DNA of 64,000 nucleotides from Herbiconiux sp. SALV-R1 (GTDB taxonomy: Bacteria; Actinomycetota; Actinomycetes; Actinomycetales; Microbacteriaceae), in contig NZ_CP053344.1 in NCBI RefSeq assembly GCF_013113715.1, positions 2,976,001 through 3,040,000 of the forward strand, given 5' to 3'. The position numbers and the translations under genes were made by a program. Below, piece by piece: positions 1-64,000 of this stretch; the first letter of the stretch is position 1; each line of letters begins with the position of its first letter. The notes beneath the pieces were generated by a model that ran no database searches, was not told where the DNA came from, and saw only the letters and a program-made list of their open reading frames with translations.

Positions 1-213
1 GGCGATCTTGTCGGGGCGGAAGCCCGACCAGTGGTCGCCCTCGGAGGTCATGACGACGGGGGCCTGCAGGTAGCCGAGCTCCTTGACCGTCTCAAGTGCC
101 TTCTCGTCGACCGAGAGGTCGAAGATCTCGAACTCCAGACCCTTGTTCTCGAGGGCGCGGTAGGTGGCAGTGCACTGAACGCAGGAGGGCTTCGTGTAGA
201 CCGTGATCGCCAT
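1..213 (-). CDS. nrdH: Glutaredoxin-like NrdH redoxin (C-terminus off the window edge)
   Basis: NrdH is the electron donor for class Ib ribonucleotide reductase (NrdEF) in the cytoplasm. The 71 visible residues start MAITVYTKPSC and carry the redox motif CVQC at residues 11-14, the NrdH form rather than CPYC of true glutaredoxins. The tail WSGFRPDKI matches the family's conserved C-terminal WSGFRPD. The ATG is preceded by GAAAGG about nine bases upstream. The stop lies beyond position 1; nrdI, nrdE and nrdF would be expected to follow on the same strand, outside this window. A pair of NrdR-type boxes lies upstream. Confidence 0.95.
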   Translation of the reverse strand, partial: MAITVYTKPSCVQCTATYRALENKGLEFEIFDLSVDEKALETVKELGYLQAPVVMTSEGDHWSGFRPDKIA

Positions 214-322
214 AGGAATTGCACCTTTCTCGGAGAGAAAAAAGGACTGATGTGAAGGAGGTTTCAGCCCGGTTCCGAACCCATTTCCCGCCTTTCGGCG
301 AGCTCTCGGCCCCGGGAGTTCA

Positions 323-370
323 ATACTACATCTAGTTGTCGGCCAGAGCGAGCACCCCTAGATGAAGTGT
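323..370 (-). promoter_or_regulatory. Pair of NrdR boxes upstream of nrdH
   Basis: Two 12-bp cores, ACTACATCTAGT (325-336) and CCTAGATGAAGT (357-368), fit the NrdR box pattern (CTATATATAG-like with flanking ACA/TGT). Their centres are 32 bp apart, about three helical turns, the spacing usual for NrdR box pairs. The first box overlaps TAGTAT on the minus strand (323-328), a plausible -10 element. NrdR is known to repress nrd genes through ATP/dATP-sensing oligomers; its role here is inferred from the motif only. Confidence 0.75.
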
Positions 371-480
371 TACACCCGTGTAATTATCCACAGGCCATCC
401 ACAGCTGTGAACAGCTTTCTGCGCAGGGATCTCCACAAGCAGATCGGCCTGTTCTCGCCCTTCTCGGTCAGCCTGTGGAG
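370..480. promoter_or_regulatory. Inverted repeat plus DnaA-box cluster upstream of nrdH
   Basis: TTACACCCGTGTAA at 370-383 is a perfect 6-bp inverted repeat. It is followed directly by TTATCCACA (384-392, consensus DnaA box), CCATCCACA (395-403) and TGTGAACAG (406-414, complement one mismatch from TTGTTCACA). Weaker CTCCACA matches occur near 431 and 474. The stretch 214-523 contains no convincing gene. A possible role in DnaA-linked control of nrd is inference. Confidence 0.5.
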
Positions 481-523
481 AGACGACCCCTTCTTCCCTG
501 AGGATAAATTCGACCACCGACAT

Positions 524-1822
524 TCAGCGCGCCCGGCGTGTCGCGCGTGTCGCCCGGACGAGTGACACGGCGAGCGCCGCCAGGGCGAGCAGGGCGGGCA
601 CCAGCAGGTTGCCCCCGGCGAGCACCACCAGCCCGCCCACCAGCACCACCGACACCGCGGCGCACCACCACCCCGGCCCGAACCGGGGCAGCAGCCGAAG
701 CGCCGCCACCACGCCGAGTGCGTAGACGGCGACCATGCAGGAGGTGTGGATGAGGATGAACGGGGTCAGCTCCCCTCCGGTCAGCACCATCGCCGTGTAG
801 TAGCCGGCCGCCAGCAGCGCGACCACCCCGAGCGACCGGCGGGGCACTCCCCCGGCCTCGGCTCCCCGACCGAGCACGGCGGGCAGGTCGCCGTCGCGCC
901 CCAGCGAGGCGCCGAGCTTGGCGAAGGCCCCGAGGTAGGCGTTGAGCACCCCCACCGCGACGATGCCGGCCACGGAGGCGACGGCGAGGCGACCCCACGC
1001 GGGAGCCGTCGCGTCGACGAGGTCGAGGAGGGGCACCGGCGACGACCCCGCCGCGTCGCCGAGCACCGCCACGGTCACCAGCTGCAGGCCCAGGTAGCAG
1101 GCGCCCACCACCACGATCGCGATCGCCGTCGCCCAGGGAATGGTCGTGCGCGGCCGCCGGAACTCGCCGGCGATGTGCGTCACCGCCTCCCACCCGGCGA
1201 AGGCCCAGACGAACAGGCTGATCGCCGCTCCGACGCCGACCCAGCCGTGGGGGAGGAAGGGCTCGAAGTTCGCGCTGTCACCCGCCGGCGCGGCGATCAC
1301 GACAACGCCCACCACCACAGCGACCAGCAGCCCCGAGAGCGCGAGCTGCGCCCGCCCCGAGAAGCGCAGCCCGAACAGGTTCGACGCCAGCGGAAGGGCG
1401 ATGAGGGCGGGCGCCACGACGAACGCCACCCAGCGCTCCGCACCGAGCACGGCCACGAGGTACTCCGCGCCGAGCAGCGCGACCACCGGCGAGCCCACGC
1501 AGACCCCGAAGAAGAACCAGTAGCCGGCCATGCGCGCTGCCGTCGCCCCGAGTGCGAGACGCACGAAGGTGGCGACCCCGCCGGCATCCGGATGCCTCGC
1601 GGCGAGTGCGGCGAAGGTTCCCGCCAGCGGAACCGAGAGCACGATGAGCGCCAGCACGGCGAGGATCGACCCCGGCCCGGCCACCTGGGCGGCGAGCGCG
1701 GGGAGCACGAGGATGCCGGTGCCGAGCACCGCGGCTATGTAGAGAGCGGTGCCCTGCGCCAGCCCGACCGTGGCGTTCTCGGTCGTCGGCGGGGTGGAGC
1801 TGAGGTCGGTCTGAGTCGTCAC
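524..1822 (-). CDS. APC-family amino acid permease or exporter
   Basis: A 432-residue integral membrane protein of the amino acid-polyamine-organocation superfamily. The first helix carries the characteristic GTGILVLP (about residues 34-41), where unwound glycine turns bind the substrate backbone. About 12 hydrophobic segments follow, the usual number. The sequence style (LeuT fold, short loops, basic tail) resembles YjeH-type exporters of neutral amino acids, but the substrate cannot be read from sequence. The start is GTG at 1822 with a GAGGGG tract almost touching it, so the ribosome site is unusually close. It points away from the MarR gene and seems to be a single-gene unit. Confidence 0.85.
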   Translation of the reverse strand: MTTQTDLSSTPPTTENATVGLAQGTALYIAAVLGTGILVLPALAAQVAGPGSILAVLALIVLSVPLAGTFAALAARHPDAGGVATFVRLALGATAARMAGYWFFFGVCVGSPVVALLGAEYLVAVLGAERWVAFVVAPALIALPLASNLFGLRFSGRAQLALSGLLVAVVVGVVVIAAPAGDSANFEPFLPHGWVGVGAAISLFVWAFAGWEAVTHIAGEFRRPRTTIPWATAIAIVVVGACYLGLQLVTVAVLGDAAGSSPVPLLDLVDATAPAWGRLAVASVAGIVAVGVLNAYLGAFAKLGASLGRDGDLPAVLGRGAEAGGVPRRSLGVVALLAAGYYTAMVLTGGELTPFILIHTSCMVAVYALGVVAALRLLPRFGPGWWCAAVSVVLVGGLVVLAGGNLLVPALLALAALAVSLVRATRATRRAR

Positions 1823-1900
1823 CCCCTCATACTCCCGGCCCCGCGAGCCGCGAGCGATGGCAGAAATGCCAGCATGCGTCGAATTACCGCCAGGCTGGCG

Positions 1901-2410
1901 CTACTCTCCTTCGTAGTGGGCGAGCCACCGGGCGAGCAACTCCTCGAGGGCTCGCGAATCGGATGCGCCCAGGTGGTCGATCAGGCGGCGCTCGTTCTGC
2001 AGGTGGTCGGTGAACGCCGCGTCGATCAGCTCGACCCCTTCGGGCGTGAGCGCGACGACCCGTCGTCGGCCGTCCCCACCCGCGGCCCGGCGTCGCAGCA
2101 ACCCCCGCGCCTCGAGTCGGTCGAGCCGCTTCGTCATGCCGCCGGTCGTCACCATCGTCTGATCGGCGAGCTCACTCGGCGCCAGTTCGAACGGCGCCCC
2201 CGCGCGGCGGAGGGTGGCCAGCACGTCGAACTCCCCCTCGCTCAGCCCGTGGCGGGAGTAGACGGTCTCGAGCTCGGCCGTGAGGTGGGCCGCGAGACGG
2301 TGCAGCCTGCCGATCACCCCTTGAGGGGCGACGTCGAGATCGGGGCGCTCCCGCCGCCAGGCGGTCTGGATGCGCGCCACCTTGTCGTCGGGAATCTCCA
2401 TGTCTTCCAT
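1901..2410 (-). CDS. MarR-family transcriptional regulator
   Basis: A 169-residue winged-helix repressor. Residues around 45-120 (SEGEFDVLATLRRAG, PSELADQTMVTTGGMTKRLDRLEARGLL) form the MarR helix-turn-helix, followed by the RRRVVALTPEG wing. The reading frame is open further upstream, but ATG at 2410 has GGAAGG five bases before it, and starting higher would place the operators inside the gene. It is divergent from the EamA exporter at 2442; two palindromes in the 31-bp gap are the likely binding sites, so this protein probably controls both itself and the exporter. Confidence 0.9.
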   Translation of the reverse strand: MEDMEIPDDKVARIQTAWRRERPDLDVAPQGVIGRLHRLAAHLTAELETVYSRHGLSEGEFDVLATLRRAGAPFELAPSELADQTMVTTGGMTKRLDRLEARGLLRRRAAGGDGRRRVVALTPEGVELIDAAFTDHLQNERRLIDHLGASDSRALEELLARWLAHYEGE

Positions 2411-2454
2411 TCTACCTTCCAAGGAAGCTATAGTAGCTTCCATGGAAGCTACTT
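2411..2454. promoter_or_regulatory. Two MarR-type operators between marR and eamA
   Basis: A perfect 22-bp palindrome (2432-2453, core GTAGCTTCCATGGAAGCTAC) straddles the EamA ATG at 2442. A second site, CTTCCAAGGAAG with outer TA/TA (2413-2430), lies beside the MarR start. Both share the half-site CTTCC/GGAAG and their centres (2421.5 and 2442.5) are 21 bp apart, two helical turns. Placement over both starts implies steric repression of both genes. Binding is inferred. Confidence 0.8.
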
Positions 2455-3395
2455 GGCGCTGGGTTCTCGTGACGGCCACCGCACCGATCGCCTGGGGCTC
2501 GAACTACTTCGTCACCCGTCAGCTGCTGCCGGTGGACTCGCCGCTCTGGGGGGCCGTGCTGAGGGCGGTGCCGGCCGGGCTGGTGCTGGTGGCCCTTGCC
2601 CGAGAGCTCCCGCGCGGGTCGTGGTGGTGGAAGTCGATCGTGCTCGGGGTGCTCAACGTGGGGGCGTTCTTCGTGCTCATCTACGTCGTCTCCCAGCTGT
2701 TGCCGACGAGCCTCGCCGCCACCCTCATGGCCACCTCGGCCGGGGTGCTCATGCTCATCGCCTGGCCGCTCCTCGGCGAGCGACCGCAGCTGGTGCCCGT
2801 CGTGGGGATGCTGGTCGGGTCGACGGGAGTCGTGCTGATGCTCGGCGGAGGCGGAGGTCAGGGCACCGGGGGCCAGGGCGGCGCGGTCTCGGGGCTCGGC
2901 GTGCTCGCCTCCCTCGCCGCGATGCTGCTCTCCTCGGTCGGCTTCGTGCTCACCAAGAAGTGGGCGACGGGCGTTCGCACCCTCTCGCTCACGTCGTGGC
3001 AGCTCGTGGCGGGAGGCCTCGCCGTCGTGCCCGCGGCGATGGCGATCGAGGGCGCACCGCCCGCTCTCGACGCACCCGCGGTGGCGGGGTTCGCCTACGT
3101 GTCGCTCGTGGCGACCGCGCTCGCGTTCGTCGCATGGTTCACGGGCCTCAAGCACCTTCCCGCCGGCACGGTCGGGGTGGTCGGCCTGCTCAACCCCGTG
3201 ACGGGGGTGGTGCTCGGCACCCTGGTGGCGGGCGAGGCCTTCGGGCCCGCGCAGGCGGTGGGCACGGCACTCGTGCTGCTCGGTGTGCTCGCCGGGCGGG
3301 TGCGGTGGCGGCCGGGGCGGCCACGTCAGCCGCGGCCTCGGGTGTCAGCGGGCTCCGATAGAGTCGCCAGAACCCCAGGTAGAGGAGAGATGTGA
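2442..3395 (+). CDS. EamA/DMT-family transporter
   Basis: A 317-residue drug/metabolite transporter with ten predicted helices in two EamA repeats. The first begins TATAPIAWGSNYFVTRQLLP and the second near residue 155 (AAMLLSSVGFVLTKKWATG). The motif LNPVTGVVLG near the end is typical of YdcZ/RhaT-like DMT exporters. ATG at 2442 lies within the operator; AAGGAAG is 14 bases upstream, rather far, so translation may be weakly initiated or leaderless. It is the likely MarR target. Its stop overlaps the next gene by four bases (GTGA), suggesting coupling with the metallopeptidase. Confidence 0.85.
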   Translation: MEATWRWVLVTATAPIAWGSNYFVTRQLLPVDSPLWGAVLRAVPAGLVLVALARELPRGSWWWKSIVLGVLNVGAFFVLIYVVSQLLPTSLAATLMATSAGVLMLIAWPLLGERPQLVPVVGMLVGSTGVVLMLGGGGGQGTGGQGGAVSGLGVLASLAAMLLSSVGFVLTKKWATGVRTLSLTSWQLVAGGLAVVPAAMAIEGAPPALDAPAVAGFAYVSLVATALAFVAWFTGLKHLPAGTVGVVGLLNPVTGVVLGTLVAGEAFGPAQAVGTALVLLGVLAGRVRWRPGRPRQPRPRVSAGSDRVARTPGRGEM

Positions 3396-4984
3396 AGCGA
3401 CGCAGCACTTTCGGCGCAGCGACGGTGGGCGCGGTCGCGCTCGTGGCCGTGCTCGCCGGCTGCACGGGCATGAGCCCCGACCCCACCCCGACACCGACCG
3501 CCACCCCCGAGAGCCGCTACCAGCCCGGCGCCGCCGGCATCGGCGACCCCTACTACCCGCTCGACGGCAACGGCGGCTACGACGTGGAGCACTACGACCT
3601 CGAGCTCGCCTACGAGCCCGAGACGGGCGAACTCGCGGGCCGGGCCGTCGTCAGCGCCACCGCGACGCAAGACCTGTCGCGCTTCGACCTCGACCTCGAC
3701 GGGCTCATGGTCACCCGCGTCACCGTCGACGACGTCGACACCGAGTTCACCACCGAGACCTTCGAGATCAGCGCGGCGACCGGGCAGCCCGTCGACCAGG
3801 AGGCGGGCGACGAGGGCGCCGCCCCCGGCGACGACGACGCGGGCGACGACCGCGAAGAACTCGCCCAGCCCGGGCGCACCGAGCTCATCGTCACCCCCGC
3901 CACGGGCATCGACGACGGGTCTGCCTTCACGGTCGCCGTCGAGTACGGCGGAGTGCCCGCCACCATCGACGACACCTTCGGCTACGGCGGAGTCGTACGC
4001 ACCGCCGACGGCGCGGTGATCGTGGGTCAGCCGCGCGTCGCCGCGACCTGGTTCCCGGCCAACGACCACCCCGCCGACAAAGCGACCTTCCGCATCCGCA
4101 TGTCGGTGCCCGAAGGGCTGCAGGCCATCTCGAACGGGCGGCTCGTCGGTGCGGTCACCGAAGACGGCCGCACCGACTGGGAGTGGGTGATGGAGAAGCC
4201 GATGGCGACCTACCTCGCCACGGCGACGGTGGGCGACTTCGCGGTGTCGACGCTCTCGCAAGACGGCATCGACTACTGGAACGCCGTCGGCAGCGGCCTC
4301 TACGACGAGGTGGCGGTGGAGGCGACCGGGCAGAGCTACGGCGACCTCGCCGACCTGGCGTTCGCCCGCGGGCCCGAGATCACCGCGTTCCTCACCTCCC
4401 GCTTCGGCCCCTACCCGTTCACCGAGTCGGGAGGCATCGCGGTGAACCTCGACGACCTCGACTACGCGCTCGAGAACCAGACTCGGCCCATCTACGGCCC
4501 GTGGGTGTTCGAGGGCCCGGAGGGCCTGTCGACGGTGGTGCACGAGCTCGCCCACCAGTGGTTCGGCGACAGCCTGTCGATCGCGGCCTGGAGCGACATC
4601 TGGCTCAACGAGAGCTTCGCCACCTATGCGGAGTGGCTCTGGTCGGAAGATCAGGGCGGCCAGACCGCGCAGCAGATCTTCGACTTCCTCGACGACCAGC
4701 CCGCCACCGACCCGTTCTGGACTCTCGAGATCGGCGACCCCGGCCCCGCGCGGGTGTTCGACGAGGCCGTCTACAACCGCGGTGCGATGACGCTGCACGC
4801 GCTCAGACTGAAGCTCGGCGACGAGGTCTTCTTCCCGGCCGTGCAGTCGTGGGCCGCCGAGAACGCCTACGGCACGGTCTCCACCGATGACTTCATCGCC
4901 TACATGGAGGAGGCCTCGGGGAGCGACCTCGGCGACTTCTTCGACACCTGGTTGTTCACCGGCTCGAAGCCGACCGCCGGCTGA
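3392..4984 (+). CDS. M1-family metallopeptidase lipoprotein
   Basis: A 530-residue secreted zinc aminopeptidase-like protein. The N-terminus is a lipoprotein signal with lipobox LAGC around residue 24, then a Pro/Thr linker. The M1 N-terminal beta domain contains HYDLELAYEPETGELAG. The catalytic domain holds HELAH at residues 384-388 and the third zinc ligand Glu407 in WLNES, giving HExxH-18-E exactly. The GAMEN substrate loop reads YALENQT. An acidic insert (GDEGAAPGDDDAGDD) sits near residues 135-150. Length is short for M1, lacking the C-terminal ARM domain. GTG at 3392 has AGGAG six bases upstream. A paralogue lies at 5955. Confidence 0.9.
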   Translation: MKRRSTFGAATVGAVALVAVLAGCTGMSPDPTPTPTATPESRYQPGAAGIGDPYYPLDGNGGYDVEHYDLELAYEPETGELAGRAVVSATATQDLSRFDLDLDGLMVTRVTVDDVDTEFTTETFEISAATGQPVDQEAGDEGAAPGDDDAGDDREELAQPGRTELIVTPATGIDDGSAFTVAVEYGGVPATIDDTFGYGGVVRTADGAVIVGQPRVAATWFPANDHPADKATFRIRMSVPEGLQAISNGRLVGAVTEDGRTDWEWVMEKPMATYLATATVGDFAVSTLSQDGIDYWNAVGSGLYDEVAVEATGQSYGDLADLAFARGPEITAFLTSRFGPYPFTESGGIAVNLDDLDYALENQTRPIYGPWVFEGPEGLSTVVHELAHQWFGDSLSIAAWSDIWLNESFATYAEWLWSEDQGGQTAQQIFDFLDDQPATDPFWTLEIGDPGPARVFDEAVYNRGAMTLHALRLKLGDEVFFPAVQSWAAENAYGTVSTDDFIAYMEEASGSDLGDFFDTWLFTGSKPTAG

Positions 4985-4993
4985 GCGGTCGCG

Positions 4994-5788
4994 TCAGCGC
5001 GCGACTCCGCGCTTCCAATATCCGCAGAAGGTGATGTTCCCCTTCGGCACTCCACGCTCCCCCACGAGGTGCCGCCTCACCCCCGTCGCCAGCGCCGACT
5101 CCCCCACGGCGAACGCGTACACGGAACCGGGCGGGAACTCCAACGCCGCCACGGCCGGCAGCGCTGCAGAACCGGGAGCCGACCCCTCGGCCCGTTCCAC
5201 CCAGTGCACCGTGAACCCGTCGGGTTCGTCGAGCTCCTGGCGATCAGCGAGGTCGAAGAGCTCGATGACGGCGATGCCCCGAGCGTCGCGCGGCAGATCG
5301 CGCAGCACACCGGCAACGGCGGGCAGCCCGCTCTCGTCGGCGACGAGCAGCTGCCAGTCGGAGCTCACCGGCCTCCAGCCGCATCCCTGGTCGATGAGTG
5401 CGACCTCGGCGCCCGCTTCGACCGAGGCGGCCCACGGCCCGGCCACTCCGTCGGTGCCGTGCGTCACGAAGTCGACGTCGAGTTCGAGGCTCTCGGCACG
5501 GAACTGCCGCACCGTGTAGTTGCGGATGACCGGCCGCGAGCCCTTCGGCAGGGTGAGGAACTTGAGGTACCCGCCCACGCCGAACCGCGCCGGCAGGTTG
5601 TCGAAGCGCGCCCCGTCGTCGACGGGCACGGCCAGCCGGAACCACTGGTCGAAGCCGCGGTACTCGAAGCGCCGGAGGTCGTCGCCCGCCAGTGTCACGC
5701 GCACCATGTGGGGCGTGACGCGCTCGGAGCGGGCGACGGCGAGCCTCATCAGTCCCGACTCGGCGTGGGTGACGGTGATGTTGCTCAT
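4994..5788 (-). CDS. Siderophore-interacting protein (FAD-dependent ferric-siderophore reductase)
   Basis: A 264-residue SIP-family flavoprotein that uses NAD(P)H to reduce ferric siderophores in the cytoplasm. The FAD domain shows RVTLAGDDL and RNYTVRQFR (R-x-Y-T-x-R, flavin binding); the C-terminal half has the family's LLVADESGLPAVAGVL nucleotide domain and ends FCGYWKRG, typical of ViuB/YqjH proteins (YW motif). ATG at 5788 is preceded by GAGGAG. It is convergent with the upstream peptidase and divergent from the second one. An iron-box-like palindrome lies 30-50 bp upstream. Confidence 0.92.
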   Translation of the reverse strand: MSNITVTHAESGLMRLAVARSERVTPHMVRVTLAGDDLRRFEYRGFDQWFRLAVPVDDGARFDNLPARFGVGGYLKFLTLPKGSRPVIRNYTVRQFRAESLELDVDFVTHGTDGVAGPWAASVEAGAEVALIDQGCGWRPVSSDWQLLVADESGLPAVAGVLRDLPRDARGIAVIELFDLADRQELDEPDGFTVHWVERAEGSAPGSAALPAVAALEFPPGSVYAFAVGESALATGVRRHLVGERGVPKGNITFCGYWKRGVAR

Positions 5789-5817
5789 GTCGCGCTCCTC
5801 GGTCGACGTCAGCCCCG

Positions 5818-5837
5818 AAGTTAGGGTGCCCTTACTT
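5818..5837. promoter_or_regulatory. DtxR/IdeR-like iron box
   Basis: AAGTTAGGGTGCCCTTACTT is an interrupted palindrome (AAGT-t-AGGG-tg-CCCT-t-ACTT). It resembles DtxR/IdeR sites (TnAGG...CCTnA) and lies just upstream of the siderophore-interacting protein gene. Iron repression of that gene is expected; whether the divergent peptidase is also affected is unknown. Confidence 0.6.
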
Positions 5838-5954
5838 GAAGACTAGCGGATGCGCGCGAGACCCGGCGAGCATCCGCTCTGTTCCACCATGCGGCCGAGA
5901 CCCTATGCTGGGGCTCTCCCAGCTCCGTTCCCTCGACACGATCGGCGAGCATCC

Positions 5955-7697
5955 ATGAACTCCTGCGAACTGGCGGCCACCGGCTCGGGCCCGCTCCCTC
6001 TCGTTCTGCTCGCCCTCGCGGTGGCGGCCGTCGGCGGCGGCGCCGCCTGGCTCCTCGTGAGTCGTCGCCGTCGGCGCGGTGCGATCACCCTGGCCGCGCT
6101 GCCGCTGCTCGTGCTGGCCCTCGTCGTGGGCGGCGGGGGTCTCGCACCGCAGCCGGCGAGCGCCGCCGCACCGTGCCCTCCCACCACGTCACCATCTCCG
6201 CAGCCCACCCCCGAGCCGACACCGACGCCCACCCCGGTGCCGGTCGACTACGTGGCGGGCGCCGCCGGCATCGGCGACCCCTACTACCCGCTCGACGGCA
6301 ACGGCGGCTACGACGTGCAGCACTACGACCTCGACCTCTCGTACGAGCCCGCCACCGGTGTGCTCTCCGGTTCCGCCACCATCGAGGCGGTCGCCACCGA
6401 GAACCTCTCCTCGTTCAACCTCGACTTCGACACCCGCGCCGTCGATGGCAGCGACGCCCTCGCCATCGAGTCGGTCACCGTCGACGGGGCCGCCGCCGAG
6501 TGGAGCCTCGCGAGCACCCAGATCAGCATCGTCACCGGCCAGCCGCAGCTGCCCGGGTCGACCGACGGCGACGCCACACCGCCGCGAACCGAGCTCACGG
6601 TCGTTCCCGGCACGGGCATTCCGACCGGCAGTACGATCACGACGACGGTGGTCTACAGCGGGGTGCCCATCACCATCGACGACGCGTTCGGGCCGGCGGG
6701 CGTGTTCCGCTCGACCGACGGCGCCGTCGTGGTAGGCCAACCGCGCGTCGCCGCCACCTGGTTCCCGGCGAACGACCACCCCTCCGACAAGGCGACCTTC
6801 ACCACCACCATGTCGGTGCCCGAGGGGCTCACCGTGGTGGGCAACGGCAGGCTCGCCGACGAGTCGTCGGCGGGCGGCCGCACCAGCTTCACGTGGGAGA
6901 TGGAGAAGCCCATGGCCACCTACCTCGCCACGGCGACTGTCGGCGACTACGACATCACCACCTCCACGGTCGACGGCATCACCTACTACGACGCCATCGA
7001 CCCGGCCCTCTACTCGGTCGAGGCCGACGGCGGTGGCACGACGGTCGGCGACGTGGCGGCCGCCATCTTCGCGACAGAGCCCGAGGTCATCGACTTCCTC
7101 GAGCAGTCGTTCGGCCCGTACCCGTTCAGCGAAGCGGGCGGCATCGCCATCGCCGATCTCGCCGACGGCCAGCCGCTCCCCTACGCGCTCGAGAACCAGA
7201 CCAGGCCGATCTACCCGAGCTGGTCGTTCCCCGCCGACGCCGATGCCTCGGTGGTCGTGCACGAACTCGCCCACCAGTGGTACGGCGACGACGTCTCGAT
7301 GCACCGCTGGAGCGACATCTGGCTGAACGAAGGCTTCGCCACCTACGCCGAATGGCTCTGGGCCGAGCACACCGGCGGCCCGACCCCGCAGCAGAGCTTC
7401 GACGACGCCTACTCCTCGGCGCCCGACGCGTTCTGGACGACGGAGATCGCCGACCCGGGAGCGGCCGGCATCTTCGACGCCCCCGTGTACGTGCGCGGGG
7501 CCATGACGCTGCAGGCGCTGCGCACGGCCGTCGGTGACGACGACTTCTTCGCCATCCTGCAGGGCTGGGCGGCCGGGCACGCCGGCGGCTCGGGCTCGAC
7601 CGCAGAGTTCGTCTCCTACGCGGAGTCGGTCTCGGGCGACGACCTCACGGCGCTGTTCGACGCGTGGATCTACTCCGGCACGAAGCCGGCGGTGTAG
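5955..7697 (+). CDS. M1-family metallopeptidase, membrane-anchored paralogue
   Basis: A 580-residue paralogue of the peptidase at 3392. Two hydrophobic segments (about residues 14-36 and 45-60) precede a Pro/Thr linker, so the enzyme is probably tethered to the membrane facing outward. It repeats the other enzyme's landmarks almost word for word: AAGIGDPYYPLDGNGGYDV, VVGQPRVAATWFPANDHP, YALENQTRPIY, HELAH at 436-440 and Glu459 in WLNEG, again HExxH-18-E. ATG at 5955 is chosen because the frame upstream lacks a signal sequence; GGCGAG lies about five bases before it. The pair probably arose by duplication, with the iron gene trapped between. Confidence 0.88.
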   Translation: MNSCELAATGSGPLPLVLLALAVAAVGGGAAWLLVSRRRRRGAITLAALPLLVLALVVGGGGLAPQPASAAAPCPPTTSPSPQPTPEPTPTPTPVPVDYVAGAAGIGDPYYPLDGNGGYDVQHYDLDLSYEPATGVLSGSATIEAVATENLSSFNLDFDTRAVDGSDALAIESVTVDGAAAEWSLASTQISIVTGQPQLPGSTDGDATPPRTELTVVPGTGIPTGSTITTTVVYSGVPITIDDAFGPAGVFRSTDGAVVVGQPRVAATWFPANDHPSDKATFTTTMSVPEGLTVVGNGRLADESSAGGRTSFTWEMEKPMATYLATATVGDYDITTSTVDGITYYDAIDPALYSVEADGGGTTVGDVAAAIFATEPEVIDFLEQSFGPYPFSEAGGIAIADLADGQPLPYALENQTRPIYPSWSFPADADASVVVHELAHQWYGDDVSMHRWSDIWLNEGFATYAEWLWAEHTGGPTPQQSFDDAYSSAPDAFWTTEIADPGAAGIFDAPVYVRGAMTLQALRTAVGDDDFFAILQGWAAGHAGGSGSTAEFVSYAESVSGDDLTALFDAWIYSGTKPAV

Positions 7698-7704
7698 CCC
7701 GAAC

Positions 7705-7751
7705 CGCGAAGGCGGCGCGCCTCCCGTCTGAGGATGCGCGCCGCCTTCGCG
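7705..7751. terminator. Hairpin terminator after the second M1 peptidase
   Basis: A perfect 16-bp stem (7705-7720 with 7736-7751, CGAAGGCGGCGCGC core) and 15-base loop starts seven bases after the stop codon. There is no T-tract, as is common in GC-rich actinobacteria. It may also stop leftward transcription from metB. Confidence 0.75.
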
Positions 7752-7760
7752 CTCGGATGG

Positions 7761-7865
7761 ACGCTTACCGGCGGGGCAGCGCCCGCCTTCGCGGCCGGAT
7801 CAACGCCTACCGCCGGAGCGGGCGCCCGCCTGAGGAGGGACGCCTACCGCCGGGGCAGCGCCCGG
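7761..7865. repeat. Three degenerate copies of the metB 3' end
   Basis: Units beginning ACGCYTACCGSCGG occur at 7761, 7803 and 7840. The third contains the true metB stop codon and last codons; the other two lie downstream of it and share about 24 of 27 bases. Spacing is 42 and 37 bp. This looks like tandem duplication of the gene's tail. Confidence 0.65.
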
Positions 7866-9004
7866 TCGAGGTCGGCCAGCAGGTCGTCGATCGACTCGAT
7901 GCCCACCGAGAGCCGGATGACGTTCTCGGGAACCTCGAGCGGCGTGCCCTTCACCGACGCGTGGGTCATCTCGGACGGGTAGCCGATGAGCGATTCCACG
8001 CCGCCGAGCGACTCCGCGAGCTGGAACACCTTGGTCGACTCCGCGAACTTGCGCGCGGCCTTCGGCCCGGCCTTGAGCGCGAGCGAGATCATGCCGCCGA
8101 AGGAGCGCATCTGCCGCTTCGCGAGCTCGTGCCCCGGGTGCGTGGGCAGGCCCGGGTAGTAGACGGCGTCGAGGGCGGGGTGGCCCACGAGGTGCTCGGC
8201 GATGGCCTGGGCGTTGGCCGAGTGGCGGTCCATGCGCACCGCAAGGGTCTTGATGCCCCGGGTGGTGAGCCACGCATCCATCGGCCCGGACACACCGCCC
8301 GATGCGAACTGCAGGAAGCGCACCTTCTCCTCGAGCGCATCGTCGTTCAGCACGACGGCTCCGCCCAGCACGTCGGAGTGCCCGCCGAGGTACTTCGTGG
8401 TGGAGTGCACCACGACGTCGGCGCCGAGCGCGAGCGGCTGCTGCAGGTAGGGCGAGGCGAAGGTGTTGTCGACCACGACGATGGCACCCGCGGCGTGCCC
8501 GATCTCGGCGAGCTCGGCGATGTCGCTGATCTTCATGAGCGGGTTCGAGGGGGTCTCGAGCCACAGCATCTTCGTGGGGCCGGCAGCCACCGCCTTCGAG
8601 ACGGCGGAGAGGTCGCTCATCTCGACGACGACGTTCTCGACCCCCCACTTGCCGTGGATGCGGTCGATCAGCCGGTGGGTTCCGCCGTAGGCGTCGTTGC
8701 CGAGCACGATGCGGTCGCCCGGCTCGAGCACGGCGCGCAGCAGCGCGTCTTCGGCGGCGAGGCCCGAGGCGAAGGAGAGGCCGTGCTTGGCGCCCTCGAG
8801 CGAGGCGAGGAGGGTCTCGAGCGAGGTGCGGGTGGGGTTGCCGCCGCGGGCGTACTCGTAGCCGCCGCGGAAGCCGCCGATGCCGTCTTGCACGAAGGTG
8901 GAGGTGAGGTAGACGGGCGGGATGATCGCGCCCGTGGTGGGGTCGAACTGCTGACCGGCGTGGATGGCTCGGGTCTCGAAGTTCTCGGTCTGCTGGATGG
9001 CCAT
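7844..9004 (-). CDS. metB: Cystathionine gamma-synthase/gamma-lyase
   Basis: A 386-residue PLP enzyme of the Cys/Met metabolism family. It has the family start FETRAIHAGQ, YARGGNPTR (cofactor phosphate contacts), DNTFASPYLQQPL (Asp holding the pyridine nitrogen) and STTKYLGGHSDV with Schiff-base Lys204. Gamma-synthase makes cystathionine from O-acyl-homoserine and cysteine; gamma-lyase cleaves it to cysteine. Sequence alone does not separate them, and pairing with cystathionine beta-synthase favours a reverse-transsulfuration role. It lies 20 bp after cbs on the same strand, an evident operon; GAAAGG precedes the ATG. Confidence 0.9.
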   Translation of the reverse strand: MAIQQTENFETRAIHAGQQFDPTTGAIIPPVYLTSTFVQDGIGGFRGGYEYARGGNPTRTSLETLLASLEGAKHGLSFASGLAAEDALLRAVLEPGDRIVLGNDAYGGTHRLIDRIHGKWGVENVVVEMSDLSAVSKAVAAGPTKMLWLETPSNPLMKISDIAELAEIGHAAGAIVVVDNTFASPYLQQPLALGADVVVHSTTKYLGGHSDVLGGAVVLNDDALEEKVRFLQFASGGVSGPMDAWLTTRGIKTLAVRMDRHSANAQAIAEHLVGHPALDAVYYPGLPTHPGHELAKRQMRSFGGMISLALKAGPKAARKFAESTKVFQLAESLGGVESLIGYPSEMTHASVKGTPLEVPENVIRLSVGIESIDDLLADLDRALPRR

Positions 9005-9024
9005 GAGGTTCTGCCTTTCGCAGG

Positions 9025-10392
9025 TCAGGCTTCGCTGAGGAAGGTGAGGAGGTCTTGACGGGTGATGACGGTGACGGGCTTGCCGTCGTCGGAGACGAGC
9101 AGCGCGGGCGTCGCGGCGAGCGCCTGACGTGCCGAGGCGACCGACTCGTTGATGCCGATGAGCGGCAGCGCGGAGCCCACGAAGTCGCCGACCTTGTCGG
9201 TCATGGCGGCCTCGCCGGTGAACACCTTGTCGAGCAGGGTCTGCTCGTCGAGCGAGCCGACGACCTCGCCCATCACCACGGGCGGCTCGGCCGAGAGCAC
9301 GGGCATCTGCGACACCCCGTAGATACTCATGATCTCGATGGCGTCGTGAACGGTGTCACTCGGATGCGTGTGCACCAGCGCCGGGAGACCGTCGCCCTTG
9401 CCGGCGAGCAGGTCGCGGACGGTCGAGCCGTCGCTCTCGTCGGCGAAACCGTAGCTGCGCATCCATTTCTCGTTGAAGATCTTGCCGAGGTAGCCGCGGC
9501 CCCCGTCGGGCAGGAGCACCACGACGACGGCGTCGGCGGGGAGATCGCGAGCGGCCTTGAGCGCGGCGACCACCGCGAGACCGCTCGAGCCGCCCACCAG
9601 CAGACCCTCTTCACGGGCGAGGCGACGGGTCATCTCGAACGACTCGGCGTCGCTGGCGGCGATGATCTCGTCGACCACCGAGCCGTCGTACGCGGTGGGC
9701 CAGAAGTCTTCGCCGACGCCCTCGACGAGGTAGGGGCGGCCGGTGCCACCCGAGTAGACGGAGCCCTCGGGGTCGGCGCCGATGATGGTGACGCTGCCGT
9801 CGGAGACCTCTTTGAGGTAGCGGCCGGTGCCGCTGATGGTGCCTCCGGTGCCGACGCCGGCCACGAAGTGCGTCACCTGGCCCTCGGTGTCGCGCCAGAT
9901 CTCGGGGCCGGTGGTCTCGTAGTGGCTGAGCGGCCCGTTCTGGTTGGCGTACTGGTTCGGCTTGAAGGCACCGGGGATCTCGCGCACCAGGCGGTCGGAG
10001 ACCGAGTAGTAGGAGTCGGGGTCTTCGGGCGCGACGGCGGTGGGGGTCACGACGATCTCGGCGCCGTAGGCGGTGAGCACGTTGCGCTTGTCCTCACCCA
10101 CCTTGTCGGGGAGCACGAACACACAGCGGTAGCCGCGCTGCTGCGCCACCAGCGCCAGGCCGACACCGGTGTTGCCCGAGGTGGGCTCGACGATGGTGCC
10201 TCCCGGCTTCAGCAGCCCCTCGCGCTCGGCGGCGTCGATGATGCGGGTGGCGATGCGGTCTTTCGACGAGCCGCCCGGGTTGAGGTACTCGACCTTCACG
10301 AGCACCGTGGCGGCGATGCCCTCGGTGACCGAGTTGAGCTTGACCAGGGGCGTGTTGCCGACGAGGTCGATGACGCTGTTGGCGTACTTCAT
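9025..10392 (-). CDS. cbs: Cystathionine beta-synthase
   Basis: A 455-residue type II PLP enzyme condensing serine (or O-acetylserine) with homocysteine to cystathionine. NTPLVKLNS and GGSSKDRIA give the PLP lysine Lys44; EPTSGNTGVGLA and GTGGTISGTGRYLKE are the substrate and phosphate loops. A C-terminal pair of CBS motifs follows from about residue 335, as in actinobacterial CBS (mycobacterial Cbs style) and unlike plain cysteine synthase, which stops near 310 residues. ATG at 10392 is used because family members begin MKYANSV-like; GGAC lies before it. First gene of the cbs-metB operon. Confidence 0.95.
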   Translation of the reverse strand: MKYANSVIDLVGNTPLVKLNSVTEGIAATVLVKVEYLNPGGSSKDRIATRIIDAAEREGLLKPGGTIVEPTSGNTGVGLALVAQQRGYRCVFVLPDKVGEDKRNVLTAYGAEIVVTPTAVAPEDPDSYYSVSDRLVREIPGAFKPNQYANQNGPLSHYETTGPEIWRDTEGQVTHFVAGVGTGGTISGTGRYLKEVSDGSVTIIGADPEGSVYSGGTGRPYLVEGVGEDFWPTAYDGSVVDEIIAASDAESFEMTRRLAREEGLLVGGSSGLAVVAALKAARDLPADAVVVVLLPDGGRGYLGKIFNEKWMRSYGFADESDGSTVRDLLAGKGDGLPALVHTHPSDTVHDAIEIMSIYGVSQMPVLSAEPPVVMGEVVGSLDEQTLLDKVFTGEAAMTDKVGDFVGSALPLIGINESVASARQALAATPALLVSDDGKPVTVITRQDLLTFLSEA

Positions 10393-10560
10393 GTGAGGTG
10401 TCCTTGGATGTGTCTCGCACCGATCGCATCCGGGGAACGGATGCGGCACGCAGCGAGAGCGGCGGCTGGGGGCGGGTGACGATCCGGTCTGTCAGGGAGG
10501 GTCGTCGCTCAGCGACGACAACAGGTGGGAATCACGAACACCCCTCCAGTGTAGCCCAGC
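10393..10560 (-). promoter_or_regulatory. cbs 5' leader with two hairpins
   Basis: GTCGTCGCTCAGCGACGAC (10501-10519) is a 9-bp inverted repeat around a single base, more operator-like than hairpin-like. Closer to the gene, CGCATCCG and CGGATGCG (about 10426-10446) form an 8-bp stem. No SAM-I, SAM-II or SAM-IV core was recognised. A regulatory role is possible but unproven. Confidence 0.4.
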
Positions 10561-10627
10561 GGGCTGGGCGTGCGCCGACGGCGGCGGCGTCAGCCCGCAT
10601 CCGACGCGTCAGGCTGCAGCCGATGCC

Positions 10628-11005
10628 TCAGCCGTTCGACGACACCAGGCAGAACGGGTGCCCGACCGGGTCGAGGTAGACCCGCCAGGTGGCGTACTGC
10701 TCGCCCGTCGCCGTGGCACCGAGCGCCAGCACCGCCCTCTCACCCTCGTCGAGACTGTCGACCCGGATGTCGAGGTGCAGCTGCTGCGGCACGAGCTGCC
10801 CGGGCCACTCGGGCGCCCGGTAGTCGTCGACCTTCTGGAAGGCGAGCACGGGGCGGTCGCCGTCGGCCGAGCCCGGGCCGGTGAGCTCGACCCACTCGTC
10901 CTCGGAGTCCTCCGCGATCGAAAGCCCGAGAATCTCGGCGTAGAACCCCGCGAGGGCACGGGCGTCGGGGCAGTCCAGAGCGATGGCGTCGAGTTTTCCG
11001 ATCAT
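10628..11005 (-). CDS. VOC-superfamily (glyoxalase-like) protein
   Basis: A 125-residue single vicinal-oxygen-chelate module with two beta-alpha-beta-beta-beta halves: IGKLDAIALDCPDARALAGFYAEILGL and HLDIRVDSLDEGERAVLALGA, ending YLDPVGHPFCLV, the standard VOC tail. The two halves could form a metal or ligand pocket in a homodimer. Many such Glyoxalase_6-type proteins have no assigned reaction, so substrate is unknown. It is flanked by cbs and the ABC exporter, both on the same strand but separated by gaps, so it may be its own unit. Confidence 0.85.
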   Translation of the reverse strand: MIGKLDAIALDCPDARALAGFYAEILGLSIAEDSEDEWVELTGPGSADGDRPVLAFQKVDDYRAPEWPGQLVPQQLHLDIRVDSLDEGERAVLALGATATGEQYATWRVYLDPVGHPFCLVSSNG

Positions 11006-11030
11006 GCGCCCAAGCTACCCCCGAGCCGGC

Positions 11031-12938
11031 TCAGGCGCTCGAGAGCTGCTGCTCGTAGAGGCTCGCGTAGGCTCCCCCGCGCGCGAGCAGCTCGGAGTGG
11101 GTGCCCGACTCCACGATGCGGCCGCGATCGACGACGAAGATGACGTCGGCCCCCACCACCGTCGAGAGCCGGTGCGCGATGGCGATGGTGGTGCGCCCGC
11201 GCGCGGCCGTGTCGAGGGCGTCTTGCACGACGCGCTCCGAGATCGAGTCGAGGGCGCTCGTGGCCTCGTCGAGGATGAGCACCGCCGGGTCTTTGAGCAG
11301 CACGCGGGCGATGGCGATGCGCTGCTTCTCGCCGCCCGAGAGGCGGTACCCGCGCTCCCCCACCACCGTGTCGTAGCCGAGCGGGAAGCTCATCACCCGC
11401 TCGTGGATGTTCGCCCGCCGCGCCGCGTCTTCGAGCTCGGCCTGGGTGGCGTCGGGCTTGGCGTAGCGCAGGTTCTCGGCGATCGTGGCGTGGAAGAGGT
11501 ACGTCTCCTGCGACACGATGCCGAGCCGGTCGACCAGCGACTCGTGCCGCAGGTCACGCACGTCGTGCCCGTCGACCAGCACCGCGCCGCTCGTCGCCTC
11601 GTAGAGGCGCGGCACGAGGTACGACACCGTCGTCTTCCCCGCTCCCGACGGCCCCACGAAGGCCGCGAACTGGCCGGGCTCCACCACGAACGACACGTCG
11701 TCGAGGGTGGGATGCTCGGGTTCGCCGTCGGGGTAGACGAAGCCCACGTGCGCGAACTCGACCCGGCCGGCGGAGCGCGACCTCGGCAACGACACCGCAT
11801 CCGGAGCATCGACGATGGCGGGCTTCAGGTCGAGGTACTCGAAGATGCGGGCGAACAGCGCCCCCGAGGTCTGCAGGTCGAGGCCGACCCGCATGAGCCC
11901 GAGCAGGGGCCACATGAGCCGAGCCTGCACGGTGGAGAACGCCACGATGGTGCCCGCCGTGATGTCGACGCCCCCGGCGATGAGGTACCCGGCCGCGAGG
12001 TAGACCACAGCGGGGACGATCGAGAGCACGATCTGCACGATGGCGAAGAACCACTGCCCGCTCATCTGCTGCCGCACCTGCAGGCCGATCTGGTTGTCGT
12101 TCTCGTCGCTGTAGCGCGCCACCTCGGCGCCCTGGCGGTTGAAGCTCTTCGCCAGCAGGATGCCCGAGACGCTGAGCGTCTCCTGCGTGATGGCGGTCAT
12201 GTCGCTCAGCGACTCCTGGGTCTCGGAGGCGATGCGCGCCCGCACCTGCCCCACCCGCCGCTGCACCGAGACGAGCAGCGGCATGAGCACCACGGCCACG
12301 AGCGTGAGCTGCCAGCTGAGCAGCAGCATCGCCACGAGCGCCGCGATCACCGTGACGGTGTTGCCGAGCACGCTCGACACCGTGTTGGTGAGCACGTTCG
12401 CCACCCCGCCCACGTCGTTCTGCAGGCGCGACTGGATGATGCCCGTCTTCGTGCGCGTGAAGAACGCGAGCTCCATGCGCTGCAGGTGCGAGAACAGACG
12501 GATGCGCAGATCGCCCATCACCCGGTTGCCGACCTTCGCGGTGAGGTAGGTCTGCCACACGCCGAGTGCGGCGCCGAGCACCCAGATGAGCACCATGAGG
12601 CCCACGAGTTCGAACAGCACGGGGATGTTCGGGGTGCCCGAGGCCGGGAACAGCCCGAGGTCGAATGCCTGTTCGGTGAGCAGGGGCGGGAGCACGGTGA
12701 GCGCGGCGCCGATGAGCACGAGCACACCGGTGACGATGAGCTCGCCCTTGTACGGGGTGAAGAGCTCGGAGATGCGGCGCAGCAGGTGCGGCACCTTCGG
12801 CGCCTCGGCGTTCGCGGCGCGCTGCGCCCTGGCGTCGCTCGACGACACCCGCCCGCCGCCGCCCGGGCCGCCCCGTGGCCTGCCGGCCCCGCCCGCGGCG
12901 GCGACCGCGCTCATCCGCCCACCACCCATGCCACTCAT
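11031..12938 (-). CDS. ABC exporter, fused membrane and ATPase domains
   Basis: A 635-residue half-transporter of the MsbA/LmrA type, active as a dimer. An N-terminal Gly/Arg-rich cytosolic stretch (about 60 residues) leads into six membrane helices (about 85-370). The ATPase domain follows: Walker A GPSGAGKTT (about 427), Q-loop at IVSQETYLF, signature LSGGEKQR, Walker B AVLILDEATSALD and the switch histidine in IAHRLSTV. All catalytic elements are intact, so it should be functional. Substrate (lipid, drug or peptide) is not predictable. Start ATG at 12938; other Met codons follow at residues 4 and 9. Confidence 0.9.
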   Translation of the reverse strand: MSGMGGGRMSAVAAAGGAGRPRGGPGGGGRVSSSDARAQRAANAEAPKVPHLLRRISELFTPYKGELIVTGVLVLIGAALTVLPPLLTEQAFDLGLFPASGTPNIPVLFELVGLMVLIWVLGAALGVWQTYLTAKVGNRVMGDLRIRLFSHLQRMELAFFTRTKTGIIQSRLQNDVGGVANVLTNTVSSVLGNTVTVIAALVAMLLLSWQLTLVAVVLMPLLVSVQRRVGQVRARIASETQESLSDMTAITQETLSVSGILLAKSFNRQGAEVARYSDENDNQIGLQVRQQMSGQWFFAIVQIVLSIVPAVVYLAAGYLIAGGVDITAGTIVAFSTVQARLMWPLLGLMRVGLDLQTSGALFARIFEYLDLKPAIVDAPDAVSLPRSRSAGRVEFAHVGFVYPDGEPEHPTLDDVSFVVEPGQFAAFVGPSGAGKTTVSYLVPRLYEATSGAVLVDGHDVRDLRHESLVDRLGIVSQETYLFHATIAENLRYAKPDATQAELEDAARRANIHERVMSFPLGYDTVVGERGYRLSGGEKQRIAIARVLLKDPAVLILDEATSALDSISERVVQDALDTAARGRTTIAIAHRLSTVVGADVIFVVDRGRIVESGTHSELLARGGAYASLYEQQLSSA

Positions 12939-13027
12939 GGGCTCACCCTACGCCGCGCCACCGACCCCGCCGTCGGGTTCCTCCCACGGCGGAATCGCGG
13001 ACCGCACCGCACGGCCGGGCCGTTCGA

Positions 13028-13088
13028 AAACGCAAACGTCGCAGCATCCGAGCCCCACAAGGAGCCGGATGCTGCGACGTGTGCGTTT
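13028..13088. terminator. Hairpin terminator of the sugar ABC operon
   Basis: Arms at 13028-13050 and 13066-13088 pair over 22 of 23 positions (AACGTCGCAGCATCCG core) with a 15-base loop. On the minus strand the stem ends in TTTGCGTTTTC, a fair T-rich tail. It begins about 20 bases after the permease stop. Confidence 0.85.
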
Positions 13089-13106
13089 CTGAACGCGTGA
13101 TACGCG

Positions 13107-14090
13107 CTACCCCTTGGTCGAGCCCGCGAGCAGCCCGCGCACGAAGAACCGCTGCAGCGCGAAGAACACGATGAGCGGCACCACGATCGCGACGAACGCG
13201 CCGGCGGTGAGCAGGTACCAGTCCTGACCGCGCGACCCCGTGATCTCGGCCAGCAGCTTCGTGATCGGCGCCACCGCACCGTCGGCGAAGATGAGGGCGA
13301 CCAGCAGGTCGTTCCACACCCAGAGGAACTGGAAGATCGCGAACGACGCCAGCGCCGGCATGGTGAGCGGCAGGATGATGCGGAAGAAGATCTGCCCGTG
13401 GCCCGCGCCGTCGACGCGCGCCGCCTCGATGACCTCGCGCGGGATCTCCGACACGAAGTTGTGGAGCAGGAAGATCGCCAGCGGAAGGGCGAAGATCGTG
13501 TGCGCGATCCACACCTGCGAGAAGGTTCCGTTCGACGGAATGCCGGAGAAGATCCAGTCGTCACCGACGGCGACACCGCGGGAAAACAGCGACAGCAGCG
13601 GCACCAGGGCCATCTGGATGGGCACGATCTGCAGCGCGAAGACGCCGATGAACAGCCAGTCCTTGCCCTTGAAGTCGATCCAGGCGAAGGCGTAGGCCGC
13701 GAGCGAGGCGATCACGAGCGGGATGAGCGTCGCCGGGATGGTGATGGCGATCGAGTTCACGAACGAGGAGGCGATCGTCACCGAGGAGTTGCCCGACTGG
13801 AGCACCTCCGCGTAGTTGTCGATCGTGAAGCCCCAGTTCTCGAAGATCGTCCACCAGCCCGTGGTCTGGATGTCGTTGCGCTCGCGGAACGACGAGATGA
13901 ACAGACCGAAGGTGGGGATGGTCCAGAGCACCGCGATGACGAGCGCGGCGGCGGTCGCCCAGCGGCTGGTGAGCCGCCGCTTGGTGCGGCGCGCCGTGCC
14001 CTCCTGACGTTCGATGGCCTTCTCGCCACCGCGGATCTGCTTGCGGGTCTCGGGATCGACCGGCAGGTCGATCGGCTGCACGGCGCTCAT
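13107..14090 (-). CDS. Sugar ABC transporter permease (MalG-like)
   Basis: A 327-residue inner permease subunit of a CUT1-type carbohydrate importer. About 45 cytosolic residues precede six helices. The EAA loop that docks the ATPase reads EVIEAARVDGAGHGQIFFRIILP near residue 230. The long FSRGVAVGDDWIFSGIPSNG periplasmic-type loop resembles alpha-glucoside (AglG) permeases. ATG at 14090 overlaps the stop of the partner permease by four bases (ATGA), so translation is coupled. It is last in the operon and is followed by a strong terminator. Confidence 0.9.
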   Translation of the reverse strand: MSAVQPIDLPVDPETRKQIRGGEKAIERQEGTARRTKRRLTSRWATAAALVIAVLWTIPTFGLFISSFRERNDIQTTGWWTIFENWGFTIDNYAEVLQSGNSSVTIASSFVNSIAITIPATLIPLVIASLAAYAFAWIDFKGKDWLFIGVFALQIVPIQMALVPLLSLFSRGVAVGDDWIFSGIPSNGTFSQVWIAHTIFALPLAIFLLHNFVSEIPREVIEAARVDGAGHGQIFFRIILPLTMPALASFAIFQFLWVWNDLLVALIFADGAVAPITKLLAEITGSRGQDWYLLTAGAFVAIVVPLIVFFALQRFFVRGLLAGSTKG

Positions 14091-15217
14091 CGGATCTCCC
14101 TCTGCTTCTTGATCTGCCTGGCGTTGTAGATGACGATCGGCATCACCAGGATGAACAGGATGACGGCGAAGGCCGCCGACCGGCCATACTCGAAGTTCTT
14201 GAACTGCGTGTACATCTCGTTCGCCAGAACGCTGGTCTCGTTCGCGCCCGCGGTCATGGTGCGCACGATGTCGAACACCTTGAGCGAGGCGATCGAGATC
14301 GTCGTGATGACGACGATGAGCGACGAGCGGATGCCCGGCACCGTGACGTTGATGAACCTCTGCCAGGCGTTGGTTCCGTCGAGCTCCGCCGCCTCGAGCT
14401 GCTCGGTGGGCACGCCCTTGATGGCCGCGGAGAGCACGACCATCGCGAAGCCGGTCTGGATCCAGATGAGCACGATGATGAGGAAGAAGGTGTTCCAGGG
14501 CGAGTTCGCGAGCCACTGCTGCGGGTCGCCGCCGAGCCACACCACGACCTGGTTGAGCAGACCGATCTGGTTCTGGTCTTCGGGGCGGTAGGTGTAGACG
14601 AAGCGCCAGATGATCGACGCACCCACGAAGGAGATCGCCATCGGCATGAACACGAGGATCTTGAAGAACTTCTCACCGCGGCTCTTGTCGATGAAGACCG
14701 CGTAGGCCAGACCGAAGATGGTGGAGGCGGCCGGTACGACGAGCACCCAGATGATGGTGTTGAGGATGACCCTCAGGTTCGCGGGGCTGGTGAGCACCCA
14801 GACGAAGTTGTCGAGACCGACGAAGTTGCCGCGGCTGGAGAACAGCGAGTCGATCGCCGTCTTCACGGTCGGGTAGATGAGACCGACGAGCAGCAGGATG
14901 ATCGCCGGGGCGAGGAAGCCGAACAGCTGGAACAGGTAGCCCGCGCCCTGCTTCGAGCGCTTGTCGAGCCAGAAGAACAGAAGGCCGAGGGCTGCGGCGA
15001 TGAGCGCCGCCCACCAGACCGAACCGATCAGCACCAGCGCGAGGAACGGGGCGACGATGCAGACCGCGAGGCGGATGATCGTGTACTTCCGCCCGGTGCG
15101 CGGTGCGATCTCGATGAAGAACAGGATGAGCGCGACGACCGCCGCGAAGGCGAGAACGACGATGGGGATCTGGGCGAGCGGTGGCAGCCCCCCGACCCAG
15201 AGCAGGAACTCTGACAT
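14087..15217 (-). CDS. Sugar ABC transporter permease (MalF-like)
   Basis: A 376-residue permease partner. Unlike minimal CUT1 permeases it carries two or three extra N-terminal hydrophobic segments (residues 1-85) before the core, which starts at YLFQLFGFLAPAIILLLVGLIYP. The EAA motif reads EQLEAAELDGTNAWQRFINVTVP. The style matches AglF-type alpha-glucoside permeases, but substrate remains inferred. It sits 127 bp after the binding-protein gene, with a hairpin in the gap, and overlaps the next permease by four bases. No ATPase gene is nearby, so a shared MsmK-type ATPase elsewhere is expected. Confidence 0.9.
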   Translation of the reverse strand: MSEFLLWVGGLPPLAQIPIVVLAFAAVVALILFFIEIAPRTGRKYTIIRLAVCIVAPFLALVLIGSVWWAALIAAALGLLFFWLDKRSKQGAGYLFQLFGFLAPAIILLLVGLIYPTVKTAIDSLFSSRGNFVGLDNFVWVLTSPANLRVILNTIIWVLVVPAASTIFGLAYAVFIDKSRGEKFFKILVFMPMAISFVGASIIWRFVYTYRPEDQNQIGLLNQVVVWLGGDPQQWLANSPWNTFFLIIVLIWIQTGFAMVVLSAAIKGVPTEQLEAAELDGTNAWQRFINVTVPGIRSSLIVVITTISIASLKVFDIVRTMTAGANETSVLANEMYTQFKNFEYGRSAAFAVILFILVMPIVIYNARQIKKQREIR

Positions 15218-15297
15218 GACAACCTTTCGAGTGCGACTCTGAACTCACTACAGGCCCGACATACCGTGTCGTTCTGACACCGTACACCCGGGGTGCG

Positions 15298-15331
15298 ACG
15301 AGGCCGCCCGGTTCTCGCCGGGCGGCCTCGT
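15298..15331 (-). terminator. Intercistronic hairpin between binding protein and permeases
   Basis: A perfect 14-bp stem (15298-15311 with 15318-15331; GAGGCCGCCCGG arm) and 6-base loop lies 13 bases after the binding-protein stop. Such hairpins in sugar ABC operons are known to protect or partly terminate the mRNA so that binding protein exceeds permease. Confidence 0.75.
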
Positions 15332-15344
15332 GCGGAGGGACCGC

Positions 15345-16667
15345 TTACTCGGTGGGCCAGCCGGCCTCGATCTGCGTCAGCACCTCTTCTTGCGGGGTGC
15401 CGTTGATCCAGTCGACCATGCCCTTCCAGAAGGTTCCGGCGCCGACGGCACCGGGCATGAGGTCACTGGCGTCGAACCGGAACGTGGTGTTCGGGTCCTG
15501 CAGGATCTCGATGGCCTGCTGCAGGATGGGGCTCTGCGCGTTGGCCGGGTCGAGACCCTTGTTCGCGGAGATGACACCACCCAGTGCGACGCGGCTGTTC
15601 GCCCACTCGGGGCTCGAGAGGTACTCCTGCACCTTGACGGTGTCGGCGTCGTTCGAGAACGCGCCGACGATCTCGCCACCACCGGTGACGGCGGTGTCGC
15701 CCTCGGTCACCGGCGGGGTGACGAAGGCCCAGATGTCGGCGTCGGGGCCGACGGTGGCTCCGGCGTCGACGAGGAAGCCGTCGAAGAAGGAGGCCTGGTG
15801 GGTGAGCGAGCAGGTGCCCTGCGCCATGCCGGTCGCCACGTCACCGAACTCGGTGGTGTTGATCGACTTCACGTCGCCGTAGCCGGCGTTGACGTAGTTC
15901 GGGTCGAGCAGGATGTCGCCCACCGCGCTGAACGCGTCGGCGATCTGCGGGTCGGTGAACGGAACTTCGTTCTTCACCCACTCGTCGTAGACCTCGGGGC
16001 CCGACTGGCGCAGCACCAGGTCTTCGACCCAGTCGGTGCCCGGCCAGCCCGTGGCGTCGCCCGAGCCGAAGCCGGCGCACCAGGGCTGCGTGCCGAGGGT
16101 CTGCTGCATCTTCGCGGTGAGGTCGAGCATCTCCTGGTAGGTGCCGGGCACCTCCCAGCCGTTGTCGGCAAACTGCTTCGGGGAGTACCAGACGAAGCCC
16201 TTGACGCTCGCCATGAGCGGCGCGCCGTAGAAGGTGTCGTCGACCGTCCCGTAGGCCTTCCAGTCTTCCGACCAGTACTCGTCGACGTTCTTCTCGACAC
16301 CCTCGGGTGCCTTCTGGATGAAACCGCGCGAGGCGAGGTCGGCGAGCAGACCCGGCTGCGGGAAGATCGCGAGGTCGGGCGGGTTGCCACCCTGGGCGCG
16401 GATGCCGATCTGGCTCTCGAACTCCTTCGACGACTCGTACTGGATGTCGATGTTGTTCTCTTTCTCCCAGTCCGCCCAGGACTGCTCGAGAAGCTCCGCT
16501 TCGGTGTCGGCGATGGTGCCGTAGACGGTGACCACGCCGTCGGCTTCACCCGCGCTGTTGCCCCCGGCGCCGCCGCCGGCGCCGCCGGAGCAGCCCACGA
16601 GTGCGAGCCCGAGTCCCGTCGCGATCGCGATGGGTGCTGTGACGCGGCGGTGCAGAAGTGACCGCAT
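15345..16667 (-). CDS. Sugar ABC transporter substrate-binding lipoprotein
   Basis: A 440-residue extracytoplasmic solute receptor of family 1. The signal peptide ends in lipobox LVGC with acylated Cys26, followed by a Gly-rich linker. The body shows VTVYGTIADTEAELLEQSW, PQPGLLADLASRGF and the tryptophan-rich, glucoside-binding-like segment WCAGFGSGDATGWPGTDW (about 195-212), similar to AglE-type alpha-glucoside receptors. ATG at 16667 follows GAGGAG. First gene of the operon; expression probably depends on the LacI regulator divergent to it. Confidence 0.9.
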   Translation of the reverse strand: MRSLLHRRVTAPIAIATGLGLALVGCSGGAGGGAGGNSAGEADGVVTVYGTIADTEAELLEQSWADWEKENNIDIQYESSKEFESQIGIRAQGGNPPDLAIFPQPGLLADLASRGFIQKAPEGVEKNVDEYWSEDWKAYGTVDDTFYGAPLMASVKGFVWYSPKQFADNGWEVPGTYQEMLDLTAKMQQTLGTQPWCAGFGSGDATGWPGTDWVEDLVLRQSGPEVYDEWVKNEVPFTDPQIADAFSAVGDILLDPNYVNAGYGDVKSINTTEFGDVATGMAQGTCSLTHQASFFDGFLVDAGATVGPDADIWAFVTPPVTEGDTAVTGGGEIVGAFSNDADTVKVQEYLSSPEWANSRVALGGVISANKGLDPANAQSPILQQAIEILQDPNTTFRFDASDLMPGAVGAGTFWKGMVDWINGTPQEEVLTQIEAGWPTE

Positions 16668-16726
16668 TTCTCCTCCTCATTGAGTGTGGGACGCCCCCCG
16701 TAGTGGTGCCTTCGGTGGGCGTGTGT

Positions 16727-16898
16727 AGGGAAACCTTTCCATAACTCTCGGCAAATCACAACCCGAATCACGGGTGATCCGGAACATAACGTTTTGGTTG
16801 CAGAGAGCGCTCTCACGATAGCGTGACCCTGGCACGATCTGCAACTGCCGTTCCACAATCGCCTCATCAGGCTCTATGATTCTGGAAGCGTTTCCAGA
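16727..16898. promoter_or_regulatory. Three LacI-type operators in the divergent promoter region
   Basis: Three LacI/GalR-type palindromes with central CG or near-CG: TGGAAAGGTTTCCC on the minus strand (16728-16741), GAGAGCGCTCTC (16803-16814) and TCTGGAAGCGTTTCCAGA (16881-16898). The last ends 14 bases before the lacI GTG. The first and third share GGAAA/GTTTCC half-sites. Autoregulation plus control of the sugar operon is inferred. Confidence 0.75.
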
Positions 16899-16912
16899 CG
16901 AGGAGGTCGAAC

Positions 16913-17935
16913 GTGTCAGGCATCGAAGACGTGGCGAGTCTCGCCGGGGTGTCGAAGGCGACGGTCTCGCGTGCCCTGAGCGGTCGCGGCTACGTGTCGG
17001 CCGACACGCGTCTGCGCGTGGAGGCCGCGGCGTCGAGTCTCGGCTACGTCGTCTCCTCCAGCGCCTCGAGTCTCGTCACCGGGCGCACCAACAACGTGGG
17101 CGTCATCATCCCGATGATCAGCCAGTGGTTCTTCGCGAGCATCCTGGAGGGCGTCGAGCGCGCCCTGCTCGACCGCGGCTACGACCTCATGCTCTACAAC
17201 GTCACGAAGACAGCCGAAGAACGCACCAGGGTGTTCGAGTACTTCCTCGTGCGCAAACGCGTCGACGCGGTGATCGCGGTGACGCTCGAGATCACCCCCG
17301 AGGAGACGCAGCGGATGCTCGCGCTCGGCAAGCCCATCGCGGGCATCGGCGGTCCGCTGGAGGGCATCCCGACCCTCAGCATCGACGACGTCGAGGCGGC
17401 GCGCCTAGCGACCGAGCACCTGCTGCTGCTCGGCCATCGCGACATCATGCACGTCGGCGGCGACGTCGACGAGCAGATGGACTTCCATGTGCACTCCAAG
17501 CGCCTCAAGGGCTACATGGAGGCGCTCACCGGTGCGGGCATCCGCTACGACGAGTCGTCGTACGCCGCCACCCCGTTCGACATCCCCGGGGGCTACCGCG
17601 TGGGCAAGCAGATCCTCGGCGACCCGAGGCGCCGGCCCACCGCCATCTTCGCCGCCGCCGACGAGGTGGCGATCGGGGTCATCCTCGCCGCCCGCGAGCT
17701 CGGCATCTCGGTGCCCGACGACCTCTCGGTGATCGGCATCGACAACCACCCCCTGGCCGAGCTGTTCGGCCTCACCTCGATCGAGCAGCGCCCCGACCTC
17801 CAGGGCGAGCAGGCCGTCGACTGGGTCATCCGCCAGCTCGAGCAGCCCGGCTGGGCACCCCCGGTGAACCATACCGTCCTCCCCGTACGCCTCGTCATGC
17901 GCTCCTCCACCGCCCCACCCCGCCCCCGCGCTTGA
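16913..17935 (+). CDS. LacI-family transcriptional regulator
   Basis: A 340-residue sugar-responsive repressor. The helix-turn-helix IEDVASLAGVSKATVSRALSGRGYVS (residues 3-28) is followed by the hinge helix and a type 1 periplasmic-binding-protein fold (NNVGVIIPMISQWFF to the C-terminus), including PTAIFAAADEVAIGV and LSVIGIDNHPLAELF, where inducer pocket residues lie. GTG at 16913 has AGGAGG eight bases upstream. It is divergent from the sugar ABC operon, and three matching operators lie between, so this is almost certainly its local regulator. The ligand is probably the imported sugar. Confidence 0.93.
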   Translation: MSGIEDVASLAGVSKATVSRALSGRGYVSADTRLRVEAAASSLGYVVSSSASSLVTGRTNNVGVIIPMISQWFFASILEGVERALLDRGYDLMLYNVTKTAEERTRVFEYFLVRKRVDAVIAVTLEITPEETQRMLALGKPIAGIGGPLEGIPTLSIDDVEAARLATEHLLLLGHRDIMHVGGDVDEQMDFHVHSKRLKGYMEALTGAGIRYDESSYAATPFDIPGGYRVGKQILGDPRRRPTAIFAAADEVAIGVILAARELGISVPDDLSVIGIDNHPLAELFGLTSIEQRPDLQGEQAVDWVIRQLEQPGWAPPVNHTVLPVRLVMRSSTAPPRPRA

Positions 17936-17973
17936 CCCCTCGGCGCTCCAGCGCCGGGTCGCCGTTAACGCAC

Positions 17974-18005
17974 GGATGCCCCGAACCGCGAGGTTCGGGG
18001 CATCC
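17974..18005. terminator. Bidirectional terminator between lacI and rplL
   Basis: A perfect 14-bp stem (GGATGCCCCGAACC, 17974-17987, with 17992-18005) and GCGA tetraloop, placed between the converging ends of lacI (17935) and rplL (18023). It can serve both strands. Confidence 0.85.
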
Positions 18006-18022
18006 GATGAGTAGGGCTGAGA

Positions 18023-18412
18023 CTACTTGAGGGTGACGGTCGCGCCGGCCTCTTCGAGCTGAGCCTTGGCCTTCTCGGCGGTCTCCTTGTTGGCGCCCTC
18101 GAGGACGGCCTTGGGAGCGCCGTCGACGAGTGCCTTCGCCTCACCGAGGCCGAGGCTGGTGAGCGCGCGCACCTCCTTGATGACCTGGATCTTCTTCTCG
18201 CCGGCAGCCTCGAGGATGACGTCGAAGGAGTCCTTCTCCTCAACCTCTTCAGCAGCAGCGCCACCGCCGGCAGCGGCGGGGCCGGCAACGGCGACGGGAG
18301 CGGCGGCGGTGACCTCGAAGGTCTCCTCGAACGCCTTGACGAACTCGCTCAGCTCGATGAGCGTGAGCTCCTTGAAAGCCTCAAGCAGTTCCTCGGTGGA
18401 AAGCTTTGCCAT
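18023..18412 (-). CDS. rplL: 50S ribosomal protein L7/L12
   Basis: A 129-residue ribosomal stalk protein that recruits and stimulates translational GTPases. The N-terminal dimerisation helices ([29 protein letters not shown]) are followed by an Ala/Gly hinge and the conserved C-terminal domain [29 protein letters not shown]. Length and composition are normal. It lies 51 bp after rplJ on the same strand and ends in a strong terminator, so it closes the rplJL operon. It is present as several copies per ribosome, so it is expected to be made in excess of L10. Confidence 0.98.
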
Positions 18413-18463
18413 GATGTTCTCCTTGTTGTGGTAGTTACTTCAACCGCTGACCCGAGCGTGAGC

Positions 18464-18979
18464 TCAGGAAGCGGACTCCTGCTTCTCGCGCAGCGCTTCG
18501 ACCGTGCGAACGGCCTTCGACAGCGGTGCGTTGAAGAGATAGGCGGCACCGAACAGCGAGGCCTTGAAGGCACCGGCGAGCTTCGCCAGCAGCACTTCAC
18601 GGGATTCGAGGTCGGCGAGCTTGGTGACCTCTTCGGCGCTCAGGGGGTTACCGTCGAAGTAACCGCCCTTCACGATGAGAAGAGGGTTTGCCTTGGCGAA
18701 GTCACGCAGCGACTTGGCGACGGCCACGGGGTCACCGTGGACGAAGGCGATAGCGGAAGGACCGGCGAGTTCGTCGTCGAACGACGAGATGCCGGCGTTG
18801 TTCGCCGCGATCTTGGTCAGCGTGTTCTTCACCACGGCGTATGACGCGTGCTCACGGATGCTTCCGCGCAGCTGCTTGAGCTGCGCGACCGAGAGACCGC
18901 GGTACTCGGTCAGCAGAACGGCGGTCGAGCTCTGGAAGAGTTCCGTGAGCTCGGCAACCGAGGCTTCCTTGTTCGCCAT
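18464..18979 (-). CDS. rplJ: 50S ribosomal protein L10
   Basis: A 171-residue protein that anchors L7/L12 dimers to 23S rRNA. It begins [29 protein letters not shown] and contains [21 protein letters not shown], the rRNA-binding region; the C-terminal helix that binds L12 dimers ends REKQESAS. First gene of rplJL. Regulation is probably autogenous: an L10 leader and an intrinsic terminator lie upstream. Confidence 0.98.
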
Positions 18980-19180
18980 GGCGCTCCTAGTAATCGATAG
19001 TGTCGGCCGGGACGACTACCTGAGCGCTCGCCGTTCGGGAGAACGGAAAAAGCTCCGGCACAGGAGGCCGGAGCTCGGAGAACAGCACGGATGCTGTGAT
19101 TCTTGCTTCGTACACCTGCGCAGGTCTTCGCTGTCGCGAACTTTAGGTCTGAGCGTGTGCACAGACGACCGGCGGTCTTT
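18980..19180 (-). ncRNA. L10 ribosomal protein leader with attenuator
   Basis: The minus-strand leader contains GCGAAGACCTGCGCAGGTGT (about 19115-19140), which resembles the conserved L10-leader core bound by L10(L12)n. It is followed by an intrinsic terminator with AGCTCCGGC/GCCGGAGCT arms (19051-19075) and a five-T tail (19047-19051). A second small hairpin, CCGTTC/GAACGG, spans 19031-19046. Arrangement implies premature termination when free L10 is abundant. Recognition of the leader is by eye. Confidence 0.65.
19047..19075 (-). terminator. Intrinsic terminator/attenuator before rplJ
   Basis: Nine-base-pair stem (19051-19059 with 19067-19075), 7-base loop and a run of five T on the minus strand. 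It is the only classic T-tailed terminator I saw in this window and lies between promoter region and rplJ, so it acts as an attenuator. Confidence 0.85.
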
Positions 19181-19196
19181 GGCCTCGACAAGAATA

Positions 19197-19240
19197 GACG
19201 ACCCGCGCATCCGGTGCAAATCGCGGATGCGCGGGTCGTC
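19197..19240. terminator. Terminator after the small membrane protein gene
   Basis: A perfect 17-bp stem (GACGACCCGCGCATCCG, 19197-19213, with 19224-19240) and 10-base loop, starting 18 bases after the stop of the small gene at 19259. It insulates the rplJL promoter from upstream transcription. Confidence 0.85.
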
Positions 19241-19258
19241 GTTGCGGGTTCGAAGCGG

Positions 19259-19423
19259 CTAGACCCTGCGGTTGCCGCTGATCATCCGCACGAGGAAGAC
19301 GATGACAGCGAACACCAGGAGGATGAGGCCGACCCAGAGCAGGAAGTTCAGGGACGACACGAATCCGCCCGTGAACAGCAGGACGATGGCGATCACGGCG
19401 ATGATGATGAGCAGGATGTTCAT
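19259..19423 (-). CDS. Small two-helix membrane protein (54 aa)
   Basis: A 54-residue protein, MNILLIIIAVIAIVLLFTGGF at the start and RMISGNRRV at the end. It has two hydrophobic helices (residues 2-22 and 26-45) separated by a short SSLNF turn and a basic C-terminus, so both ends are likely cytoplasmic. Such tiny two-pass proteins are common in actinobacteria, but I do not recognise a family with a known role. ATG at 19423 has only a weak GGGGG-rich site upstream. It lies 60-90 bp after the histidine kinase and has its own terminator, which supports it being a real gene. Confidence 0.7.
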   Translation of the reverse strand: MNILLIIIAVIAIVLLFTGGFVSSLNFLLWVGLILLVFAVIVFLVRMISGNRRV

Positions 19424-19484
19424 GCTGGCGACCGTACCCCCGTTCAGGGGTCAGCGGATTCTCACCCAAGGGGGTTGACAGATC

Positions 19485-19508
19485 GTTCTTCGTCACGTGA
19501 CGACGAAC
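19485..19508. terminator. Palindrome after the histidine kinase gene
   Basis: Inverted repeat with perfect core CGTCACGTGACG and flanking GTTCT/CGAAC, beginning five bases beyond the kinase stop at 19513. It has no loop, so it may be a weak terminator or a protein site overlapping the promoter of the small gene. Confidence 0.45.
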
Positions 19509-19512
19509 GCAC

Positions 19513-20943
19513 TCACCTCGTCGCGATGAGGGGAAGCGCGACGGCGAACACCGTCTCCCCCGGCCTGCTGGTGACGGCCACCTCGCCGCCGTGGGCGTCG
19601 ACCACCGCCTTCACGATGGCGAGCCCGAGACCCGTGCTGCCGGCGTGACGGGAGCGTGACGAGTCGCCGCGCACAAAGCGCTCGAAGAGCGTGGGCAGCA
19701 GCGCCTCCTCGATGCCGGGGCCGTCGTCGGCCACCGTCACCACCGCGAGCTCCCGCCCGTCGGGGTCGGAGGTCGCGGCGACGCCGACGCGCACGGTCGT
19801 TCCGGCGGGGGTGTGCACCCGCGCGTTCGCGAGCAGGTTCGCGAACACCTGGTGCAGCCGCAGGGCGTCGCCCGAGACCGAGACGGGTTCCTCGGGCAGG
19901 TCGAGCTCCCAGTGGTGGTCGGGCCCCGCGACGTGCGCGTCGCTCACCACGTCGACCAGCACGAGCGAGAGGTCGACCTCGTCGAGGGCCAGCTCGGGCT
20001 TCGCGTCGAGCCGCGCCAGCAGCAGCAGGTCTTCGACCAGGGTGGTCATGCGCGTGGCCTCCGACTCGATGCGGCCGAGCGAGTGCGACACCTCCCCCGG
20101 CAGTTCGGGAGCGGTGCGACGGGTCAGCTCGGCGTAGCCGCGGATCGAGGCGAGCGGGGTGCGCAGCTCGTGGCTCGCATCGGCGACGAACTGCCGCACC
20201 TTGTTCTCGCTGCGCTGCCGGGAGGTGAGGGCCTCTGCGACGTGTTCGAGCATCCGGTTGAAGGCAAGACCCACCCGCCCCACCTCCGAGCGGGGGTCGG
20301 GGTTCGGCACCCGTTCGGCGAGCGCCACGTCGCCGCGGTCGAGCGGCAGCTCGGCGACCCGGGTGGCCGTCGCGGTGACGCGGTCGAGCGGGCGGAGCGC
20401 CAGCCTGATGATGAGGAGACCGGCGACCCCGGCGATGATCATGGCCCCCACCGTGACGGCGACGATGGTGACGATCTGCTGCGAGAGCGTGCTCGTGACG
20501 TCGGAGAGCGGCAGGCCCGTGACGATGATCGCGCCGTCGCTCGTGATGACCTGCGACTCGATGCGGTAGCCGCCCAAGTCGTCGATGGTCACCGTGGTCG
20601 GCTGGCGGGAGGCCGTCAGCCCGTCGAGGGCCGACAGCTCGGCGGTGGTGAGCGCGAGCGCCTCCCCGCTCTCGTCGAGCACGAAGCCCTGCGTCGCCTG
20701 TCCGCCCGTGACGAGCGCCACCATGGTGCCCGCCGACTGACCGAGGGTGAGCCCACCCTGGGGGCCCGGGCCCTGGGCGCCGGTGAGAGCCCCGAGGGTG
20801 CGGTTCGAGGCCTCGCGCAGCTGGTCGTCGAGGCGGTTCACCAGGAAGCCGTTGAGGGCGACCGTGCTCACCACGCCGATGATGACGCCGGCGAGGGCGA
20901 TGAGACCCAGCACACTCAGGATGAGCGTGCGGCGCAGTGTCAC
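19513..20943 (-). CDS. OmpR-type sensor histidine kinase
   Basis: A 476-residue kinase starting at GTG 20943, which overlaps the regulator's stop (GTGA). A first helix (about 6-28), an extracytoplasmic sensor of about 130 residues and a second helix (about 150-175) lead to a HAMP segment (LRPLDRVTATATRVAELPL). The phosphoacceptor box is ADASHELRTPLASIRGY; the ATPase has NLLANARVHTP (N box), VADDGPGIEEALLPTLFERF (G1/F box) and GSTGLGLAIV (G2). All catalytic motifs are present. It should phosphorylate the regulator encoded just before it. The signal is unknown; no known sensor domain is recognisable. Confidence 0.93.
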   Translation of the reverse strand: MTLRRTLILSVLGLIALAGVIIGVVSTVALNGFLVNRLDDQLREASNRTLGALTGAQGPGPQGGLTLGQSAGTMVALVTGGQATQGFVLDESGEALALTTAELSALDGLTASRQPTTVTIDDLGGYRIESQVITSDGAIIVTGLPLSDVTSTLSQQIVTIVAVTVGAMIIAGVAGLLIIRLALRPLDRVTATATRVAELPLDRGDVALAERVPNPDPRSEVGRVGLAFNRMLEHVAEALTSRQRSENKVRQFVADASHELRTPLASIRGYAELTRRTAPELPGEVSHSLGRIESEATRMTTLVEDLLLLARLDAKPELALDEVDLSLVLVDVVSDAHVAGPDHHWELDLPEEPVSVSGDALRLHQVFANLLANARVHTPAGTTVRVGVAATSDPDGRELAVVTVADDGPGIEEALLPTLFERFVRGDSSRSRHAGSTGLGLAIVKAVVDAHGGEVAVTSRPGETVFAVALPLIATR

Positions 20944-21713
20944 AGCGCCGGCTTCAGCATGTACCCGGCACCGCGCACCGTGTGGATCATCGGGGTGCGG
21001 CCGGCGTCGACCTTCTTGCGCAGGTAGGAGATGTAGATCTCGACGACGCTCGACTTGCCGCCGAAGTCGTAGCTCCACACCCGGTCGAGGATCTGCGCCT
21101 TGCTCAGCACGCGCCGCGGGTTGCGCATGAGGTAGCGCAGCAGCTCGAACTCGGTGGCGGTGAGCTCGATCGGCTCGCCGTCGCGGAAGACCTCGTGGCT
21201 GTCTTCGTTCAGCTCGAGGTCGCCGACCGTGACGATCGGGTCGTCGGCGTCGGCCACGACGAGGGTGGAACGACGGATGAGGCCGCGCAGGCGGGCCACC
21301 AGCTCCTCGAGGCTGAACGGCTTGGTGACGTAGTCGTCGCCCCCGGCGGTGAGCCCGGCGATGCGGTCGTCGAGCGCGTCTTTCGCGGTGAGGAAGAGCA
21401 CGGGGGTCTCCTGCCCGTCGCCGCGCACACGGTTGAGCACCTGAAGGCCGTCGATGTCGGGCAGCATGACGTCGAGCACGATGACGTCGGGGCGGAACTC
21501 GCGGGCGATGGTGAGCGCCTGACGCCCCTCGCTCGCGGTCTTCACCTCCCAGCCCTCGTAGCGGAGGGCCATCGAGAGCAGGTCTGTGAGCGTGTTCTCG
21601 TCGTCGACGACGAGCGCCCGCACCGGCGAGCCGTCGGCGCGGCGCAGCCGGGGCTGCTTGGCCGCCTGGGAGGAGTTGCCGGAGCCGGAGAGGAGAGAGC
21701 CGTCGAGAGTCAC
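20940..21713 (-). CDS. OmpR/PhoB-family response regulator
   Basis: A 257-residue DNA-binding regulator. A disordered leader of about 30 residues precedes the receiver RALVVDDENTLTDLLSMAL (acidic pair), DVIVLDVMLPDIDG (phospho-Asp), LTAKDA (Thr switch) and DDYVTKPFS (Lys). The C-terminal winged helix includes LTATEFELLRYLMRNPRRVLSKAQIL and SYLRKKVD, ending RGAGYMLKPAL. GTG at 21713 is preceded by GGGAG. First of the two-gene operon with the kinase; similar to PhoP/TcrX-type actinobacterial pairs, though target genes are unknown. Confidence 0.93.
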   Translation of the reverse strand: MTLDGSLLSGSGNSSQAAKQPRLRRADGSPVRALVVDDENTLTDLLSMALRYEGWEVKTASEGRQALTIAREFRPDVIVLDVMLPDIDGLQVLNRVRGDGQETPVLFLTAKDALDDRIAGLTAGGDDYVTKPFSLEELVARLRGLIRRSTLVVADADDPIVTVGDLELNEDSHEVFRDGEPIELTATEFELLRYLMRNPRRVLSKAQILDRVWSYDFGGKSSVVEIYISYLRKKVDAGRTPMIHTVRGAGYMLKPAL

Positions 21714-21820
21714 AACTCCCAGTATTGGCAGTCGGCTATGAGGAGTCTATGAGGCGACACAGATGCGTCTGAGAATCGGGGGATGCGCGGGTGCTGGAGC
21801 GGGTGCGCGGGGCGGGGTCG

Positions 21821-21949
21821 GCACCGGATGCGCGGCGTGGTCCGGTGGGCTGGCGGATGCGCGGGGCGGGTCGGCGCCAGATGCGCGGCGTGGGCCGGTG
21901 GGCTGGCGGATGCGCGGCGCGGGGTCCGTGCCGGATGCGCGGCGTGGGT
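21821..21949. repeat. Tandem repeat, 53-54 bp unit, about 2.4 copies
   Basis: Units start at 21821, 21874 and 21928, each beginning GCNCCNGATGCGCGGCGTGG. The third is truncated. The array lies between the response regulator and the YqaJ-like gene and is rich in GGATGCGCGG. The reading frame through it is open, but its repetitive Arg/Gly content suggests it is not coding. Confidence 0.75.
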
Positions 21950-21985
21950 GACGAGGGTGTCGGCGGGACGGGTGAGAATGGATCG

Positions 21986-22636
21986 GTGACCGACCTCATG
22001 CTCTCCTTCCCCTGGGAAGACGAGCTCGACGTCGCGCCCCCGCCCCCACCGCACCTCACCCGGGTCGTCGCCGAGTCGAGCGACCGGGTCGCGTGGCTCC
22101 GCGCCCGCAGCCGAGGGGTCACCGCGACAGACGCCGCGCGCCTCTCGAGCGACGCGGCCGTGCGCACCGTGGCGTGGGAGAAGTTCCACGGCACCGGCTT
22201 CACCGGCAACGTCTTCACGCAGCACGGCCGCGACCGCGAGCCCGAGATCGCGGCCTGGGTGCTGCGCGAGCACGGCATCGAGCCGAGCGTCGCGCTGTTC
22301 CACGCCGCACGGGAACGCCGGCACCTCGCGACCCCCGACGGGCTGCGCTGCGACGCCGACGGCACGCTGCTGCTCGCCGAGATCAAGACGACCTCGAAGC
22401 CGTGGTCGCGCATCCCTCGTGGGTATCTGCGTCAGGTGTGGTGGCAGCAGTACGTGCTCGGGGCGGAGCGCACCCTCGTGGTGTGGGAGCAGCACCGCGA
22501 CTTCGTGCCCGTCGCGGCCGAGCCGCGCTGCCAGTGGGTCGAGCGCGACGAGTCGGAGATCGAGCTGCTGGTGCGGCGCGCCGACGAACTGCTCGCCTGG
22601 ATGCGCGGCGAACGCGGCGAGCGTCGCGCCCGCTGA
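21986..22636 (+). CDS. YqaJ-like viral recombinase-family nuclease
   Basis: A 216-residue protein related to YqaJ/lambda exonuclease-type nucleases of the PD-(D/E)XK fold. Visible elements: RSRGVTATDAARL (family N-terminal RxxgIgASd-like motif), FTGNVFTQHGRDREPEIAAWVLREHG (Glu motif), LATPDGLRCDADGTLLLAEIKTT (D...EIK catalytic core) and VWWQQYVLGAERTLVVWE. Such enzymes resect DNA ends, and in phages pair with a single-strand annealing protein; none is encoded nearby. GTG at 21986 is chosen because the open frame upstream runs through a tandem repeat; ATG at 21998 is the alternative. It stands alone in the insert splitting the rpl genes. Confidence 0.8.
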   Translation: MTDLMLSFPWEDELDVAPPPPPHLTRVVAESSDRVAWLRARSRGVTATDAARLSSDAAVRTVAWEKFHGTGFTGNVFTQHGRDREPEIAAWVLREHGIEPSVALFHAARERRHLATPDGLRCDADGTLLLAEIKTTSKPWSRIPRGYLRQVWWQQYVLGAERTLVVWEQHRDFVPVAAEPRCQWVERDESEIELLVRRADELLAWMRGERGERRAR

Positions 22637-22860
22637 CCCCGTTGTGACTGCGGCTGCGGCTGCGACTGCGACTGCTGCGGCTGCGGCTGCGCCGCGGTGG
22701 AGCTGCCGCCGACTCGGTGGCCGTCGCGGTCAGGCTGCCGCAGACGCGGCGGCCGTAACGCGGCCAAGCTGCCAACGCGGCCAAGCTACCGCCAACGCGG
22801 CGGCCGTAACGCGGTCAGGCTGCCGCCGACTCGGTGGCTGTGTCGCGGTGGGGTTCGAGG
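22637..22860. repeat. GC-rich degenerate repeats copying the 3' end of the next gene
   Basis: Begins with GCTGCG/ACTGCG hexamer-like repeats (about 22650-22690). CTGCCGCCGACTCGGTGGC occurs identically at 22703-22721 and at 22820-22838, where it encodes the tail of the DUF998-like protein. A 21-bp element (CGGCGGCCGTAACGCGG core) recurs at 22744 and 22794 with one mismatch, and AACGCGGCCAAGCT recurs at 22757 and 22774. Confidence 0.7.
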
Positions 22861-23546
22861 TCTGGCTCGCGGGCCGGGGGTGCGGAGCCACGGGCTGCGG
22901 CGGCGCGATCGACCGCCTGGAAGGCGGCGAGGCCTACCAGCCAGCTGAGGGCGACGGTCGTGGCGACGAGCTCGAGCACACCGCCGAGCTCGGTCGCGAA
23001 GCGCAGCAATGAGAGCAGCCCGCCGAGCCCGGCGATCACCGCCACCACGATCGCTGCCACGAGTGAGAACCGCGCCAGACGCGCCAGGCGCCGATCGACC
23101 GCTGCCTGCAGCATTACGAACGCGGCGGCGGCGAATCCGATGACCGCGCAGCCGGTGTGGATGAGGTCCTGCCAGGTGAAGCGGTCGCCGACGGGCAGCG
23201 GGCAGTACCGCGTGCAGGTGACCTGCGAGGCGATGCCGAAGCACACGGCGGCCACGCCGAGCACGATGCTCGACGGCACGACGGCGAGCCAGCGCACCTT
23301 GGGGTCGAGGCGCGGCGCGATGAGCGCGACGACGAGGGCTGAGAGCGACACCAGCACCATGGCGACCTGGAAGATGCCGGCGGTCGGCTCCTCGGGCGCG
23401 CCCATCTCGCTCACGTAGAGGAAGCGGTCGGCACCCAGGCGGGCCACCCAGATGAGGGCGAGCCCGGTGGCGGCCGTGGCCGCGGCGAGCGCCAGGAGCG
23501 CCGCGGCGAGGAGGTCGGGAACGGGGACGAGGGTGGGTCTGCGCAT
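22815..23546 (-). CDS. DUF998-like membrane protein
   Basis: A roughly 243-residue membrane protein with about six helices: LAAALLALAAATAATGLALIW, GIFQVAMVLVSLSALVVALIAP, WLAVVPSSIVLGVAAVCFGIAS, LIHTGCAVIGFAAAAFVML, FSLVAAIVVAVIAGLGGLL and a final one. Two cysteines in TCTRYCPLP lie in an outside loop. The arrangement resembles DUF998 proteins, whose function is unknown. ATG at 23546 follows GAGAGAG; a GTG at 23579 would add 11 residues without a ribosome site. The hydrophilic tail REPDLEPHRDTATESAAA is repeated at DNA level downstream. Confidence 0.65.
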   Translation of the reverse strand: MRRPTLVPVPDLLAAALLALAAATAATGLALIWVARLGADRFLYVSEMGAPEEPTAGIFQVAMVLVSLSALVVALIAPRLDPKVRWLAVVPSSIVLGVAAVCFGIASQVTCTRYCPLPVGDRFTWQDLIHTGCAVIGFAAAAFVMLQAAVDRRLARLARFSLVAAIVVAVIAGLGGLLSLLRFATELGGVLELVATTVALSWLVGLAAFQAVDRAAAARGSAPPAREPDLEPHRDTATESAAA

Positions 23547-23741
23547 CCGCTCTCTCTCGGTCTCCGGGCGCGAGGTCACTGAATGTTACGACGCGCGGCG
23601 CTTGTTTGCACCCCAGTGACGTGTTGGTAACACCGGTGAATCATTCGGCACCTAGCGTGGAACACAGCCGAGAAGGCTGCGCAGAGCCGCGGGTAGCCCG
23701 AGCCCTCTTCTTGCGTGATCGAGAGCGACGGAAGGCACAGC

Positions 23742-24767
23742 ATGACCGAGCAGTGGAGTGGATCGACGGGCACGACGAGTTCGACCCTGACTCGCGGCAG
23801 CACGATGAGCGCCGCGGTGATCGACGGCTTCGGCGAGGCCTCCGTGTTCAGCGTGGCCGAGGTGCCGATGCCCGTGCGGGTCAACTCCGAGGTGCTCGTG
23901 AAGGTGGCGGCGGCGGGGGTCAACCCGATCGATGCGAAGACCCGTGGCGGTGCGGGGGTGGCGGCGGCGGTGTCGTCGTTCCCGTGCGTTCTGGGCTACG
24001 ACTTCTCGGGCGTGGTGGTCGAGACGCCGTTCGAGGGGCATCCGCTGCGGCCGGGCGACGAGGTGTTCGGGGTCACGTCGACGCCGCGCGGCACCGGGTC
24101 GTACGCCGAGTTCGTCTCCGTGCCGAGCCTGCAGGTGGCGCGGAAGCCGGCGGCGCTGTCGTTGATCGAGGCTGCGGCCGTGCCGTCGGCGGCACTCACC
24201 GCGTGGGGCGTGGTGGTCGACGTGGCCAAGGCGCACGAAGGGCAGCGGATGCTCATCCACGCCGGTGCGGGAGGTGTCGGCCATTTCGCCGTGCAGCTCG
24301 CGGCGTACTTCGGGGCGCGCGTGACCGCGACCGGGAGCTCGCGCAACCAGGCGTGGCTCCGGGAGCTCGGAGCGTCGACGGTGATCGACTACGCCGCCGG
24401 CCGGTTCGAAGACCAGGTGGGTGACGTCGACGTGGTGATCGACCTCGTGGGCAACGTCGTGGCCGAAACCGGCTCGCGGTCGCTCGGCGTGCTGCGACCC
24501 GGCGGGTTGATCGTGAACGTGCCGAGCGGGAGCTGGCCCGGGTTCGCCGAGGAGGCGGCGGCGGCCGGGGTGCGGGCGACTTCGTACAAGGTGTCGCCCG
24601 ACGCGTCGGCGCTGGCGGTGATCGGTCGGCTGATCGATTCGGGCGACGTGCGGGTGCACGTCGACGAGGTGTTCCCCCTCGACCGCGCCGCCGACGCCCA
24701 CCGCGCCATCGAGTCCGGCCACACCCGCGGCAAGCTCGTGCTGCAGGTGGGTGCGCTGCCGTTCTGA
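23742..24767 (+). CDS. NADP-dependent quinone oxidoreductase (zinc-free MDR family)
   Basis: A 341-residue medium-chain dehydrogenase/reductase. The N-terminal GroES-like part has VKVAAAGVNPIDAKTRGG and FPCVLGYDFSGVVVE. The Rossmann part has the nucleotide motif HAGAGGVGHFAVQLAAYFGARVTATGSSRN, whose SSRN stretch suggests NADPH binding. Zinc-ligand cysteines are absent, as in quinone reductases. The ATG at 23742 has GGAAGG seven bases upstream; the first 20 residues are Ser/Thr-rich and poorly conserved-looking, so the start at residue 22 (MSAAVIDGFGEA) is a possible alternative. It is monocistronic and bounded by tandem repeats on the 3' side. Confidence 0.88.
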   Translation: MTEQWSGSTGTTSSTLTRGSTMSAAVIDGFGEASVFSVAEVPMPVRVNSEVLVKVAAAGVNPIDAKTRGGAGVAAAVSSFPCVLGYDFSGVVVETPFEGHPLRPGDEVFGVTSTPRGTGSYAEFVSVPSLQVARKPAALSLIEAAAVPSAALTAWGVVVDVAKAHEGQRMLIHAGAGGVGHFAVQLAAYFGARVTATGSSRNQAWLRELGASTVIDYAAGRFEDQVGDVDVVIDLVGNVVAETGSRSLGVLRPGGLIVNVPSGSWPGFAEEAAAAGVRATSYKVSPDASALAVIGRLIDSGDVRVHVDEVFPLDRAADAHRAIESGHTRGKLVLQVGALPF

Positions 24768-24795
24768 GCCCGCTGCAGTTCCGGGCACGCTGTAG

Positions 24796-24915
24796 TCGGA
24801 TCGCGTCCGCTGCCATGTGAAGTTCGCTGCCCTCGGATGGCGTCCGCTGCTGTCGGATAGCGTCTGCTGCTGTCGGATGGCGTCCGCTGCCGTTGCGTCC
24901 GCTGCCCTCGGAGCA
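24796..24915. repeat. 20-bp tandem repeat array
   Basis: Units of exactly 20 bp (TCGGATGGCGTCCGCTGCTG and variants) start at 24833, 24853 and 24873. Decayed units lie before (24797) and after (24893). The array starts 65 bp after the oxidoreductase stop. Nothing else is seen in 24768-24998. Confidence 0.8.
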
Positions 24916-24998
24916 CTTCCGCGGCGGACCTCACCGGCGTGACGGGAGTGGCGCGACCCTTCACGGGCCGACACGATGTCACCAGCCCACCCGCGGCA

Positions 24999-25182
24999 GA
25001 CGTGGGACGCGCCTCCACCGATCCGCGGCAGCGTGGCTGGGCCGACGTGGGGGCATCCGTCCACCGACCCGCGGCTGCGGACCCGCGGCTGCGGGGGTGG
25101 GCTGACGTGGGGCGTGCCTCCACCGATCTGCGGCTGCGGCGGTGGGCCGGCGCGGGGCGCGGTTTTTTGGGTGTGCACGGGG
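24999..25182. repeat. 45/60-bp tandem repeat array
   Basis: Units beginning GACGTGGG (last one GGCGCGGG) start at 24999, 25044, 25104 and 25149. Periods are 45, 60 and 45 bp; the 60-bp unit contains an internal 15-bp duplication (ACCCGCGGCTGCGG). The motif CTCCACCGATCTGCGGCTGC is shared. The array abuts the stop of the cell-wall-binding gene at 25183. Confidence 0.8.
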
Positions 25183-26292
25183 TCAGGGGCAGGGTGTGAG
25201 TGAGGCGACGGCGGGAGTGAGAGTGACGGTGCCGCCGAGGAGGATGATCGTGGAGGGTGACAGCCGCGTGAGTTCGTCGAGGACGGTGCGGGGTACGCAG
25301 TCGGGGCGGACGACGTAGAGGGGCGCGGCGGAGGCGGCCGCGAGTGGTCCACCGCTGAGGGCGTCGGCGAAACCCGATCCGCTGGCCAGGAACACCGTGC
25401 GCGCGGCAGGGTAGGCCGCGCGGTTGACTGCGACGGAGGTCTCGTAGCGGTCGTCGCCCGCCAGCCTGGTCACCGTGCGGCCGGGCGAGTGGAGCGCAGC
25501 TTCGACCGTGGCACTCACCGAGGCGGTGCCGCCCGCAATGGTGAGGGAGGTGAGCCGGGGGTCGTCAACGAGTGCGCGTTCCGGGGGTGAGAGCGGGGCC
25601 AGACCGTCGACGAGAACGACCGGAGCCCGCTGTCGCGCCGCGGCGGAGGCTGAGGAGAGGGCGTCGGGGAAGTCGCGCCCGGAGGCGAGCGTCAAGCGCA
25701 TCGCGTCGGGCACGCCCGCCAGGTCGTCGGTGAGCAGTCGACGCGACACCTCATACCGGTCGGCTCCGTCGATGCGGGAGACGGTAGCGCCCACCGCGGC
25801 ACGGGAGACCTCGACCAGCACGTCGTCGTCGACCGAGGCCGTCCCGCCCACCAGCACGACGCTCGCCGGCGATAATCGCGCGAGTTCGGCGGCGACGCTC
25901 GGGGGCACCCGGTTCGACTGCACGAGCAGCAGCGGCGCCCGATGGATCGCTGCGATCGACGAGGCGCCCAGAGCGTCGGCGAACTTCTCCCCCGACGCCA
26001 GGTAGACGAGCTCGGCGCCCGGGAAGGCGCGAGCGGAGACCAGCGCCGACTGCTCGTAGCGGTCAGCACCGGCGATGCGCTCCACCGTCGCCCGAAGCAG
26101 ATTCGCCGCCGAGCCCTGCGCCGCCGAGCGTTGCGCCCTCGCGTGCGTCGTCGGCGGGACCTGCGCCGCCGAGCTTTGCGGCGTCGACACGAGACCCAGG
26201 CCCGTGAGGACCATGACCGCGGAGGCCACCATGGCGACAAGCCTCTGCGGCCCGGCTCTCCGGCCGCGCAAGAGGTCGAACAGATCGTGCAT
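25183..26292 (-). CDS. Secreted cell-wall-binding repeat 2 protein (three repeats)
   Basis: A 369-residue exported protein built almost wholly of three CW_binding_2 repeats (about 70-160, 165-255, 262-368). Each opens with R-I-x-G-x-DRYE-T/S (RIAGADRYEQS, RIDGADRYEVS, RLAGDDRYETS), continues with YLASGEKFADALGASS-like and AAIHRAPLLLV-like strands and ends in a VVLVGGTASV-like strand. A signal peptide spans about residues 15-43 (VAMVASAVMVLTGLGLVST, ending SSAAQ). The repeats are known from clostridial S-layer proteins, where they bind anionic wall polymers. Here there is no catalytic partner domain. One of three related genes in this region. Confidence 0.88.
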   Translation of the reverse strand: MHDLFDLLRGRRAGPQRLVAMVASAVMVLTGLGLVSTPQSSAAQVPPTTHARAQRSAAQGSAANLLRATVERIAGADRYEQSALVSARAFPGAELVYLASGEKFADALGASSIAAIHRAPLLLVQSNRVPPSVAAELARLSPASVVLVGGTASVDDDVLVEVSRAAVGATVSRIDGADRYEVSRRLLTDDLAGVPDAMRLTLASGRDFPDALSSASAAARQRAPVVLVDGLAPLSPPERALVDDPRLTSLTIAGGTASVSATVEAALHSPGRTVTRLAGDDRYETSVAVNRAAYPAARTVFLASGSGFADALSGGPLAAASAAPLYVVRPDCVPRTVLDELTRLSPSTIILLGGTVTLTPAVASLTPCP

Positions 26293-26340
26293 GAGGGCTC
26301 GCTTTCATCGGAGGGAATCAGAGTCGCGGCGACGACCTCT

Positions 26341-26370
26341 CCCCCACCGTGATGCGCATCACCTAGGGGG
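26341..26370. terminator. Hairpin at the end of the acetyltransferase gene
   Basis: Perfect palindrome GTGATGCGCATCAC (26349-26362) extended by CCCCC/GGGGG after a 3-base mismatch on each side. It overlaps the GNAT stop codon (26359-26361) and lies upstream of the first cell-wall-binding gene, so it may be a terminator or an operator. Confidence 0.5.
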
Positions 26371-26913
26371 TCGGGACGCCCCGTCGAGGTGCTGCTCGAG
26401 CACGAAGTCGTCGTGGAGTTCGTCACCCACGAAGAACTTCTTCGTGCCCACTCGCACGAAGCCGCTCTTCTCGTAGAAGCGGATGGCCCGCTCGTTGCGC
26501 TGGTTGACGCCCAGCCAGACGCTCGCCCCGCCCAGCTGAGCCGCCGCCTCGAGCGACGCGGCCATCAGCGAGGTGGCGACACCGTGGCCGTGGAACGAGT
26601 CGCGCACGTAGCACTTACTGAGCTCGACCGTGGGGCTGCCCGTCACCGCCGCGGCGACGTCGGGGTCGGCCGGTTCGCCCGCGACGAGCATGGTGTATCC
26701 CGCGATCTCCCCGTCGACGTCGGCGAGCAGGACGACTCGCTCCGCGTCGTGGAGGTGCGCGGCGAACCGCTCCTCCGCGAGGTGGGTCGACACGAACGCT
26801 TCGATCGCTTCGCGAGCGGTGCCGGGCGGGCAGGCGAGCTCGAAGGTCTCCGCGGCGACCGCGGAGACGATCCGCGCATCCTCCGGCCTCGCTCGCCGTA
26901 CCCGTGTGACCAT
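26359..26913 (-). CDS. GNAT-family N-acetyltransferase
   Basis: A 184-residue acetyl-CoA-dependent transferase. The fold is clear: VRRARPEDARIVSAVAAETF at the start, VLLADVDGEIAGYTMLVAG (beta 2-3), VELSKCYVRDSFHGHGVATSLMAASLEAA, whose RDSFHGHGVA is the pyrophosphate-binding R/Q-x-x-G-x-G/A loop, and ASVWLGVNQRNERAIRFYEKSGFVRVG (motif B). Substrate is unknown; the layout resembles RimI-like and small-molecule acetyltransferases. It lies 66 bp upstream of the first cell-wall-binding gene on the same strand and 100 bp from the second one. Confidence 0.9.
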   Translation of the reverse strand: MVTRVRRARPEDARIVSAVAAETFELACPPGTAREAIEAFVSTHLAEERFAAHLHDAERVVLLADVDGEIAGYTMLVAGEPADPDVAAAVTGSPTVELSKCYVRDSFHGHGVATSLMAASLEAAAQLGGASVWLGVNQRNERAIRFYEKSGFVRVGTKKFFVGDELHDDFVLEQHLDGASRPPR

Positions 26914-27014
26914 GCTGTCAACCTATCGTCAGGCCCCGGCCGTCGACCGCCAGCACGCGGGGTGTCGACCGATGGGCGGGCAGGGGCGGGCAGCGCACCC
27001 GCCCCTGCCGTCGA

Positions 27015-28301
27015 TCAGCAGCTGCGCAGCGCGTCGACACCCTTGCCGAGGGTGCCGAGGCCGCCCAGCACGACCACCTTCTTCGCCTTCACCCGTGCGA
27101 TGTCACGGAGCACGGAAGCCGGCACGCAGTCGGGCTGCACGAGGTAGATCGGCGAGCTCGCGTGACCGGCGGCGGGACCACCGCTCAGCGCGTCGGGGAA
27201 GCTCGCGCCGCTCGCCAGGAACACCGTGGGGGCCGAGGTGAACACCTGGTTGAGCGCTACGGAACCCGCATAGCGGTCGCTTCCGCTCAGCCGCTCGACC
27301 GTCCACGGGCCACCCCACAGCGTCGACTCAATCGAGGTCGAGACCGACGACGTGCCCCCGGCGATGCGGATACCGGTGACCGTGAGGGCGGCGAGCACCC
27401 CGTACTCTTCCGCGCTCAGCGTCGACTTGGCACCGTCGACCAGCAGCACCGGTGCGTTCATCGTGATCGCCGCCGGCGACGCGGCCAACGCGTCGGGGAA
27501 CGACGACCCCGTCGCCAGGTAGAGCCACGGCGAACGCGGAACACCGAAGGTCGGGTGGGTGATGAGCGCCCGCGACCCCGAATACCGATCCGCGCCCGCG
27601 ATACGGGTGACGGTCGTGCCTGGGAAGTCGCGGGCCAGCCCGTCGAGCACGCTCTGCGCGACCGACAGCGGCCCGCCCACCACCACGATGTCTTTGGGGT
27701 GCAGTCGCGCGATCTCGGCCTTCGTCTGAGACGGCACGCCTCCTGCCTGAGTGAGCAGCAACGGAGCGCCGTGCACTCCAGCGACCGAACCCGCGCTCAG
27801 CGCGTCGGGGAACTTCTCACCGTTCGCGAGATAGATCAGCTCCGACGACGAGAACGACGCTTTCGAGACCCGGGCCGCCTGGTCATAGCGGTCGCTGCCC
27901 TGAATGCGGCTGATCGTGGGCGCGGCCGTCACCGAGACCGAGCATTCCGCGGAGCGAGGCGCGGAGTCGGTGAGCGTCACCTTCACGGTGAAGCTGTACT
28001 CGCCTTCGCTCGAGGGAACGCCGGAGAAGGCGAACGAACCGGGCCCGTTCGGCGCGAGCACGACACCGGGCGGCAACGCTCCGGCGGCGATCGATGCGCT
28101 AGCGTGCGGGTCGGACTCCGACAGGGCGGGCGTCGGATCGAGGGCCACGCCGCGCAGAGCCTGCTGCTGGGGGCAGAGTGGCTCCGCGCCGGCCGCGTGC
28201 GCGGCGACGGGCAGGAACATCGGGAGCGCCAGAACTGCCGCGATGCCGAGGGCGACGGCGGCGCCCCGATGCGCCCGGCGGGGAGGGTTGGAGTGAGCCA
28301 C
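27015..28301 (-). CDS. Secreted cell-wall-binding repeat 2 protein with Ig-like N-domain
   Basis: A 428-residue exported protein. After a signal peptide (ALGIAAVLALPMFLPVAAHAAG, cleavage near residue 38) comes an Ig-like putative domain (about 45-125) with IAAGALPPGVVLAPNGPGSFAFSGVPSSEGEYSFTVKVTLTD, a pattern typical of He_PIG/cadherin-like modules. Three CW_binding_2 repeats follow, opening RIQGSDRYDQ, RIAGADRYSGS and RLSGSDRYAGS, with YLANGEKFPDALSAGS. GTG at 28301 is the first usable start. It is closely similar in plan to the next gene upstream, so the pair looks like a duplication. Confidence 0.88.
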   Translation of the reverse strand: MAHSNPPRRAHRGAAVALGIAAVLALPMFLPVAAHAAGAEPLCPQQQALRGVALDPTPALSESDPHASASIAAGALPPGVVLAPNGPGSFAFSGVPSSEGEYSFTVKVTLTDSAPRSAECSVSVTAAPTISRIQGSDRYDQAARVSKASFSSSELIYLANGEKFPDALSAGSVAGVHGAPLLLTQAGGVPSQTKAEIARLHPKDIVVVGGPLSVAQSVLDGLARDFPGTTVTRIAGADRYSGSRALITHPTFGVPRSPWLYLATGSSFPDALAASPAAITMNAPVLLVDGAKSTLSAEEYGVLAALTVTGIRIAGGTSSVSTSIESTLWGGPWTVERLSGSDRYAGSVALNQVFTSAPTVFLASGASFPDALSGGPAAGHASSPIYLVQPDCVPASVLRDIARVKAKKVVVLGGLGTLGKGVDALRSC

Positions 28302-28440
28302 GGAGTGTTCTCTTTCTGTCGAGGAATCGCGGGCGATGTGACCGCGGGCCCTACTGTGCGCTCGTCCACCAGCACCTCCTCGTGAGTAATCGCATCCTGT
28401 GGACAGTTTTCTGCCTGTGCAGGAGTCACCTCCCGCAGAC

Positions 28441-28479
28441 GCGAAAGCGCGCCGACCCGACGGGCCGACGCGCTTCGCG
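28441..28479. terminator. Hairpin after the third cell-wall-binding gene
   Basis: GCGAAAGCGCG..CCGACCC pairs with GGGCCGACGCGCTTCGC around a GAC loop with two bulged bases. It starts 13 bases after the stop at 28492. The rest of 28302-28491 shows no gene. Confidence 0.65.
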
Positions 28480-28491
28480 AGGAAGAATGGC

Positions 28492-29790
28492 TCAGCAGGG
28501 CTTCAGCGCCGCCACCTCCGCGCTCACGGTGTTGACTCCACCGAGGATGACGATCTCCTTCGCTCCGATGCGCGCGATGTCGTCGAGCACGCTCGTCGGC
28601 ACGCAGCCCTTCTGCACGAGGTAGATCGGGTTACCGGTGTGACCGGCGGCCGGCCCGGCACTCAGCGCGTCGGGGTACAGCTCTCCGCTCGCCAGGAACG
28701 CCACGCGCGCCTCCGTGAACACGCCGTTCACCGCGACAGCGCCCTCGTAGCGGTTCGCACCGCTCACCCGGGTGCCGTTGTAGGTCGGGGAGAGCGAGCT
28801 CTCGACCCCGGTGCTCACTGAGTTCGGACCGCCGGCGATCGTCACCTGCGCCACCCCGGCGCCGTCGAGCGCCGCCCTGTCGTCTTGCGAGAGCGCTGTC
28901 CGCGAGCCGTCGACCAGCAGCACCGCCGCGTTCTGCGTGACAGCGGCCGGAGAGGCTGCCAGCGCGTCGGGGAAGTTGCGACCGTCAGCGAGGTACGCCA
29001 GCGGGCTCGACGGGCGGCCGAAAGTACCATCGCCGATCAGGAGGCGCGAGCTGTCGTAGCGATCCACCCCGCTGATGCGCGTGACAGTGGGATGGAACGT
29101 CGAGCCTTCGACGGCGGTGAGCACCGCATCCGCGATCGTGAGCGGACCGCCCACCACGACGACGTTCTTCGGCTTCAGTCGGCCCAGCTCCGTCGCGGTG
29201 CTGGCCGGGAGCGTCCCGGACTGCGTGAGGAGCAGCGGCGCACCGTGGATACCGGCGACCGAGCTCGCGCTCAGCGCATCGGCGAACTTCTCACCGCTGG
29301 CCAGGTAGACGGTCTCGGCCTCGGAGAAGATCGACGCGGAGACCCGCGCCGCCTGGTCGTAGCGATCGGTTCCGGCGATGCGCACCGGCTCGGGCAACGC
29401 GCCAACCACCATGGTGCAGTCGATGGTGAGCGGTGCCGAGTCGACGTAGGCACCCTTCACGGTGAAGGAGTAGGTGCCCGCCGTCGTCGGCGTGCCGCTG
29501 AAGGTCCACGGCTCACCCGCGACCGAGTCGCCGGTGAGCACCACGCCAGGAGGGAGCGCTCCGGCCGAGATGGAGGCGTCGGCGAAGCGATCGGGTTGGG
29601 AGAACGCCGGCGACGACACCAGATCGATGCCGACGTTGGCCCGGGCCTGAGGGCACACGGGGAGGGTGGTGATGAGCGGCTCGGCGGAGGCCGGCGCAGC
29701 ACCGGCGAGGAGAGCCAGCACGATGACAGCGCCGGCGGCACCGGCGGCGCCCGTAGCGGTACGGGTAACGGGGAACATGACGAACGTCAC
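28492..29790 (-). CDS. Secreted cell-wall-binding repeat 2 protein with Ig-like N-domain (paralogue)
   Basis: A 432-residue paralogue of the protein at 27015. Signal peptide about residues 10-36 (AVIVLALLAGAAPASAEP), Ig-like module with ISAGALPPGVVLTGD and WTFSGTPTTAGTYSFTVKG (about 70-125), then three CW_binding_2 repeats opening RIAGTDRYDQ, RISGVDRYDSS and RVSGANRYEGA. The last ends CVPTSVLDDIARIGAKEIVILGG. GTG at 29790 or ATG at 29778 could start it; GAAAG precedes the GTG. The protein probably coats the wall; binding partner and purpose are unknown. Confidence 0.87.
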   Translation of the reverse strand: MTFVMFPVTRTATGAAGAAGAVIVLALLAGAAPASAEPLITTLPVCPQARANVGIDLVSSPAFSQPDRFADASISAGALPPGVVLTGDSVAGEPWTFSGTPTTAGTYSFTVKGAYVDSAPLTIDCTMVVGALPEPVRIAGTDRYDQAARVSASIFSEAETVYLASGEKFADALSASSVAGIHGAPLLLTQSGTLPASTATELGRLKPKNVVVVGGPLTIADAVLTAVEGSTFHPTVTRISGVDRYDSSRLLIGDGTFGRPSSPLAYLADGRNFPDALAASPAAVTQNAAVLLVDGSRTALSQDDRAALDGAGVAQVTIAGGPNSVSTGVESSLSPTYNGTRVSGANRYEGAVAVNGVFTEARVAFLASGELYPDALSAGPAAGHTGNPIYLVQKGCVPTSVLDDIARIGAKEIVILGGVNTVSAEVAALKPC

Positions 29791-29884
29791 TTTCGGTCGG
29801 GGATACGGATCCCCGCCATCGTCCCGCCCGTCAGTACCGCGGCGTTATGAGCAATCACTACTCACGCTCGCGCGTCCACACAGC

Positions 29885-29916
29885 AAGAAGGGCCCGCCGC
29901 GAGGCGAGCCCTTCTT
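29885..29916 (-). terminator. Terminator after rplA
   Basis: Stem AAGAAGGGC (29885-29893) with GCCCTTCTT (29908-29916), extended inward by a second CGCC/GGCG helix after one mismatch. It begins 21 bases after the rplA stop. Confidence 0.85.
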
Positions 29917-29936
29917 GGTGAAACCGGTGGAACGAA

Positions 29937-30626
29937 CTAGATCGCGTTCACATCGAGGGGGATGCCGGGACCGAAGGTGGTCGAGACGGCGCCCTTCTGG
30001 ATGTAACGACCCTTCGAGGCGCTCGGCTTGAGGCGCACGACCTCTTCGAGAGCAGCCTTGATGTTGTCGTTCAGCTGCTCCTCCGAGAAGCCGGCCTTGC
30101 CCACGACGAAGTGCACGTTGGCGTGCTTGTCGACGCGGAACTCGATCTTGCCGCCCTTGATGTCGTTCACGGCCTTGGCCACATCGGGGGTAACGGTACC
30201 CGTCTTCGGGTTGGGCATGAGGCCGCGGGGGCCGAGCACCTTTCCGAGACGACCGACCTTGCCCATGAGCTCGGGGGTGGAGACCGCCGAGTCGAACGCG
30301 GTGTAGCCACCGGCAACCTTCTCGATGAGCTCGTCGCCACCGACCTCGTCGGCACCCGCCGCGATGGCGGCCTCGGCCGCCGGGCCGGTCGCGAACACGA
30401 TGACGCGCGCGGTCTTGCCGGTGCCGTGGGGCAGGATGACGGTTCCACGAACCATCTGGTCGGCCTTGCGCGGGTCGACCCCGAGCTTCAGCGCGACCTC
30501 GACGGTGCTGTCGAACTTCGACGAGCCGGTCTCGCGAGCGAGCGAGACGGCCTCGGTGGGCGTGTAGTACTTGCCGGCTTCGATCTTCTCGGCCGCGGCG
30601 CGGTAGGCCTTCGACTTCTGTGCCAT
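29937..30626 (-). CDS. rplA: 50S ribosomal protein L1
   Basis: A 229-residue protein of the L1 stalk that helps tRNA leave the E site and can repress its own operon. Signatures: [72 protein letters not shown] (the L1 signature) and [19 protein letters not shown]. Length is normal. It lies 13 bp after rplK. Unusually, rplJ and rplL are not next: about 11 kb of other genes intervene on the same chromosome side. Confidence 0.98.
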
Positions 30627-30639
30627 GTCAGCCTCCTCC

Positions 30640-31071
30640 TTATGCCTCGACCGTGATGCCCATGGAACGGGCGGTACCGGCGATGATCTTCTCTGCTGCT
30701 TCGACGTCGTTGGCGTTCAGGTCGGCCTGCTTCTGCTCGGCGATCTGGCGCACCTGCTCACGGGTGAGCTTGGCGACCTTGACGGTGTGCGGGGTGGAGG
30801 AGCCCTTGGCGACTCCGGCCGCCTTCTTGATGAGCTCCGCCGCCGGCGGGGTCTTCAGGATGAAGGTGAACGAGCGGTCTTCGTAGACCGTGATCTCGAC
30901 CGGGATGACGTTGCCGCGCTGCGACTCGGTCGCGGCGTTGTAGGCCTTGCAGAACTCCATGATGTTCACGCCGTGCTGACCCAGCGCCGGACCGATGGGC
31001 GGTGCGGGGTTGGCGGCGCCGGCGTTGATCTGAAGCTTGATCAGACCTGTGACCTTCTTCTTCGGTGCCAT
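30640..31071 (-). CDS. rplK: 50S ribosomal protein L11
   Basis: A 143-residue protein of the GTPase-associated centre. [45 protein letters not shown] is nearly invariant, including the proline pair linked to thiostrepton sensitivity. The frame is open 16 codons further up, but ATG at 31071 gives the conserved start, with an AGAGAAGA purine tract before it. First of rplK-rplA; the leader between nusG and rplK has two hairpins. Confidence 0.98.
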
Positions 31072-31091
31072 ATCTTCTCTTCTCTCTCGAA

Positions 31092-31141
31092 CCGCACGGT
31101 CGTGCGGCGCTCCCACCACGGGGCTTCTCCCCGAAGTGGTG
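31092..31141 (-). promoter_or_regulatory. Hairpins in the nusG-rplK gap
   Basis: CCGCACG/CGTGCGG (31092-31107) with a 2-base centre, then ACCAC-GGGG / CCCC-GAA-GTGGT (about 31115-31141). They could terminate nusG transcription, be RNase sites, or include the L1 binding site of the rplKA mRNA; sequence alone does not decide. Confidence 0.45.
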
Positions 31142-31196
31142 TGACGGATGCCCGCGAGGGCAACCGAAATATCTTAGCTGATGAAAGCGGTGACGC

Positions 31197-32093
31197 CTAC
31201 AGCTTCGTGACCTGGTCGAAGCTGAGCTCGACCGGGGTCTCGCGCTCGAACAGGGAGACGAGCACGGTGAGCTTGCCGCTCTCGGGCTTGATCTCGCTGA
31301 TCGAACCGGGGAGCCCGGCGAACGAGCCCTCCTTGATGGTGATGGTCTCGCCGATCTCGAAGTCGACCTCGGCCTGCACGGTGCGGGCAGCAGCCTTGCC
31401 GCCCTTGGCGGCCGACGACTTCGCGGCAGGAGCATCCTGAACCTCGACCAGGCTCTTCAGCATGTTGAAGGCCTCTTCGAAGCGGAGCGGGGTGGGGTTG
31501 TGCGAGTTGCCCACGAAGCCGGTGACACCGGGGGTGTGGCGCACGACCGACCAGCTGTCCTCGTTGAGGAACATGCGCACCAGCACGTAGCCGGGGATGC
31601 GCACGCGGGTGACCAGCTTGCGCTGACCGTTCTTGATCTCGACGACGTCTTCCATCGGAACCTCGACCTGGAAGACGAAGTCCTCCATGCCCATCGAGGT
31701 CTTGCGGCTCTCGATGTTCGACTTCACGCGCTTCTCGAAGCCGGCGTAGGAGTGGATGACGTACCACTTGCCCGGCAGGGTGCGGAGCTCGGCGCGGAAG
31801 GCGTCGTACGGGTCGACCTCAGGCTCGTCGCCCGCCTCGGCCTCGTCGTCGATCGACGACTCGACGGCCTCGGTCGCGCCGTCGATCGGCTGGTCGGCCT
31901 CCGCGGCGTCGGGGTCTTCGAGCACGTCGAGAACGGCGGCCGCCTCGTCGAAGCTGTCGATGTTCAGCGCGTCGTCGACCACAGCATCCGCTTCGGGGTC
32001 GGCCGCCTCGTCGATCGCCTCGAGGAGGGCATCGAGATCGGCGGGCACGCCGGCTTCATCGGGCTTTGCGTCAGACAAGGAATTCGTTTCCAC
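31197..32093 (-). CDS. nusG: Transcription antitermination factor NusG
   Basis: A 298-residue factor binding RNA polymerase and coupling it to ribosomes and Rho. An acidic, probably disordered N-terminal region (about 1-105) is an actinobacterial addition; the NGN domain begins GKWYVIHSYAGFEKRVKSNIESR and includes IPGYVLVRMFLNEDSWSVVRHTPGVTGFVG. The KOW domain near the end reads FEIGETITIKEGSFAGLPGSISEI. An Ala/Lys linker joins them. GTG at 32093 is chosen; the frame is open above but lacks a ribosome site, and TTG at 32078 is the alternative. It follows secE on the same strand. Confidence 0.96.
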   Translation of the reverse strand: METNSLSDAKPDEAGVPADLDALLEAIDEAADPEADAVVDDALNIDSFDEAAAVLDVLEDPDAAEADQPIDGATEAVESSIDDEAEAGDEPEVDPYDAFRAELRTLPGKWYVIHSYAGFEKRVKSNIESRKTSMGMEDFVFQVEVPMEDVVEIKNGQRKLVTRVRIPGYVLVRMFLNEDSWSVVRHTPGVTGFVGNSHNPTPLRFEEAFNMLKSLVEVQDAPAAKSSAAKGGKAAARTVQAEVDFEIGETITIKEGSFAGLPGSISEIKPESGKLTVLVSLFERETPVELSFDQVTKL

Positions 32094-32116
32094 TTCTCTC
32101 GGTCGGGATGCGTCTA

Positions 32117-32389
32117 TCAGGCGGGATCGCCGAAGACGACGACCGCGAGCCACCCGAACAGGGTGTCGAGACCCACGACGATCGCCATCATGATGACGAC
32201 GAACACGAGCACGACGAGCGTGTAGCTCAGCAGCTCGCGCCGGGTCGGGGTGACGACCTTCTTCAGTTCTGTGAAGACCTGCCGGATGAAAAGGGCGATA
32301 CGGGCGAACGGGTTGCGCCGGGCAGCCCGCTCCTTTTTGGCGTTCTCGACGACGTCTTCGGAAGGTTCGTCGATTACTTTGCGTGCCAC
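32117..32389 (-). CDS. secE: Preprotein translocase subunit SecE
   Basis: A 90-residue essential subunit that clamps SecY in the membrane. The hydrophilic N-terminus (ARKVIDEPSEDVVENAKKERAARRNP) leads to the amphipathic surface helix FIRQVFTELKKVVTPTRRELLSYT, which is the SecE signature, and one membrane helix VVLVFVVIMMAIVVGLDTLF. GTG at 32389 lies ten bases after AAAGG. It follows tRNA-Trp closely (27 bp) and precedes nusG by 23 bp. Confidence 0.96.
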   Translation of the reverse strand: MARKVIDEPSEDVVENAKKERAARRNPFARIALFIRQVFTELKKVVTPTRRELLSYTLVVLVFVVIMMAIVVGLDTLFGWLAVVVFGDPA

Positions 32390-32416
32390 CGTGTCAGTAC
32401 CTTTCACAAACAGGAG

Positions 32417-32489
32417 CAGGGCGGACAGGACTCGAACCTGCAACCTGCGGTTTTGGAGACCGCTGCTCTACCAATTGAGCCACCGCCCT
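32417..32489 (-). tRNA. trnW: tRNA-Trp (CCA anticodon)
   Basis: On the minus strand, acceptor arm AGGGCGG (5', ending at 32489) pairs with CCGCCCT (3'). The D arm reads GGCTCAATTGGTAGAGC, the anticodon loop CTCCAAA with anticodon CCA, and the T arm GGTTCGAGTCC. Length is 73 nt and CCA is not encoded. The tRNA-Trp-secE-nusG order is typical of actinobacteria. Confidence 0.97.
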
Positions 32490-32640
32490 AAGCGAGATGA
32501 ACCCCTGGGCTTCGCTACACTCGCTCTCAGCGGGTGGGCCGAAAAATTGGCATAGAAAAGCTTGGCGGATTCAACCACCGACAGACAGTGTAGGTCAGAT
32601 CGCAGAGCACCGCAAAAGGCGGTACGAGACGGAGCAGCGG

Positions 32641-33675
32641 ATGCGCAGCGGGGCTTTGAGAATCGGGTTCGTGGCGACCCTCGGAGGTCTGCTGGCGTTC
32701 GCGCTCGGCTACTCGTTCGTGCAGTTGTCGACCGTCGTGATCTGCATCCTCGCCTCGCTCTTCCTCGCGCTCGGCCTCGATCCGCTGGTGCGCTGGCTCA
32801 CCCGGCGCCGCATCCCGCGCGGCTGGTCGATCGTCATCGTCTTCGCCATGGTGATCGCCTTCGGCGTGCTGGTGTTCTTCCTCGTCATCCCGGCGGTGAT
32901 CGACCAGACCACCGAGCTGCTGCAGAACCTCCCCGGCGCGGTCAAGAACGTCACCGAGCAGACGTGGTTCACCGACGTGTTCGGGTCGTCGGTCGACGGC
33001 AAGAAGCTGCTCGGCGACCTCAACTCCTTCCTCTCCGACCCGAACAACCTCGCGGCGCTCGGTGGCGGCGTGCTGAAGATCGGCGTCGCGCTCATCAACG
33101 GCATCTCGGGCGGGATCCTCGTGCTGGTGCTGACCCTGTTCTTCCTCGGGTCGCTCGAGGCGGTGAAGAACAGCTTCTACGTGCTCGTCCCGGCCTCCCG
33201 CCGGGCCGGCGTCGTCTCCATCACCGACCAGATCGTGCGGTCGATCGGCAAGTACGTGAGCGGTCAGGTCATCCTCGCGGGCACGAACGGCGTGTTCGGC
33301 TTCATCGCCATGATGATCATCCAGGTGCCCTACGCGGGAGCGCTCGCCGTTGTCGCCTTCCTGCTGGCGCTCATCCCGCTCGTCGGCACGATCATCAGCG
33401 CCATCCTCATCACCTTCATCGCCCTCACCGTCTCACCTGCGACCGCCATAGCGATCGGCATCTACTTCCTCGTCTACATGCAGGTCGAGGCATATGTGTT
33501 CAGCCCGCGCGTGATGAACAAGGCGGTCGACGTGCCGGGCATCCTCGTCGTCATCGGGGCGCTCGTCGGCGGCACTCTGCTGGGGGTGCTGGGAGCGCTC
33601 ATCGCTGTGCCGGTCGTGGCGAGCATCCTGATCGTCGTCAAGCAGGTCATCGTGCCCAGGCAGGCGCTACGGTGA
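32641..33675 (+). CDS. AI-2E family transporter
   Basis: A 344-residue membrane protein of the AI-2E/PerM family with about seven or eight helices. Features: GFVATLGGLLAFALGYSF, LASLFLALGLDPLVRWLTRRRIPRGWSIVIVF (family core), a long soluble loop of about 80 residues, and the C-terminal QVEAYVFSPRVMNKAVDVPGILVVIGALVGGTLLGVLGALIAVPV, a very characteristic stretch. Members export autoinducer-2 or act as Na+/H+ antiporters; which applies here is unknown. ATG at 32641 has GGAG seven bases upstream. It is divergent from the tRNA/secE operon and precedes marC by 4 bp. Confidence 0.92.
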   Translation: MRSGALRIGFVATLGGLLAFALGYSFVQLSTVVICILASLFLALGLDPLVRWLTRRRIPRGWSIVIVFAMVIAFGVLVFFLVIPAVIDQTTELLQNLPGAVKNVTEQTWFTDVFGSSVDGKKLLGDLNSFLSDPNNLAALGGGVLKIGVALINGISGGILVLVLTLFFLGSLEAVKNSFYVLVPASRRAGVVSITDQIVRSIGKYVSGQVILAGTNGVFGFIAMMIIQVPYAGALAVVAFLLALIPLVGTIISAILITFIALTVSPATAIAIGIYFLVYMQVEAYVFSPRVMNKAVDVPGILVVIGALVGGTLLGVLGALIAVPVVASILIVVKQVIVPRQALR

Positions 33676-33679
33676 CGTC

Positions 33680-34297
33680 GTGACCGACATCAGCACCCCG
33701 ACGCTCGTGACGAGCGCGATCGGCCTGCTCACCATCACGAACCCCATCGGCAGCCTGCCGATCTTCCTCAACCTCACGAAGGACTTCGACGTCGCCCGGC
33801 AGAAGCGGCTGGGGCTGCTCGTCGGGCTCGCGGTGTTCGCCGTGCTCACGGTCTCGCTCGTCGCGGGCAGTTTGGTGCTGCAGGGCTTCGGCATCGACCT
33901 CACCTCCTTCCGCATCGCGGGTAACCTGCTCGTGGCGACCATCGGCTGGGCGATGCTCACGGCGAAGAGCAACATCGTGACGGTGACCGATCAGCAGTCG
34001 CCGGTGGTGGTGCCGCTGGCCATCCCGGTGATCGCGGGGCCGGGGGCGATCAGCCTCGTCATCACCTTCCAAGAGACCTATTCGAGCCTGTTCGACTACG
34101 GGATGGGCATCCTGATGATCCTCGCTGTGTCGATCGTCATCGCGGTCGCGCTGTACTTCGCGCCGCAGGTCGCCCGCATCGTCAAGCCCACGGGGATGAG
34201 CATCGTCACGCGCGTGTTCGGGTTGCTGCTGCTCGCCATCGCGGTGCAGTCCATCCTCGGCGCCCTCACAGACGCCTTCCCGGTTCTCACGAAGTAG
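33680..34297 (+). CDS. MarC-family integral membrane protein
   Basis: A 205-residue six-helix protein of the MarC/UPF0056 family. [21 protein letters not shown] at the start and [22 protein letters not shown] in the middle are the two NP/GPG motifs of the inverted repeats. The family was once linked to multiple antibiotic resistance, but that role was not supported and its function is unknown. GTG at 33680 follows a GGTGACGTC purine-poor site; it begins four bases after the AI-2E gene, so the two form an operon. Confidence 0.93.
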
Positions 34298-34322
34298 CTC
34301 CCGGCGCCGAGTCAGTAGGCTT

Positions 34323-35525
34323 GTGGGCGTGACACACGCACGCATCTCCGCACGCATCGCCGCCATCGCCGAATCCGCCACCCTCAAGGTCGACGCGAAG
34401 GCCAAGAGCCTCCAGGCCGCAGGCCGGCCCGTCATCTCCTATGCCGCCGGTGAGCCCGATTTCCCGACGCCGGAGCACATCGTCGAGGCCGCCGCGGCAG
34501 CCGTGCTCGACCCGAAGAACCACCGGTACACGCCGGCGGCCGGGCTGCCGGAGCTTCGCGAGGCGATCGCCGCGAAGACGCTGCGCGACAGCGGCGTCGA
34601 GGTGTCGCCGTCGCAGGTGATCGTCACGAACGGCGGCAAGCAGGCCGTCTACCAGTCGTTCGCCACGCTGCTCGACCCGGGCGACGAGGTGCTCGTGCCC
34701 ACCCCGTTCTGGACCACCTACCCCGAGGCCATCGCACTCGCGGGCGGCGTGCCCGTGCAGGTGTTCGCGGGCAGCGACCAGGACTACCTCGTCACCGTCG
34801 AGCAGCTCGAGGCCGCCCGCACCGAGCGCACGAAGGTGCTGCTGTTCGTCTCGCCGTCGAACCCCACCGGCGCCGTCTACTCCCCCGAGCAGACCAAGGC
34901 GATCGGCGAGTGGGCCGAGGAGCACGGGCTGTGGGTCATCAGCGACGAGATCTACCAGAACCTCGTCTACGACGGGAAGACGGCTGTGTCGATCGTCGAC
35001 GCCGTTCCCGCGCTGGCCGACCGCACCATCCTGGTCAACGGTGTCGCCAAGACCTACGCGATGACCGGATGGCGGGTCGGGTGGATGGTCGGGCCCGCCG
35101 ACGCCATCAAGGCCGCGTCGAACCTGCAGTCGCACCTCTCGTCGAACGTGTCGAACGTGTCTCAGCGCGCCGCGATCGCCGCACTGAACGGGCCGCAGGA
35201 CACCGTCGCGGTCATGCGCGACACCTACGACCGGCGGCGCCGGGAGATCGTGTCGGGGCTCAACGCGATCGACGGCGTGCACACCCCCCTGCCGGAGGGC
35301 GCGTTCTACGTCTACCCCGACGTGAGCGGGCTGCTCGGGCGCAGCTGGGCCGGCGTGACGCCGACGACCTCGCTCGAACTCGCCGACCTCATCCTCGACC
35401 AGGTCGAGGTGGCGACGGTTCCCGGTGAGGCGTTCGGGCCGAGCGGGTTCCTGCGGCTGTCGTACGCGCTCGGAGACGAGGCGCTGGCGGAGGGTGTAAC
35501 GCGGTTGCAGCGCTTCTTCTCCTGA
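34323..35525 (+). CDS. Class I aminotransferase (aspartate aminotransferase type)
   Basis: A 400-residue PLP aminotransferase. [70 protein letters not shown] and [14 protein letters not shown] are class Ib AspC hallmarks. Schiff-base lysine is residue 243 in [20 protein letters not shown], and the carboxylate-binding arginine lies in the C-terminal FLRLSYA. It should transfer amino groups between aspartate and 2-oxoglutarate, possibly with prephenate too. GTG at 34323 or 34329 could start it; neither has a clear ribosome site. It follows marC by 25 bp. Confidence 0.92.
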
Positions 35526-35619
35526 GTTTTGCCGTCTGCGGGGCGCGCGATCGTCCTTTGGTGCAGTCCTGATGAGGAAGTCTCGCTTTGTGAGGCCGTG
35601 ACTCGGTAGAGTTTTGCTC

Positions 35620-37875
35620 ATGTTCAGGCATGGGTGGCTCCGGATGCTCGCGGCAGCGGTGTGCGTCGGCGCGCTCGTCGGGGTAGCTGGGGCGATCACC
35701 GGGTTGACGGGCAGCCCGGTGGCGCGGGCTGCGGCCCCGCTCGTGACGGTGGCGCCCGCGGCGGGGTCGGTCGTGGTGGTTCCTCCGGGCGGCGGGAGCT
35801 TCGACATCGAACTCGCGGGCTCCGACGACGCGGGAAGCACGATTGGTGTCACGGTCGCCGTCGACGGAGACCTGGTCGAGCTGTGCCAGACGACGGTGCT
35901 CGCCGACGAGAGCTGGAGTTGCGTTCTCGTCGACCCGCCCGACTTCGAGGGGCCAGTCACCGTGAGCAACGGGATGGACAGCTCGGTGCTGTCCTTCGGC
36001 GTGCTGCACGGGCCGACGATCGACGGCGATGCCGGCGAGCCCGGCGTGCTGACGTCGACGATCACGGCCGACGAGCCCGCCCAGACGGTGAGTGGGAGCG
36101 GGCACGCGGGGGCTGTGCTCCGGCTGGCGTTCGACGACGGGTCGGGGTGCTCCACCACCGTCGACGCGGCGGGGCTGTGGAGGTGCGAGGTGCTGGGGGT
36201 GCCCGCAGGCGCGGGGCCGTTCCGGTTGGTGGCGTCGCAGGCGTACGCGGCGGCGACGGGGTACCCGGCGGCCGGTGCGCCGGTGCAGTTCGTCGTCGAC
36301 GAGGTGCCGCTCGGGCCGACGCCGTCACCGAGTCCGTCACCGACGCCCAGTCCGTCACCGACGCCCGGTCCTTCAGCTTCGCCGACGCCGAGTCCTTCTC
36401 CCGGTCCGTCACCCGTCGCCACGACGTCTCCTGGTGCGTCGACCCCGACCATCTCTTCGCCTGGTGCGGTGACGCCGGTGACTGCTCCGCCGTTCAGCGC
36501 GATGGGGCCATCAGGCGACGACTCAGCGGGGGAGGGGGAAGAACCCGGCCGCGACGATGGCGTGAATTCAGGTGGTGCAGCCGCTCCGCGGACGGCGGAT
36601 GCGGCCGCGGTCTCGCGGGGAGCGGACGAGACCTCGACCCCGGTCCCTCTCGATGCCGCTTCGCTGCTCGCACGGTCGGGTGAGGATCGCGGGGCGGCTG
36701 CGCTTCCCGAGACGGCCCCGACGGCTCCGCCCAGCGGGCTCGCCGCCCTCCCCAGCCTGACCGAAATCGGGTCGCGGTCGCTCGGGGATCACGCGCGGGC
36801 GGCTGTGGGCGCATTCGGGGTGATCCTGCTCGTGCTGCTGCCGGGCGGAATCCTCGAATCGACTCTCGCGGCCAACCGCGACCGCATCCGTCGCTCCGCG
36901 CCCGTGCGACGCCTCGCCCGGATCATCGCGGGTCGGGGCTCGAGGCGGGCCGCGGTCGTGGAGCAGCTCGCCGCGTCTGAGCCTGGAGTTCGCCTCAGGC
37001 GCCGACTGGGAGTCGCCGGCACCTTGATCGCGGGTGCAGCCATAGGGGCTGCGGTCGTGCCCGGCGCCTTCACGGGCCTGACGGGCCTACGCTGGTTCGC
37101 CGTGTTCCTCGCGGGGAGTGCGATCGTGTGCGTGGTGCCCGGAGTCGTGGTGCTCTTCACGACGGCTCATTCCGGAGACCGTGCGCGCGGCGGGTTCGAG
37201 GCACAGCTGTGGTTGCTACCGCTGACCGCACTCACTGTCGTCGCATCGCGCCTCGGCAGTGTCGCCCCCGGCTTCGTGTTCGGACTCGTCGTGGGTGTGG
37301 CGCTCGCGCCGGGACTCAGCCGACTGGCCACGGCGCGGGCACTTCGCACCGGGGTCGTGGCGTGCCTCTTCACCGGCGTCGGCGCGTGGCTCCTCAGCGG
37401 GTCGCTGCGCGACTTCGCCGGGGCGATGTCGGCGACCTCCTCCGACCCCGGGTCAGCGGCGGCGGTGCCGCTCGTCAGCCTCGCGGGCGGCGCCTCGGCC
37501 GCCGCCGACGTGCTGACCGTCGTGGCCATGGCGGCGCTCACCGGTCCCGTGGTGTCACTGTTGCCGCTGCGGTTCCTCGACGGCCACGAGCTGCGGCGAA
37601 CCCTCCCCCGCTCCTGGGCGGCCTGCTCCTTCGCCGCGCTCATCACCTTCGCCCTCGTCATCGCCCCCGACCGCGACGCCTGGGATGCGGTCGCCGGCGA
37701 CCTCCTCCTCTGGGCCCTGCTCGCCGCCGCCGTCACCCTCCTCACGCTCGCCACCTGGGCCTACTTCACCTTCGTCCCCGAACGCCCCGCCCCCACCCCC
37801 ACCCCCACCCCGCCTGGCGACACCACCCCGCCCGCCTACTCAAGACCCCGCGACGCCCGCGAGCCCGCCGGCTGA
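35620..37875 (+). CDS. Hypothetical surface protein with C-terminal multi-helix membrane domain
   Basis: A 751-residue protein I do not recognise. A signal peptide (about 10-40, ending PVARAAAP) is followed by two beta-rich, Ig-like modules (about 40-120 and 125-220), each with a conserved-looking WSC/WRC (ESWSCVLVDPP, GLWRCEVLG). A Pro/Ser/Thr repeat linker (PTPSPSPSPT-like, about 228-290) and a low-complexity acidic region lead to about eight membrane helices from residue 390 on (VGAFGVILLVLLPGGILEST onward). An Arg-rich loop separates the first two helices. The outside domain could bind a ligand and the membrane part act as channel or anchor; this is speculation. ATG at 35620 is used; TTG at 35614 is possible. 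Confidence 0.7.
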   Translation: MFRHGWLRMLAAAVCVGALVGVAGAITGLTGSPVARAAAPLVTVAPAAGSVVVVPPGGGSFDIELAGSDDAGSTIGVTVAVDGDLVELCQTTVLADESWSCVLVDPPDFEGPVTVSNGMDSSVLSFGVLHGPTIDGDAGEPGVLTSTITADEPAQTVSGSGHAGAVLRLAFDDGSGCSTTVDAAGLWRCEVLGVPAGAGPFRLVASQAYAAATGYPAAGAPVQFVVDEVPLGPTPSPSPSPTPSPSPTPGPSASPTPSPSPGPSPVATTSPGASTPTISSPGAVTPVTAPPFSAMGPSGDDSAGEGEEPGRDDGVNSGGAAAPRTADAAAVSRGADETSTPVPLDAASLLARSGEDRGAAALPETAPTAPPSGLAALPSLTEIGSRSLGDHARAAVGAFGVILLVLLPGGILESTLAANRDRIRRSAPVRRLARIIAGRGSRRAAVVEQLAASEPGVRLRRRLGVAGTLIAGAAIGAAVVPGAFTGLTGLRWFAVFLAGSAIVCVVPGVVVLFTTAHSGDRARGGFEAQLWLLPLTALTVVASRLGSVAPGFVFGLVVGVALAPGLSRLATARALRTGVVACLFTGVGAWLLSGSLRDFAGAMSATSSDPGSAAAVPLVSLAGGASAAADVLTVVAMAALTGPVVSLLPLRFLDGHELRRTLPRSWAACSFAALITFALVIAPDRDAWDAVAGDLLLWALLAAAVTLLTLATWAYFTFVPERPAPTPTPTPPGDTTPPAYSRPRDAREPAG

Positions 37876-38203
37876 CCCTCATCCCGCGACACACCCGCCC
37901 CGCCCCCACGGGCGACACCACCCCTTCCTCCCACTCAGCACCCGGTACCACGACCCCGCCCTCCCACACGACACCCCGCGACACACCCGAACCCATCCGC
38001 CAACCCCCAACCCGCGACACCCCCGAACCCGACCCCCATCCCACGGCGCCCCGAACTCGGGCGTCAACTCACCGGCGGCATTGCTCGCACATTCACCGCC
38101 TCGGTCCCGCCCCATGCGCAAACGACAGCGTTCCAGAGAGGGGCGCCGCATGGATGAGCCGGGCGCAGCGCACCCGCCGGTCAGGGCTGAGGCCCCCCCG
38201 TTC
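37876..38203. repeat. C-rich degenerate repeats after the surface protein
   Basis: About 170 bases of C-rich sequence with recurring CCGCGACACACCCG, GGCGACACCACCCC and CGCGACACCCCCG, echoing the last codons of the preceding gene (GGCGACACCACCCCGCCC). No gene is supported. The remainder to 38203 is unremarkable. Confidence 0.6.
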
Positions 38204-38251
38204 GGTCGCGTTCAAGGCGCAAAGCGCGCCATTCAAGCACTGCGCGCTACC
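38204..38251. repeat. Decayed copy of the GTCGC-palindrome family
   Basis: GGTCGCG...CAAAGCGC and GCACTGCGCGCTACC match the arms of the intergenic palindrome family at reduced identity. It lies between the convergent ends of the surface protein and the AraC gene. Confidence 0.45.
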
Positions 38252-38273
38252 TGCACGACGAGCGGGAAGCGCC

Positions 38274-39143
38274 CTACGCGGCGCGCTCGACCGGGAGCCA
38301 CAACTCGGTGGTGGCGGTGCTGAAGTCGTCGGCGCGGTCGAGGATCGCGACGATGGACGGGCCGGGCCGGAGTCGCCACGGGTTGGACGGGAACCAGTCG
38401 GTCGCGGTCGCCGCCCACACCTTCTGCAGCTCGGTCGGGTACTCGCCCTCGGCGCGGAAAACCGCCCACGTGCCGGCCGGAACCTCGATCACGTCGAGAT
38501 CATCGTCCACCCGGCTCGTGTCCGACACGGCGACACCGTGCAGGGAGGTCAGTGGGCTCCCCTCGGCGTAGTCGGGGTCGACGTCGGCGCTGACGTGAAG
38601 CAGGCCGGCCGGTTCGGTGTCGCTCAGGGCTTTCAGGCGTGAGTGCTCTGTCATCGGCAGCGAGGCGATGTGGGCTTGGATATGCGGGTTGATTCCCTTG
38701 TGGATGAGGGGCACGGTGGCGGCGTGCCCGACGAGGCGGAAGGCCGGTCGGTCGGTGATGCGGGTCTCCATGGTGGTGTTCCCTTCTACGGTCAGGCGGA
38801 ACCCGAGCTGCGGTTGCGTTCGAAGGGGGCCGCCGTTTCGCCTGGCGTCAACGAAGCTGAGACCGTGCACCGACCGGAAGGCGCGACCGAAAGCTTCGGT
38901 CGACCCGTAGCCGTAACGCACCGCGATGCCCAGCAGGTCGCCGCCCTCGAGGATGTCCGCAGCCGCGACCGACATGCGACGCCGCCGGATGTACTCCGAC
39001 AGCGGCATCCCGGCGAGCGACGAGAACATCCGCCGGAGGTGGTACTCCGTCGTGCCGAGCCCCCTCGCCAGCGACGCCACATCGAGGTCGTCGTGCAGGC
39101 GCTCCTCGACCAGCTCGACCAACCGGTTCAACTCCGCGATCAT
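38274..39143 (-). CDS. AraC-family regulator with GyrI-like effector domain
   Basis: A 289-residue Rob/TipAS-like regulator. The N-terminal double helix-turn-helix reads DVASLARGLGTTEYHLRRMFSSLAGMPLSEYIRRRRM and EGGDLLGIAVRYGYGSTEAFGRAFRSVHG (AraC signature, about 25-100). From about residue 125 a GyrI/effector-binding fold follows (METRITDRPAFRLVGHAA..., IEVPAGTWAVFRAEGEYP, SIVAILDRA), which in relatives binds hydrophobic cations or drugs. ATG at 39143 has AAGGAGG four bases upstream, so the seven upstream codons are excluded. It faces the surface protein tail to tail. Confidence 0.92.
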   Translation of the reverse strand: MIAELNRLVELVEERLHDDLDVASLARGLGTTEYHLRRMFSSLAGMPLSEYIRRRRMSVAAADILEGGDLLGIAVRYGYGSTEAFGRAFRSVHGLSFVDARRNGGPLRTQPQLGFRLTVEGNTTMETRITDRPAFRLVGHAATVPLIHKGINPHIQAHIASLPMTEHSRLKALSDTEPAGLLHVSADVDPDYAEGSPLTSLHGVAVSDTSRVDDDLDVIEVPAGTWAVFRAEGEYPTELQKVWAATATDWFPSNPWRLRPGPSIVAILDRADDFSTATTELWLPVERAA

Positions 39144-39292
39144 GCCGCCTCCTTCGACACCCACCCTCCCGGGTCGTCACCGTCGGCACCCTACTATCCC
39201 GGTCCGATCGGATCGTCGCTGCTCTCAGTACCGCGCCCGGTAGTCGGTCGGGCGGCACACACCCCGCGCAGAGATGAATCAGTCACCCCACA

Positions 39293-39346
39293 TTGGTCGC
39301 ACAAAGTGCTCGCAAACGCAGCAATACGAGCACTTTGCGCTACTAA
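39293..39346. repeat. GTCGC palindrome, copy B
   Basis: Left arm TTGGTCGCACAAAGTGCTCG (39293-39312), right arm CGAGCACTTTGCGCTACTAA (39327-39346), loop 14 bases. Arms match at 17 of 20 positions. It lies in the 352-bp gap 39144-39495, which holds no gene. Confidence 0.85.
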
Positions 39347-39396
39347 AGAGGGGCGTGGCGGGTCGCACCTGCACCTCCAGAAGGATGACGTCGAGT

Positions 39397-39450
39397 TTGG
39401 TCGCGCGAAATGCTCGTAAGCGGGGGCATTCGAGCAGTTTGCGCGACCAA
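39397..39450. repeat. GTCGC palindrome, copy C
   Basis: Left arm TTGGTCGCGCGAAATGCTCG (39397-39416), right arm CGAGCAGTTTGCGCGACCAA (39431-39450), loop 14 bases; 18 of 20 positions pair. It is 104 bp from copy B, start to start. Confidence 0.85.
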
Positions 39451-39462
39451 GGCGCGCAGCGC

Positions 39463-39493
39463 GCGCAGCCGCGCGCAGCGCGCGCGGCTGCGC
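39463..39493 (-). terminator. Terminator after the alpha/beta hydrolase gene
   Basis: A 14-bp all-matching stem (GCGCAGCCGCGCGC, 39463-39476, with 39480-39493) and 3-base loop, two bases after the hydrolase stop. Confidence 0.8.
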
Positions 39494-39495
39494 GG

Positions 39496-40278
39496 TCAGC
39501 GGATGAGGCGGGCCACCTCGCGCGCGAGGGGCTCGCGGATGAGGTGGTCGGCGCGCGGCACCTCGTGGAGGCCGACGTGGTGCATGGAACCGAGGCGGTG
39601 GAGGGAGGCGGGAACGATGACCTGGTCGCGAGCGCCGTAGACGACATCGATCGGCACGGAGACCTGGGCGAGGTCGGTCATCGTGGTCTGGGTCTCGATG
39701 CAGTGCTCCATCGAGAGCGAGAAGGCGGCCCACGACTCGTCGTCGATCTTCAGGGAACCGCTCGGCATCCAGCGCGAGAACCGGCCGACGTTGTTGACGA
39801 TGGTGAGCTGGTTGCCGCGCACGAAGCGGTAGAACCACAGGTATCCGCCCACGCGCAACCGCTGCCCGAGCTCGTCGATGTAGCGGCGGTGCGGGTAGAT
39901 GGGCGGCGAGACCAACACCAGGTGCGAGAGCTCCTTGCGGTGCACCGCCGCGTAGCGGCCCGCGATCAGGCCGCCGAGACTGTGCCCCACGAGGGTGAAC
40001 GGCCCGCGCAGCCGCAGCGACCGCACCGTCTTGTGCAGCGCCTGCACGTGCTCGTCGAGCGTGAACGTCGCGGCCTCCCCCGCCCGCGATCCGCCAAAAC
40101 CGAGGAGGTCGATGGCGATCACCCGGTACAGCGGGGAGAGCAACGGCACCACTGTGCGCCAGCTCGCCGACGATGACGCGATGCCGTGCAGCAAGATGAC
40201 CACCGGCCCCGAGCCCACGTCGACGGCGACGTTGAGCGTGGGCGTGGCGGCCTGCCGCTCCCGCAATCTCCCGAACAT
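39496..40278 (-). CDS. Alpha/beta hydrolase
   Basis: A 260-residue serine hydrolase. The oxyanion region ILLHGIASSSASW (about 29-41), nucleophile elbow GHSLGG (Ser about 99), acid in VVYGARDQVIVP and histidine in VPRADHLIREP complete the triad. A cap insert of about 60 residues (RRYIDELGQRLRVGGYLWFYRFV) follows strand 6. The layout fits MhpC/haloperoxidase-like esterases and hydrolases; a real substrate cannot be named. It is a single gene reading toward the two palindromes, with AraC downstream on the same strand. Confidence 0.9.
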   Translation of the reverse strand: MFGRLRERQAATPTLNVAVDVGSGPVVILLHGIASSSASWRTVVPLLSPLYRVIAIDLLGFGGSRAGEAATFTLDEHVQALHKTVRSLRLRGPFTLVGHSLGGLIAGRYAAVHRKELSHLVLVSPPIYPHRRYIDELGQRLRVGGYLWFYRFVRGNQLTIVNNVGRFSRWMPSGSLKIDDESWAAFSLSMEHCIETQTTMTDLAQVSVPIDVVYGARDQVIVPASLHRLGSMHHVGLHEVPRADHLIREPLAREVARLIR

Positions 40279-40451
40279 GATCGCACCTCACTTCTATACA
40301 TGAGAATACATCACGGCGAAGCGGATGGGGCAGGCGCGCATCCCGTTCAACGCAGTTGCAACGCGGCGGCCCGCCATCCCCCGACCGGCGGACCACTCGT
40401 TCCCCCCGGCGGCCTCTGGTGCCGCGGCCGGGCACTCGCGACGATGGAGTC

Positions 40452-41411
40452 ATGGCATCAACTTCCGCCTCGGGCACCGCCGTCAGCGTCACCGGCCTGC
40501 GCAAGAGCTACGGTTCCTTCACCGCCGTCGACGACGTCTCCTTCGACATCGCCCACGGCGAGACCTTCGCCCTCCTCGGCCCGAACGGCGCGGGCAAGAG
40601 CACGACGGTCGAGATCCTCGAGGGCTACCGCGACCGCACCGGCGGCGAGGTCAGCGTGCTGGGCACCGACCCGCAGCACGGGAGGCTCGCCTGGAAGGCC
40701 CGCCTCGGCATCGTGCTGCAGCAGTCGGGCGAGAGCGGCAACCTCAGCGTGCGCGAGCAGATCAAGCACTTCGCCGGCCTCTACCCGAACCCGCGCGACG
40801 TCGACGAGGTGATCGCGGCGGTGGGTCTCGAGCAGAGAGCCGGGGCGCGCATCCGCTCGCTCTCCGGCGGCCAGCGCCGCCGCGTCGACGTCGCGCTCGG
40901 CATCGTCGGCAACCCCGAACTGCTGTTCCTCGACGAGCCCACGACCGGCTTCGACCCCGAGGCCAGGCGGCAGTTCTGGGTGCTCATCAGGTCGCTGGCG
41001 CAGTCGGGCACGACGATCCTCCTCACCACCCACTACCTCGACGAGGCGGCGCAGCTCAGCGATCGCGCCGCGGTCATCGTGGGCGGCAAGCTCGTCGACA
41101 TCGGCCCGGTCGGCACCCTCGGGCCCGCCGAGGCACGCGTGCCCATCGTGCGCTGGCGCGACGGCGACCGGATGCGCGAGGAACGCACCGAGAATCCCGG
41201 TCTGCTGGTGAGCCGGCTGGTCGCCGAGCGCGGCGGCCTCAGCGAGCCCGAGGGTCTCGAGATCGTGCGCCCCTCCCTCGAGGACATCTACCTCGACCTC
41301 GTCGCCACGGCCGAGCGAGCCACCACCCCCGAAGCCACCGCCGCCGCGGACGCCACCTCCGCGGACGCCGCCTCCGCGAACACCACCGCACAAGGGAGCA
41401 CCGCAGCATGA
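40452..41411 (+). CDS. ABC exporter ATP-binding protein (drug/DrrA type)
   Basis: A 319-residue ATPase of an ABC-2 exporter. Walker A GPNGAGKSTT (about 43-52), Q-loop IVLQQSGESGNLSV, signature LSGGQRRRVDVALG, Walker B LLFLDEPTTGFD and switch LLTTHYLDEAAQLSD are all intact. After residue 290 comes an Ala/Thr-rich tail (TTPEATAAADATSADAASAN). ATG at 40452 is used because sequence upstream is Arg/Pro noise. The gene overlaps the permease by four bases (ATGA) and forms the first half of a module with the kinase-regulator pair at 42384. Confidence 0.93.
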   Translation: MASTSASGTAVSVTGLRKSYGSFTAVDDVSFDIAHGETFALLGPNGAGKSTTVEILEGYRDRTGGEVSVLGTDPQHGRLAWKARLGIVLQQSGESGNLSVREQIKHFAGLYPNPRDVDEVIAAVGLEQRAGARIRSLSGGQRRRVDVALGIVGNPELLFLDEPTTGFDPEARRQFWVLIRSLAQSGTTILLTTHYLDEAAQLSDRAAVIVGGKLVDIGPVGTLGPAEARVPIVRWRDGDRMREERTENPGLLVSRLVAERGGLSEPEGLEIVRPSLEDIYLDLVATAERATTPEATAAADATSADAASANTTAQGSTAA

Positions 41412-42298
41412 CCGCCCCGACCGCCCCGCGCATCCCGCAGCCCGTCCCGGCCGCCCGCACCGCCACCTCCCCCGCCCGCTTCGGCCCTTTCCGCACTCTC
41501 CGCATCGGCCTCGCCCGCATCGCCTACGAGGTCACCGTCTACTTCCGCGCCGGCGACACCGTATTCTTCACCTTCCTCTTCCCGGTCGTGCTGCTCGGCA
41601 TCTTCTCGGTCGCCTTCGACAGCCTGGGCGAGGTGCGCAGCCCCGACGGCTCTGCCGCCATCTCGCAGGCTGCCTACTATCTGCCCGGAATGATCGCGGC
41701 AGGCATCCTGCTGAGCGGCGTGCAGAACCTCGGCGTCGACATCGCCATCGAGCGCGGTGACGGCACGCTGAAGCGCCTTGCCGGAACGCCCATGCCCGTG
41801 CTGTCGTACTTCCTCGGCAAGATGGGCCAGGTGCTCGTGACCTCGCTCGCGCAGGTCGCGCTCCTGCTGCTGCTCGCCCGCGTCGCCTTCGGGGTCGACC
41901 TGCCGAGCGACGCCGGGAGCTGGCTCACCTTCGCCTGGGTGTACCTGCTCGGCATCACCACCTCGGCGGTGCTCGGCATCGCCATCTCCCGCCTGCCGCG
42001 CACCGGCAAGAGCGCGACGGCCGTCATCATCCCGCCGCTGCTCGTGCTGCAGTTCATCTCGGGCGTGTTCCTCGGCTTCACCATGCTGCCCGACTGGTTG
42101 CAGACCGTGGCGAGCATCTTCCCCCTCAAGTGGATCGCCCAGGGCATGCGCGCCGCCTTCCTCCCCGACGCCTTCGCCGCCGCCGAACAGGGCGGCGACT
42201 GGAACCTGGGCGGTGTCGCGATCGTGCTCGGCCTCTGGCTGGTGGTGGGGGTCGTGGTCTGCCGCGTCACCTTCCGCTGGATCAGGAAAGACGCATGA
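41408..42298 (+). CDS. ABC-2 type exporter permease
   Basis: A 296-residue permease with six helices. A 30-residue Pro/Ala-rich cytosolic head is followed by the amphipathic entry GLARIAYEVTVYFRAGDTVFFTFLFPVVLLGIFS; the middle has ERGDGTLKRLAGTPMPVLSYFLGKM, a classic ABC-2 (DrrB-like) signature, and FISGVFLGFTMLPDWLQTVASIFPLKWIAQGMR. It works with the ATPase before it. The likely cargo is an antibiotic, lipid or peptide, and the neighbouring two-component system probably induces it. Confidence 0.92.
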   Translation: MTAPTAPRIPQPVPAARTATSPARFGPFRTLRIGLARIAYEVTVYFRAGDTVFFTFLFPVVLLGIFSVAFDSLGEVRSPDGSAAISQAAYYLPGMIAAGILLSGVQNLGVDIAIERGDGTLKRLAGTPMPVLSYFLGKMGQVLVTSLAQVALLLLLARVAFGVDLPSDAGSWLTFAWVYLLGITTSAVLGIAISRLPRTGKSATAVIIPPLLVLQFISGVFLGFTMLPDWLQTVASIFPLKWIAQGMRAAFLPDAFAAAEQGGDWNLGGVAIVLGLWLVVGVVVCRVTFRWIRKDA

Positions 42299-42383
42299 CC
42301 AGCGGATGCGCGCCCACGCCCCGCAGACCGGCCGGGCCACCGCAGGCACCGGCCGTGTCAGCGGCTCTCACTAGGGTTGCCTC

Positions 42384-43706
42384 ATGAACACGCGTTGGTG
42401 GCAGATCGTGGTGGGCGGGGCGCTCGTGCTCGTCGCGGGCCTGGTGTCGATCACCGCCACCGCCGTGCCCTGGTCGACCCCGGTGGCCCTCGGGCTCATC
42501 GTCGTCTTCGCGCTGTTCTTCTTCACGGTCGGCAAGCGGGGCCTCACCGAACCGCGCTGGGCGGCCCCCCTTCTCACCGCCGTGTTCGCGCTCACCGCGG
42601 TGGGCACGGCCCTCTCCCCCAACATGGCGGTGCTGCAGGCCATCGCCTACCCCATGATCTGGGTCGTCGTGAGCGACCGGCCGCTCGTGCGCCCCATCCT
42701 GCTCAACGCGCTGCTCGCCGCGCTGGTGGCCCTCGGCTTCTACCTGTGCTTCGGCGGAGGGTTTGACGCGCTCATGCAGGCAGTCGTGATCGAGGGCATC
42801 TCGCTCGGTCTCGGGGTGGGCATCGGCGTCTGGTTCAGCCTCGAGATGCGCAAGAGCGAAGAGAAGTCGCAGCTGCTCGCCGAGCTCACCGACGCCCAGG
42901 GCCAGCTCGCCCTGCTGCACCACGAGGCAGGCGCGGGCGCCGAGCGCGAGCGTCTCGCCCTCGAGCTGCACGACACCATCGCCCAGAACCTCACCAGCGT
43001 GGTGATGCTCGCCCAGCGCGCGCTCAACCGCGGCGACGACCTCGGCGCGGTGCGCGACGATCTCGGCCTCATCGAGGAGGTCGCGCGCGACGCCCTCACC
43101 GAGACCAGGGTGCTCGTCGCCGCGACCGCACCCGTCGCCGTGGAGGGCGGGCTCACGCACGCGCTGCAGCGGCTCACCCGCAGCTTCGAGCGGGAGACCG
43201 GCATCCTCATCGCCACCGACCTCGACGACGTGGGCGCGGTGCCACGCGACCTGCAGGTGGTGCTGCTGCGCTGCGCCCAGGAGGCGCTCGCGAACGTGCG
43301 CAAGCACTCGCGCGCCACGCACGCCCGCCTCGCGCTGCGCCGCCCGGTGCATGGCGAGGGAGAGGTCGAGCTCGTCGTCTCCGACGACGGCGTGGGCATC
43401 TCCGACGCGGCCGCCGACCGCGGCGACGTGGGCGGGTTCGGCCTCGATGGCATGCGTCAGCGTCTGGCGATGGTGTCGGGCGGGCTGCGGGTGGCCGCCC
43501 TCGCGCACGGCGGCACCGAGCTCGTCGCCACGGTGAGAACGGATGCGGCGCGAACCACCGCCGACGACCACGGCGCCACCGACAGCACCCGGGCCGGCAG
43601 CACCGTGGCAGGCAGCGCCCGGACCGACCGCACCCGGGCCGACCACGCCGGCACCGATAGCACCCGGGCCGGCCACGCTGCCACCGACAGAACGGACGAG
43701 GGATGA
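42384..43706 (+). CDS. NarL-type sensor histidine kinase
   Basis: A 440-residue kinase with four or five N-terminal helices (about 7-160) and little outside loop, as in DesK/LiaS-type envelope sensors. A coiled-coil stretch leads to the HisKA_3 box ERERLALELHDTIAQNLTSVVMLAQ (phospho-His in LHDT). The ATPase has ALANVRKHSRATHARL and VSDDGVGISDAA..GFGLDGMRQRLAM. The last 45 residues are Thr/Arg/Asp-rich imperfect repeats (TDSTRAGSTVAGSARTDRT), encoded by degenerate DNA repeats. Its stop overlaps the regulator's start by four bases (ATGA). Confidence 0.92.
   Translation: MNTRWWQIVVGGALVLVAGLVSITATAVPWSTPVALGLIVVFALFFFTVGKRGLTEPRWAAPLLTAVFALTAVGTALSPNMAVLQAIAYPMIWVVVSDRPLVRPILLNALLAALVALGFYLCFGGGFDALMQAVVIEGISLGLGVGIGVWFSLEMRKSEEKSQLLAELTDAQGQLALLHHEAGAGAERERLALELHDTIAQNLTSVVMLAQRALNRGDDLGAVRDDLGLIEEVARDALTETRVLVAATAPVAVEGGLTHALQRLTRSFERETGILIATDLDDVGAVPRDLQVVLLRCAQEALANVRKHSRATHARLALRRPVHGEGEVELVVSDDGVGISDAAADRGDVGGFGLDGMRQRLAMVSGGLRVAALAHGGTELVATVRTDAARTTADDHGATDSTRAGSTVAGSARTDRTRADHAGTDSTRAGHAATDRTDEG
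43570..43698 (+). repeat. In-frame degenerate repeat in the kinase tail
   Basis: GCACCCGGGCCGGC/GACC-like blocks recur at about 43587, 43626 and 43659, separated by 33-39 bases, all in frame. They encode the TRAG/TRAD blocks at the C-terminus of the histidine kinase and are probably dispensable. Confidence 0.6.
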
Positions 43707-44329
43707 GCATCCGGGTTCTGGTGGTCGACGACCACCCCATCGTGCGCAGCGGCATCGTCGCCCTGCTCGAGCAGGCGCCCGGCATCGAGGTGGCGGGGGA
43801 AGCCGCCGACGGCCTCGCCGCCGTCGACCGGGCGGCCGAGCTCCGACCCGACGTCGTGCTGATGGACCTGCGCCTCCCCGGGCTCGACGGCTCGCAGGCG
43901 ACGGCACGCATCATCGCCGCCGACCCCGGCATCCGGGTGCTCGTGCTCACCACCTACGAGAGCGACGACCACATCCTCGACTCCATCGAGGCGGGCGCGA
44001 GCGGGTACCTGCTGAAGGCCGCGCCGCAGGAGGAGATCATCGCGGGAGTGCGCGGTGTCGCCGACGGGCAGACGGTACTCGCACCCACCATCGCCACGAA
44101 GCTGGTGCAGCGGATGCGCGACGCCCCCGCCGCTCCTCCGTCGCTCAGCCCCCGCGAGCTCGAGGTGCTGCGACTGGTGGCCGAGGGGCGCAGCAACCCC
44201 GAGATCGGGCGCACCCTGTTCATCGGTGAGGCGACGGTGAAGACTCACCTGCAGCACGTGTTCGAGAAGCTCGAGGTCTCCGACCGCACCCGCGCCGTGA
44301 CGCGCGCGATGGAGCTGCGGCTCCTCTGA
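43703..44329 (+). CDS. NarL/FixJ-family response regulator
   Basis: A 208-residue regulator. Receiver: IRVLVVDDHPIVRSG (acidic pair), DVVLMDLRLPGLDG (phospho-Asp), VLTTYE (Thr) and SGYLLKAAP (Lys). LuxR-type helix-turn-helix: LSPRELEVLRLVAEGRSNPEIGRTLFIGEATVKTHLQHVFEKLEV (about 150-195), with a signature serine-proline-arginine-glutamate start. The phosphorylated dimer probably activates the upstream exporter. No recognisable dyad operator was found before 40452. Confidence 0.95.
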   Translation: MSIRVLVVDDHPIVRSGIVALLEQAPGIEVAGEAADGLAAVDRAAELRPDVVLMDLRLPGLDGSQATARIIAADPGIRVLVLTTYESDDHILDSIEAGASGYLLKAAPQEEIIAGVRGVADGQTVLAPTIATKLVQRMRDAPAAPPSLSPRELEVLRLVAEGRSNPEIGRTLFIGEATVKTHLQHVFEKLEVSDRTRAVTRAMELRLL

Positions 44330-44332
44330 CCG

Positions 44333-45085
44333 CTACGCGTTCTCCTTGCGGAACGTGCGCGTTCCCACCCACAGCCCGAGGGCGAACAGCACGACCGTCC
44401 ACACCACGCCCCACATCGTCGTGATGGTGAACACGTTGCCGACGAACAGCTCGCGAATCGCGTTCACGATGTACTTCGTGGGCATGAAGTCGGAGACCAC
44501 CTGCAGCCACTCCGGGCCGATGGTCATCGGCAGCAGGATGCCCGAGAGCAGCAGCACCGGCAGCGCGATGCTGTTGATGACGGGCGCCATCACGTCTTCA
44601 CTCTTGGTGGTGAGGGCGAGCGCGTTCGAGGCCGCGGCGCACGCGGCGCCGAGCAGCACGGTGAGCAGCAACCCGACCACCATGCCCGGGATCGATCCGG
44701 TGAGCCCGAACGCGAAGGCGAGCCCCACCAGCACGAGCCCCTGCACGAACAGCTGCAGCACGTCGCGGAGGATGCGCCCGAGCAGCAGCGCCGTGCGGCT
44801 CGCCGGAGTGACGCGCTCGGCCTCGATGACGCCCGCCCGCCACTCGGCGATGAGCCCGAAGCCCGCGAACAGCGCCCCGAACAGCCCGAGCTGCACCAGC
44901 AGTCCCGGCACGAACAGGGTGTACGCGTTCTCGGCGCCGAGCGTTCCCGCGAGGGGCTCGAGCAGGGGGCCGAACAGGCACAGGTACAGGATGGGCTGCA
45001 CCAGCCCGATGATGACCCAGGCCGGGTTGCGCAGCGCCAGCCGCAGCTGCCGCCGGAAGACGATGAAGGTGTCGCGCCAGAACAT
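44333..45085 (-). CDS. ABC-2 type exporter permease
   Basis: A 250-residue permease with six helices: DTFIVFRRQLRLALRNPAWVIIGLVQPILYLCLFGPLL, GFGLIAEWRAGVIEAERVTPASRTALLLGRILRDVLQLFVQG (a DrrB-family core) and SIALPVLLLSGILLPMTIGPEWLQVVSDFMPTKYIVNAIR. ATG at 45085 lies two bases after the ATPase stop, so the pair is cotranslated. It converges on the NarL regulator with a 3-bp gap and shares no visible terminator. Together with the ATPase and the PadR repressor it forms a second, independent exporter module. Confidence 0.93.
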   Translation of the reverse strand: MFWRDTFIVFRRQLRLALRNPAWVIIGLVQPILYLCLFGPLLEPLAGTLGAENAYTLFVPGLLVQLGLFGALFAGFGLIAEWRAGVIEAERVTPASRTALLLGRILRDVLQLFVQGLVLVGLAFAFGLTGSIPGMVVGLLLTVLLGAACAAASNALALTTKSEDVMAPVINSIALPVLLLSGILLPMTIGPEWLQVVSDFMPTKYIVNAIRELFVGNVFTITTMWGVVWTVVLFALGLWVGTRTFRKENA

Positions 45086-45087
45086 AG

Positions 45088-46053
45088 CTACGCATCCTCT
45101 CGGAGGGAGCGGCCGGTGAGGTCGAGGAAGACGTCGTCGAGGGTGGGCCGGCGCACCTCGATCGACTCCAGGGCGATGCCGGCGGCATCGAGGGCGCGGA
45201 TGAGCCCGGCGACCTCGTGTCCGGCGCCCCGAACGCGGGCACTGACGGCGGCCCCGTCGGCCACCAGCTCGGCGTCGGCAATGCGCCCGAGCAGCTCGGC
45301 CGCCGCGGCACCGTGCGCGGGGTCGGCCACGACGAGCTGCACGAGGTCGCCCGCCACCTGCCGCTTCAATGCGTCGGGGGTGTCGCTCGCCACGATCGAG
45401 CCGTGGTCGATGACGAGGATGCGGTCGCACAGCGCATCCGCCTCGTCGAGATAGTGGGTGGTGAGGAAGACCGTCGAGCCGAGGTTCGTGCGCAGGTCGG
45501 AGATGTGCGTCCAGAGGTTGGCCCGCGCCTGGGGGTCGAGGCCGGTGGTCGGCTCGTCGAGGAAGACGAGCTTCGGGTCGTGCACGAGCCCCATCGCGAT
45601 GTCGAGCCGCCTCCGCTGCCCGCCTGACATCGCCTGCGGCTTGCGCTCCCACAGCCCGTCGAGGTCGAGCTGGCCGAACAGCTCGCGCCCACGCGCCTCG
45701 GCCTGCTTCTGGCTGATGCCGTAGAGCATGCCGTGGTCCATGATCTCCTCGCCCGCTCGCGCCTCGGGCGAGGTGGAGCCGCTCTGCGAGACGTAGCCGA
45801 TGCTGCGGCGCACCTGCTGCGACTCGGTGGCGACGTCGAAGCCGGCCACGGTGGCCGAGCCCGCGGTGGGCTTCAGCAAGGTCGTGAGCATGCGGAGGGT
45901 TGTCGTCTTGCCCGCGCCGTTCGGCCCGAGGAACCCGACGATCTCGCCTTCGTCGACGTCGATGTCGACCCCGGCGACGGCCTTCACCTCCTCTTTCTGC
46001 TTGCCCCGCCCGCGCCCCTCGAAGGTGCGCGCGAGCCCTCGTGCATAGATCAC
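45088..46053 (-). CDS. ABC exporter ATP-binding protein (daunorubicin-resistance type)
   Basis: A 321-residue ATPase with Walker A GFLGPNGAGKTTT, signature MSGGQRRRLDIAMG, Walker B LVFLDEPTTGLDPQ and switch LTTHYLDEADALCD; the C-terminal IEVRRPTLDDVFLDLTGRSLRED is characteristic of DrrA-like proteins. GTG at 46053 has GGGGAG six bases upstream. An ATG at 46092 is in frame but lies within the promoter's -10 region, so it would not be transcribed. A PadR repressor is divergent to it. Confidence 0.92.
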   Translation of the reverse strand: MIYARGLARTFEGRGRGKQKEEVKAVAGVDIDVDEGEIVGFLGPNGAGKTTTLRMLTTLLKPTAGSATVAGFDVATESQQVRRSIGYVSQSGSTSPEARAGEEIMDHGMLYGISQKQAEARGRELFGQLDLDGLWERKPQAMSGGQRRRLDIAMGLVHDPKLVFLDEPTTGLDPQARANLWTHISDLRTNLGSTVFLTTHYLDEADALCDRILVIDHGSIVASDTPDALKRQVAGDLVQLVVADPAHGAAAAELLGRIADAELVADGAAVSARVRGAGHEVAGLIRALDAAGIALESIEVRRPTLDDVFLDLTGRSLREDA

Positions 46054-46083
46054 GTGATCTCCCCTGTTCAACCAACGAGCCCC

Positions 46084-46112
46084 ATTATTCAAACTTGAAC
46101 ACTCGCTGTCAA
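46084..46112 (-). promoter_or_regulatory. Consensus promoter with embedded PadR operator
   Basis: On the minus strand TTGACA (46107-46112) and AATAAT (46084-46089) are separated by exactly 17 bases, a near-consensus sigma-70 promoter for the exporter operon. The perfect palindrome TTCAAACTTGAA (46088-46099) lies across the spacer and the -10, an ideal repressor site for the adjacent PadR protein. Binding is inferred. Confidence 0.75.
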
Positions 46113-46152
46113 TGCGGGCCTCGCACTCGATGCACGCTCATATACTCGGCCC

Positions 46153-46797
46153 ATGGCCACGCTCACCACCCGCGCCCTGCTGCTTGGCGTCGCGAGCATC
46201 TTCGAGCCGGCCAACGGGTACCAGCTGAGGCGCGAACTGCTGTCGTGGGGCGTCGAGGAGTGGGCCAACATCCGGCCCGGCTCGATCTACTCCATGCTCG
46301 CGACCTTCACCAGACAGGGGCTGCTCGAGCGCCACGATCTGCACGAAGGCGAGCGCGACGTCGCGGTCTACACGGTGACGGATGCGGGCAAGGCCGAACT
46401 GCAGACCCTGCTGCGCGAGGCCACGGTGACGGTGAACGCCATGGACCCGTCGGCGTTCCGGGTGGTGCTGAGCCTCGCGCCCCTCATCCCCCGCGCCTCG
46501 ATGCTCGAGGCGCTCCGGGAGCGGGAGCGACGGTGGGCCGCGTCGAGCGAAACGCTGCTCGACCGGATCGCCTACGTCGCGCGCGGTCTCGCGCCGCCGC
46601 ACGTGTCGCACAGTCTCGAGCTCGAACTGCGGCTGGTGGAGACCGAGCGCGCCTGGCTCGCCGACTACATCGGCACCGTCGAGAGTGGAGGACTCGCCTT
46701 CGACGGCGAGGAGTTCGGCTGGGCCCCGCCCGAGAACGACGCCGGGTGGCAGATGGTGCGGGAGTCGCAGAGCTACCGGGAGCAGCTGGAGGGCTGA
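46153..46797 (+). CDS. PadR-family transcriptional regulator
   Basis: A 214-residue repressor. The winged helix (about 1-85) reads LTTRALLLGVASIFEPANGYQLRRELLSWGVEEWANIRPGSIYSMLATFTRQGLLE, ending in the PadR wing ERDVAVYTVTDAGKAEL. A C-terminal Vir_act_alpha-like helical dimerisation domain follows, with a coil-forming ALRERERRWAASSETLLDRI (about 118-137). PadR proteins often respond to phenolics or to drugs exported by their neighbours. It is divergent from the exporter ATPase and shares the promoter gap with it. It ends 7 bp from murB, convergent. Confidence 0.93.
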   Translation: MATLTTRALLLGVASIFEPANGYQLRRELLSWGVEEWANIRPGSIYSMLATFTRQGLLERHDLHEGERDVAVYTVTDAGKAELQTLLREATVTVNAMDPSAFRVVLSLAPLIPRASMLEALRERERRWAASSETLLDRIAYVARGLAPPHVSHSLELELRLVETERAWLADYIGTVESGGLAFDGEEFGWAPPENDAGWQMVRESQSYREQLEG

Positions 46798-46804
46798 CCG
46801 GCGC

Positions 46805-48004
46805 TCAGAGCGTGTGGCCCACGAAGACGGGTTCGGGCTGCAGCAGCACACCGAACTCGCCCTGCACCCTGGCCTGCACGTAGCGGGCGAGCTGCGCCAC
46901 GTCGGCGGCAGTGCCCGCCTCGCCCGCGCGGTTGGTGAGCGCGAGCGTGTGCTTCGACGAGATCGCCGCGGTCGAGCCGGGCAGCGAGAAGCCCTTGGCG
47001 ATGCCGGCGTGCTCGATGAGCCAGGCGGCACTGAGCTTCACGTGGTACTCCGCGGGCAGCGCGCCCCGGTCGTCGCCGAGCGCGGCCCCGGTGCCCTGGT
47101 CGCCCTCGGGCTCGAGGGCGATGACGAGGTCGGGCTCGTCGGGTTCGATCTGCCAACGCGGCGCCTCGGAGGGCAGCGTGCGGGCGAACGACTCGGTGAC
47201 GATCGGGTTGGTGAAGAAGGATCCCGCACTCACCGAATCGGCGTCGGCGGCGTCGAGCACCATGCCCTTCGAGGCGCGGAGCCACAGCACCGCACGGCGC
47301 ACCTCGGCCACGGGAAGGCTGTCACCGAGTTCGATGCCCAGGGCCTTCGCGAGCTGGGGGTACCGCACCGGGGCGCTCAGCGCATCCGAGCCAGCGCCCG
47401 CATCCGGGCCCGCGCCCGCACCCGCTCGCGCGTCCGCACCCGCGTCGCGCAGCTCGAAGGTCACCGAGAGCACCACGCCGCGCAGCCCCCGCTTGAACAC
47501 CGACGAGCGGTAGTCGAGCTCGAGCTCGTCGACGGGCATGCGCCGCACCTCGCCGGTGGCCGCGTCGAGGAAGTCGAGCGAGACGATGCTGTCGGCGACC
47601 TCTTGCCCGTAGGCCCCGATGTTCTGGATGGGCGCGGCGCCCACCGACCCCGGGATGCCCGAGAGGGCCTCGACCCCGCTCCAGCCCTGCTCGACGGCGT
47701 GGGCGACGAAGGCGTCCCAGGAGTGGCCGGCCTGCACGCGCACGCGCACCGTGCCGACCTTCGACATGACGGGTGCGATGCCCTCGGTGGCGACACGGAT
47801 GACGGTGCCCTCGAAGCCCTCGTCGGCGACGACGACGTTCGAGCCGCCGCCCAGCACGAACCAGTCGCCGCCGTCGCTCCAGGTCTCGCGGGCGAGGTCG
47901 AGCAGCTCCTGCTCGCTGCGGGCGGTGACGAGCCGTTCGGCCGGACCGCCGACACGCAGCGTGGTGAACGGCGCGAGTGCCGCGTCGAACTCGACAGCGG
48001 TCAC
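46805..48004 (-). CDS. murB: UDP-N-acetylenolpyruvoylglucosamine reductase
   Basis: A 399-residue cytoplasmic flavoenzyme that reduces the enolpyruvyl group in peptidoglycan precursor synthesis. TTLRVGGPAERLV, VLGGGSNVVVADEGFEGTVIRV and SGIPGSVGAAPIQNIGAYGQEVADS are diagnostic FAD-domain motifs; SAGSFFTNPIV contains the catalytic serine. The C-terminal SAAWLIEHAGIAKGFSLPG is the family end. A low-complexity insert (AGADARAGAGAGPDAGAGSD, about 195-215) interrupts the protein. GTG at 48004 overlaps the hadB-like stop (GTGA), so the three genes form one transcript. Confidence 0.96.
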   Translation of the reverse strand: MTAVEFDAALAPFTTLRVGGPAERLVTARSEQELLDLARETWSDGGDWFVLGGGSNVVVADEGFEGTVIRVATEGIAPVMSKVGTVRVRVQAGHSWDAFVAHAVEQGWSGVEALSGIPGSVGAAPIQNIGAYGQEVADSIVSLDFLDAATGEVRRMPVDELELDYRSSVFKRGLRGVVLSVTFELRDAGADARAGAGAGPDAGAGSDALSAPVRYPQLAKALGIELGDSLPVAEVRRAVLWLRASKGMVLDAADADSVSAGSFFTNPIVTESFARTLPSEAPRWQIEPDEPDLVIALEPEGDQGTGAALGDDRGALPAEYHVKLSAAWLIEHAGIAKGFSLPGSTAAISSKHTLALTNRAGEAGTAADVAQLARYVQARVQGEFGVLLQPEPVFVGHTL

Positions 48005-48477
48005 GGCAGCCTGACGCGCACCTGCGCCTTGCCGAGCACGGCGGTGTCGTCGACGGTGACCACGAGGTCGATGCGGGCGGTGCCCGCCTCCTCGTCGAGA
48101 TGCCCGATCTTCGCCGAGACGGCGATCTCAGCGCCCGAGGCGGGGTCGACCACCACGGGCCGGGTGAACTTCACCTGGTAGTCGAGCACCCGGGCGGGGT
48201 CGCCCAACCACTCCACCACCGGCTGCACCGCGAGGCCCATGGTGAGCATCCCGTGCGCGAGCACGCCGGGGAGGCCGACCTCGGCCGCCACGTCGTCGCG
48301 GTAGTGGATGGCGTTGAAGTCGCCCGAGGCACCGGCGTAGCGCACCAGCGACTCCCGGCTGAGCGGGTAGCGCGCCTCGGCGACGACCTCGCCCACGGTG
48401 AACACCTGCACGGTGGCGTCGCCGCCCGCCGCGTCGGCGACGGCCTCTGCGGTGGCGATGCGGTCTTCGATGCTCAT
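48001..48477 (-). CDS. MaoC-family dehydratase (HadB-like)
   Basis: A 158-residue hot-dog-fold hydratase. The hydratase-2 motif YAGASGDFNAIHYRDDVAAEVGLPGVLAHGMLTMGL contains the catalytic Asp/His pair (D-x-N-x-x-H). In mycobacteria HadB is the catalytic subunit paired with HadA in fatty acid elongation; this organism may use it in a different acyl-chain or polyketide step. Its stop overlaps murB's start and its start overlaps the HadA-like stop (ATGA). Confidence 0.92.
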   Translation of the reverse strand: MSIEDRIATAEAVADAAGGDATVQVFTVGEVVAEARYPLSRESLVRYAGASGDFNAIHYRDDVAAEVGLPGVLAHGMLTMGLAVQPVVEWLGDPARVLDYQVKFTRPVVVDPASGAEIAVSAKIGHLDEEAGTARIDLVVTVDDTAVLGKAQVRVRLP

Positions 48478-48920
48478 GCGTCTCCCCTCACCACGAGCGT
48501 CGAGGTCGCGGTGACCACGTGCTCGCCTGCTGCGTCGTGGATCGCCGTCTCGGCGGTGAGCATGGCGTTGCCGCCCAGCGTCTTGATGCTCGTCACCGCG
48601 AGCTGCGCGGTGAGCTCGTCGCCCGCCACGATCGGCCGCGAGTAGCTGAACTGCTGCGCGCCGTGCACCACATGGGTGAGCTCGATGCCCGCGTCTTCGG
48701 AGGCGAAGAGCTGGTCGAGGGTGAGCTGCTGCACCACGATGGCGAAGGTGGGCGGTGCCACGACGTCGGCGTAGCCCGCGTCACGGGCCGCCTCGACGCT
48801 CAGGTTGATGGGGCTCGAGGCGAAGACCGCGCGGGAGAACTCGCGCACCTTCTCCCGGCCCACCAGGTAGGGGGTCGTCTTGTCGAACTCGCGCCCGACC
48901 AGGTCTTGATTCACTGGCAC
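48474..48920 (-). CDS. MaoC-like N-terminal dehydratase (HadA-like)
   Basis: A 148-residue hot-dog protein of the FAS1_DH/UPF0336 type: VNQDLVGREFDKTTPYLVGREKVREFSRAVFASSPINL, VVAPPTFAIVVQQLTLDQLF and HGAQQFSYSRPIVAGDELTAQLAV. It lacks the D-x-N-x-x-H active site and should act as a partner of the HadB-like protein. GTG at 48920 has no strong ribosome site. First gene of hadA-hadB-murB, a conserved actinobacterial arrangement. Confidence 0.92.
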   Translation of the reverse strand: MPVNQDLVGREFDKTTPYLVGREKVREFSRAVFASSPINLSVEAARDAGYADVVAPPTFAIVVQQLTLDQLFASEDAGIELTHVVHGAQQFSYSRPIVAGDELTAQLAVTSIKTLGGNAMLTAETAIHDAAGEHVVTATSTLVVRGDA

Positions 48921-48998
48921 GCGACCAGTCTACGGAGGTGGGGCGCGTGCGGGAGCGGGGCGCGCATCCGGAACCTGGTGGGCCGGTAGGGTCGGAGC

Positions 48999-49931
48999 GT
49001 GCGACTCGGAGTGCTCGACGTGGGATCCAACACCGTCCATCTGGTGGTGGTCGACGCCCACCCGGGCGCGCGGCCGGTGCCGGCCGCCGACCACAAGTCG
49101 GTGCTGCGGCTCATGCGCTACCTCGAGCCCGACGGCGGCATCAGCCGTGAGGGTGTCGCCGCGATCGTCGAGGCCATCTCGGCGGCGATGGCCGTGGCCA
49201 GGCGCGAGGGCATCGAGGAGCTGCTGCCCATGGCCACCTCAGCCCTGCGCGAGGCCCGCAACGGTGCCGAGGTGCTGGCCGAGATCGAGGCTGCCACCGG
49301 AGTGGCGCTGCGCGTGCTCACGGGTGAGGACGAGGGGCGGCTGACCTTCCTCGCCATCAGGCGGTGGTACGGGTGGTCGTCGGGGAACATCCTGCTGTTC
49401 GACATCGGTGGGGGGTCGCTGGAGATCGCGGCCGGCTCCGACGAGTATCCCGAGGTGGCGGTGTCACTGCCGCTCGGAGCTGGCCGCACCACCGTGCAGT
49501 TCTTCCCGGCCGACCCGCCGACACCCGAGCAGATGCTCGAGCTGCGGGCGCACTCGCGCCAGGTGATGAGGGCGGATGCGCTGCCGCTGTTCGAAGGGAT
49601 GCCCCCGTTCCAGCACGTGGTCGGGTCGTCGAAGACGATCAGGTCGCTGGCGCGCCTTGCCGGTTCGAGCTCGGCGTCGGCCGGCGGGGAGGAGCGGCGC
49701 ACGCTGCGTCGGGCAGACCTGAAGGACTGGATACCCCGGCTCGGGCAGTTGCCCGCCGAGGCGCGGCAGTCGCTGCCGGGGATCACGCCCGACCGCACCT
49801 TTCAGATCGTGGCGGGGGCGATCGTGCTGCACTCGGTGATGAAGCTGTACGACGTGGAGGAGCTCGAGGTGTCGCCGTGGGCGTTGCGCGAGGGGATCCT
49901 GCTGCGGTATCTCGACGGGCTCGAGGCGTGA
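48999..49931 (+). CDS. Ppx/GppA phosphatase (exopolyphosphatase-like)
   Basis: A 310-residue ASKHA-fold phosphatase. LGVLDVGSNTVHLVVVDA (phosphate 1), MATSALREARNG, GEDEGRLTFLAI, LLFDIGGGSLEIA (phosphate 2) and VVGSSKTIRSLARLAG (adenosine-like) are the five expected motifs. Members hydrolyse polyphosphate or (p)ppGpp; this short form is the actinobacterial type without the HD domain. GTG at 48999 is divergent from hadA. The stop overlaps the cytosine-deaminase start by four bases (GTGA), so both proteins are cotranslated. Confidence 0.93.
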   Translation: MRLGVLDVGSNTVHLVVVDAHPGARPVPAADHKSVLRLMRYLEPDGGISREGVAAIVEAISAAMAVARREGIEELLPMATSALREARNGAEVLAEIEAATGVALRVLTGEDEGRLTFLAIRRWYGWSSGNILLFDIGGGSLEIAAGSDEYPEVAVSLPLGAGRTTVQFFPADPPTPEQMLELRAHSRQVMRADALPLFEGMPPFQHVVGSSKTIRSLARLAGSSSASAGGEERRTLRRADLKDWIPRLGQLPAEARQSLPGITPDRTFQIVAGAIVLHSVMKLYDVEELEVSPWALREGILLRYLDGLEA

Positions 49932-50404
49932 GCGGGGGCGGCGCTGGCGCGGGCCTCGCTCGCGATCGCGGGTTCCTCGCCCACGCGATCGCCGAGGCGC
50001 GGGCCGGGCTCGCGGAGGGCGGCATCCCGATCGGTGCGGCGCTCGTGGTCGACGGCGAGGTGGTGGCGGTGGGCCGCAACCGCCGCGTGCAGAAGGGCTC
50101 GCCCACTCTCCATGGTGAGACCGACTGTCTGGAGAATGCGGGACGGTTGCCCGCATCCGTCTACGCCAGGGCCACCATGGTGACGACGCTGTCGCCGTGC
50201 GACATGTGCACGGGGGCGATCCTGCTGTACGGCATCCCGCGCGTGATCGTGGGCGAGAACCGCACCTTCTCCGGCGGCGAGGACTACCTGCGCTCCCGCG
50301 GCGTGACCGTCGACGTGCTCGACGACGAGGAGTGCGTGGCCCTCATGACGGGGTTCATCGCCGCCTCGCCCGAGCTGTGGAACGAGGACATCGGCGAGGA
50401 GTAG
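49928..50404 (+). CDS. Yeast-type cytosine deaminase (Fcy1-like)
   Basis: A 158-residue zinc deaminase of the CDA fold. HGETD (His, Glu) and LSPCDMC (two Cys ligands) make the metal site. The rest closely tracks yeast Fcy1: IPIGAALVVDGEVVAVGRNRR, QKGSPTLHGE, CTGAILLYGIPRVIVGEN and the C-terminal WNEDIGEE, whose Asp corresponds to the residue that contacts cytosine's amino group. It probably converts cytosine to uracil; a guanine- or isocytosine-type substrate is not excluded. The enzyme differs from bacterial CodA, which has an amidohydrolase fold. GTG at 49928; overlaps ppx. Confidence 0.88.
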   Translation: MSGGGAGAGLARDRGFLAHAIAEARAGLAEGGIPIGAALVVDGEVVAVGRNRRVQKGSPTLHGETDCLENAGRLPASVYARATMVTTLSPCDMCTGAILLYGIPRVIVGENRTFSGGEDYLRSRGVTVDVLDDEECVALMTGFIAASPELWNEDIGEE

Positions 50405-50543
50405 GCCGGCTCCGTGCAGGTCGGCGCGAACCCGCGACCAGCAGAACTACCTACGCCCCCGGCAGCCTGGCGCACGCGCCAGTACGCTCGACGCGACCCG
50501 GCGGGTGTTCCGGGACGTCTCGTCGCAGGGTGAAGGGGATCAC

Positions 50544-50954
50544 GTGCCGAACGAACTCAGCCGCCGCACCGTCGTCGGAGCGGTCTGGGCAGCTCCCGTC
50601 GTGGCACTCGCCGCCGCCGCACCGGCGGCTGCCGCCTCGCCACTCCCGCCCACACCCCGTTTCGTCGACCAGATCACCATCACGACCGCCGAGAGCAACT
50701 TCATGCGCACGTTGTTCCAGATCGACGTGACCGGGTCGGGGTTCAGCGACGTCATCGGCGTGGGCTGGGAGACCAACGACTGGAACGTCGCCTACCCGCA
50801 GGGGTTCACGCAGTTCTGGACCTCGAGCGCCGAGACCGCGACGGGGTGGCTCGAGATCCCGACCTGGCACGAGGAGATCGTGGAGTACCAGGCCATCCTC
50901 GAGGTGACGATCCTCGGCAAGCGCGTCTCGTACGAGTACACCCGCCGGCCGTAG
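50544..50954 (+). CDS. Tat-exported small hypothetical protein
   Basis: A 136-residue protein with a twin-arginine signal: PNELSRRTVVGAVWAAPVVALAAAAPAAAAS (SRRTVV then a hydrophobic stretch and AxA cleavage near residue 31). The mature part of about 105 residues has no membrane segment, two or three Trp (GWETNDWNVAYPQGF, FWTSS, GWLEIPTWHEE) and a beta-rich look, ending RVSYEYTRRP. I do not recognise a family. GTG at 50544 has AAGGGG six bases upstream; the upstream open frame has no Tat signal. It stands alone between the deaminase and the SpoU gene. Confidence 0.72.
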   Translation: MPNELSRRTVVGAVWAAPVVALAAAAPAAAASPLPPTPRFVDQITITTAESNFMRTLFQIDVTGSGFSDVIGVGWETNDWNVAYPQGFTQFWTSSAETATGWLEIPTWHEEIVEYQAILEVTILGKRVSYEYTRRP

Positions 50955-51063
50955 CGAGCGGATGCGCGGGCGGCGCCCACGCGCGGGCCGACGCGGGCGA
51001 CGCGCCGGGTCGGTGGGTTCGCGGTCGTGAGTGCGGCGGGTCGAGTCGCGGATGGCGGCGGCG

Positions 51064-51942
51064 CTAACGGTCGCCCGAGACGGCCCACATCGCGACGGCG
51101 CTCGCGGCGGCGACGTTGAGCGAGTCGATGCCGTGCAGCATCGGGATGCTCACCACTGTGTCGGCAGCGGCCAGCGCCTCCGCGGTGAGGCCGTCGCCCT
51201 CGGCGCCGAGCACCAGGGCGACCCGCTCGGGGAGGCGGCGTTCGAAGTCGCGGAGGCTCACCGCATCCGGAGTGAGGGCGAGCGCCGCGATGTGGAAGCC
51301 GCGCGCGTGCAGCTGCGGGGCGAGCTCGTGCCACGGGCCGGTGCGGGTCCAGGGCACTTGGAGCACCGTGCCCATGCTCACCCGGATGGCGCGCCGGTAG
51401 TACGGATCGCTGCACTGCGGCGTCACCAGCACCGCGTCGGCGCCGATCGCCCCGGCCGAGCGGAAGATCGCGCCGAGGTTCGTGGGGTCGACCACGTTCT
51501 CCACCACGACGATCCGCCGCGCGCCGCCGGCCGCGCTGTCGGTGGTCGGGTCGCCAGCGGGGTTCGCCGCCGGGGCGGAGAGCAGCTCGTCGACGGGGCG
51601 GAGTGCGGGGCGCGACATCGAGGCGACCAGGGCGCGGTGCAGGCGGTAGCCGGTGAGTTCGGCGAGGAGGTCGTCGGAGCCGACGAAGACCGGGGTGTCG
51701 GGGTGTCCGGCTGCGGCGAGCGCGTCGAGGGCCTCGGCGGCCGCGCTCTCGAGCGCCAGCACCGAGCGGGGGCGGTGTCCGGCGGCGAGCGCCCGCTCGA
51801 ACACCAGCAGCGACTCCGCGAGATAGAGCCCGTGCTCGCGGCCCGGTTCACGACGGCGCACGTTCTTCAGCGCGACATCGGTGGCGCGGGCGAAGTCGGC
51901 GAGGCGCGCATCGGCGATGTCGTGGAGATCGATGCGGGGCAC
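51064..51942 (-). CDS. SpoU-family RNA 2'-O-methyltransferase
   Basis: A 292-residue TrmH-type enzyme that methylates a ribose 2'-OH of rRNA or tRNA using S-adenosylmethionine. An N-terminal RNA-binding-like region (about 1-115; FVGSDDLLAELTGYRLHRALVASMSRP) precedes the trefoil-knot catalytic domain: VVENVVDPTNLGAIFRSAGAIGADAVLV (motif 1), VALVLGAEGDGLTAEAL (motif 2) and IPMLHGIDSLNVAAASAVAMW (motif 3). All three are intact. An Ala/Gly insert lies before motif 1. GTG at 51942. Confidence 0.93.
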   Translation of the reverse strand: MPRIDLHDIADARLADFARATDVALKNVRRREPGREHGLYLAESLLVFERALAAGHRPRSVLALESAAAEALDALAAAGHPDTPVFVGSDDLLAELTGYRLHRALVASMSRPALRPVDELLSAPAANPAGDPTTDSAAGGARRIVVVENVVDPTNLGAIFRSAGAIGADAVLVTPQCSDPYYRRAIRVSMGTVLQVPWTRTGPWHELAPQLHARGFHIAALALTPDAVSLRDFERRLPERVALVLGAEGDGLTAEALAAADTVVSIPMLHGIDSLNVAAASAVAMWAVSGDR

Positions 51943-51974
51943 GCCCAGAGTCTAGGCGCGGCCCGCCCGCCACG

Positions 51975-52028
51975 TTGGTCGCGCAAAGTGTCGCTTCGCG
52001 GCCTCGGGAGAGCACTTCGCGCGACCAG
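51975..52028. repeat. GTCGC palindrome, copy D
   Basis: TTGGTCGCGCAAAGTG (51975-51990) and GAGCACTTCGCGCGACCA (52010-52027) pair around about 19 bases. It lies between the SpoU gene start and the IclR gene end. Confidence 0.85.
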
Positions 52029-52070
52029 GAGCGGCGGGCTGGGCCTGCCCCACGCGCGGGCAAGCGCGGG

Positions 52071-52847
52071 TCAGCGCGGGGCGCTGAGGCGGCGGGTGAT
52101 GGTGTGGGCCTGGTCGAGGAGGAGGCGCCCGAGCTCGGGGCGGCGGTCGGGGCGGAAGCGCGACTCGATGCCGGTGAGCGACAGCGCCCACGCCGGACGG
52201 CCGGCGGCGTCGAAGACCGCAGCGCCCATGCCCCAGCTCCCCTCGAGGATGAGCGCCGGGTTCACCGCGTACCCCGTCTCCCGGGTCGCCGCGATGCGCG
52301 ACCGTAGCGCGTCGGGCGCGTGCTGCGGCCCCCACCTCTCCTCGAGCGCGGGCGCCGATGCCTCGAGGTACCCGTCGATCTCGTCGTCGCCAAGGAACGT
52401 CAGGATGGCGAGCCCCGCCGACGCCACCCCCAGCGGAAACCGCACCCCCTCGTACAGCACGAACGACCGCACCGGAAAGCTCCCCTCCTCGCGCAGCAGG
52501 CACACGGTCTCGTTGCCGCGCCGCGCCGAGAAGAAAGCGCTCTCGCCGGTCTCCCTGGCCAGGATGCGCACGCTCTCGCGCGCCGCATCCGTGATGTCGT
52601 AGCGGTCGGCCGCGAGCGACCCGAGCAGGTACAGCTCCGGCCCGAGGAACCAGCGGCCGTGCGCCGTGTCGTGGTCGACGAAGCCCTCGGCGGCGAGCGA
52701 CGACAGCAGGCGGTGCGTGGTGGGGCGGGTGAAGCCCGTGGCGTGCGCGACGGCGGAGGCCGTGACACCGTCAGGGAACTCCGACACGACCTTCAGAACA
52801 CGACTCACCCGCGATACCAGTTGCGCGCCCTGAACCGCCTCAGCCAT
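52071..52847 (-). CDS. IclR-family transcriptional regulator
   Basis: A 258-residue regulator. The winged helix (about 10-70; LVSRVSRVLKVVSEFPDGVTASAVAHATGFTRPTTHRLLSSLAAEGFVDH) is followed by the effector-binding GAF-like domain (about 85-250), with FVLYEGVRFPLGVASAGLAIL and RETGYAVNPALILEGSWGMGAAVFD; these are typical IclR/PcaR ligand-domain motifs. It is divergent from the CoA-transferase/thiolase operon and is the obvious candidate to regulate it, by analogy with PcaR/PcaU. No matching perfect palindrome was found in the 156-bp gap. Confidence 0.93.
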   Translation of the reverse strand: MAEAVQGAQLVSRVSRVLKVVSEFPDGVTASAVAHATGFTRPTTHRLLSSLAAEGFVDHDTAHGRWFLGPELYLLGSLAADRYDITDAARESVRILARETGESAFFSARRGNETVCLLREEGSFPVRSFVLYEGVRFPLGVASAGLAILTFLGDDEIDGYLEASAPALEERWGPQHAPDALRSRIAATRETGYAVNPALILEGSWGMGAAVFDAAGRPAWALSLTGIESRFRPDRRPELGRLLLDQAHTITRRLSAPR

Positions 52848-53003
52848 CTGCGCGCCTCAGCTTGTCCATATGGTGAGCATACGCGCATCCGTCGACCACA
52901 CTGCAAGAGAGCGGATGCGCGCGCGATTGACCCAGAATAAGCCCCGACATACGGTCGACACATCTGAAGAGGTGACCACCAGATGGACACGAAGGAGTGC
53001 CGA

Positions 53004-53747
53004 ATGTCGAAGCTGTGGCCGGGAGCCGTCGAAGCGTTGCACGAGGCGGTGACCGACGGGAGCACCGTCGCGGTCGGCGGGTTTGGTCTGAGCGGAAACC
53101 CCAGCGACCTCATCGAGGCGCTGCGCGACACCGGCGCCACCGACCTCACCATCGTGTCGAACAACATGGGCGTCGACGGCAAGGGCCTCGGCGTGCTGCT
53201 CGAGAACCGTCAAGTGGCCAAGGTGATCGCCTCGTACGTCGGCGAGAACAAGCTGTTCGCCGCCCAGTACCTCAGCGGCGAGCTCGAGGTGGAGTTCGTG
53301 CCACAGGGCACGCTCGCCGAGCGACTCCGCGCCGGCGGGGCGGGCATCGCGGGTTTCTACACGAAGACCGGCGTCGGCACCCCCGTCGCCGAGGGCAAGC
53401 CGCTCGCCGAGTTCGACGGTGAGACCTACGTGCTCGAGCGCGGCATCGTGGCCGACGTCTCCCTCGTGCACGCGCACCGCGCCGACCGCGAGGGCAACCT
53501 CGTCTACCGGCACACCGCCCGCAACTTCAACCCGCTCGTCGCCACCGCGGGCCGGCTCACCATCGCCGAGGCCGAGGAGGTGGTGGACGGATGGCTCGAC
53601 CCCGACACCGTCGTCACCCCCGGCATCTTCGTGCAGCGCCTCGTGACGGCGCGGCCGCGGGTGAAAGACATCGAGCAGCGCACGGTGAGGCCCCGCCCGG
53701 CCGGAGCGGCCGCCCCGGCCGCGACCACGGAGAGGATCGCGTCATGA
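53004..53747 (+). CDS. 3-oxoacid CoA-transferase subunit A
   Basis: A 247-residue alpha subunit of a family I CoA-transferase (PcaI/ScoA/AtoD-like). [48 protein letters not shown] and [12 protein letters not shown]-like region, then [29 protein letters not shown], are family hallmarks. It binds the acyl-CoA with subunit B. ATG at 53004 has AAGGAG seven bases upstream. The gene ends in an ATGA overlap with subunit B. Confidence 0.93.
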
Positions 53748-54430
53748 GCTGGACACGGGACGAGATGGCGGCCATCGCCGCCGCCGAGCTGCGCGACGGT
53801 GAGTACGTGAACCTCGGCATCGGCATCCCGACCCTCGTCGCGAACCACCTTCCGCCCGGCGTGAACGTGACGCTGCAGAGCGAGAACGGGCTGCTCGGCA
53901 TGGGCCCCTTCCCCTACGAGGGCGAGGAGGACGCCGACCTCATCAACGCCGGCAAGCAGACCGTCACCCTGCTGGGCGGCGGAAGCTACTTCGACTCGGC
54001 CACCTCGTTCGGCATGATCCGCGGCGGGCACGTGGCGAAGGCCATCCTGGGTGCGCTGCAGGTCGCGGGGAACGGCGATCTCGCGAACTGGACCATCCCG
54101 GGCAAGCTCGTGAAGGGCATGGGCGGCGCCATGGACCTCGTCGCCGGTACCCCGCGCGTGATCGTCATCACCGACCACCTCTCGAAAGACGGCTCCCCGA
54201 AGATCGTCGAGCGCTGCGACCTGCCCCTCACGGGCGCCGGCGTGGTCGACCGCATCATCAGCGACCTCGCCGTCTTCGACGTCACGGATGGCGCGCTGGT
54301 GCTGCGGGCGACAGCGCCCGGCGTGACGGTCGACGAGGTGCGCGCGAAGACCGGTGCGGCATTCGGCGTCGATCTCGACGAGACTGTGCTGAGTGCTGTC
54401 ACCGCCGACACAGAAGGAGCACCGGCATGA
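53744..54430 (+). CDS. 3-oxoacid CoA-transferase subunit B
   Basis: A 228-residue beta subunit. It carries the catalytic glutamate in the [14 protein letters not shown] motif (Glu about 47) and [22 protein letters not shown], with [25 protein letters not shown]. With subunit A it moves CoA from succinyl-CoA to a 3-oxoacid such as acetoacetate or 3-oxoadipate; the substrate cannot be settled from sequence. Overlaps both neighbours by four bases, so translation is tightly coupled. Confidence 0.93.
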
Positions 54431-55599
54431 GCGCCGTCATCGTGGGCTACGCCCGCACCCCGTTCGTGAAGTTCACCGGGCAGTTCGCCACCGTTCCCGC
54501 CACCGAGCTGGGTGCGGCGGCCATCCGCGCCGCGTTGGAGCGGGCCGGGGTGGCCGCCGACGAGGTCGACCGCGTGTTCGCCGGGCAGGTGCTGCAGGCG
54601 GGGGCCGGGCAGAACCCGGCCCGTCAGGCGGCGGCGGGGGCGGGCATCCCGCTCACCGTGCCGGCCATGACGCTGAACGCCGTGTGCCTCTCGGGCACCG
54701 AGGCCGTGGTGTCGGGTGTGCGACTGATCGAGACCGGGGAGGCCGACATCGTGGTGGCCGCCGGGCAGGAGTCGATGACCCTCGCCCCGCACGCCTGGCC
54801 GGGCTCGCGGGCGGGCAAGCGCTACGGATCGATCGAACTCGTCGACCTGCTCGACCACGACGGCCTCACCGACGCCTTCGAGAAGCGCTCGATGGGCGCC
54901 TCGACCGAGAGCCGCAACGAGGGGCTCTCGATCTCACGCGAGGAGCAGGACGAATGGGCCGCCTCCTCGCACCAGCGCCTCGCCGCGTCGGAGGAGTTCC
55001 AGGCCGGCGAGATCGTGCCGTTCTCGGTGCCCGGACGCCGCGGGTCGACGGTCGTGACGGCCGACGACGGGTTGCGTGCCGACACGACCGCCTCGTCGCT
55101 CGCGGGTCTGCGGCCGGCCTTCGGAGCATCCGGAACCATCACGGCGGGCAACTCGTCGCAGATCACGGATGGCGCGGCCGCCCTCGTGCTGATGAGCGAG
55201 AGCGCAGCGGCGTCGCGGGGAATCAAGGCGATCGCGCGTGTGCTCGCGCACTCCTTCGTGGCGGGGCCCGACGTGTCGCTGCACGCGCAGCCGTCGAACG
55301 CCATCGCGGCGGCGCTCGCGAAGACCCGGCATGAGGCGTCGGCGCTGAGCGCGATCGAGATCAACGAGGCGTTCGCGGCGGTGGCGGTGCACTCCACGCG
55401 CGAGCTCGGGGTCGACCCGGCGATCGTGAACGCGCACGGCGGGGCGATCGCGCTCGGGCACCCCGTGGGGGCGTCGGGCACGCGAATCGTCGGCACGCTC
55501 GCGCGCCAACTCGCGGCTGCGGGGCCCGGGTCGCTGGGAGCCGCGGGCATCTGCGGCGGCGGCGGGCTGGGGGCGGCGGTCATCCTCGAGGCGGTGTAG
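54427..55599 (+). CDS. Acetyl-CoA acetyltransferase (thiolase)
   Basis: A 390-residue degradative or biosynthetic thiolase. The nucleophile is Cys87 ([14 protein letters not shown]), with His345 in [14 protein letters not shown] and Cys376 in GICGGGGLG completing the active site. A C-terminal NEAFA motif ([13 protein letters not shown]) is intact. With the CoA-transferase it would split acetoacetyl-CoA (ketone body/branched-chain use) or 3-oxoadipyl-CoA (aromatic catabolism). Overlap with subunit B is ATGA. Confidence 0.93.
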
Positions 55600-55672
55600 C
55601 GGGCGCTGGCGCGGCGAGCGCGGCCGCGCGGGTGCCGCGGCGATTGCGGGTCCGTGCGCCGCGGAACGGCCG

Positions 55673-56182
55673 TTAGGGCCGTTGCAGCACGACCGATGTC
55701 GGGGTCGCCGCGCGACTTGCCGCGGCCCGCACCGACCATGCGACCGCCCAGCCGAGGCAGGCGCCGGCCGTGTTGGTGATGATGTCGTTGATGTCGGCGG
55801 TGCGGCCCGCATCCATCGCGTACTGGGTGATCTCGATCGCCAGCGTCGACCCGAGTGCGACGAGGAACGTGGGCGCGAAGCGCACTCCCGCCGCCACCAG
55901 CAGCACACCGAGCGGCACGAACACGAAGAGGTTGAGCACGGCGTCGATCGCCGACCCCGTGCCGTCGAAGAGGAGTGGCACGAGGTTGAGTCGCACGCCG
56001 AGACCCGATCCAGGCCGGAGCGTCATGAACCCCACGGCGAGCGCCCACACCACCGCGAGCAGCGGCGCACCCACGCGCGAGGGTCGCGCCGATGCCCCCG
56101 CCACCCCCGCACGCACGAGCCCCACCACCGCGAGCCCCACGAGGGTCGCGGCGAACAGCAGGTTCAGGGCGAAGCTCGTCAT
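55673..56182 (-). CDS. VanZ-like family protein
   Basis: A 169-residue membrane protein with four or five helices. Core VanZ motifs are LAVGFMTLRPG, RLNLVPLLF (N-L-x-P), FVPLGVLLVAAG and STLAIEITQYAMDAGRTADINDIITNTAGACLGWAV, the last being the family's most conserved stretch. VanZ is linked to teicoplanin resistance in enterococci; chromosomal relatives have unknown roles. ATG at 56182 is preceded by AGGGCG. It converges on the thiolase across 73 bp that contain an AACGGCC/GGCCGTT hairpin overlapping its stop. Confidence 0.9.
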   Translation of the reverse strand: MTSFALNLLFAATLVGLAVVGLVRAGVAGASARPSRVGAPLLAVVWALAVGFMTLRPGSGLGVRLNLVPLLFDGTGSAIDAVLNLFVFVPLGVLLVAAGVRFAPTFLVALGSTLAIEITQYAMDAGRTADINDIITNTAGACLGWAVAWSVRAAASRAATPTSVVLQRP

Positions 56183-56498
56183 GATCGCCCTAGCCTGCCC
56201 CACCCGCACCCGCTCTCCCTGAGTGCGGGCTTGGACACTCCTGGGGGGTGGCGCGAGGGGGCGTGTGACGCCGTGTGACCTCGGGGGCGGAGGGGGTGCG
56301 GGGAGCGCCGTAGGATTGAGGGTGGCTCCCGGCTGAGGCGACTCCCGGCGGGCGCCGCGCCGCATCCCGAAACCACCACGAGTCAGCCCGGGTGCCGCGC
56401 ACAACCCGAACGCACCACCCGCACCCAGCACCCAGCACCCGCTTCCAGCACCCCGCACCCCTGCACCCAGCACCCCGAATCACCGTTAGGACATTCCC
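56183..56498 (+). other. C-rich gap with CACCCAG repeats before the nucleoside operon
   Basis: The first 200 bases show nothing clear. From about 56415 to 56480, CACCCAG/CACCCCG-like heptamers recur (for example at 56423, 56430, 56464). AGGA lies eight bases before the ATG at 56499. No riboswitch core was recognised. The repeat would lie in the operon's leader if transcription begins upstream of it. Confidence 0.5.
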
Positions 56499-57551
56499 AT
56501 GCCCTCATTCGCGCGCCGCACCCTCGCGGCGACCGCCGCGGCCGGCCTCCTCGTCACCCTCGCCGCCTGCAGCTCGGGCGGCGACGCCTCGAGCACCGGC
56601 GCCTCAGGCGGCGACACCGACGCGTCGATCATCGTGATCACGCCCACCCCGGTCGGCTCCAACAACTTCCTGCAGCTCGCCGTCGACGGCGCGAACGAGG
56701 CGGGCGAGAAGTACAACGCCAGCGTCGACGTCTACGAGAGCGAAGACCCGACGAGCATCCAGCAGAACATCGACGCCGCCGTGCGCGAGAAGCCGAGCGT
56801 GATCGTGGGCGTGAGCTTCAGCGTGCTCGACCAGATCACCGCTGCCGCCGCTGACTACCCCGACCAGCAGTTCCTGCTCATCGACACCTCGGCCGAGAAC
56901 CCCACCGAGAACCTCACCGCCGCCGTGTTCAAGGAGTACGAGGCGACTTACCTCACCGGTGTCGAGGCCGGCCTCCTCACCCAGTCGGGCGACGTCGGCG
57001 TGGTCGCCTCGCTCGACACCCCGTTCCTGCACCGCTGGGTCGACCCCTTCTTCGAGGGCGCGAAGAGCGTGAAGCCCGACGTGAAGACCGCCGTGCAGTA
57101 CGTGGGCGGCGACAACCCGTTCGGTGACCAGGCCCGCGCGAAAGCGCAGGCGCAGATCCTCGCCGACGGCGGCGCCGACTACGTGCAGGCCGCGGCCTCC
57201 GGCGGCAATCTCGGCGTCTTCGAGGCCGCCAGCGAGACCGGCTTCAAGGCCTTCGGCGTCGACACCAACCAGTGCCTCGACTCCCCCGGCAACGTGGTCG
57301 ACAACGCCATCAAGCGCGTCGACGTGGCGGTCGTGAACTCCGTCGGCGACATCCTCGACGGCAAGACCGGCGGCTTCACCGCCTACGGCCTCGCCGAGGG
57401 CGGCGTGGGCCTCACCGGCCTCGAAGACGGCGTCGCCGACTCCGAGTGCCTCATCGCCGACCACCCCGACGTGATCGAGAAGGTCGCCGCCGTGCGCGAC
57501 CAGATCGTCTCGGGCGAGATCGTGGTTCAAGACCCGCTCACCGCTGGATGA
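56499..57551 (+). CDS. BMP-family nucleoside ABC transporter lipoprotein
   Basis: A 350-residue substrate-binding lipoprotein (Bmp/PnrA/Med family). Signal MPSFARRTLAATAAAGLLV with lipobox LAAC (Cys24), then SDDSS-like linker. The body shows SIIVITPTPVGSNNFLQLAVDGANEA, PSVIVGVSFSVLDQITAAAADYP and GDVGVVASLDTPFLHRWVDPFFEGA, in line with PnrA-type purine nucleoside receptors, with DTNQCLDSPGNVVDNAIKRVDVAVV near the end. The stop overlaps the ATPase start (ATGA). Ligand preference is inferred from the nucleoside hydrolase in the same operon. Confidence 0.92.
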   Translation: MPSFARRTLAATAAAGLLVTLAACSSGGDASSTGASGGDTDASIIVITPTPVGSNNFLQLAVDGANEAGEKYNASVDVYESEDPTSIQQNIDAAVREKPSVIVGVSFSVLDQITAAAADYPDQQFLLIDTSAENPTENLTAAVFKEYEATYLTGVEAGLLTQSGDVGVVASLDTPFLHRWVDPFFEGAKSVKPDVKTAVQYVGGDNPFGDQARAKAQAQILADGGADYVQAAASGGNLGVFEAASETGFKAFGVDTNQCLDSPGNVVDNAIKRVDVAVVNSVGDILDGKTGGFTAYGLAEGGVGLTGLEDGVADSECLIADHPDVIEKVAAVRDQIVSGEIVVQDPLTAG

Positions 57552-59386
57552 CCCTTCCCGCAGCACAGCAGGTTCCGGCAGTTCCCGCAGTCGAACTGAC
57601 CGGTATCGGCAAGAGGTTCGGCGCCGTCGTGGCCAACGACGGCGTCGACCTCGTGCTGCGCCGCGGCTCCGTGCACGCCGTGATGGGCGAGAACGGCGCC
57701 GGCAAGTCGACGCTCATGTCGATGCTGTTCGGCCTGCTGAAACCGGATGCGGGTGAGATCAAGGTCGACGGCTCACCGGTCTCCTTCGACGGCCCGCTCG
57801 ACGCCATCGCCGCGGGTCTCGGCATGGTGCACCAGCACTTCAGGCTGTTCGTCTCGATGTCGGTGGCCGACAACGTGGTGTACGGCGCCGAACCGCGCCG
57901 CCGCGGACTCGTCGACCGCTCCGCCGCCCGCGCCCGCGTGCGTGAGCTGAGCGAGCGCTACGGCCTGGAGACCGACCCGGATGCTGTGGTCGGCACCCTC
58001 TCGGCCGGCGCCCGGCAGCGCGTCGAGATCCTCAAGGCGCTGCATCGCGACGCCCGCATCCTGATCCTCGACGAACCCACCGCGGTGCTCACGCCGAGCG
58101 AGGTGGACTCGCTGTTCGCCGTCATCCGCCGGGCCGCCGACGCCGGGAGCACGGTGGTCTTGGTCACGCACAAGATCCAGGAGGTGCTCGCCATCTCCGA
58201 CGAGGTCACCGTGCTGCGCGACGGCCGCGTGACCGGGCGGTTCGCCACCGCGGAGGTGACCAGCGCATCCCTCGTGCAGGCGATGACCGGGCGTGAGATC
58301 GACGAGGTGCAGAACCCCGGCACCGGCACGACCGGCGATGCAGTGCTCGAGATCGCGGGCCTGAGCGTCGGAGGCGCTGGCGGCACCGTGCGCAGCGTCG
58401 ACGACGTCTCGCTCACCGTGCGCACGGGCGAGATCGTGGGCATCGCGGGCGTCTCGGGCAACGGACAGCACGAGCTCGTCGCCGCCGTGCTCGGCACCGT
58501 GCCGGCCGACGAGGGCACCGTGCTCGTCTCCGGCACCGACGTCGCCGGCCGCAGCGTGCGCGACCGCCGCGCCCTCGGCCTCGCCGTCATCCCCGAAGAC
58601 CGCCGCGGTGAGGGCACCGCCGTCACGATGTCGCTCGCCGAGAACGTGACCCTCGGCCACCACCGCACCCCGCCCATCGGCGCGTCGAAGGGCATCGGCC
58701 GCGGGTGGATGTCGATCCGCGCCGAGCGCGCCCGCGCCCGCCAGCTCATCGCCGACTACGACGTGCGCACCTCGGGCGAGCTCGCGACCGTCGGCTCGCT
58801 CTCGGGCGGCAACGCGCAGAAGGTCGTGATCGCCCGCGAGCTCTCTCACGGGGCGCCGCTGCTCATCGCCGAGCAGCCGACGCAGGGTGTGGATGTGGGG
58901 GCGATCGAGTCGATCCACGGGCGACTGCTCGACTACCGCGCCTCGGGCAAGGGGGTGCTGCTGGTGTCGCACGAGATCAGCGAGCTGCTCGCCCTCGCCG
59001 ACCGCGTGCTGGTGATGTACTCGGGCCGCATCGTCGCCGAGTTCCCGCGCGCCGAGGCCACGGCCGCGCGCATCGGCGCGGCGATGGCGGGCGCTGCGGC
59101 GCACGACGAAGCGGCGGCGGCCGAGCCGGCGACTGCGGCTGAGGCGCCAGCCGCCGGGGCGCCAGCGTCCGCAGTGGGCGCGCGAGGTGCGGCTGCGGCT
59201 GCGGCCGAGTCGGCGACTGCGGCCGAGGCGCCAGCGGCCGCGGCCGAAGCGCGCGGTGCGGGAGCGGCCGACCGCACCGAGCACGCGCACGACGGCCCGG
59301 ATGCGCACCCCACCCGCCCGGTCGCCCCGCCCCACGATCCCGTGCAGACCGCCATCGACCGCGAAGACGAGGGCCCCCGCCCATGA
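57548..59386 (+). CDS. Nucleoside ABC transporter ATP-binding protein (two ATPase domains)
   Basis: A 612-residue double ATPase of the RbsA/NupA type. First domain: Walker A GENGAGKST (47-55), signature-like LSAGARQRVEILKAL, Walker B ILILDEPTAVLTPSE. Second domain (about 265-510): GVSGNGQHEL in place of Walker A, signature LSGGNAQKVVIAREL, ending LLIAEQPTQGVDVGA. The second P-loop lacks the usual GKS/T, as in related sugar and nucleoside transporters, so only one site is probably fully active. An Ala/Glu-rich tail of about 100 residues (AEPATAAEAPAAGAPASAVG) follows and is unusual. Overlaps neighbours on both sides. Confidence 0.93.
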   Translation: MTLPAAQQVPAVPAVELTGIGKRFGAVVANDGVDLVLRRGSVHAVMGENGAGKSTLMSMLFGLLKPDAGEIKVDGSPVSFDGPLDAIAAGLGMVHQHFRLFVSMSVADNVVYGAEPRRRGLVDRSAARARVRELSERYGLETDPDAVVGTLSAGARQRVEILKALHRDARILILDEPTAVLTPSEVDSLFAVIRRAADAGSTVVLVTHKIQEVLAISDEVTVLRDGRVTGRFATAEVTSASLVQAMTGREIDEVQNPGTGTTGDAVLEIAGLSVGGAGGTVRSVDDVSLTVRTGEIVGIAGVSGNGQHELVAAVLGTVPADEGTVLVSGTDVAGRSVRDRRALGLAVIPEDRRGEGTAVTMSLAENVTLGHHRTPPIGASKGIGRGWMSIRAERARARQLIADYDVRTSGELATVGSLSGGNAQKVVIARELSHGAPLLIAEQPTQGVDVGAIESIHGRLLDYRASGKGVLLVSHEISELLALADRVLVMYSGRIVAEFPRAEATAARIGAAMAGAAAHDEAAAAEPATAAEAPAAGAPASAVGARGAAAAAAESATAAEAPAAAAEARGAGAADRTEHAHDGPDAHPTRPVAPPHDPVQTAIDREDEGPRP

Positions 59387-60507
59387 GCACCACCACGCCG
59401 CCCGACGCGCAGGCGACCCCACCCGAGGCACCGGCCGGCGCGACGCGCGCTGCCCGGCCGGCCACGCGCATCCTGAACACCGCCCTGCGGCACCCCGCGG
59501 TCGTGCCGATCGGAGCGGTCGTGCTCGCGCTGCTGATCGGCGCCGCCATCATGCTCGCCGCCGGGCTCGACCCGATCGTCGCCTACACGGCCGTGGTGTC
59601 GGGCGCCCTCGAGCCGGGCACGCTCGACTATACCTTCTCGGTCTGGGGCTTCATCTGCGGCATGGCCCTGGCAGCCGCCATCCCGTTGCGGATGGGCGAG
59701 TTCAACCTCGGCGGCAACGGGCAGCTCGTGCTGGGTGGCCTCACCGCAGCGCTCATCGCCGGGTACGCCCCGCTGCCGGGACCCATCGTCATCCCGCTCG
59801 CCGTGATCGGCGCGGCCGTTGTGTCGGGCGCCTTTGGAGCCCTCTCCGCGCCGCTCGCCACCCGGTTCGGCATCCCCATCATCATCTCGACGCTGCTGCT
59901 CTCGCCGGTCGCCGTGGCGATCGTGTCGTACCTGGTGCGCTTCCAGATCGGCGAGGCCGGCTCGGCCGTGGCGCAGACCCCGCGCCTGCCCGAGGGCGCT
60001 CGCATGTGGGCGCTGGGCGACTTCTCGTACTCGAACGTGGGGCTACTCATCATCATCGCGATGATGATCGTGTTCTGGGTGGTCGACTCCCGCAGCGCCG
60101 TCGGCTACGAGCTGCGGGTCGTGGGGGCGAATCGCCGCTTCGGCGCCTACGGCGGAGTGCGCGTCGGCAGGCTCGCGCTCGGCGCCATGGCCGCGGCGGG
60201 GGCGGCCGCGGGTGTGGTGGGCGCCATCATCGTGATGTCGTCGCCGTACCGCCTCATCGACGGGGCCCTCATCTCGCCCGGGTACACCTTCGCCGGTGTC
60301 GCCGCCGCGCTGCTCGCGGGCGGACGGCCTCTGCTGGTACCCGTGACCGCCATCCTGTTCACCGTGCTGCAGGTCGGCGGCGCCGCCATGGAGCGCTCGG
60401 CCGACGTGCCGCGCCAGCTCTCCGACGTGCTGCAAGGTGTGGTGATCGTGGTGCTGGCGCTCCGCGTCGTGCTCGACCAGCGCCGCAGCGAGAGGAGCTC
60501 GGCCTGA
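59383..60507 (+). CDS. Nucleoside ABC transporter permease (first)
   Basis: A 374-residue BPD_transp_2-type permease with about nine helices. The N-terminal tail (about 35 residues) is Ala/Pro-rich; the core contains IPLRMGEFNLGGNGQLVLGGLTAALIAGY, a hallmark of nucleoside permeases (NupB/YufP type). RVGRLALGAMAAAGAAAGVVGAIIV and FAGVAAALLAGGRPLLVPVTAILFTVLQVGG follow. It pairs with the next permease. The stop/start overlap is TGATG, one base. Confidence 0.93.
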   Translation: MSTTTPPDAQATPPEAPAGATRAARPATRILNTALRHPAVVPIGAVVLALLIGAAIMLAAGLDPIVAYTAVVSGALEPGTLDYTFSVWGFICGMALAAAIPLRMGEFNLGGNGQLVLGGLTAALIAGYAPLPGPIVIPLAVIGAAVVSGAFGALSAPLATRFGIPIIISTLLLSPVAVAIVSYLVRFQIGEAGSAVAQTPRLPEGARMWALGDFSYSNVGLLIIIAMMIVFWVVDSRSAVGYELRVVGANRRFGAYGGVRVGRLALGAMAAAGAAAGVVGAIIVMSSPYRLIDGALISPGYTFAGVAAALLAGGRPLLVPVTAILFTVLQVGGAAMERSADVPRQLSDVLQGVVIVVLALRVVLDQRRSERSSA

Positions 60508-61418
60508 TGCAGCTGTTCGAGCTCAGCTTCGTGGCGGCGGTGCTGCTGGCCGCCACGCCCATCCTCTACGCCGCCCTCGCGGGCGCCCTCTCGGCGCAGG
60601 CCGGCGTGTTCAACATCGCGCTCGAGGGGCAGATGCTGTGGGGCGCGTTCGCGGCCGTCGCGGGCAGCTACTACACGGGGAGCGCCTGGGGCGGAGTGCT
60701 CGTCGCGCTCGTCAGCACCGCGCTGTTCGCCGTCATCCTTGCGGTGGGCTCGGCGCGCTGGAAGGCCGACCCGATCATCATCGCGATCGGCACGAACCTG
60801 CTGGCCCTCGGACTGACGGGCTTCCTCCTGAGCGTGCTGTTCGACGTGTCGGGCTCGTTCGCTCCGCGCGGGCTGCAGGGCCTGCCGAAGATGGCGTTCC
60901 TCAGCGACATCCCCGTCATCGGCCCCATCTTCGCCGGCCAGACCGTGCTCGTGCCGCTCGCCTTCGTGGTGATCGTCGCCGCGGGGTTCTGGCTGAAGCG
61001 CACCCCGGCGGGGCTGCGTCTGCGGGGCGTCGGCGAGCATCCGGATGCGGCGACCGCGCTGGGCGTGAACGTCGCGTCGTACCAGACCTGGACCACCATC
61101 GTCGGCGGTGCCCTCTGCGGCGTCGCGGGCGCCCAGCTGGCGCTCGGCAACGTGACCGTGTTCACCGAGAACATGACGGCGGGGCGCGGCTGGATCGCCG
61201 TCGCGGCCGTGATGCTGGTCGCCGGGCGGCCGTTCTGGCTGCCCGTGGCCTGCCTCGGGTTCGGTGCCGCTGAAGCGCTCGGGTTCCGGCTGCAGGGCAT
61301 CGGCGCCCCGCAGCAGCTCACCGACGCCGCCCCCTACGCCATCACGCTGGTGGTGCTGGTGCTCACCCGCATCGGCTTCGCCCGCCGCAACCGCTCCCGC
61401 ACCCTGATCGACTCGTGA
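60507..61418 (+). CDS. Nucleoside ABC transporter permease (second)
   Basis: A 303-residue permease (NupC/YufQ type) with about eight helices. LLAATPILYAALAGALSAQAGVFNIALEGQMLWGAFAAVAGSYY is the family-defining start, followed by DPIIIAIGTNLLALGLTGFLLSVLF and RLRGVGEHPDAATALGVNVASYQTW, the cytosolic loop that meets the ATPase. WIAVAAVMLVAGRPFWLPVACLGFGAAEALGFRLQ is well kept. It lies 10 bp before the nucleoside hydrolase. Confidence 0.93.
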   Translation: MQLFELSFVAAVLLAATPILYAALAGALSAQAGVFNIALEGQMLWGAFAAVAGSYYTGSAWGGVLVALVSTALFAVILAVGSARWKADPIIIAIGTNLLALGLTGFLLSVLFDVSGSFAPRGLQGLPKMAFLSDIPVIGPIFAGQTVLVPLAFVVIVAAGFWLKRTPAGLRLRGVGEHPDAATALGVNVASYQTWTTIVGGALCGVAGAQLALGNVTVFTENMTAGRGWIAVAAVMLVAGRPFWLPVACLGFGAAEALGFRLQGIGAPQQLTDAAPYAITLVVLVLTRIGFARRNRSRTLIDS

Positions 61419-61428
61419 GGACCACCCG

Positions 61429-62496
61429 ATGACCGACTCCGCATCCGCTTCCGCCGCATCCGCCGCCGGCTCGGCCGCCGCATCCGCCCCCGCCGCGTCG
61501 CCGGTCGGCGCCACCGCCGCATCCGCCCCCGCCGACGGCGTGCGGCACATCGTGCTCGACACCGACACCGGCATCGACGACGCCCTCGCGCTGCTCTACC
61601 TGGCCGGGCGCGACGACGCCGAGATCTCGGCGATCACCTCGGTGTACGGCAACACGCCCGTGGAGGCGGCGCTCACCAACATCGCGCGTGTGCTGAAGGT
61701 CGCCGGTCTCGAAGACACTCTCGTCGCGCGCGGCGCGGCAGGCCCGATCGACGGCGAGCCGCGCATCGCGTCGCACGTGCACGGCGTCGACGGCCTCGGC
61801 GATCTGTGGAGTGACCCGATCGAGCCGAAGAACCTGTCGCCGCTGTCGTCGGCGGAGCTGCTCGTCGAGCTCGGCCGCTCGCGCCCGGGCTACTACGACC
61901 TGCTGCCGATCGGACCGCTCACCAACCTCGGGCTGGCGCTCGAGATCGAGCCGAACCTGCTGACGCTGTACCGTTCGGTCGTCATCATGGGCGGCTCGGG
62001 CCCCTTCCCGCCGCTCGGCACGGTGCAGATGGTGGATGCGAACATCCACAACGACGCCGAAGCATCGGCCCGGGTGTTCGCCGCGCCGCGCAACCAGCTC
62101 GTGATGGTGGGCGTGAACGTCACCGCCGGAACGATCGTCGACGAGCAGGCCGTGCAGGCGCTGCACCGCGCCGGCACCGAGTGGGGCACCTTCTCGGCGC
62201 AGGTGCTCGAGGCGTACATGGACTTCTACCAGTACTCCTGGGGCCGCCGCGTCTCGCCCGCCCACGACGGCCTCGCCGCCGCGCTGCTCGTGCAGCCCGA
62301 GTGGATCACCTCCTCCGTCAGCGGCCCCGTGAACATCACCTCCGACGGCTTCTTCACCCGCGCCCACCTCATGCAGACCGCGAACGGCCTCCCCGTCTCG
62401 TGGCCCTCCGACCCCGCCCCCGACACCCTCGTCGTACTCGACGTCGACCGCGAGGCCTTCCTCACCGACTTCGTGCGCGTGCTCTCCGGCCGCTGA
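61429..62496 (+). CDS. Nucleoside hydrolase
   Basis: A 355-residue enzyme that cleaves the N-glycosidic bond of ribonucleosides. The Ca2+ site motif is DTDTGIDDALALLYL (about 43-57), the DxDxxxDD fingerprint of inosine-uridine hydrolases. ELLVELGRSRPGYYDLLPIGPLTNLGLAL is the usual second element, and PAHDGLAAALLVQPEW ends in the conserved Asp for calcium. The first 38 residues are an Ala/Ser-rich leader (SASAASAAGSAAASAPAA) not needed for the fold. It closes the uptake operon, so imported nucleosides can be cut to ribose plus base; the deaminase elsewhere could then process cytosine. Confidence 0.93.
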   Translation: MTDSASASAASAAGSAAASAPAASPVGATAASAPADGVRHIVLDTDTGIDDALALLYLAGRDDAEISAITSVYGNTPVEAALTNIARVLKVAGLEDTLVARGAAGPIDGEPRIASHVHGVDGLGDLWSDPIEPKNLSPLSSAELLVELGRSRPGYYDLLPIGPLTNLGLALEIEPNLLTLYRSVVIMGGSGPFPPLGTVQMVDANIHNDAEASARVFAAPRNQLVMVGVNVTAGTIVDEQAVQALHRAGTEWGTFSAQVLEAYMDFYQYSWGRRVSPAHDGLAAALLVQPEWITSSVSGPVNITSDGFFTRAHLMQTANGLPVSWPSDPAPDTLVVLDVDREAFLTDFVRVLSGR

Positions 62497-62554
62497 CCCC
62501 TCGCACGCAGAGCGCGCTCGCGCGGGCATGGGTGCGCGCAAGCGCGCGACCCGC

Positions 62555-62610
62555 GTTAGTCGCGCAAACTGCTCCTCTGGGGCGCTTCAAGAGCACTCTG
62601 TGCGACTGAC
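62555..62610. repeat. GTCGC palindrome, copy E
   Basis: GTTAGTCGCGCAAACTGCTC (62555-62574) and GAGCACTCTGTGCGACTGAC (62591-62610) pair around 16 bases, with outer CGC/GCG flanks. First of three in the 481-bp gap 62497-62977. Confidence 0.88.
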
Positions 62611-62669
62611 ACGCGGGACAGGATGCGCGCGAGGTCGGGGGTGGTCGCACGCGCGGGGAGGCTGCCTGG

Positions 62670-62725
62670 GTTAGTCGCACAAAATGCTCCCTCGGGGCCC
62701 TTTAGGAGCACTTCGCGCGACTAAC
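62670..62725. repeat. GTCGC palindrome, copy F
   Basis: GTTAGTCGCACAAAATGCTC (62670-62689) pairs with GAGCACTTCGCGCGACTAAC (62706-62725). It starts 115 bp after copy E. Confidence 0.88.
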
Positions 62726-62785
62726 GTGCGGGGTTGGATGCTCGCGCAGCTGAAGAGGGAGGCCCAGAAGGGCGGGCTGGCTGCT

Positions 62786-62840
62786 TTGGTCGGGCAAAGT
62801 GCTGCTTTGGCGCGCTGAAGGAGCACTTTGTGCGACTAAC
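62786..62840. repeat. GTCGC palindrome, copy G
   Basis: TTGGTCGGGCAAAGTGCTGC (62786-62805) pairs with GGAGCACTTTGTGCGACTAA (62820-62839) around 14 bases. It starts 116 bp after copy F. The rest of the gap has GC-rich repeats of GGCGCGGG but no gene. Confidence 0.88.
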
Positions 62841-62977
62841 GCGCGGGGCCCGAGGCGCGGGACGCGGGGCCCGAGGCGCGGGGGCGCGGGGGCGCGGGGG
62901 CGGGCCCGCTTCAGGCTGGCTTCAGCGGGGGTGGGGGATCGTGGGGTTTCACCGAGACGATTCCTCAGGAGGACGAG

Positions 62978-63379
62978 ATGCGGAAGAAGACCATGATCAT
63001 CGGCGGAGCCGTGGTGGCGGGAGTGCTGCTGCTCGGCGGAACCGGGGTGGCGTACGCCGCGACCGACGGGTTCGAGTTCGACGGGAGCGACGACCGGGCG
63101 GGCGGGCAGGGGTCGGTCGAGACCGTCGACGCCGCCGACGCGCTGACGGGGCCCGACCTCGAGCGGGCCAGCGAGGTCGCGCTGGCCGAGATCGACGGGG
63201 GTTCCGTCGTCACCGCCGAGCGCGACGACGACGGGTTCGAGCTCGAGCTGCGGGCCGACGACGGACGGTACTGGGAGGTCGACCTCGACGCGGCGTTCGC
63301 CGTGGTCAAGGTCGAGCTCGACGACGACGTCGTCGCTCCCGCTCCCGCGCCCACCCCGGCGACCACCACCGCCCCCTGA
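62978..63379 (+). CDS. Secreted PepSY-like protein
   Basis: A 133-residue exported protein with signal segment MIIGGAVVAGVLLLGGTGVAYAA (about 6-28, cleavage near AYAAT). The mature part has ASEVALAEIDGGSVVTAERDDDGFELELRADDGRYWEVDLDAAFAVVKVELDDD, the shape of one PepSY module (helix, then an R/D-rich beta sheet). PepSY proteins often lie beside two-component systems and may inhibit proteases or relay an envelope signal. ATG at 62978 has AGGAGGACGAG just upstream. It sits 80 bp before the regulator on the same strand. Confidence 0.8.
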   Translation: MRKKTMIIGGAVVAGVLLLGGTGVAYAATDGFEFDGSDDRAGGQGSVETVDAADALTGPDLERASEVALAEIDGGSVVTAERDDDGFELELRADDGRYWEVDLDAAFAVVKVELDDDVVAPAPAPTPATTTAP

Positions 63380-63459
63380 GGGGGTGCGAGGGGCGGGCGC
63401 GCACGGGCGCACCCCGCCCCTCGCCGGTAGCGTGAGAACGGCGGAGGGAGGGAGATCGG

Positions 63460-64000
63460 ATGCGCATCCTCGTGATCGACGACGAACTCAACCTGCTGCG
63501 GGCCGTCGAGTCGGGCCTCGAAGCCGAGGGTTTCGCCGTCGACACGGCGACGAACGGGGTCGACGGGCTGTGGCTCGCCCGCGAGAACTCGTACGCCGCG
63601 ATCGTGCTCGACATCATGCTCCCCGGGCAGAGCGGATTCCGCGTCTGCGAGGAGTTGCGGCAGGCGGGCGACTGGACCCCCGTCATCATGCTCACCGCGA
63701 AAGACGGCGACCTCGATCAGGTCGAGGCGCTCGACACCGGCGCCGACGACTACCTCACCAAGCCGTTCTCGTTCCAGGTGCTGCTCGCCCGGCTTCGCGC
63801 CCTCATCCGTCGCGGGGCCACCGAGCGGCCCGTGGTGCTGACGGCGGGCGACCTCTCGGTCGACCCGGCGAGCAAGCGCGTCGAGCGCGCGGGCACGCCG
63901 ATCGAGCTCACGACCCGGGAGTTCAGCGTGCTCGAGTTCCTCGTCTCGCGGGCCGGTCAGGTGGTGTCGAAGGCCGAGGTGCTCGGCGCCGTCTGGGACT
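63460..64000 (+). CDS. OmpR-family response regulator (C-terminus off the window edge)
   Basis: The first 180 residues of a DNA-binding regulator. The receiver has RILVIDDELNLLRAVESGL (acidic pair), AAIVLDIMLPGQSG (phospho-Asp), LTAKDGD (Thr) and DDYLTKPFS (Lys); the winged helix begins LTTREFSVLEFLVSRAGQVVSKAEVL and is cut at GAVWD. ATG at 63460 follows GGAGGGAGGGAG. A histidine kinase is likely just beyond the window. Similar in type to the PrrA/MprA regulators of actinobacteria. Confidence 0.9.
   Translation, partial: MRILVIDDELNLLRAVESGLEAEGFAVDTATNGVDGLWLARENSYAAIVLDIMLPGQSGFRVCEELRQAGDWTPVIMLTAKDGDLDQVEALDTGADDYLTKPFSFQVLLARLRALIRRGATERPVVLTAGDLSVDPASKRVERAGTPIELTTREFSVLEFLVSRAGQVVSKAEVLGAVWD

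Follow-up and report, generated by a model that had tools for sequence, protein, structure and literature searches.

A conserved, predicted multi-input control region upstream of the nrdH-led ribonucleotide reductase operon in Herbiconiux

Which regulators are likely to meet at the promoter of an nrdH-led ribonucleotide reductase operon, and do the DnaA-box-like words and the inverted repeat beside it belong to its control? To our knowledge, the matching of dNTP supply to replication, division and DNA damage has been little studied in actinobacteria. The locus considered here lies at one end of a 64-kb stretch, the window, of a Herbiconiux genome of 4.52 Mb. Of eight named loci whose NrdH is 97-100% identical, seven belong to Herbiconiux (family Microbacteriaceae). 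The nrdH product matches NCBIfam TIGR02194 (101 bits, cut-off 85.75), and downstream of the gene, outside the window, a ribonucleotide reductase large-subunit frame carries the Pfam RNR_N and RNR large-chain domains (L155). The region between nrdH and an amino-acid permease frame (524-1822, Pfam match; both on the same strand) spans positions 214-523. The initial annotation had pointed to a perfect DnaA box directly after an inverted repeat, with two near matches within 31 bp. In our view this block probably forms the core of a region where several regulatory inputs act on the class Ib operon, by the mechanism proposed below.

Layout of the predicted sites

Read on the nrd strand, the predicted sites stand in the order WhiB2/WhiA motif, PafBC-type promoter, DnaA-box cluster, McdR-type operator, distal NrdR box, and proximal NrdR box with a -10 element [Table 1]. 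The genome encodes DnaA, NrdR, McdR, WhiB, PafB, and PafC. The two NrdR boxes, the PafBC-type promoter and the WhiB2/WhiA motif had no place in the initial annotation of this block.

Table 1. Predicted sites upstream of nrdH. Positions are those of the window; column invariance refers to 16 Herbiconiux nrdH regions.
Feature	Position	Strand	Sequence	Remarks
nrdH (NrdH redoxin)	1..213	-		First gene of class Ib ribonucleotide reductase operon; truncated by window end
Proximal NrdR box	323..338	-	CAACTAGATGTAGTAT	14/16 columns invariant
Distal NrdR box	355..370	-	ACACTTCATCTAGGGG	15/16 columns invariant
McdR-type operator	368..385	-	AATTACACGGGTGTAACA (nrd strand)	10/12 fixed positions of AATnACAnnnnTGTnATT; 16/18 columns invariant
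Perfect DnaA box	384-392	+	TTATCCACA	9/9 columns invariant
Near match to DnaA box	395-403	+	CCATCCACA	2 mismatches; 0/9 columns invariant
Weak DnaA-like box	406-414	-	CTGTTCACA	3 mismatches; 5/9 columns invariant
DnaA-like box	429-437	+	ATCTCCACA	2 mismatches; 6/9 columns invariant
DnaA-like box	474-482	-	CTCTCCACA	2 mismatches; 7/9 columns invariant
PafBC-type promoter (predicted; RecA-independent, DNA-damage)	501..522	-	TGTCGG-N10-TATCCT	TGTCRG-N10-TANNNT in 16/16 Herbiconiux loci
WhiB2/WhiA motif	535..544	-	GCGACACGCC	Within last codons of permease frame; CGACACGC in 16/16 Herbiconiux loci

Conservation was scored in 131 nrdH upstream regions. The 126 from Microbacteriaceae (43 genera) underlie all family counts; the other five (L042, L043, L142, L143, and L144), which belong to other families of the window's order and are among the matches listed, were scored separately. 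At the threshold used, 84 of 199 family genomes gave no NrdH match, and 19 low-similarity rows, mostly second copies, lie outside the sample. Among the 126 is L117, a second copy within its genome that shows no convincing NrdR pair. The 16 Herbiconiux regions come from a scan covering 44 of 80 named loci; among them the spacers show 0.46-0.70 identity and the motifs are nearly invariant. Outside the order, NrdH matches were obtained in one family only (f22, 14 loci in 13 genomes), which we take to be mycobacteria-type, while 127 of 148 genomes gave no match.

NrdR boxes were called with what we take to be the NrdR consensus. In the window the two boxes stand 32 bp apart, about three helical turns, and the genome carries an nrdR gene (TIGR00244, above cut-off). 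The best-scoring pair has a spacing of 31 or 32 bp in 128 of the 131 loci, not every one of these pairs being convincing. The TAGTAT within the proximal box (323-328) is likely the -10 element of a predicted proximal promoter.

The inverted repeat as a candidate McdR operator

McdR (ResR, Rv1830) is a mycobacterial MerR-type regulator, proposed to be a cell-cycle checkpoint protein, that binds AATnACAnnnnTGTnATT and represses whiB2; WhiB2 in turn activates mcdR via cGACACGc (PMC9040748). The inverted repeat TTACACCCGTGTAA (370-383) falls within a site of this type, which has the correct 4-bp spacer and shares 3 bp with the distal NrdR box and 2 bp with the perfect DnaA box. The suggestion in the initial annotation that another protein might bind at the TTACAC repeat is supported by this match to a published operator together with the presence of an McdR ortholog in the genome. 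A site with at least 10 of the 12 McdR positions is found in 103 of the 126 family loci (35 genera; 0.9 expected); in 93 of these 103 it lies 15 or 16 bp ahead of the distal NrdR box. The remaining 23 loci score below 10, 14 of them scoring 9 in register. Among the five listed loci from other families of the order, the site is in register in two. Two other assignments of the repeat were set aside: it showed no match to the NrdR consensus by eye and was rejected as a third NrdR box, and an MtrA site was dropped once the McdR motif had been found. MtrA sites are direct repeats.

The window genome carries AAYTACANNNNTGTAAY at four loci, namely nrdH, whiB, phoH and near a gene that we take to be jag, with no occurrence of the reversed control. 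The same word stands at nrdH and whiB in all seven genomes searched and at phoH in six of them. The whiB site, AATTACATAACTGTAATT, agrees with all 12 McdR positions; in mycobacteria, too, the operator lies at whiB. The WhiB in question matches the WhiB of PDB 8dy7 and 8dy9, presumably that of Streptomyces, at about 126 bits, other Wbl proteins reaching at most 61. The McdR ortholog (G000:C1:1336516-1337061) has an FHA gene and a further MerR gene in its neighborhood, and each of the 18 genomes chosen for comparison encodes an ortholog. Upstream of the window genome's mcdR ortholog stands GCGACACGCC, and CGACACGC, on either strand, precedes the ortholog in 14 of the 18 genomes (1.19 expected). 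Moreover, the residues at the published Rv1830 SNP sites (I73, I76, T77, Q80, A85, V90, and A97; PMC9040748) recur as a spaced pattern, with 7/7 positions in the mycobacteria-type orthologs and 6/7 in the Herbiconiux protein (A at 73); this is a pattern fit made without alignment to Rv1830.

Might the repeat instead serve as the operator of some other protein with a similar half-site? The nrdH site is imperfect, at 10 rather than 12 McdR positions, and TTACA-N4-TGTAA is a simple dyad. Furthermore, the word TTACANNNNTGTAA occurs at seven places in the window genome (none for the reversed control), two of which adjoin genes that we take to be LacI-type (L151 and L153) and one a presumed transport-type gene (L150). 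None of these three matches AAYTACANNNNTGTAAY, and they look unrelated to the McdR-type set. Against another protein speaks the occurrence of the same motif at whiB, the target demonstrated in mycobacteria. The published loop, moreover, is represented on both its sides, with an McdR-type site at whiB and a WhiB2 motif upstream of mcdR. Collectively, these data render a protein other than McdR unlikely.

The McdR-type site upstream of phoH is found in six Herbiconiux genomes of the seven searched (G000:C1:2144030-2144046, L161; L165, L166, L179, L181, and L183), and phoH may be a further McdR target. A site with 12/12 positions downstream of the presumed jag gene near oriC (G000:C1:3944281-3944298, L185) occurs in the window genome alone among the seven. 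The word "nrd" is absent from the main text of the McdR literature examined.

DnaA boxes and their fusion to the McdR-type operator

A single exact copy of TTATCCACA is present in the 64-kb window; with up to one mismatch there are six matches, against a shuffle mean of 1.44, and none of 100 shuffles reached six. Genome-wide, 13 exact copies compare with 4 for the reversed control word, and the single-genome excess is thus only mild. Seven of the 13 fall at 3.925-3.963 Mb, where a 20-kb stretch holds dnaA and dnaN (Pfam). Since copies stand upstream of dnaA and in the dnaA-dnaN gap, the host origin region (oriC) uses this word. Predicted boxes of the host type are clustered at the reductase promoter.

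The family supplies a stronger signal. Over the 220 nt that precede the distal NrdR box, the 126 loci carry 235 DnaA boxes with up to one mismatch, against 4.2 expected by shuffling, and 60 exact boxes against 0.1. Boxes occur in 113 loci, and 105 have one to three. A control stretch 400-620 nt upstream (full length in 107 loci; 26,730 nt as compared with 27,720 nt tested) contains none, which removes the concern raised at the outset that such boxes might be common at random sites; the expectation that they would be conserved upstream of nrdH in Microbacteriaceae is borne out as well. Thirteen family loci, including those of the reduced-genome genera g11 and g13 and of genus g86, lack a box, and the DnaA input is therefore dispensable. 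The five listed loci from other families of the order have 1, 1, 2, 2, and 0 boxes.

Within Herbiconiux the individual boxes differ. The perfect box and the inverted repeat are where they had been reported, conserved and far above chance. Both near matches are also present, but the one at 395-403 is not conserved and was rejected as a functional box, and the one at 406-414 is partly kept. The initial annotation had missed the boxes at 429-437 and 474-482, both partly conserved; the latter has a mean identity of 0.97 over the 16 loci, as compared with 0.47 and 0.55 for the flanking spacers.

In 64 of 101 loci aligned in register (21 genera), a DnaA box with up to one mismatch is fused to the McdR-type operator, the last two bases of the box being the first two of the McdR half-site. 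The fusion, TGGGGATAATyACA, recurs between crgA and a rhomboid gene, which converge on each other (Pfam for L171); in the window genome this gap lies some 12 kb from dnaA. There (L187:16142-16206, G000:C1), two perfect DnaA boxes accompany TTATCCCCA, which is fused to an McdR-type site with 12/12 positions. Such a composite was found in four genomes (L167, L171, L177, and L187) of seven searched with a narrower pattern; this pattern misses the AATCACA form, which was found by eye in the crgA-rhomboid gap of the window genome. That the pair turns up again between convergent genes suggests a role for the pairing as such, and the gap is a possible DnaA control locus. In genus g5 (Frondihabitans; L030, L045, L048, and L056), by eye, the DnaA box stands about 14 bp from the McdR-type site and is not fused to it.

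These features raise the possibility, which we put forward tentatively and with more doubt than confidence, that at nrd and near oriC, in the crgA-rhomboid gap, the fused box and operator act as a switch dedicated to two proteins, DnaA and McdR, which would bind in a mutually exclusive (or cooperative) way. In this scenario, McdR would read or set initiator occupancy while controlling whiB and nrd, and the division checkpoint, the initiator and dNTP supply would be directly joined. Were a similar link present in mycobacteria, it would go some way toward accounting for the higher origin-proximal copy number of M. smegmatis on McdR overexpression (PMC9040748).

The fused box, TGTGGATAAT, can also be read as a promoter -10 element kept for transcription and not for DnaA binding. 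TTCACA, at the 406-414 box, and GATAAT (383-388) 17 bp further on form a sigma-70-like promoter (TTCACA-N17-GATAAT) with a 10/12 match, where shuffling predicts 0.0. Such a promoter would place McdR close to the transcription start, its published position at whiB2 (PMC9040748). However, the promoter-like form is confined to 18 of the 101 in-register loci and three genera including Herbiconiux, as compared with 64 loci and 21 genera for the DnaA box, and it is therefore unable to explain the family-wide conservation. GATAAC, GAAAAC, and GAGAAC are common at the -10 spot, and boxes elsewhere in the cluster contribute to the DnaA-box enrichment. A purely promoter-based role is rather improbable, while in Herbiconiux itself the promoter and DnaA-box readings may both hold.

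Could the boxes instead serve to titrate or reactivate DnaA, in the manner of datA or DARS, and lie at nrd by coincidence? In favor are the several boxes within a short stretch and the second DnaA-McdR cluster between convergent genes, where promoter control is unlikely. The number of boxes per locus is low, however. Given the shortness of the cluster and the register of its fused box with the promoter operators, a pure reservoir is quite improbable. That AT-rich words merely arose by chance in an intergenic region, a reading to which the mild single-genome count of TTATCCACA lends a little weight, is refuted by the family-wide controls and conservation and has next to no probability, in agreement with the initial view that the box was unlikely to be accidental.

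Distal inputs, proposed mechanism and evolutionary depth

The PafBC motif is TGTCGG-10N-TA-3N-T (PMC8151990), and the element at 501-522 fits it. The form TGTCRG-N10-TANNNT is present in 65 of the 126 family loci (24 genera; 0.36 expected; four on the opposite strand) and absent from the other 61, as well as from all five listed loci of other families of the order. PafB and PafC of the window genome are neighboring WYL proteins that both match PDB 6sj9. A match to TTATCCTCA at 499-507 was rejected as a DnaA box, since it fits better as the -10 (TATCCT, 501-506) of the PafBC-type promoter.

The WhiB2/WhiA motif CGACACGC occurs on the nrd strand in 103 of the 126 family loci (37 genera; 1.84 expected; nine on the opposite strand) and in all five listed loci from other families. 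Genome-wide, GCGACACGCC is not over-represented (27 copies vs 33 for the reversed control), and because of this the word proves nothing in one genome; only its conserved place does. In Streptomyces, binding is confined to a small fraction of GACAC words (PMC4850268).

The sites, their registers, their conservation and the presence of the regulator genes are established directly. From these we infer binding of the proteins at their sites, competition where sites overlap, and the direction of each effect. In the resulting model, NrdR would repress the proximal promoter when dNTPs are plentiful, and DnaA, bound just upstream, would tune nrd to replication initiation. McdR would probably compete with DnaA and/or NrdR, given the overlap of its operator with both sites, and would gate nrd to the division cycle; its effect is more likely repressive, by analogy with whiB2. 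After DNA damage, PafBC would raise nrd transcription. Since the predicted sites are packed together and kept across the family, the control region may be where the cell matches DNA-precursor supply to the cell cycle.

In E. coli, DnaA is an established regulator at nrdAB, and control of this kind has been proposed for B. subtilis and C. crescentus (PMC8203912); NrdR likewise acts at E. coli nrdAB (PMC12176259). As in E. coli (PMC8203912), whose nrdAB promoter also involves Fis and IciA, DnaA and NrdR boxes are combined at a ribonucleotide reductase promoter. The Herbiconiux operon differs in being class Ib and nrdH-led, in the fusion of a DnaA box to an McdR-type operator, and in the added PafBC and WhiB2/WhiA motifs. 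The operator at whiB and cGACACGc at mcdR reproduce the sites of the mycobacterial McdR-WhiB2 feedback loop in another order of Actinomycetes, whereas nrd is a new predicted target, with an operator fused to NrdR and DnaA sites. The PafBC-type element resembles mycobacterial PafBC-dependent (RecA-NDp) promoters, and both PafB and PafC are present; however, it forms a separate distal promoter in Herbiconiux, unlike the NrdR-covered -10 position that the motif takes in 16 of the 65 family loci having it (16/126 overall) and in 11/14 mycobacteria-type loci. In Streptomyces, WhiA is reported to repress nrdR (PMC3781837), which likewise links a GACAC motif to control of dNTP supply, but in Herbiconiux the motif sits at the reductase operon itself.

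Among the matches listed for the open-access literature searched (main texts), none placed McdR or DnaA at an nrd operon of an actinobacterium, and none described overlapping sites for these five inputs or predicted nrd as a target of McdR; nothing useful emerged on Streptomyces DnaA-box clusters. The sites of this predicted control region are real and conserved, and the DnaA-McdR composite site is possibly new. One promoter can now be named where five known regulators are predicted to meet, each through a short, separately testable stretch, and nrd joins the predicted targets of McdR/ResR, a protein linked to drug resilience in M. tuberculosis (PMC10336103).

How old is this arrangement? Of the mycobacteria-type loci, 12/14 have an McdR-like site 16-17 bp ahead of the distal NrdR box (0.07 loci expected), and in the 11 noted above the PafBC motif coincides with the -10 (0.01 expected); CGACACGC is present in 11/14 (0.43 expected) and DnaA boxes in 0/14. 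Because these loci mostly keep the McdR, PafBC and WhiB2 motifs without DnaA boxes, the DnaA cluster seems to have been added within the window's own order. Judging from the one family seen outside the order, the predicted NrdR, McdR, PafBC and WhiB2 inputs seem old, the DnaA cluster more recent. Among loci L138-L141 and L135-L137, the reduced-genome genera g11 and g13 have neither DnaA box nor McdR-type site at nrdH, and genus g86 has kept the McdR-type site with no DnaA box.

Two further observations concern the same genome. A second, divergent nrdH-like gene lies on a small contig (G000:C2:58634-58837), and the window contains two similar M1-family metallopeptidase frames near each other (3392-4984 and 5850-7697; Pfam Peptidase_M1).
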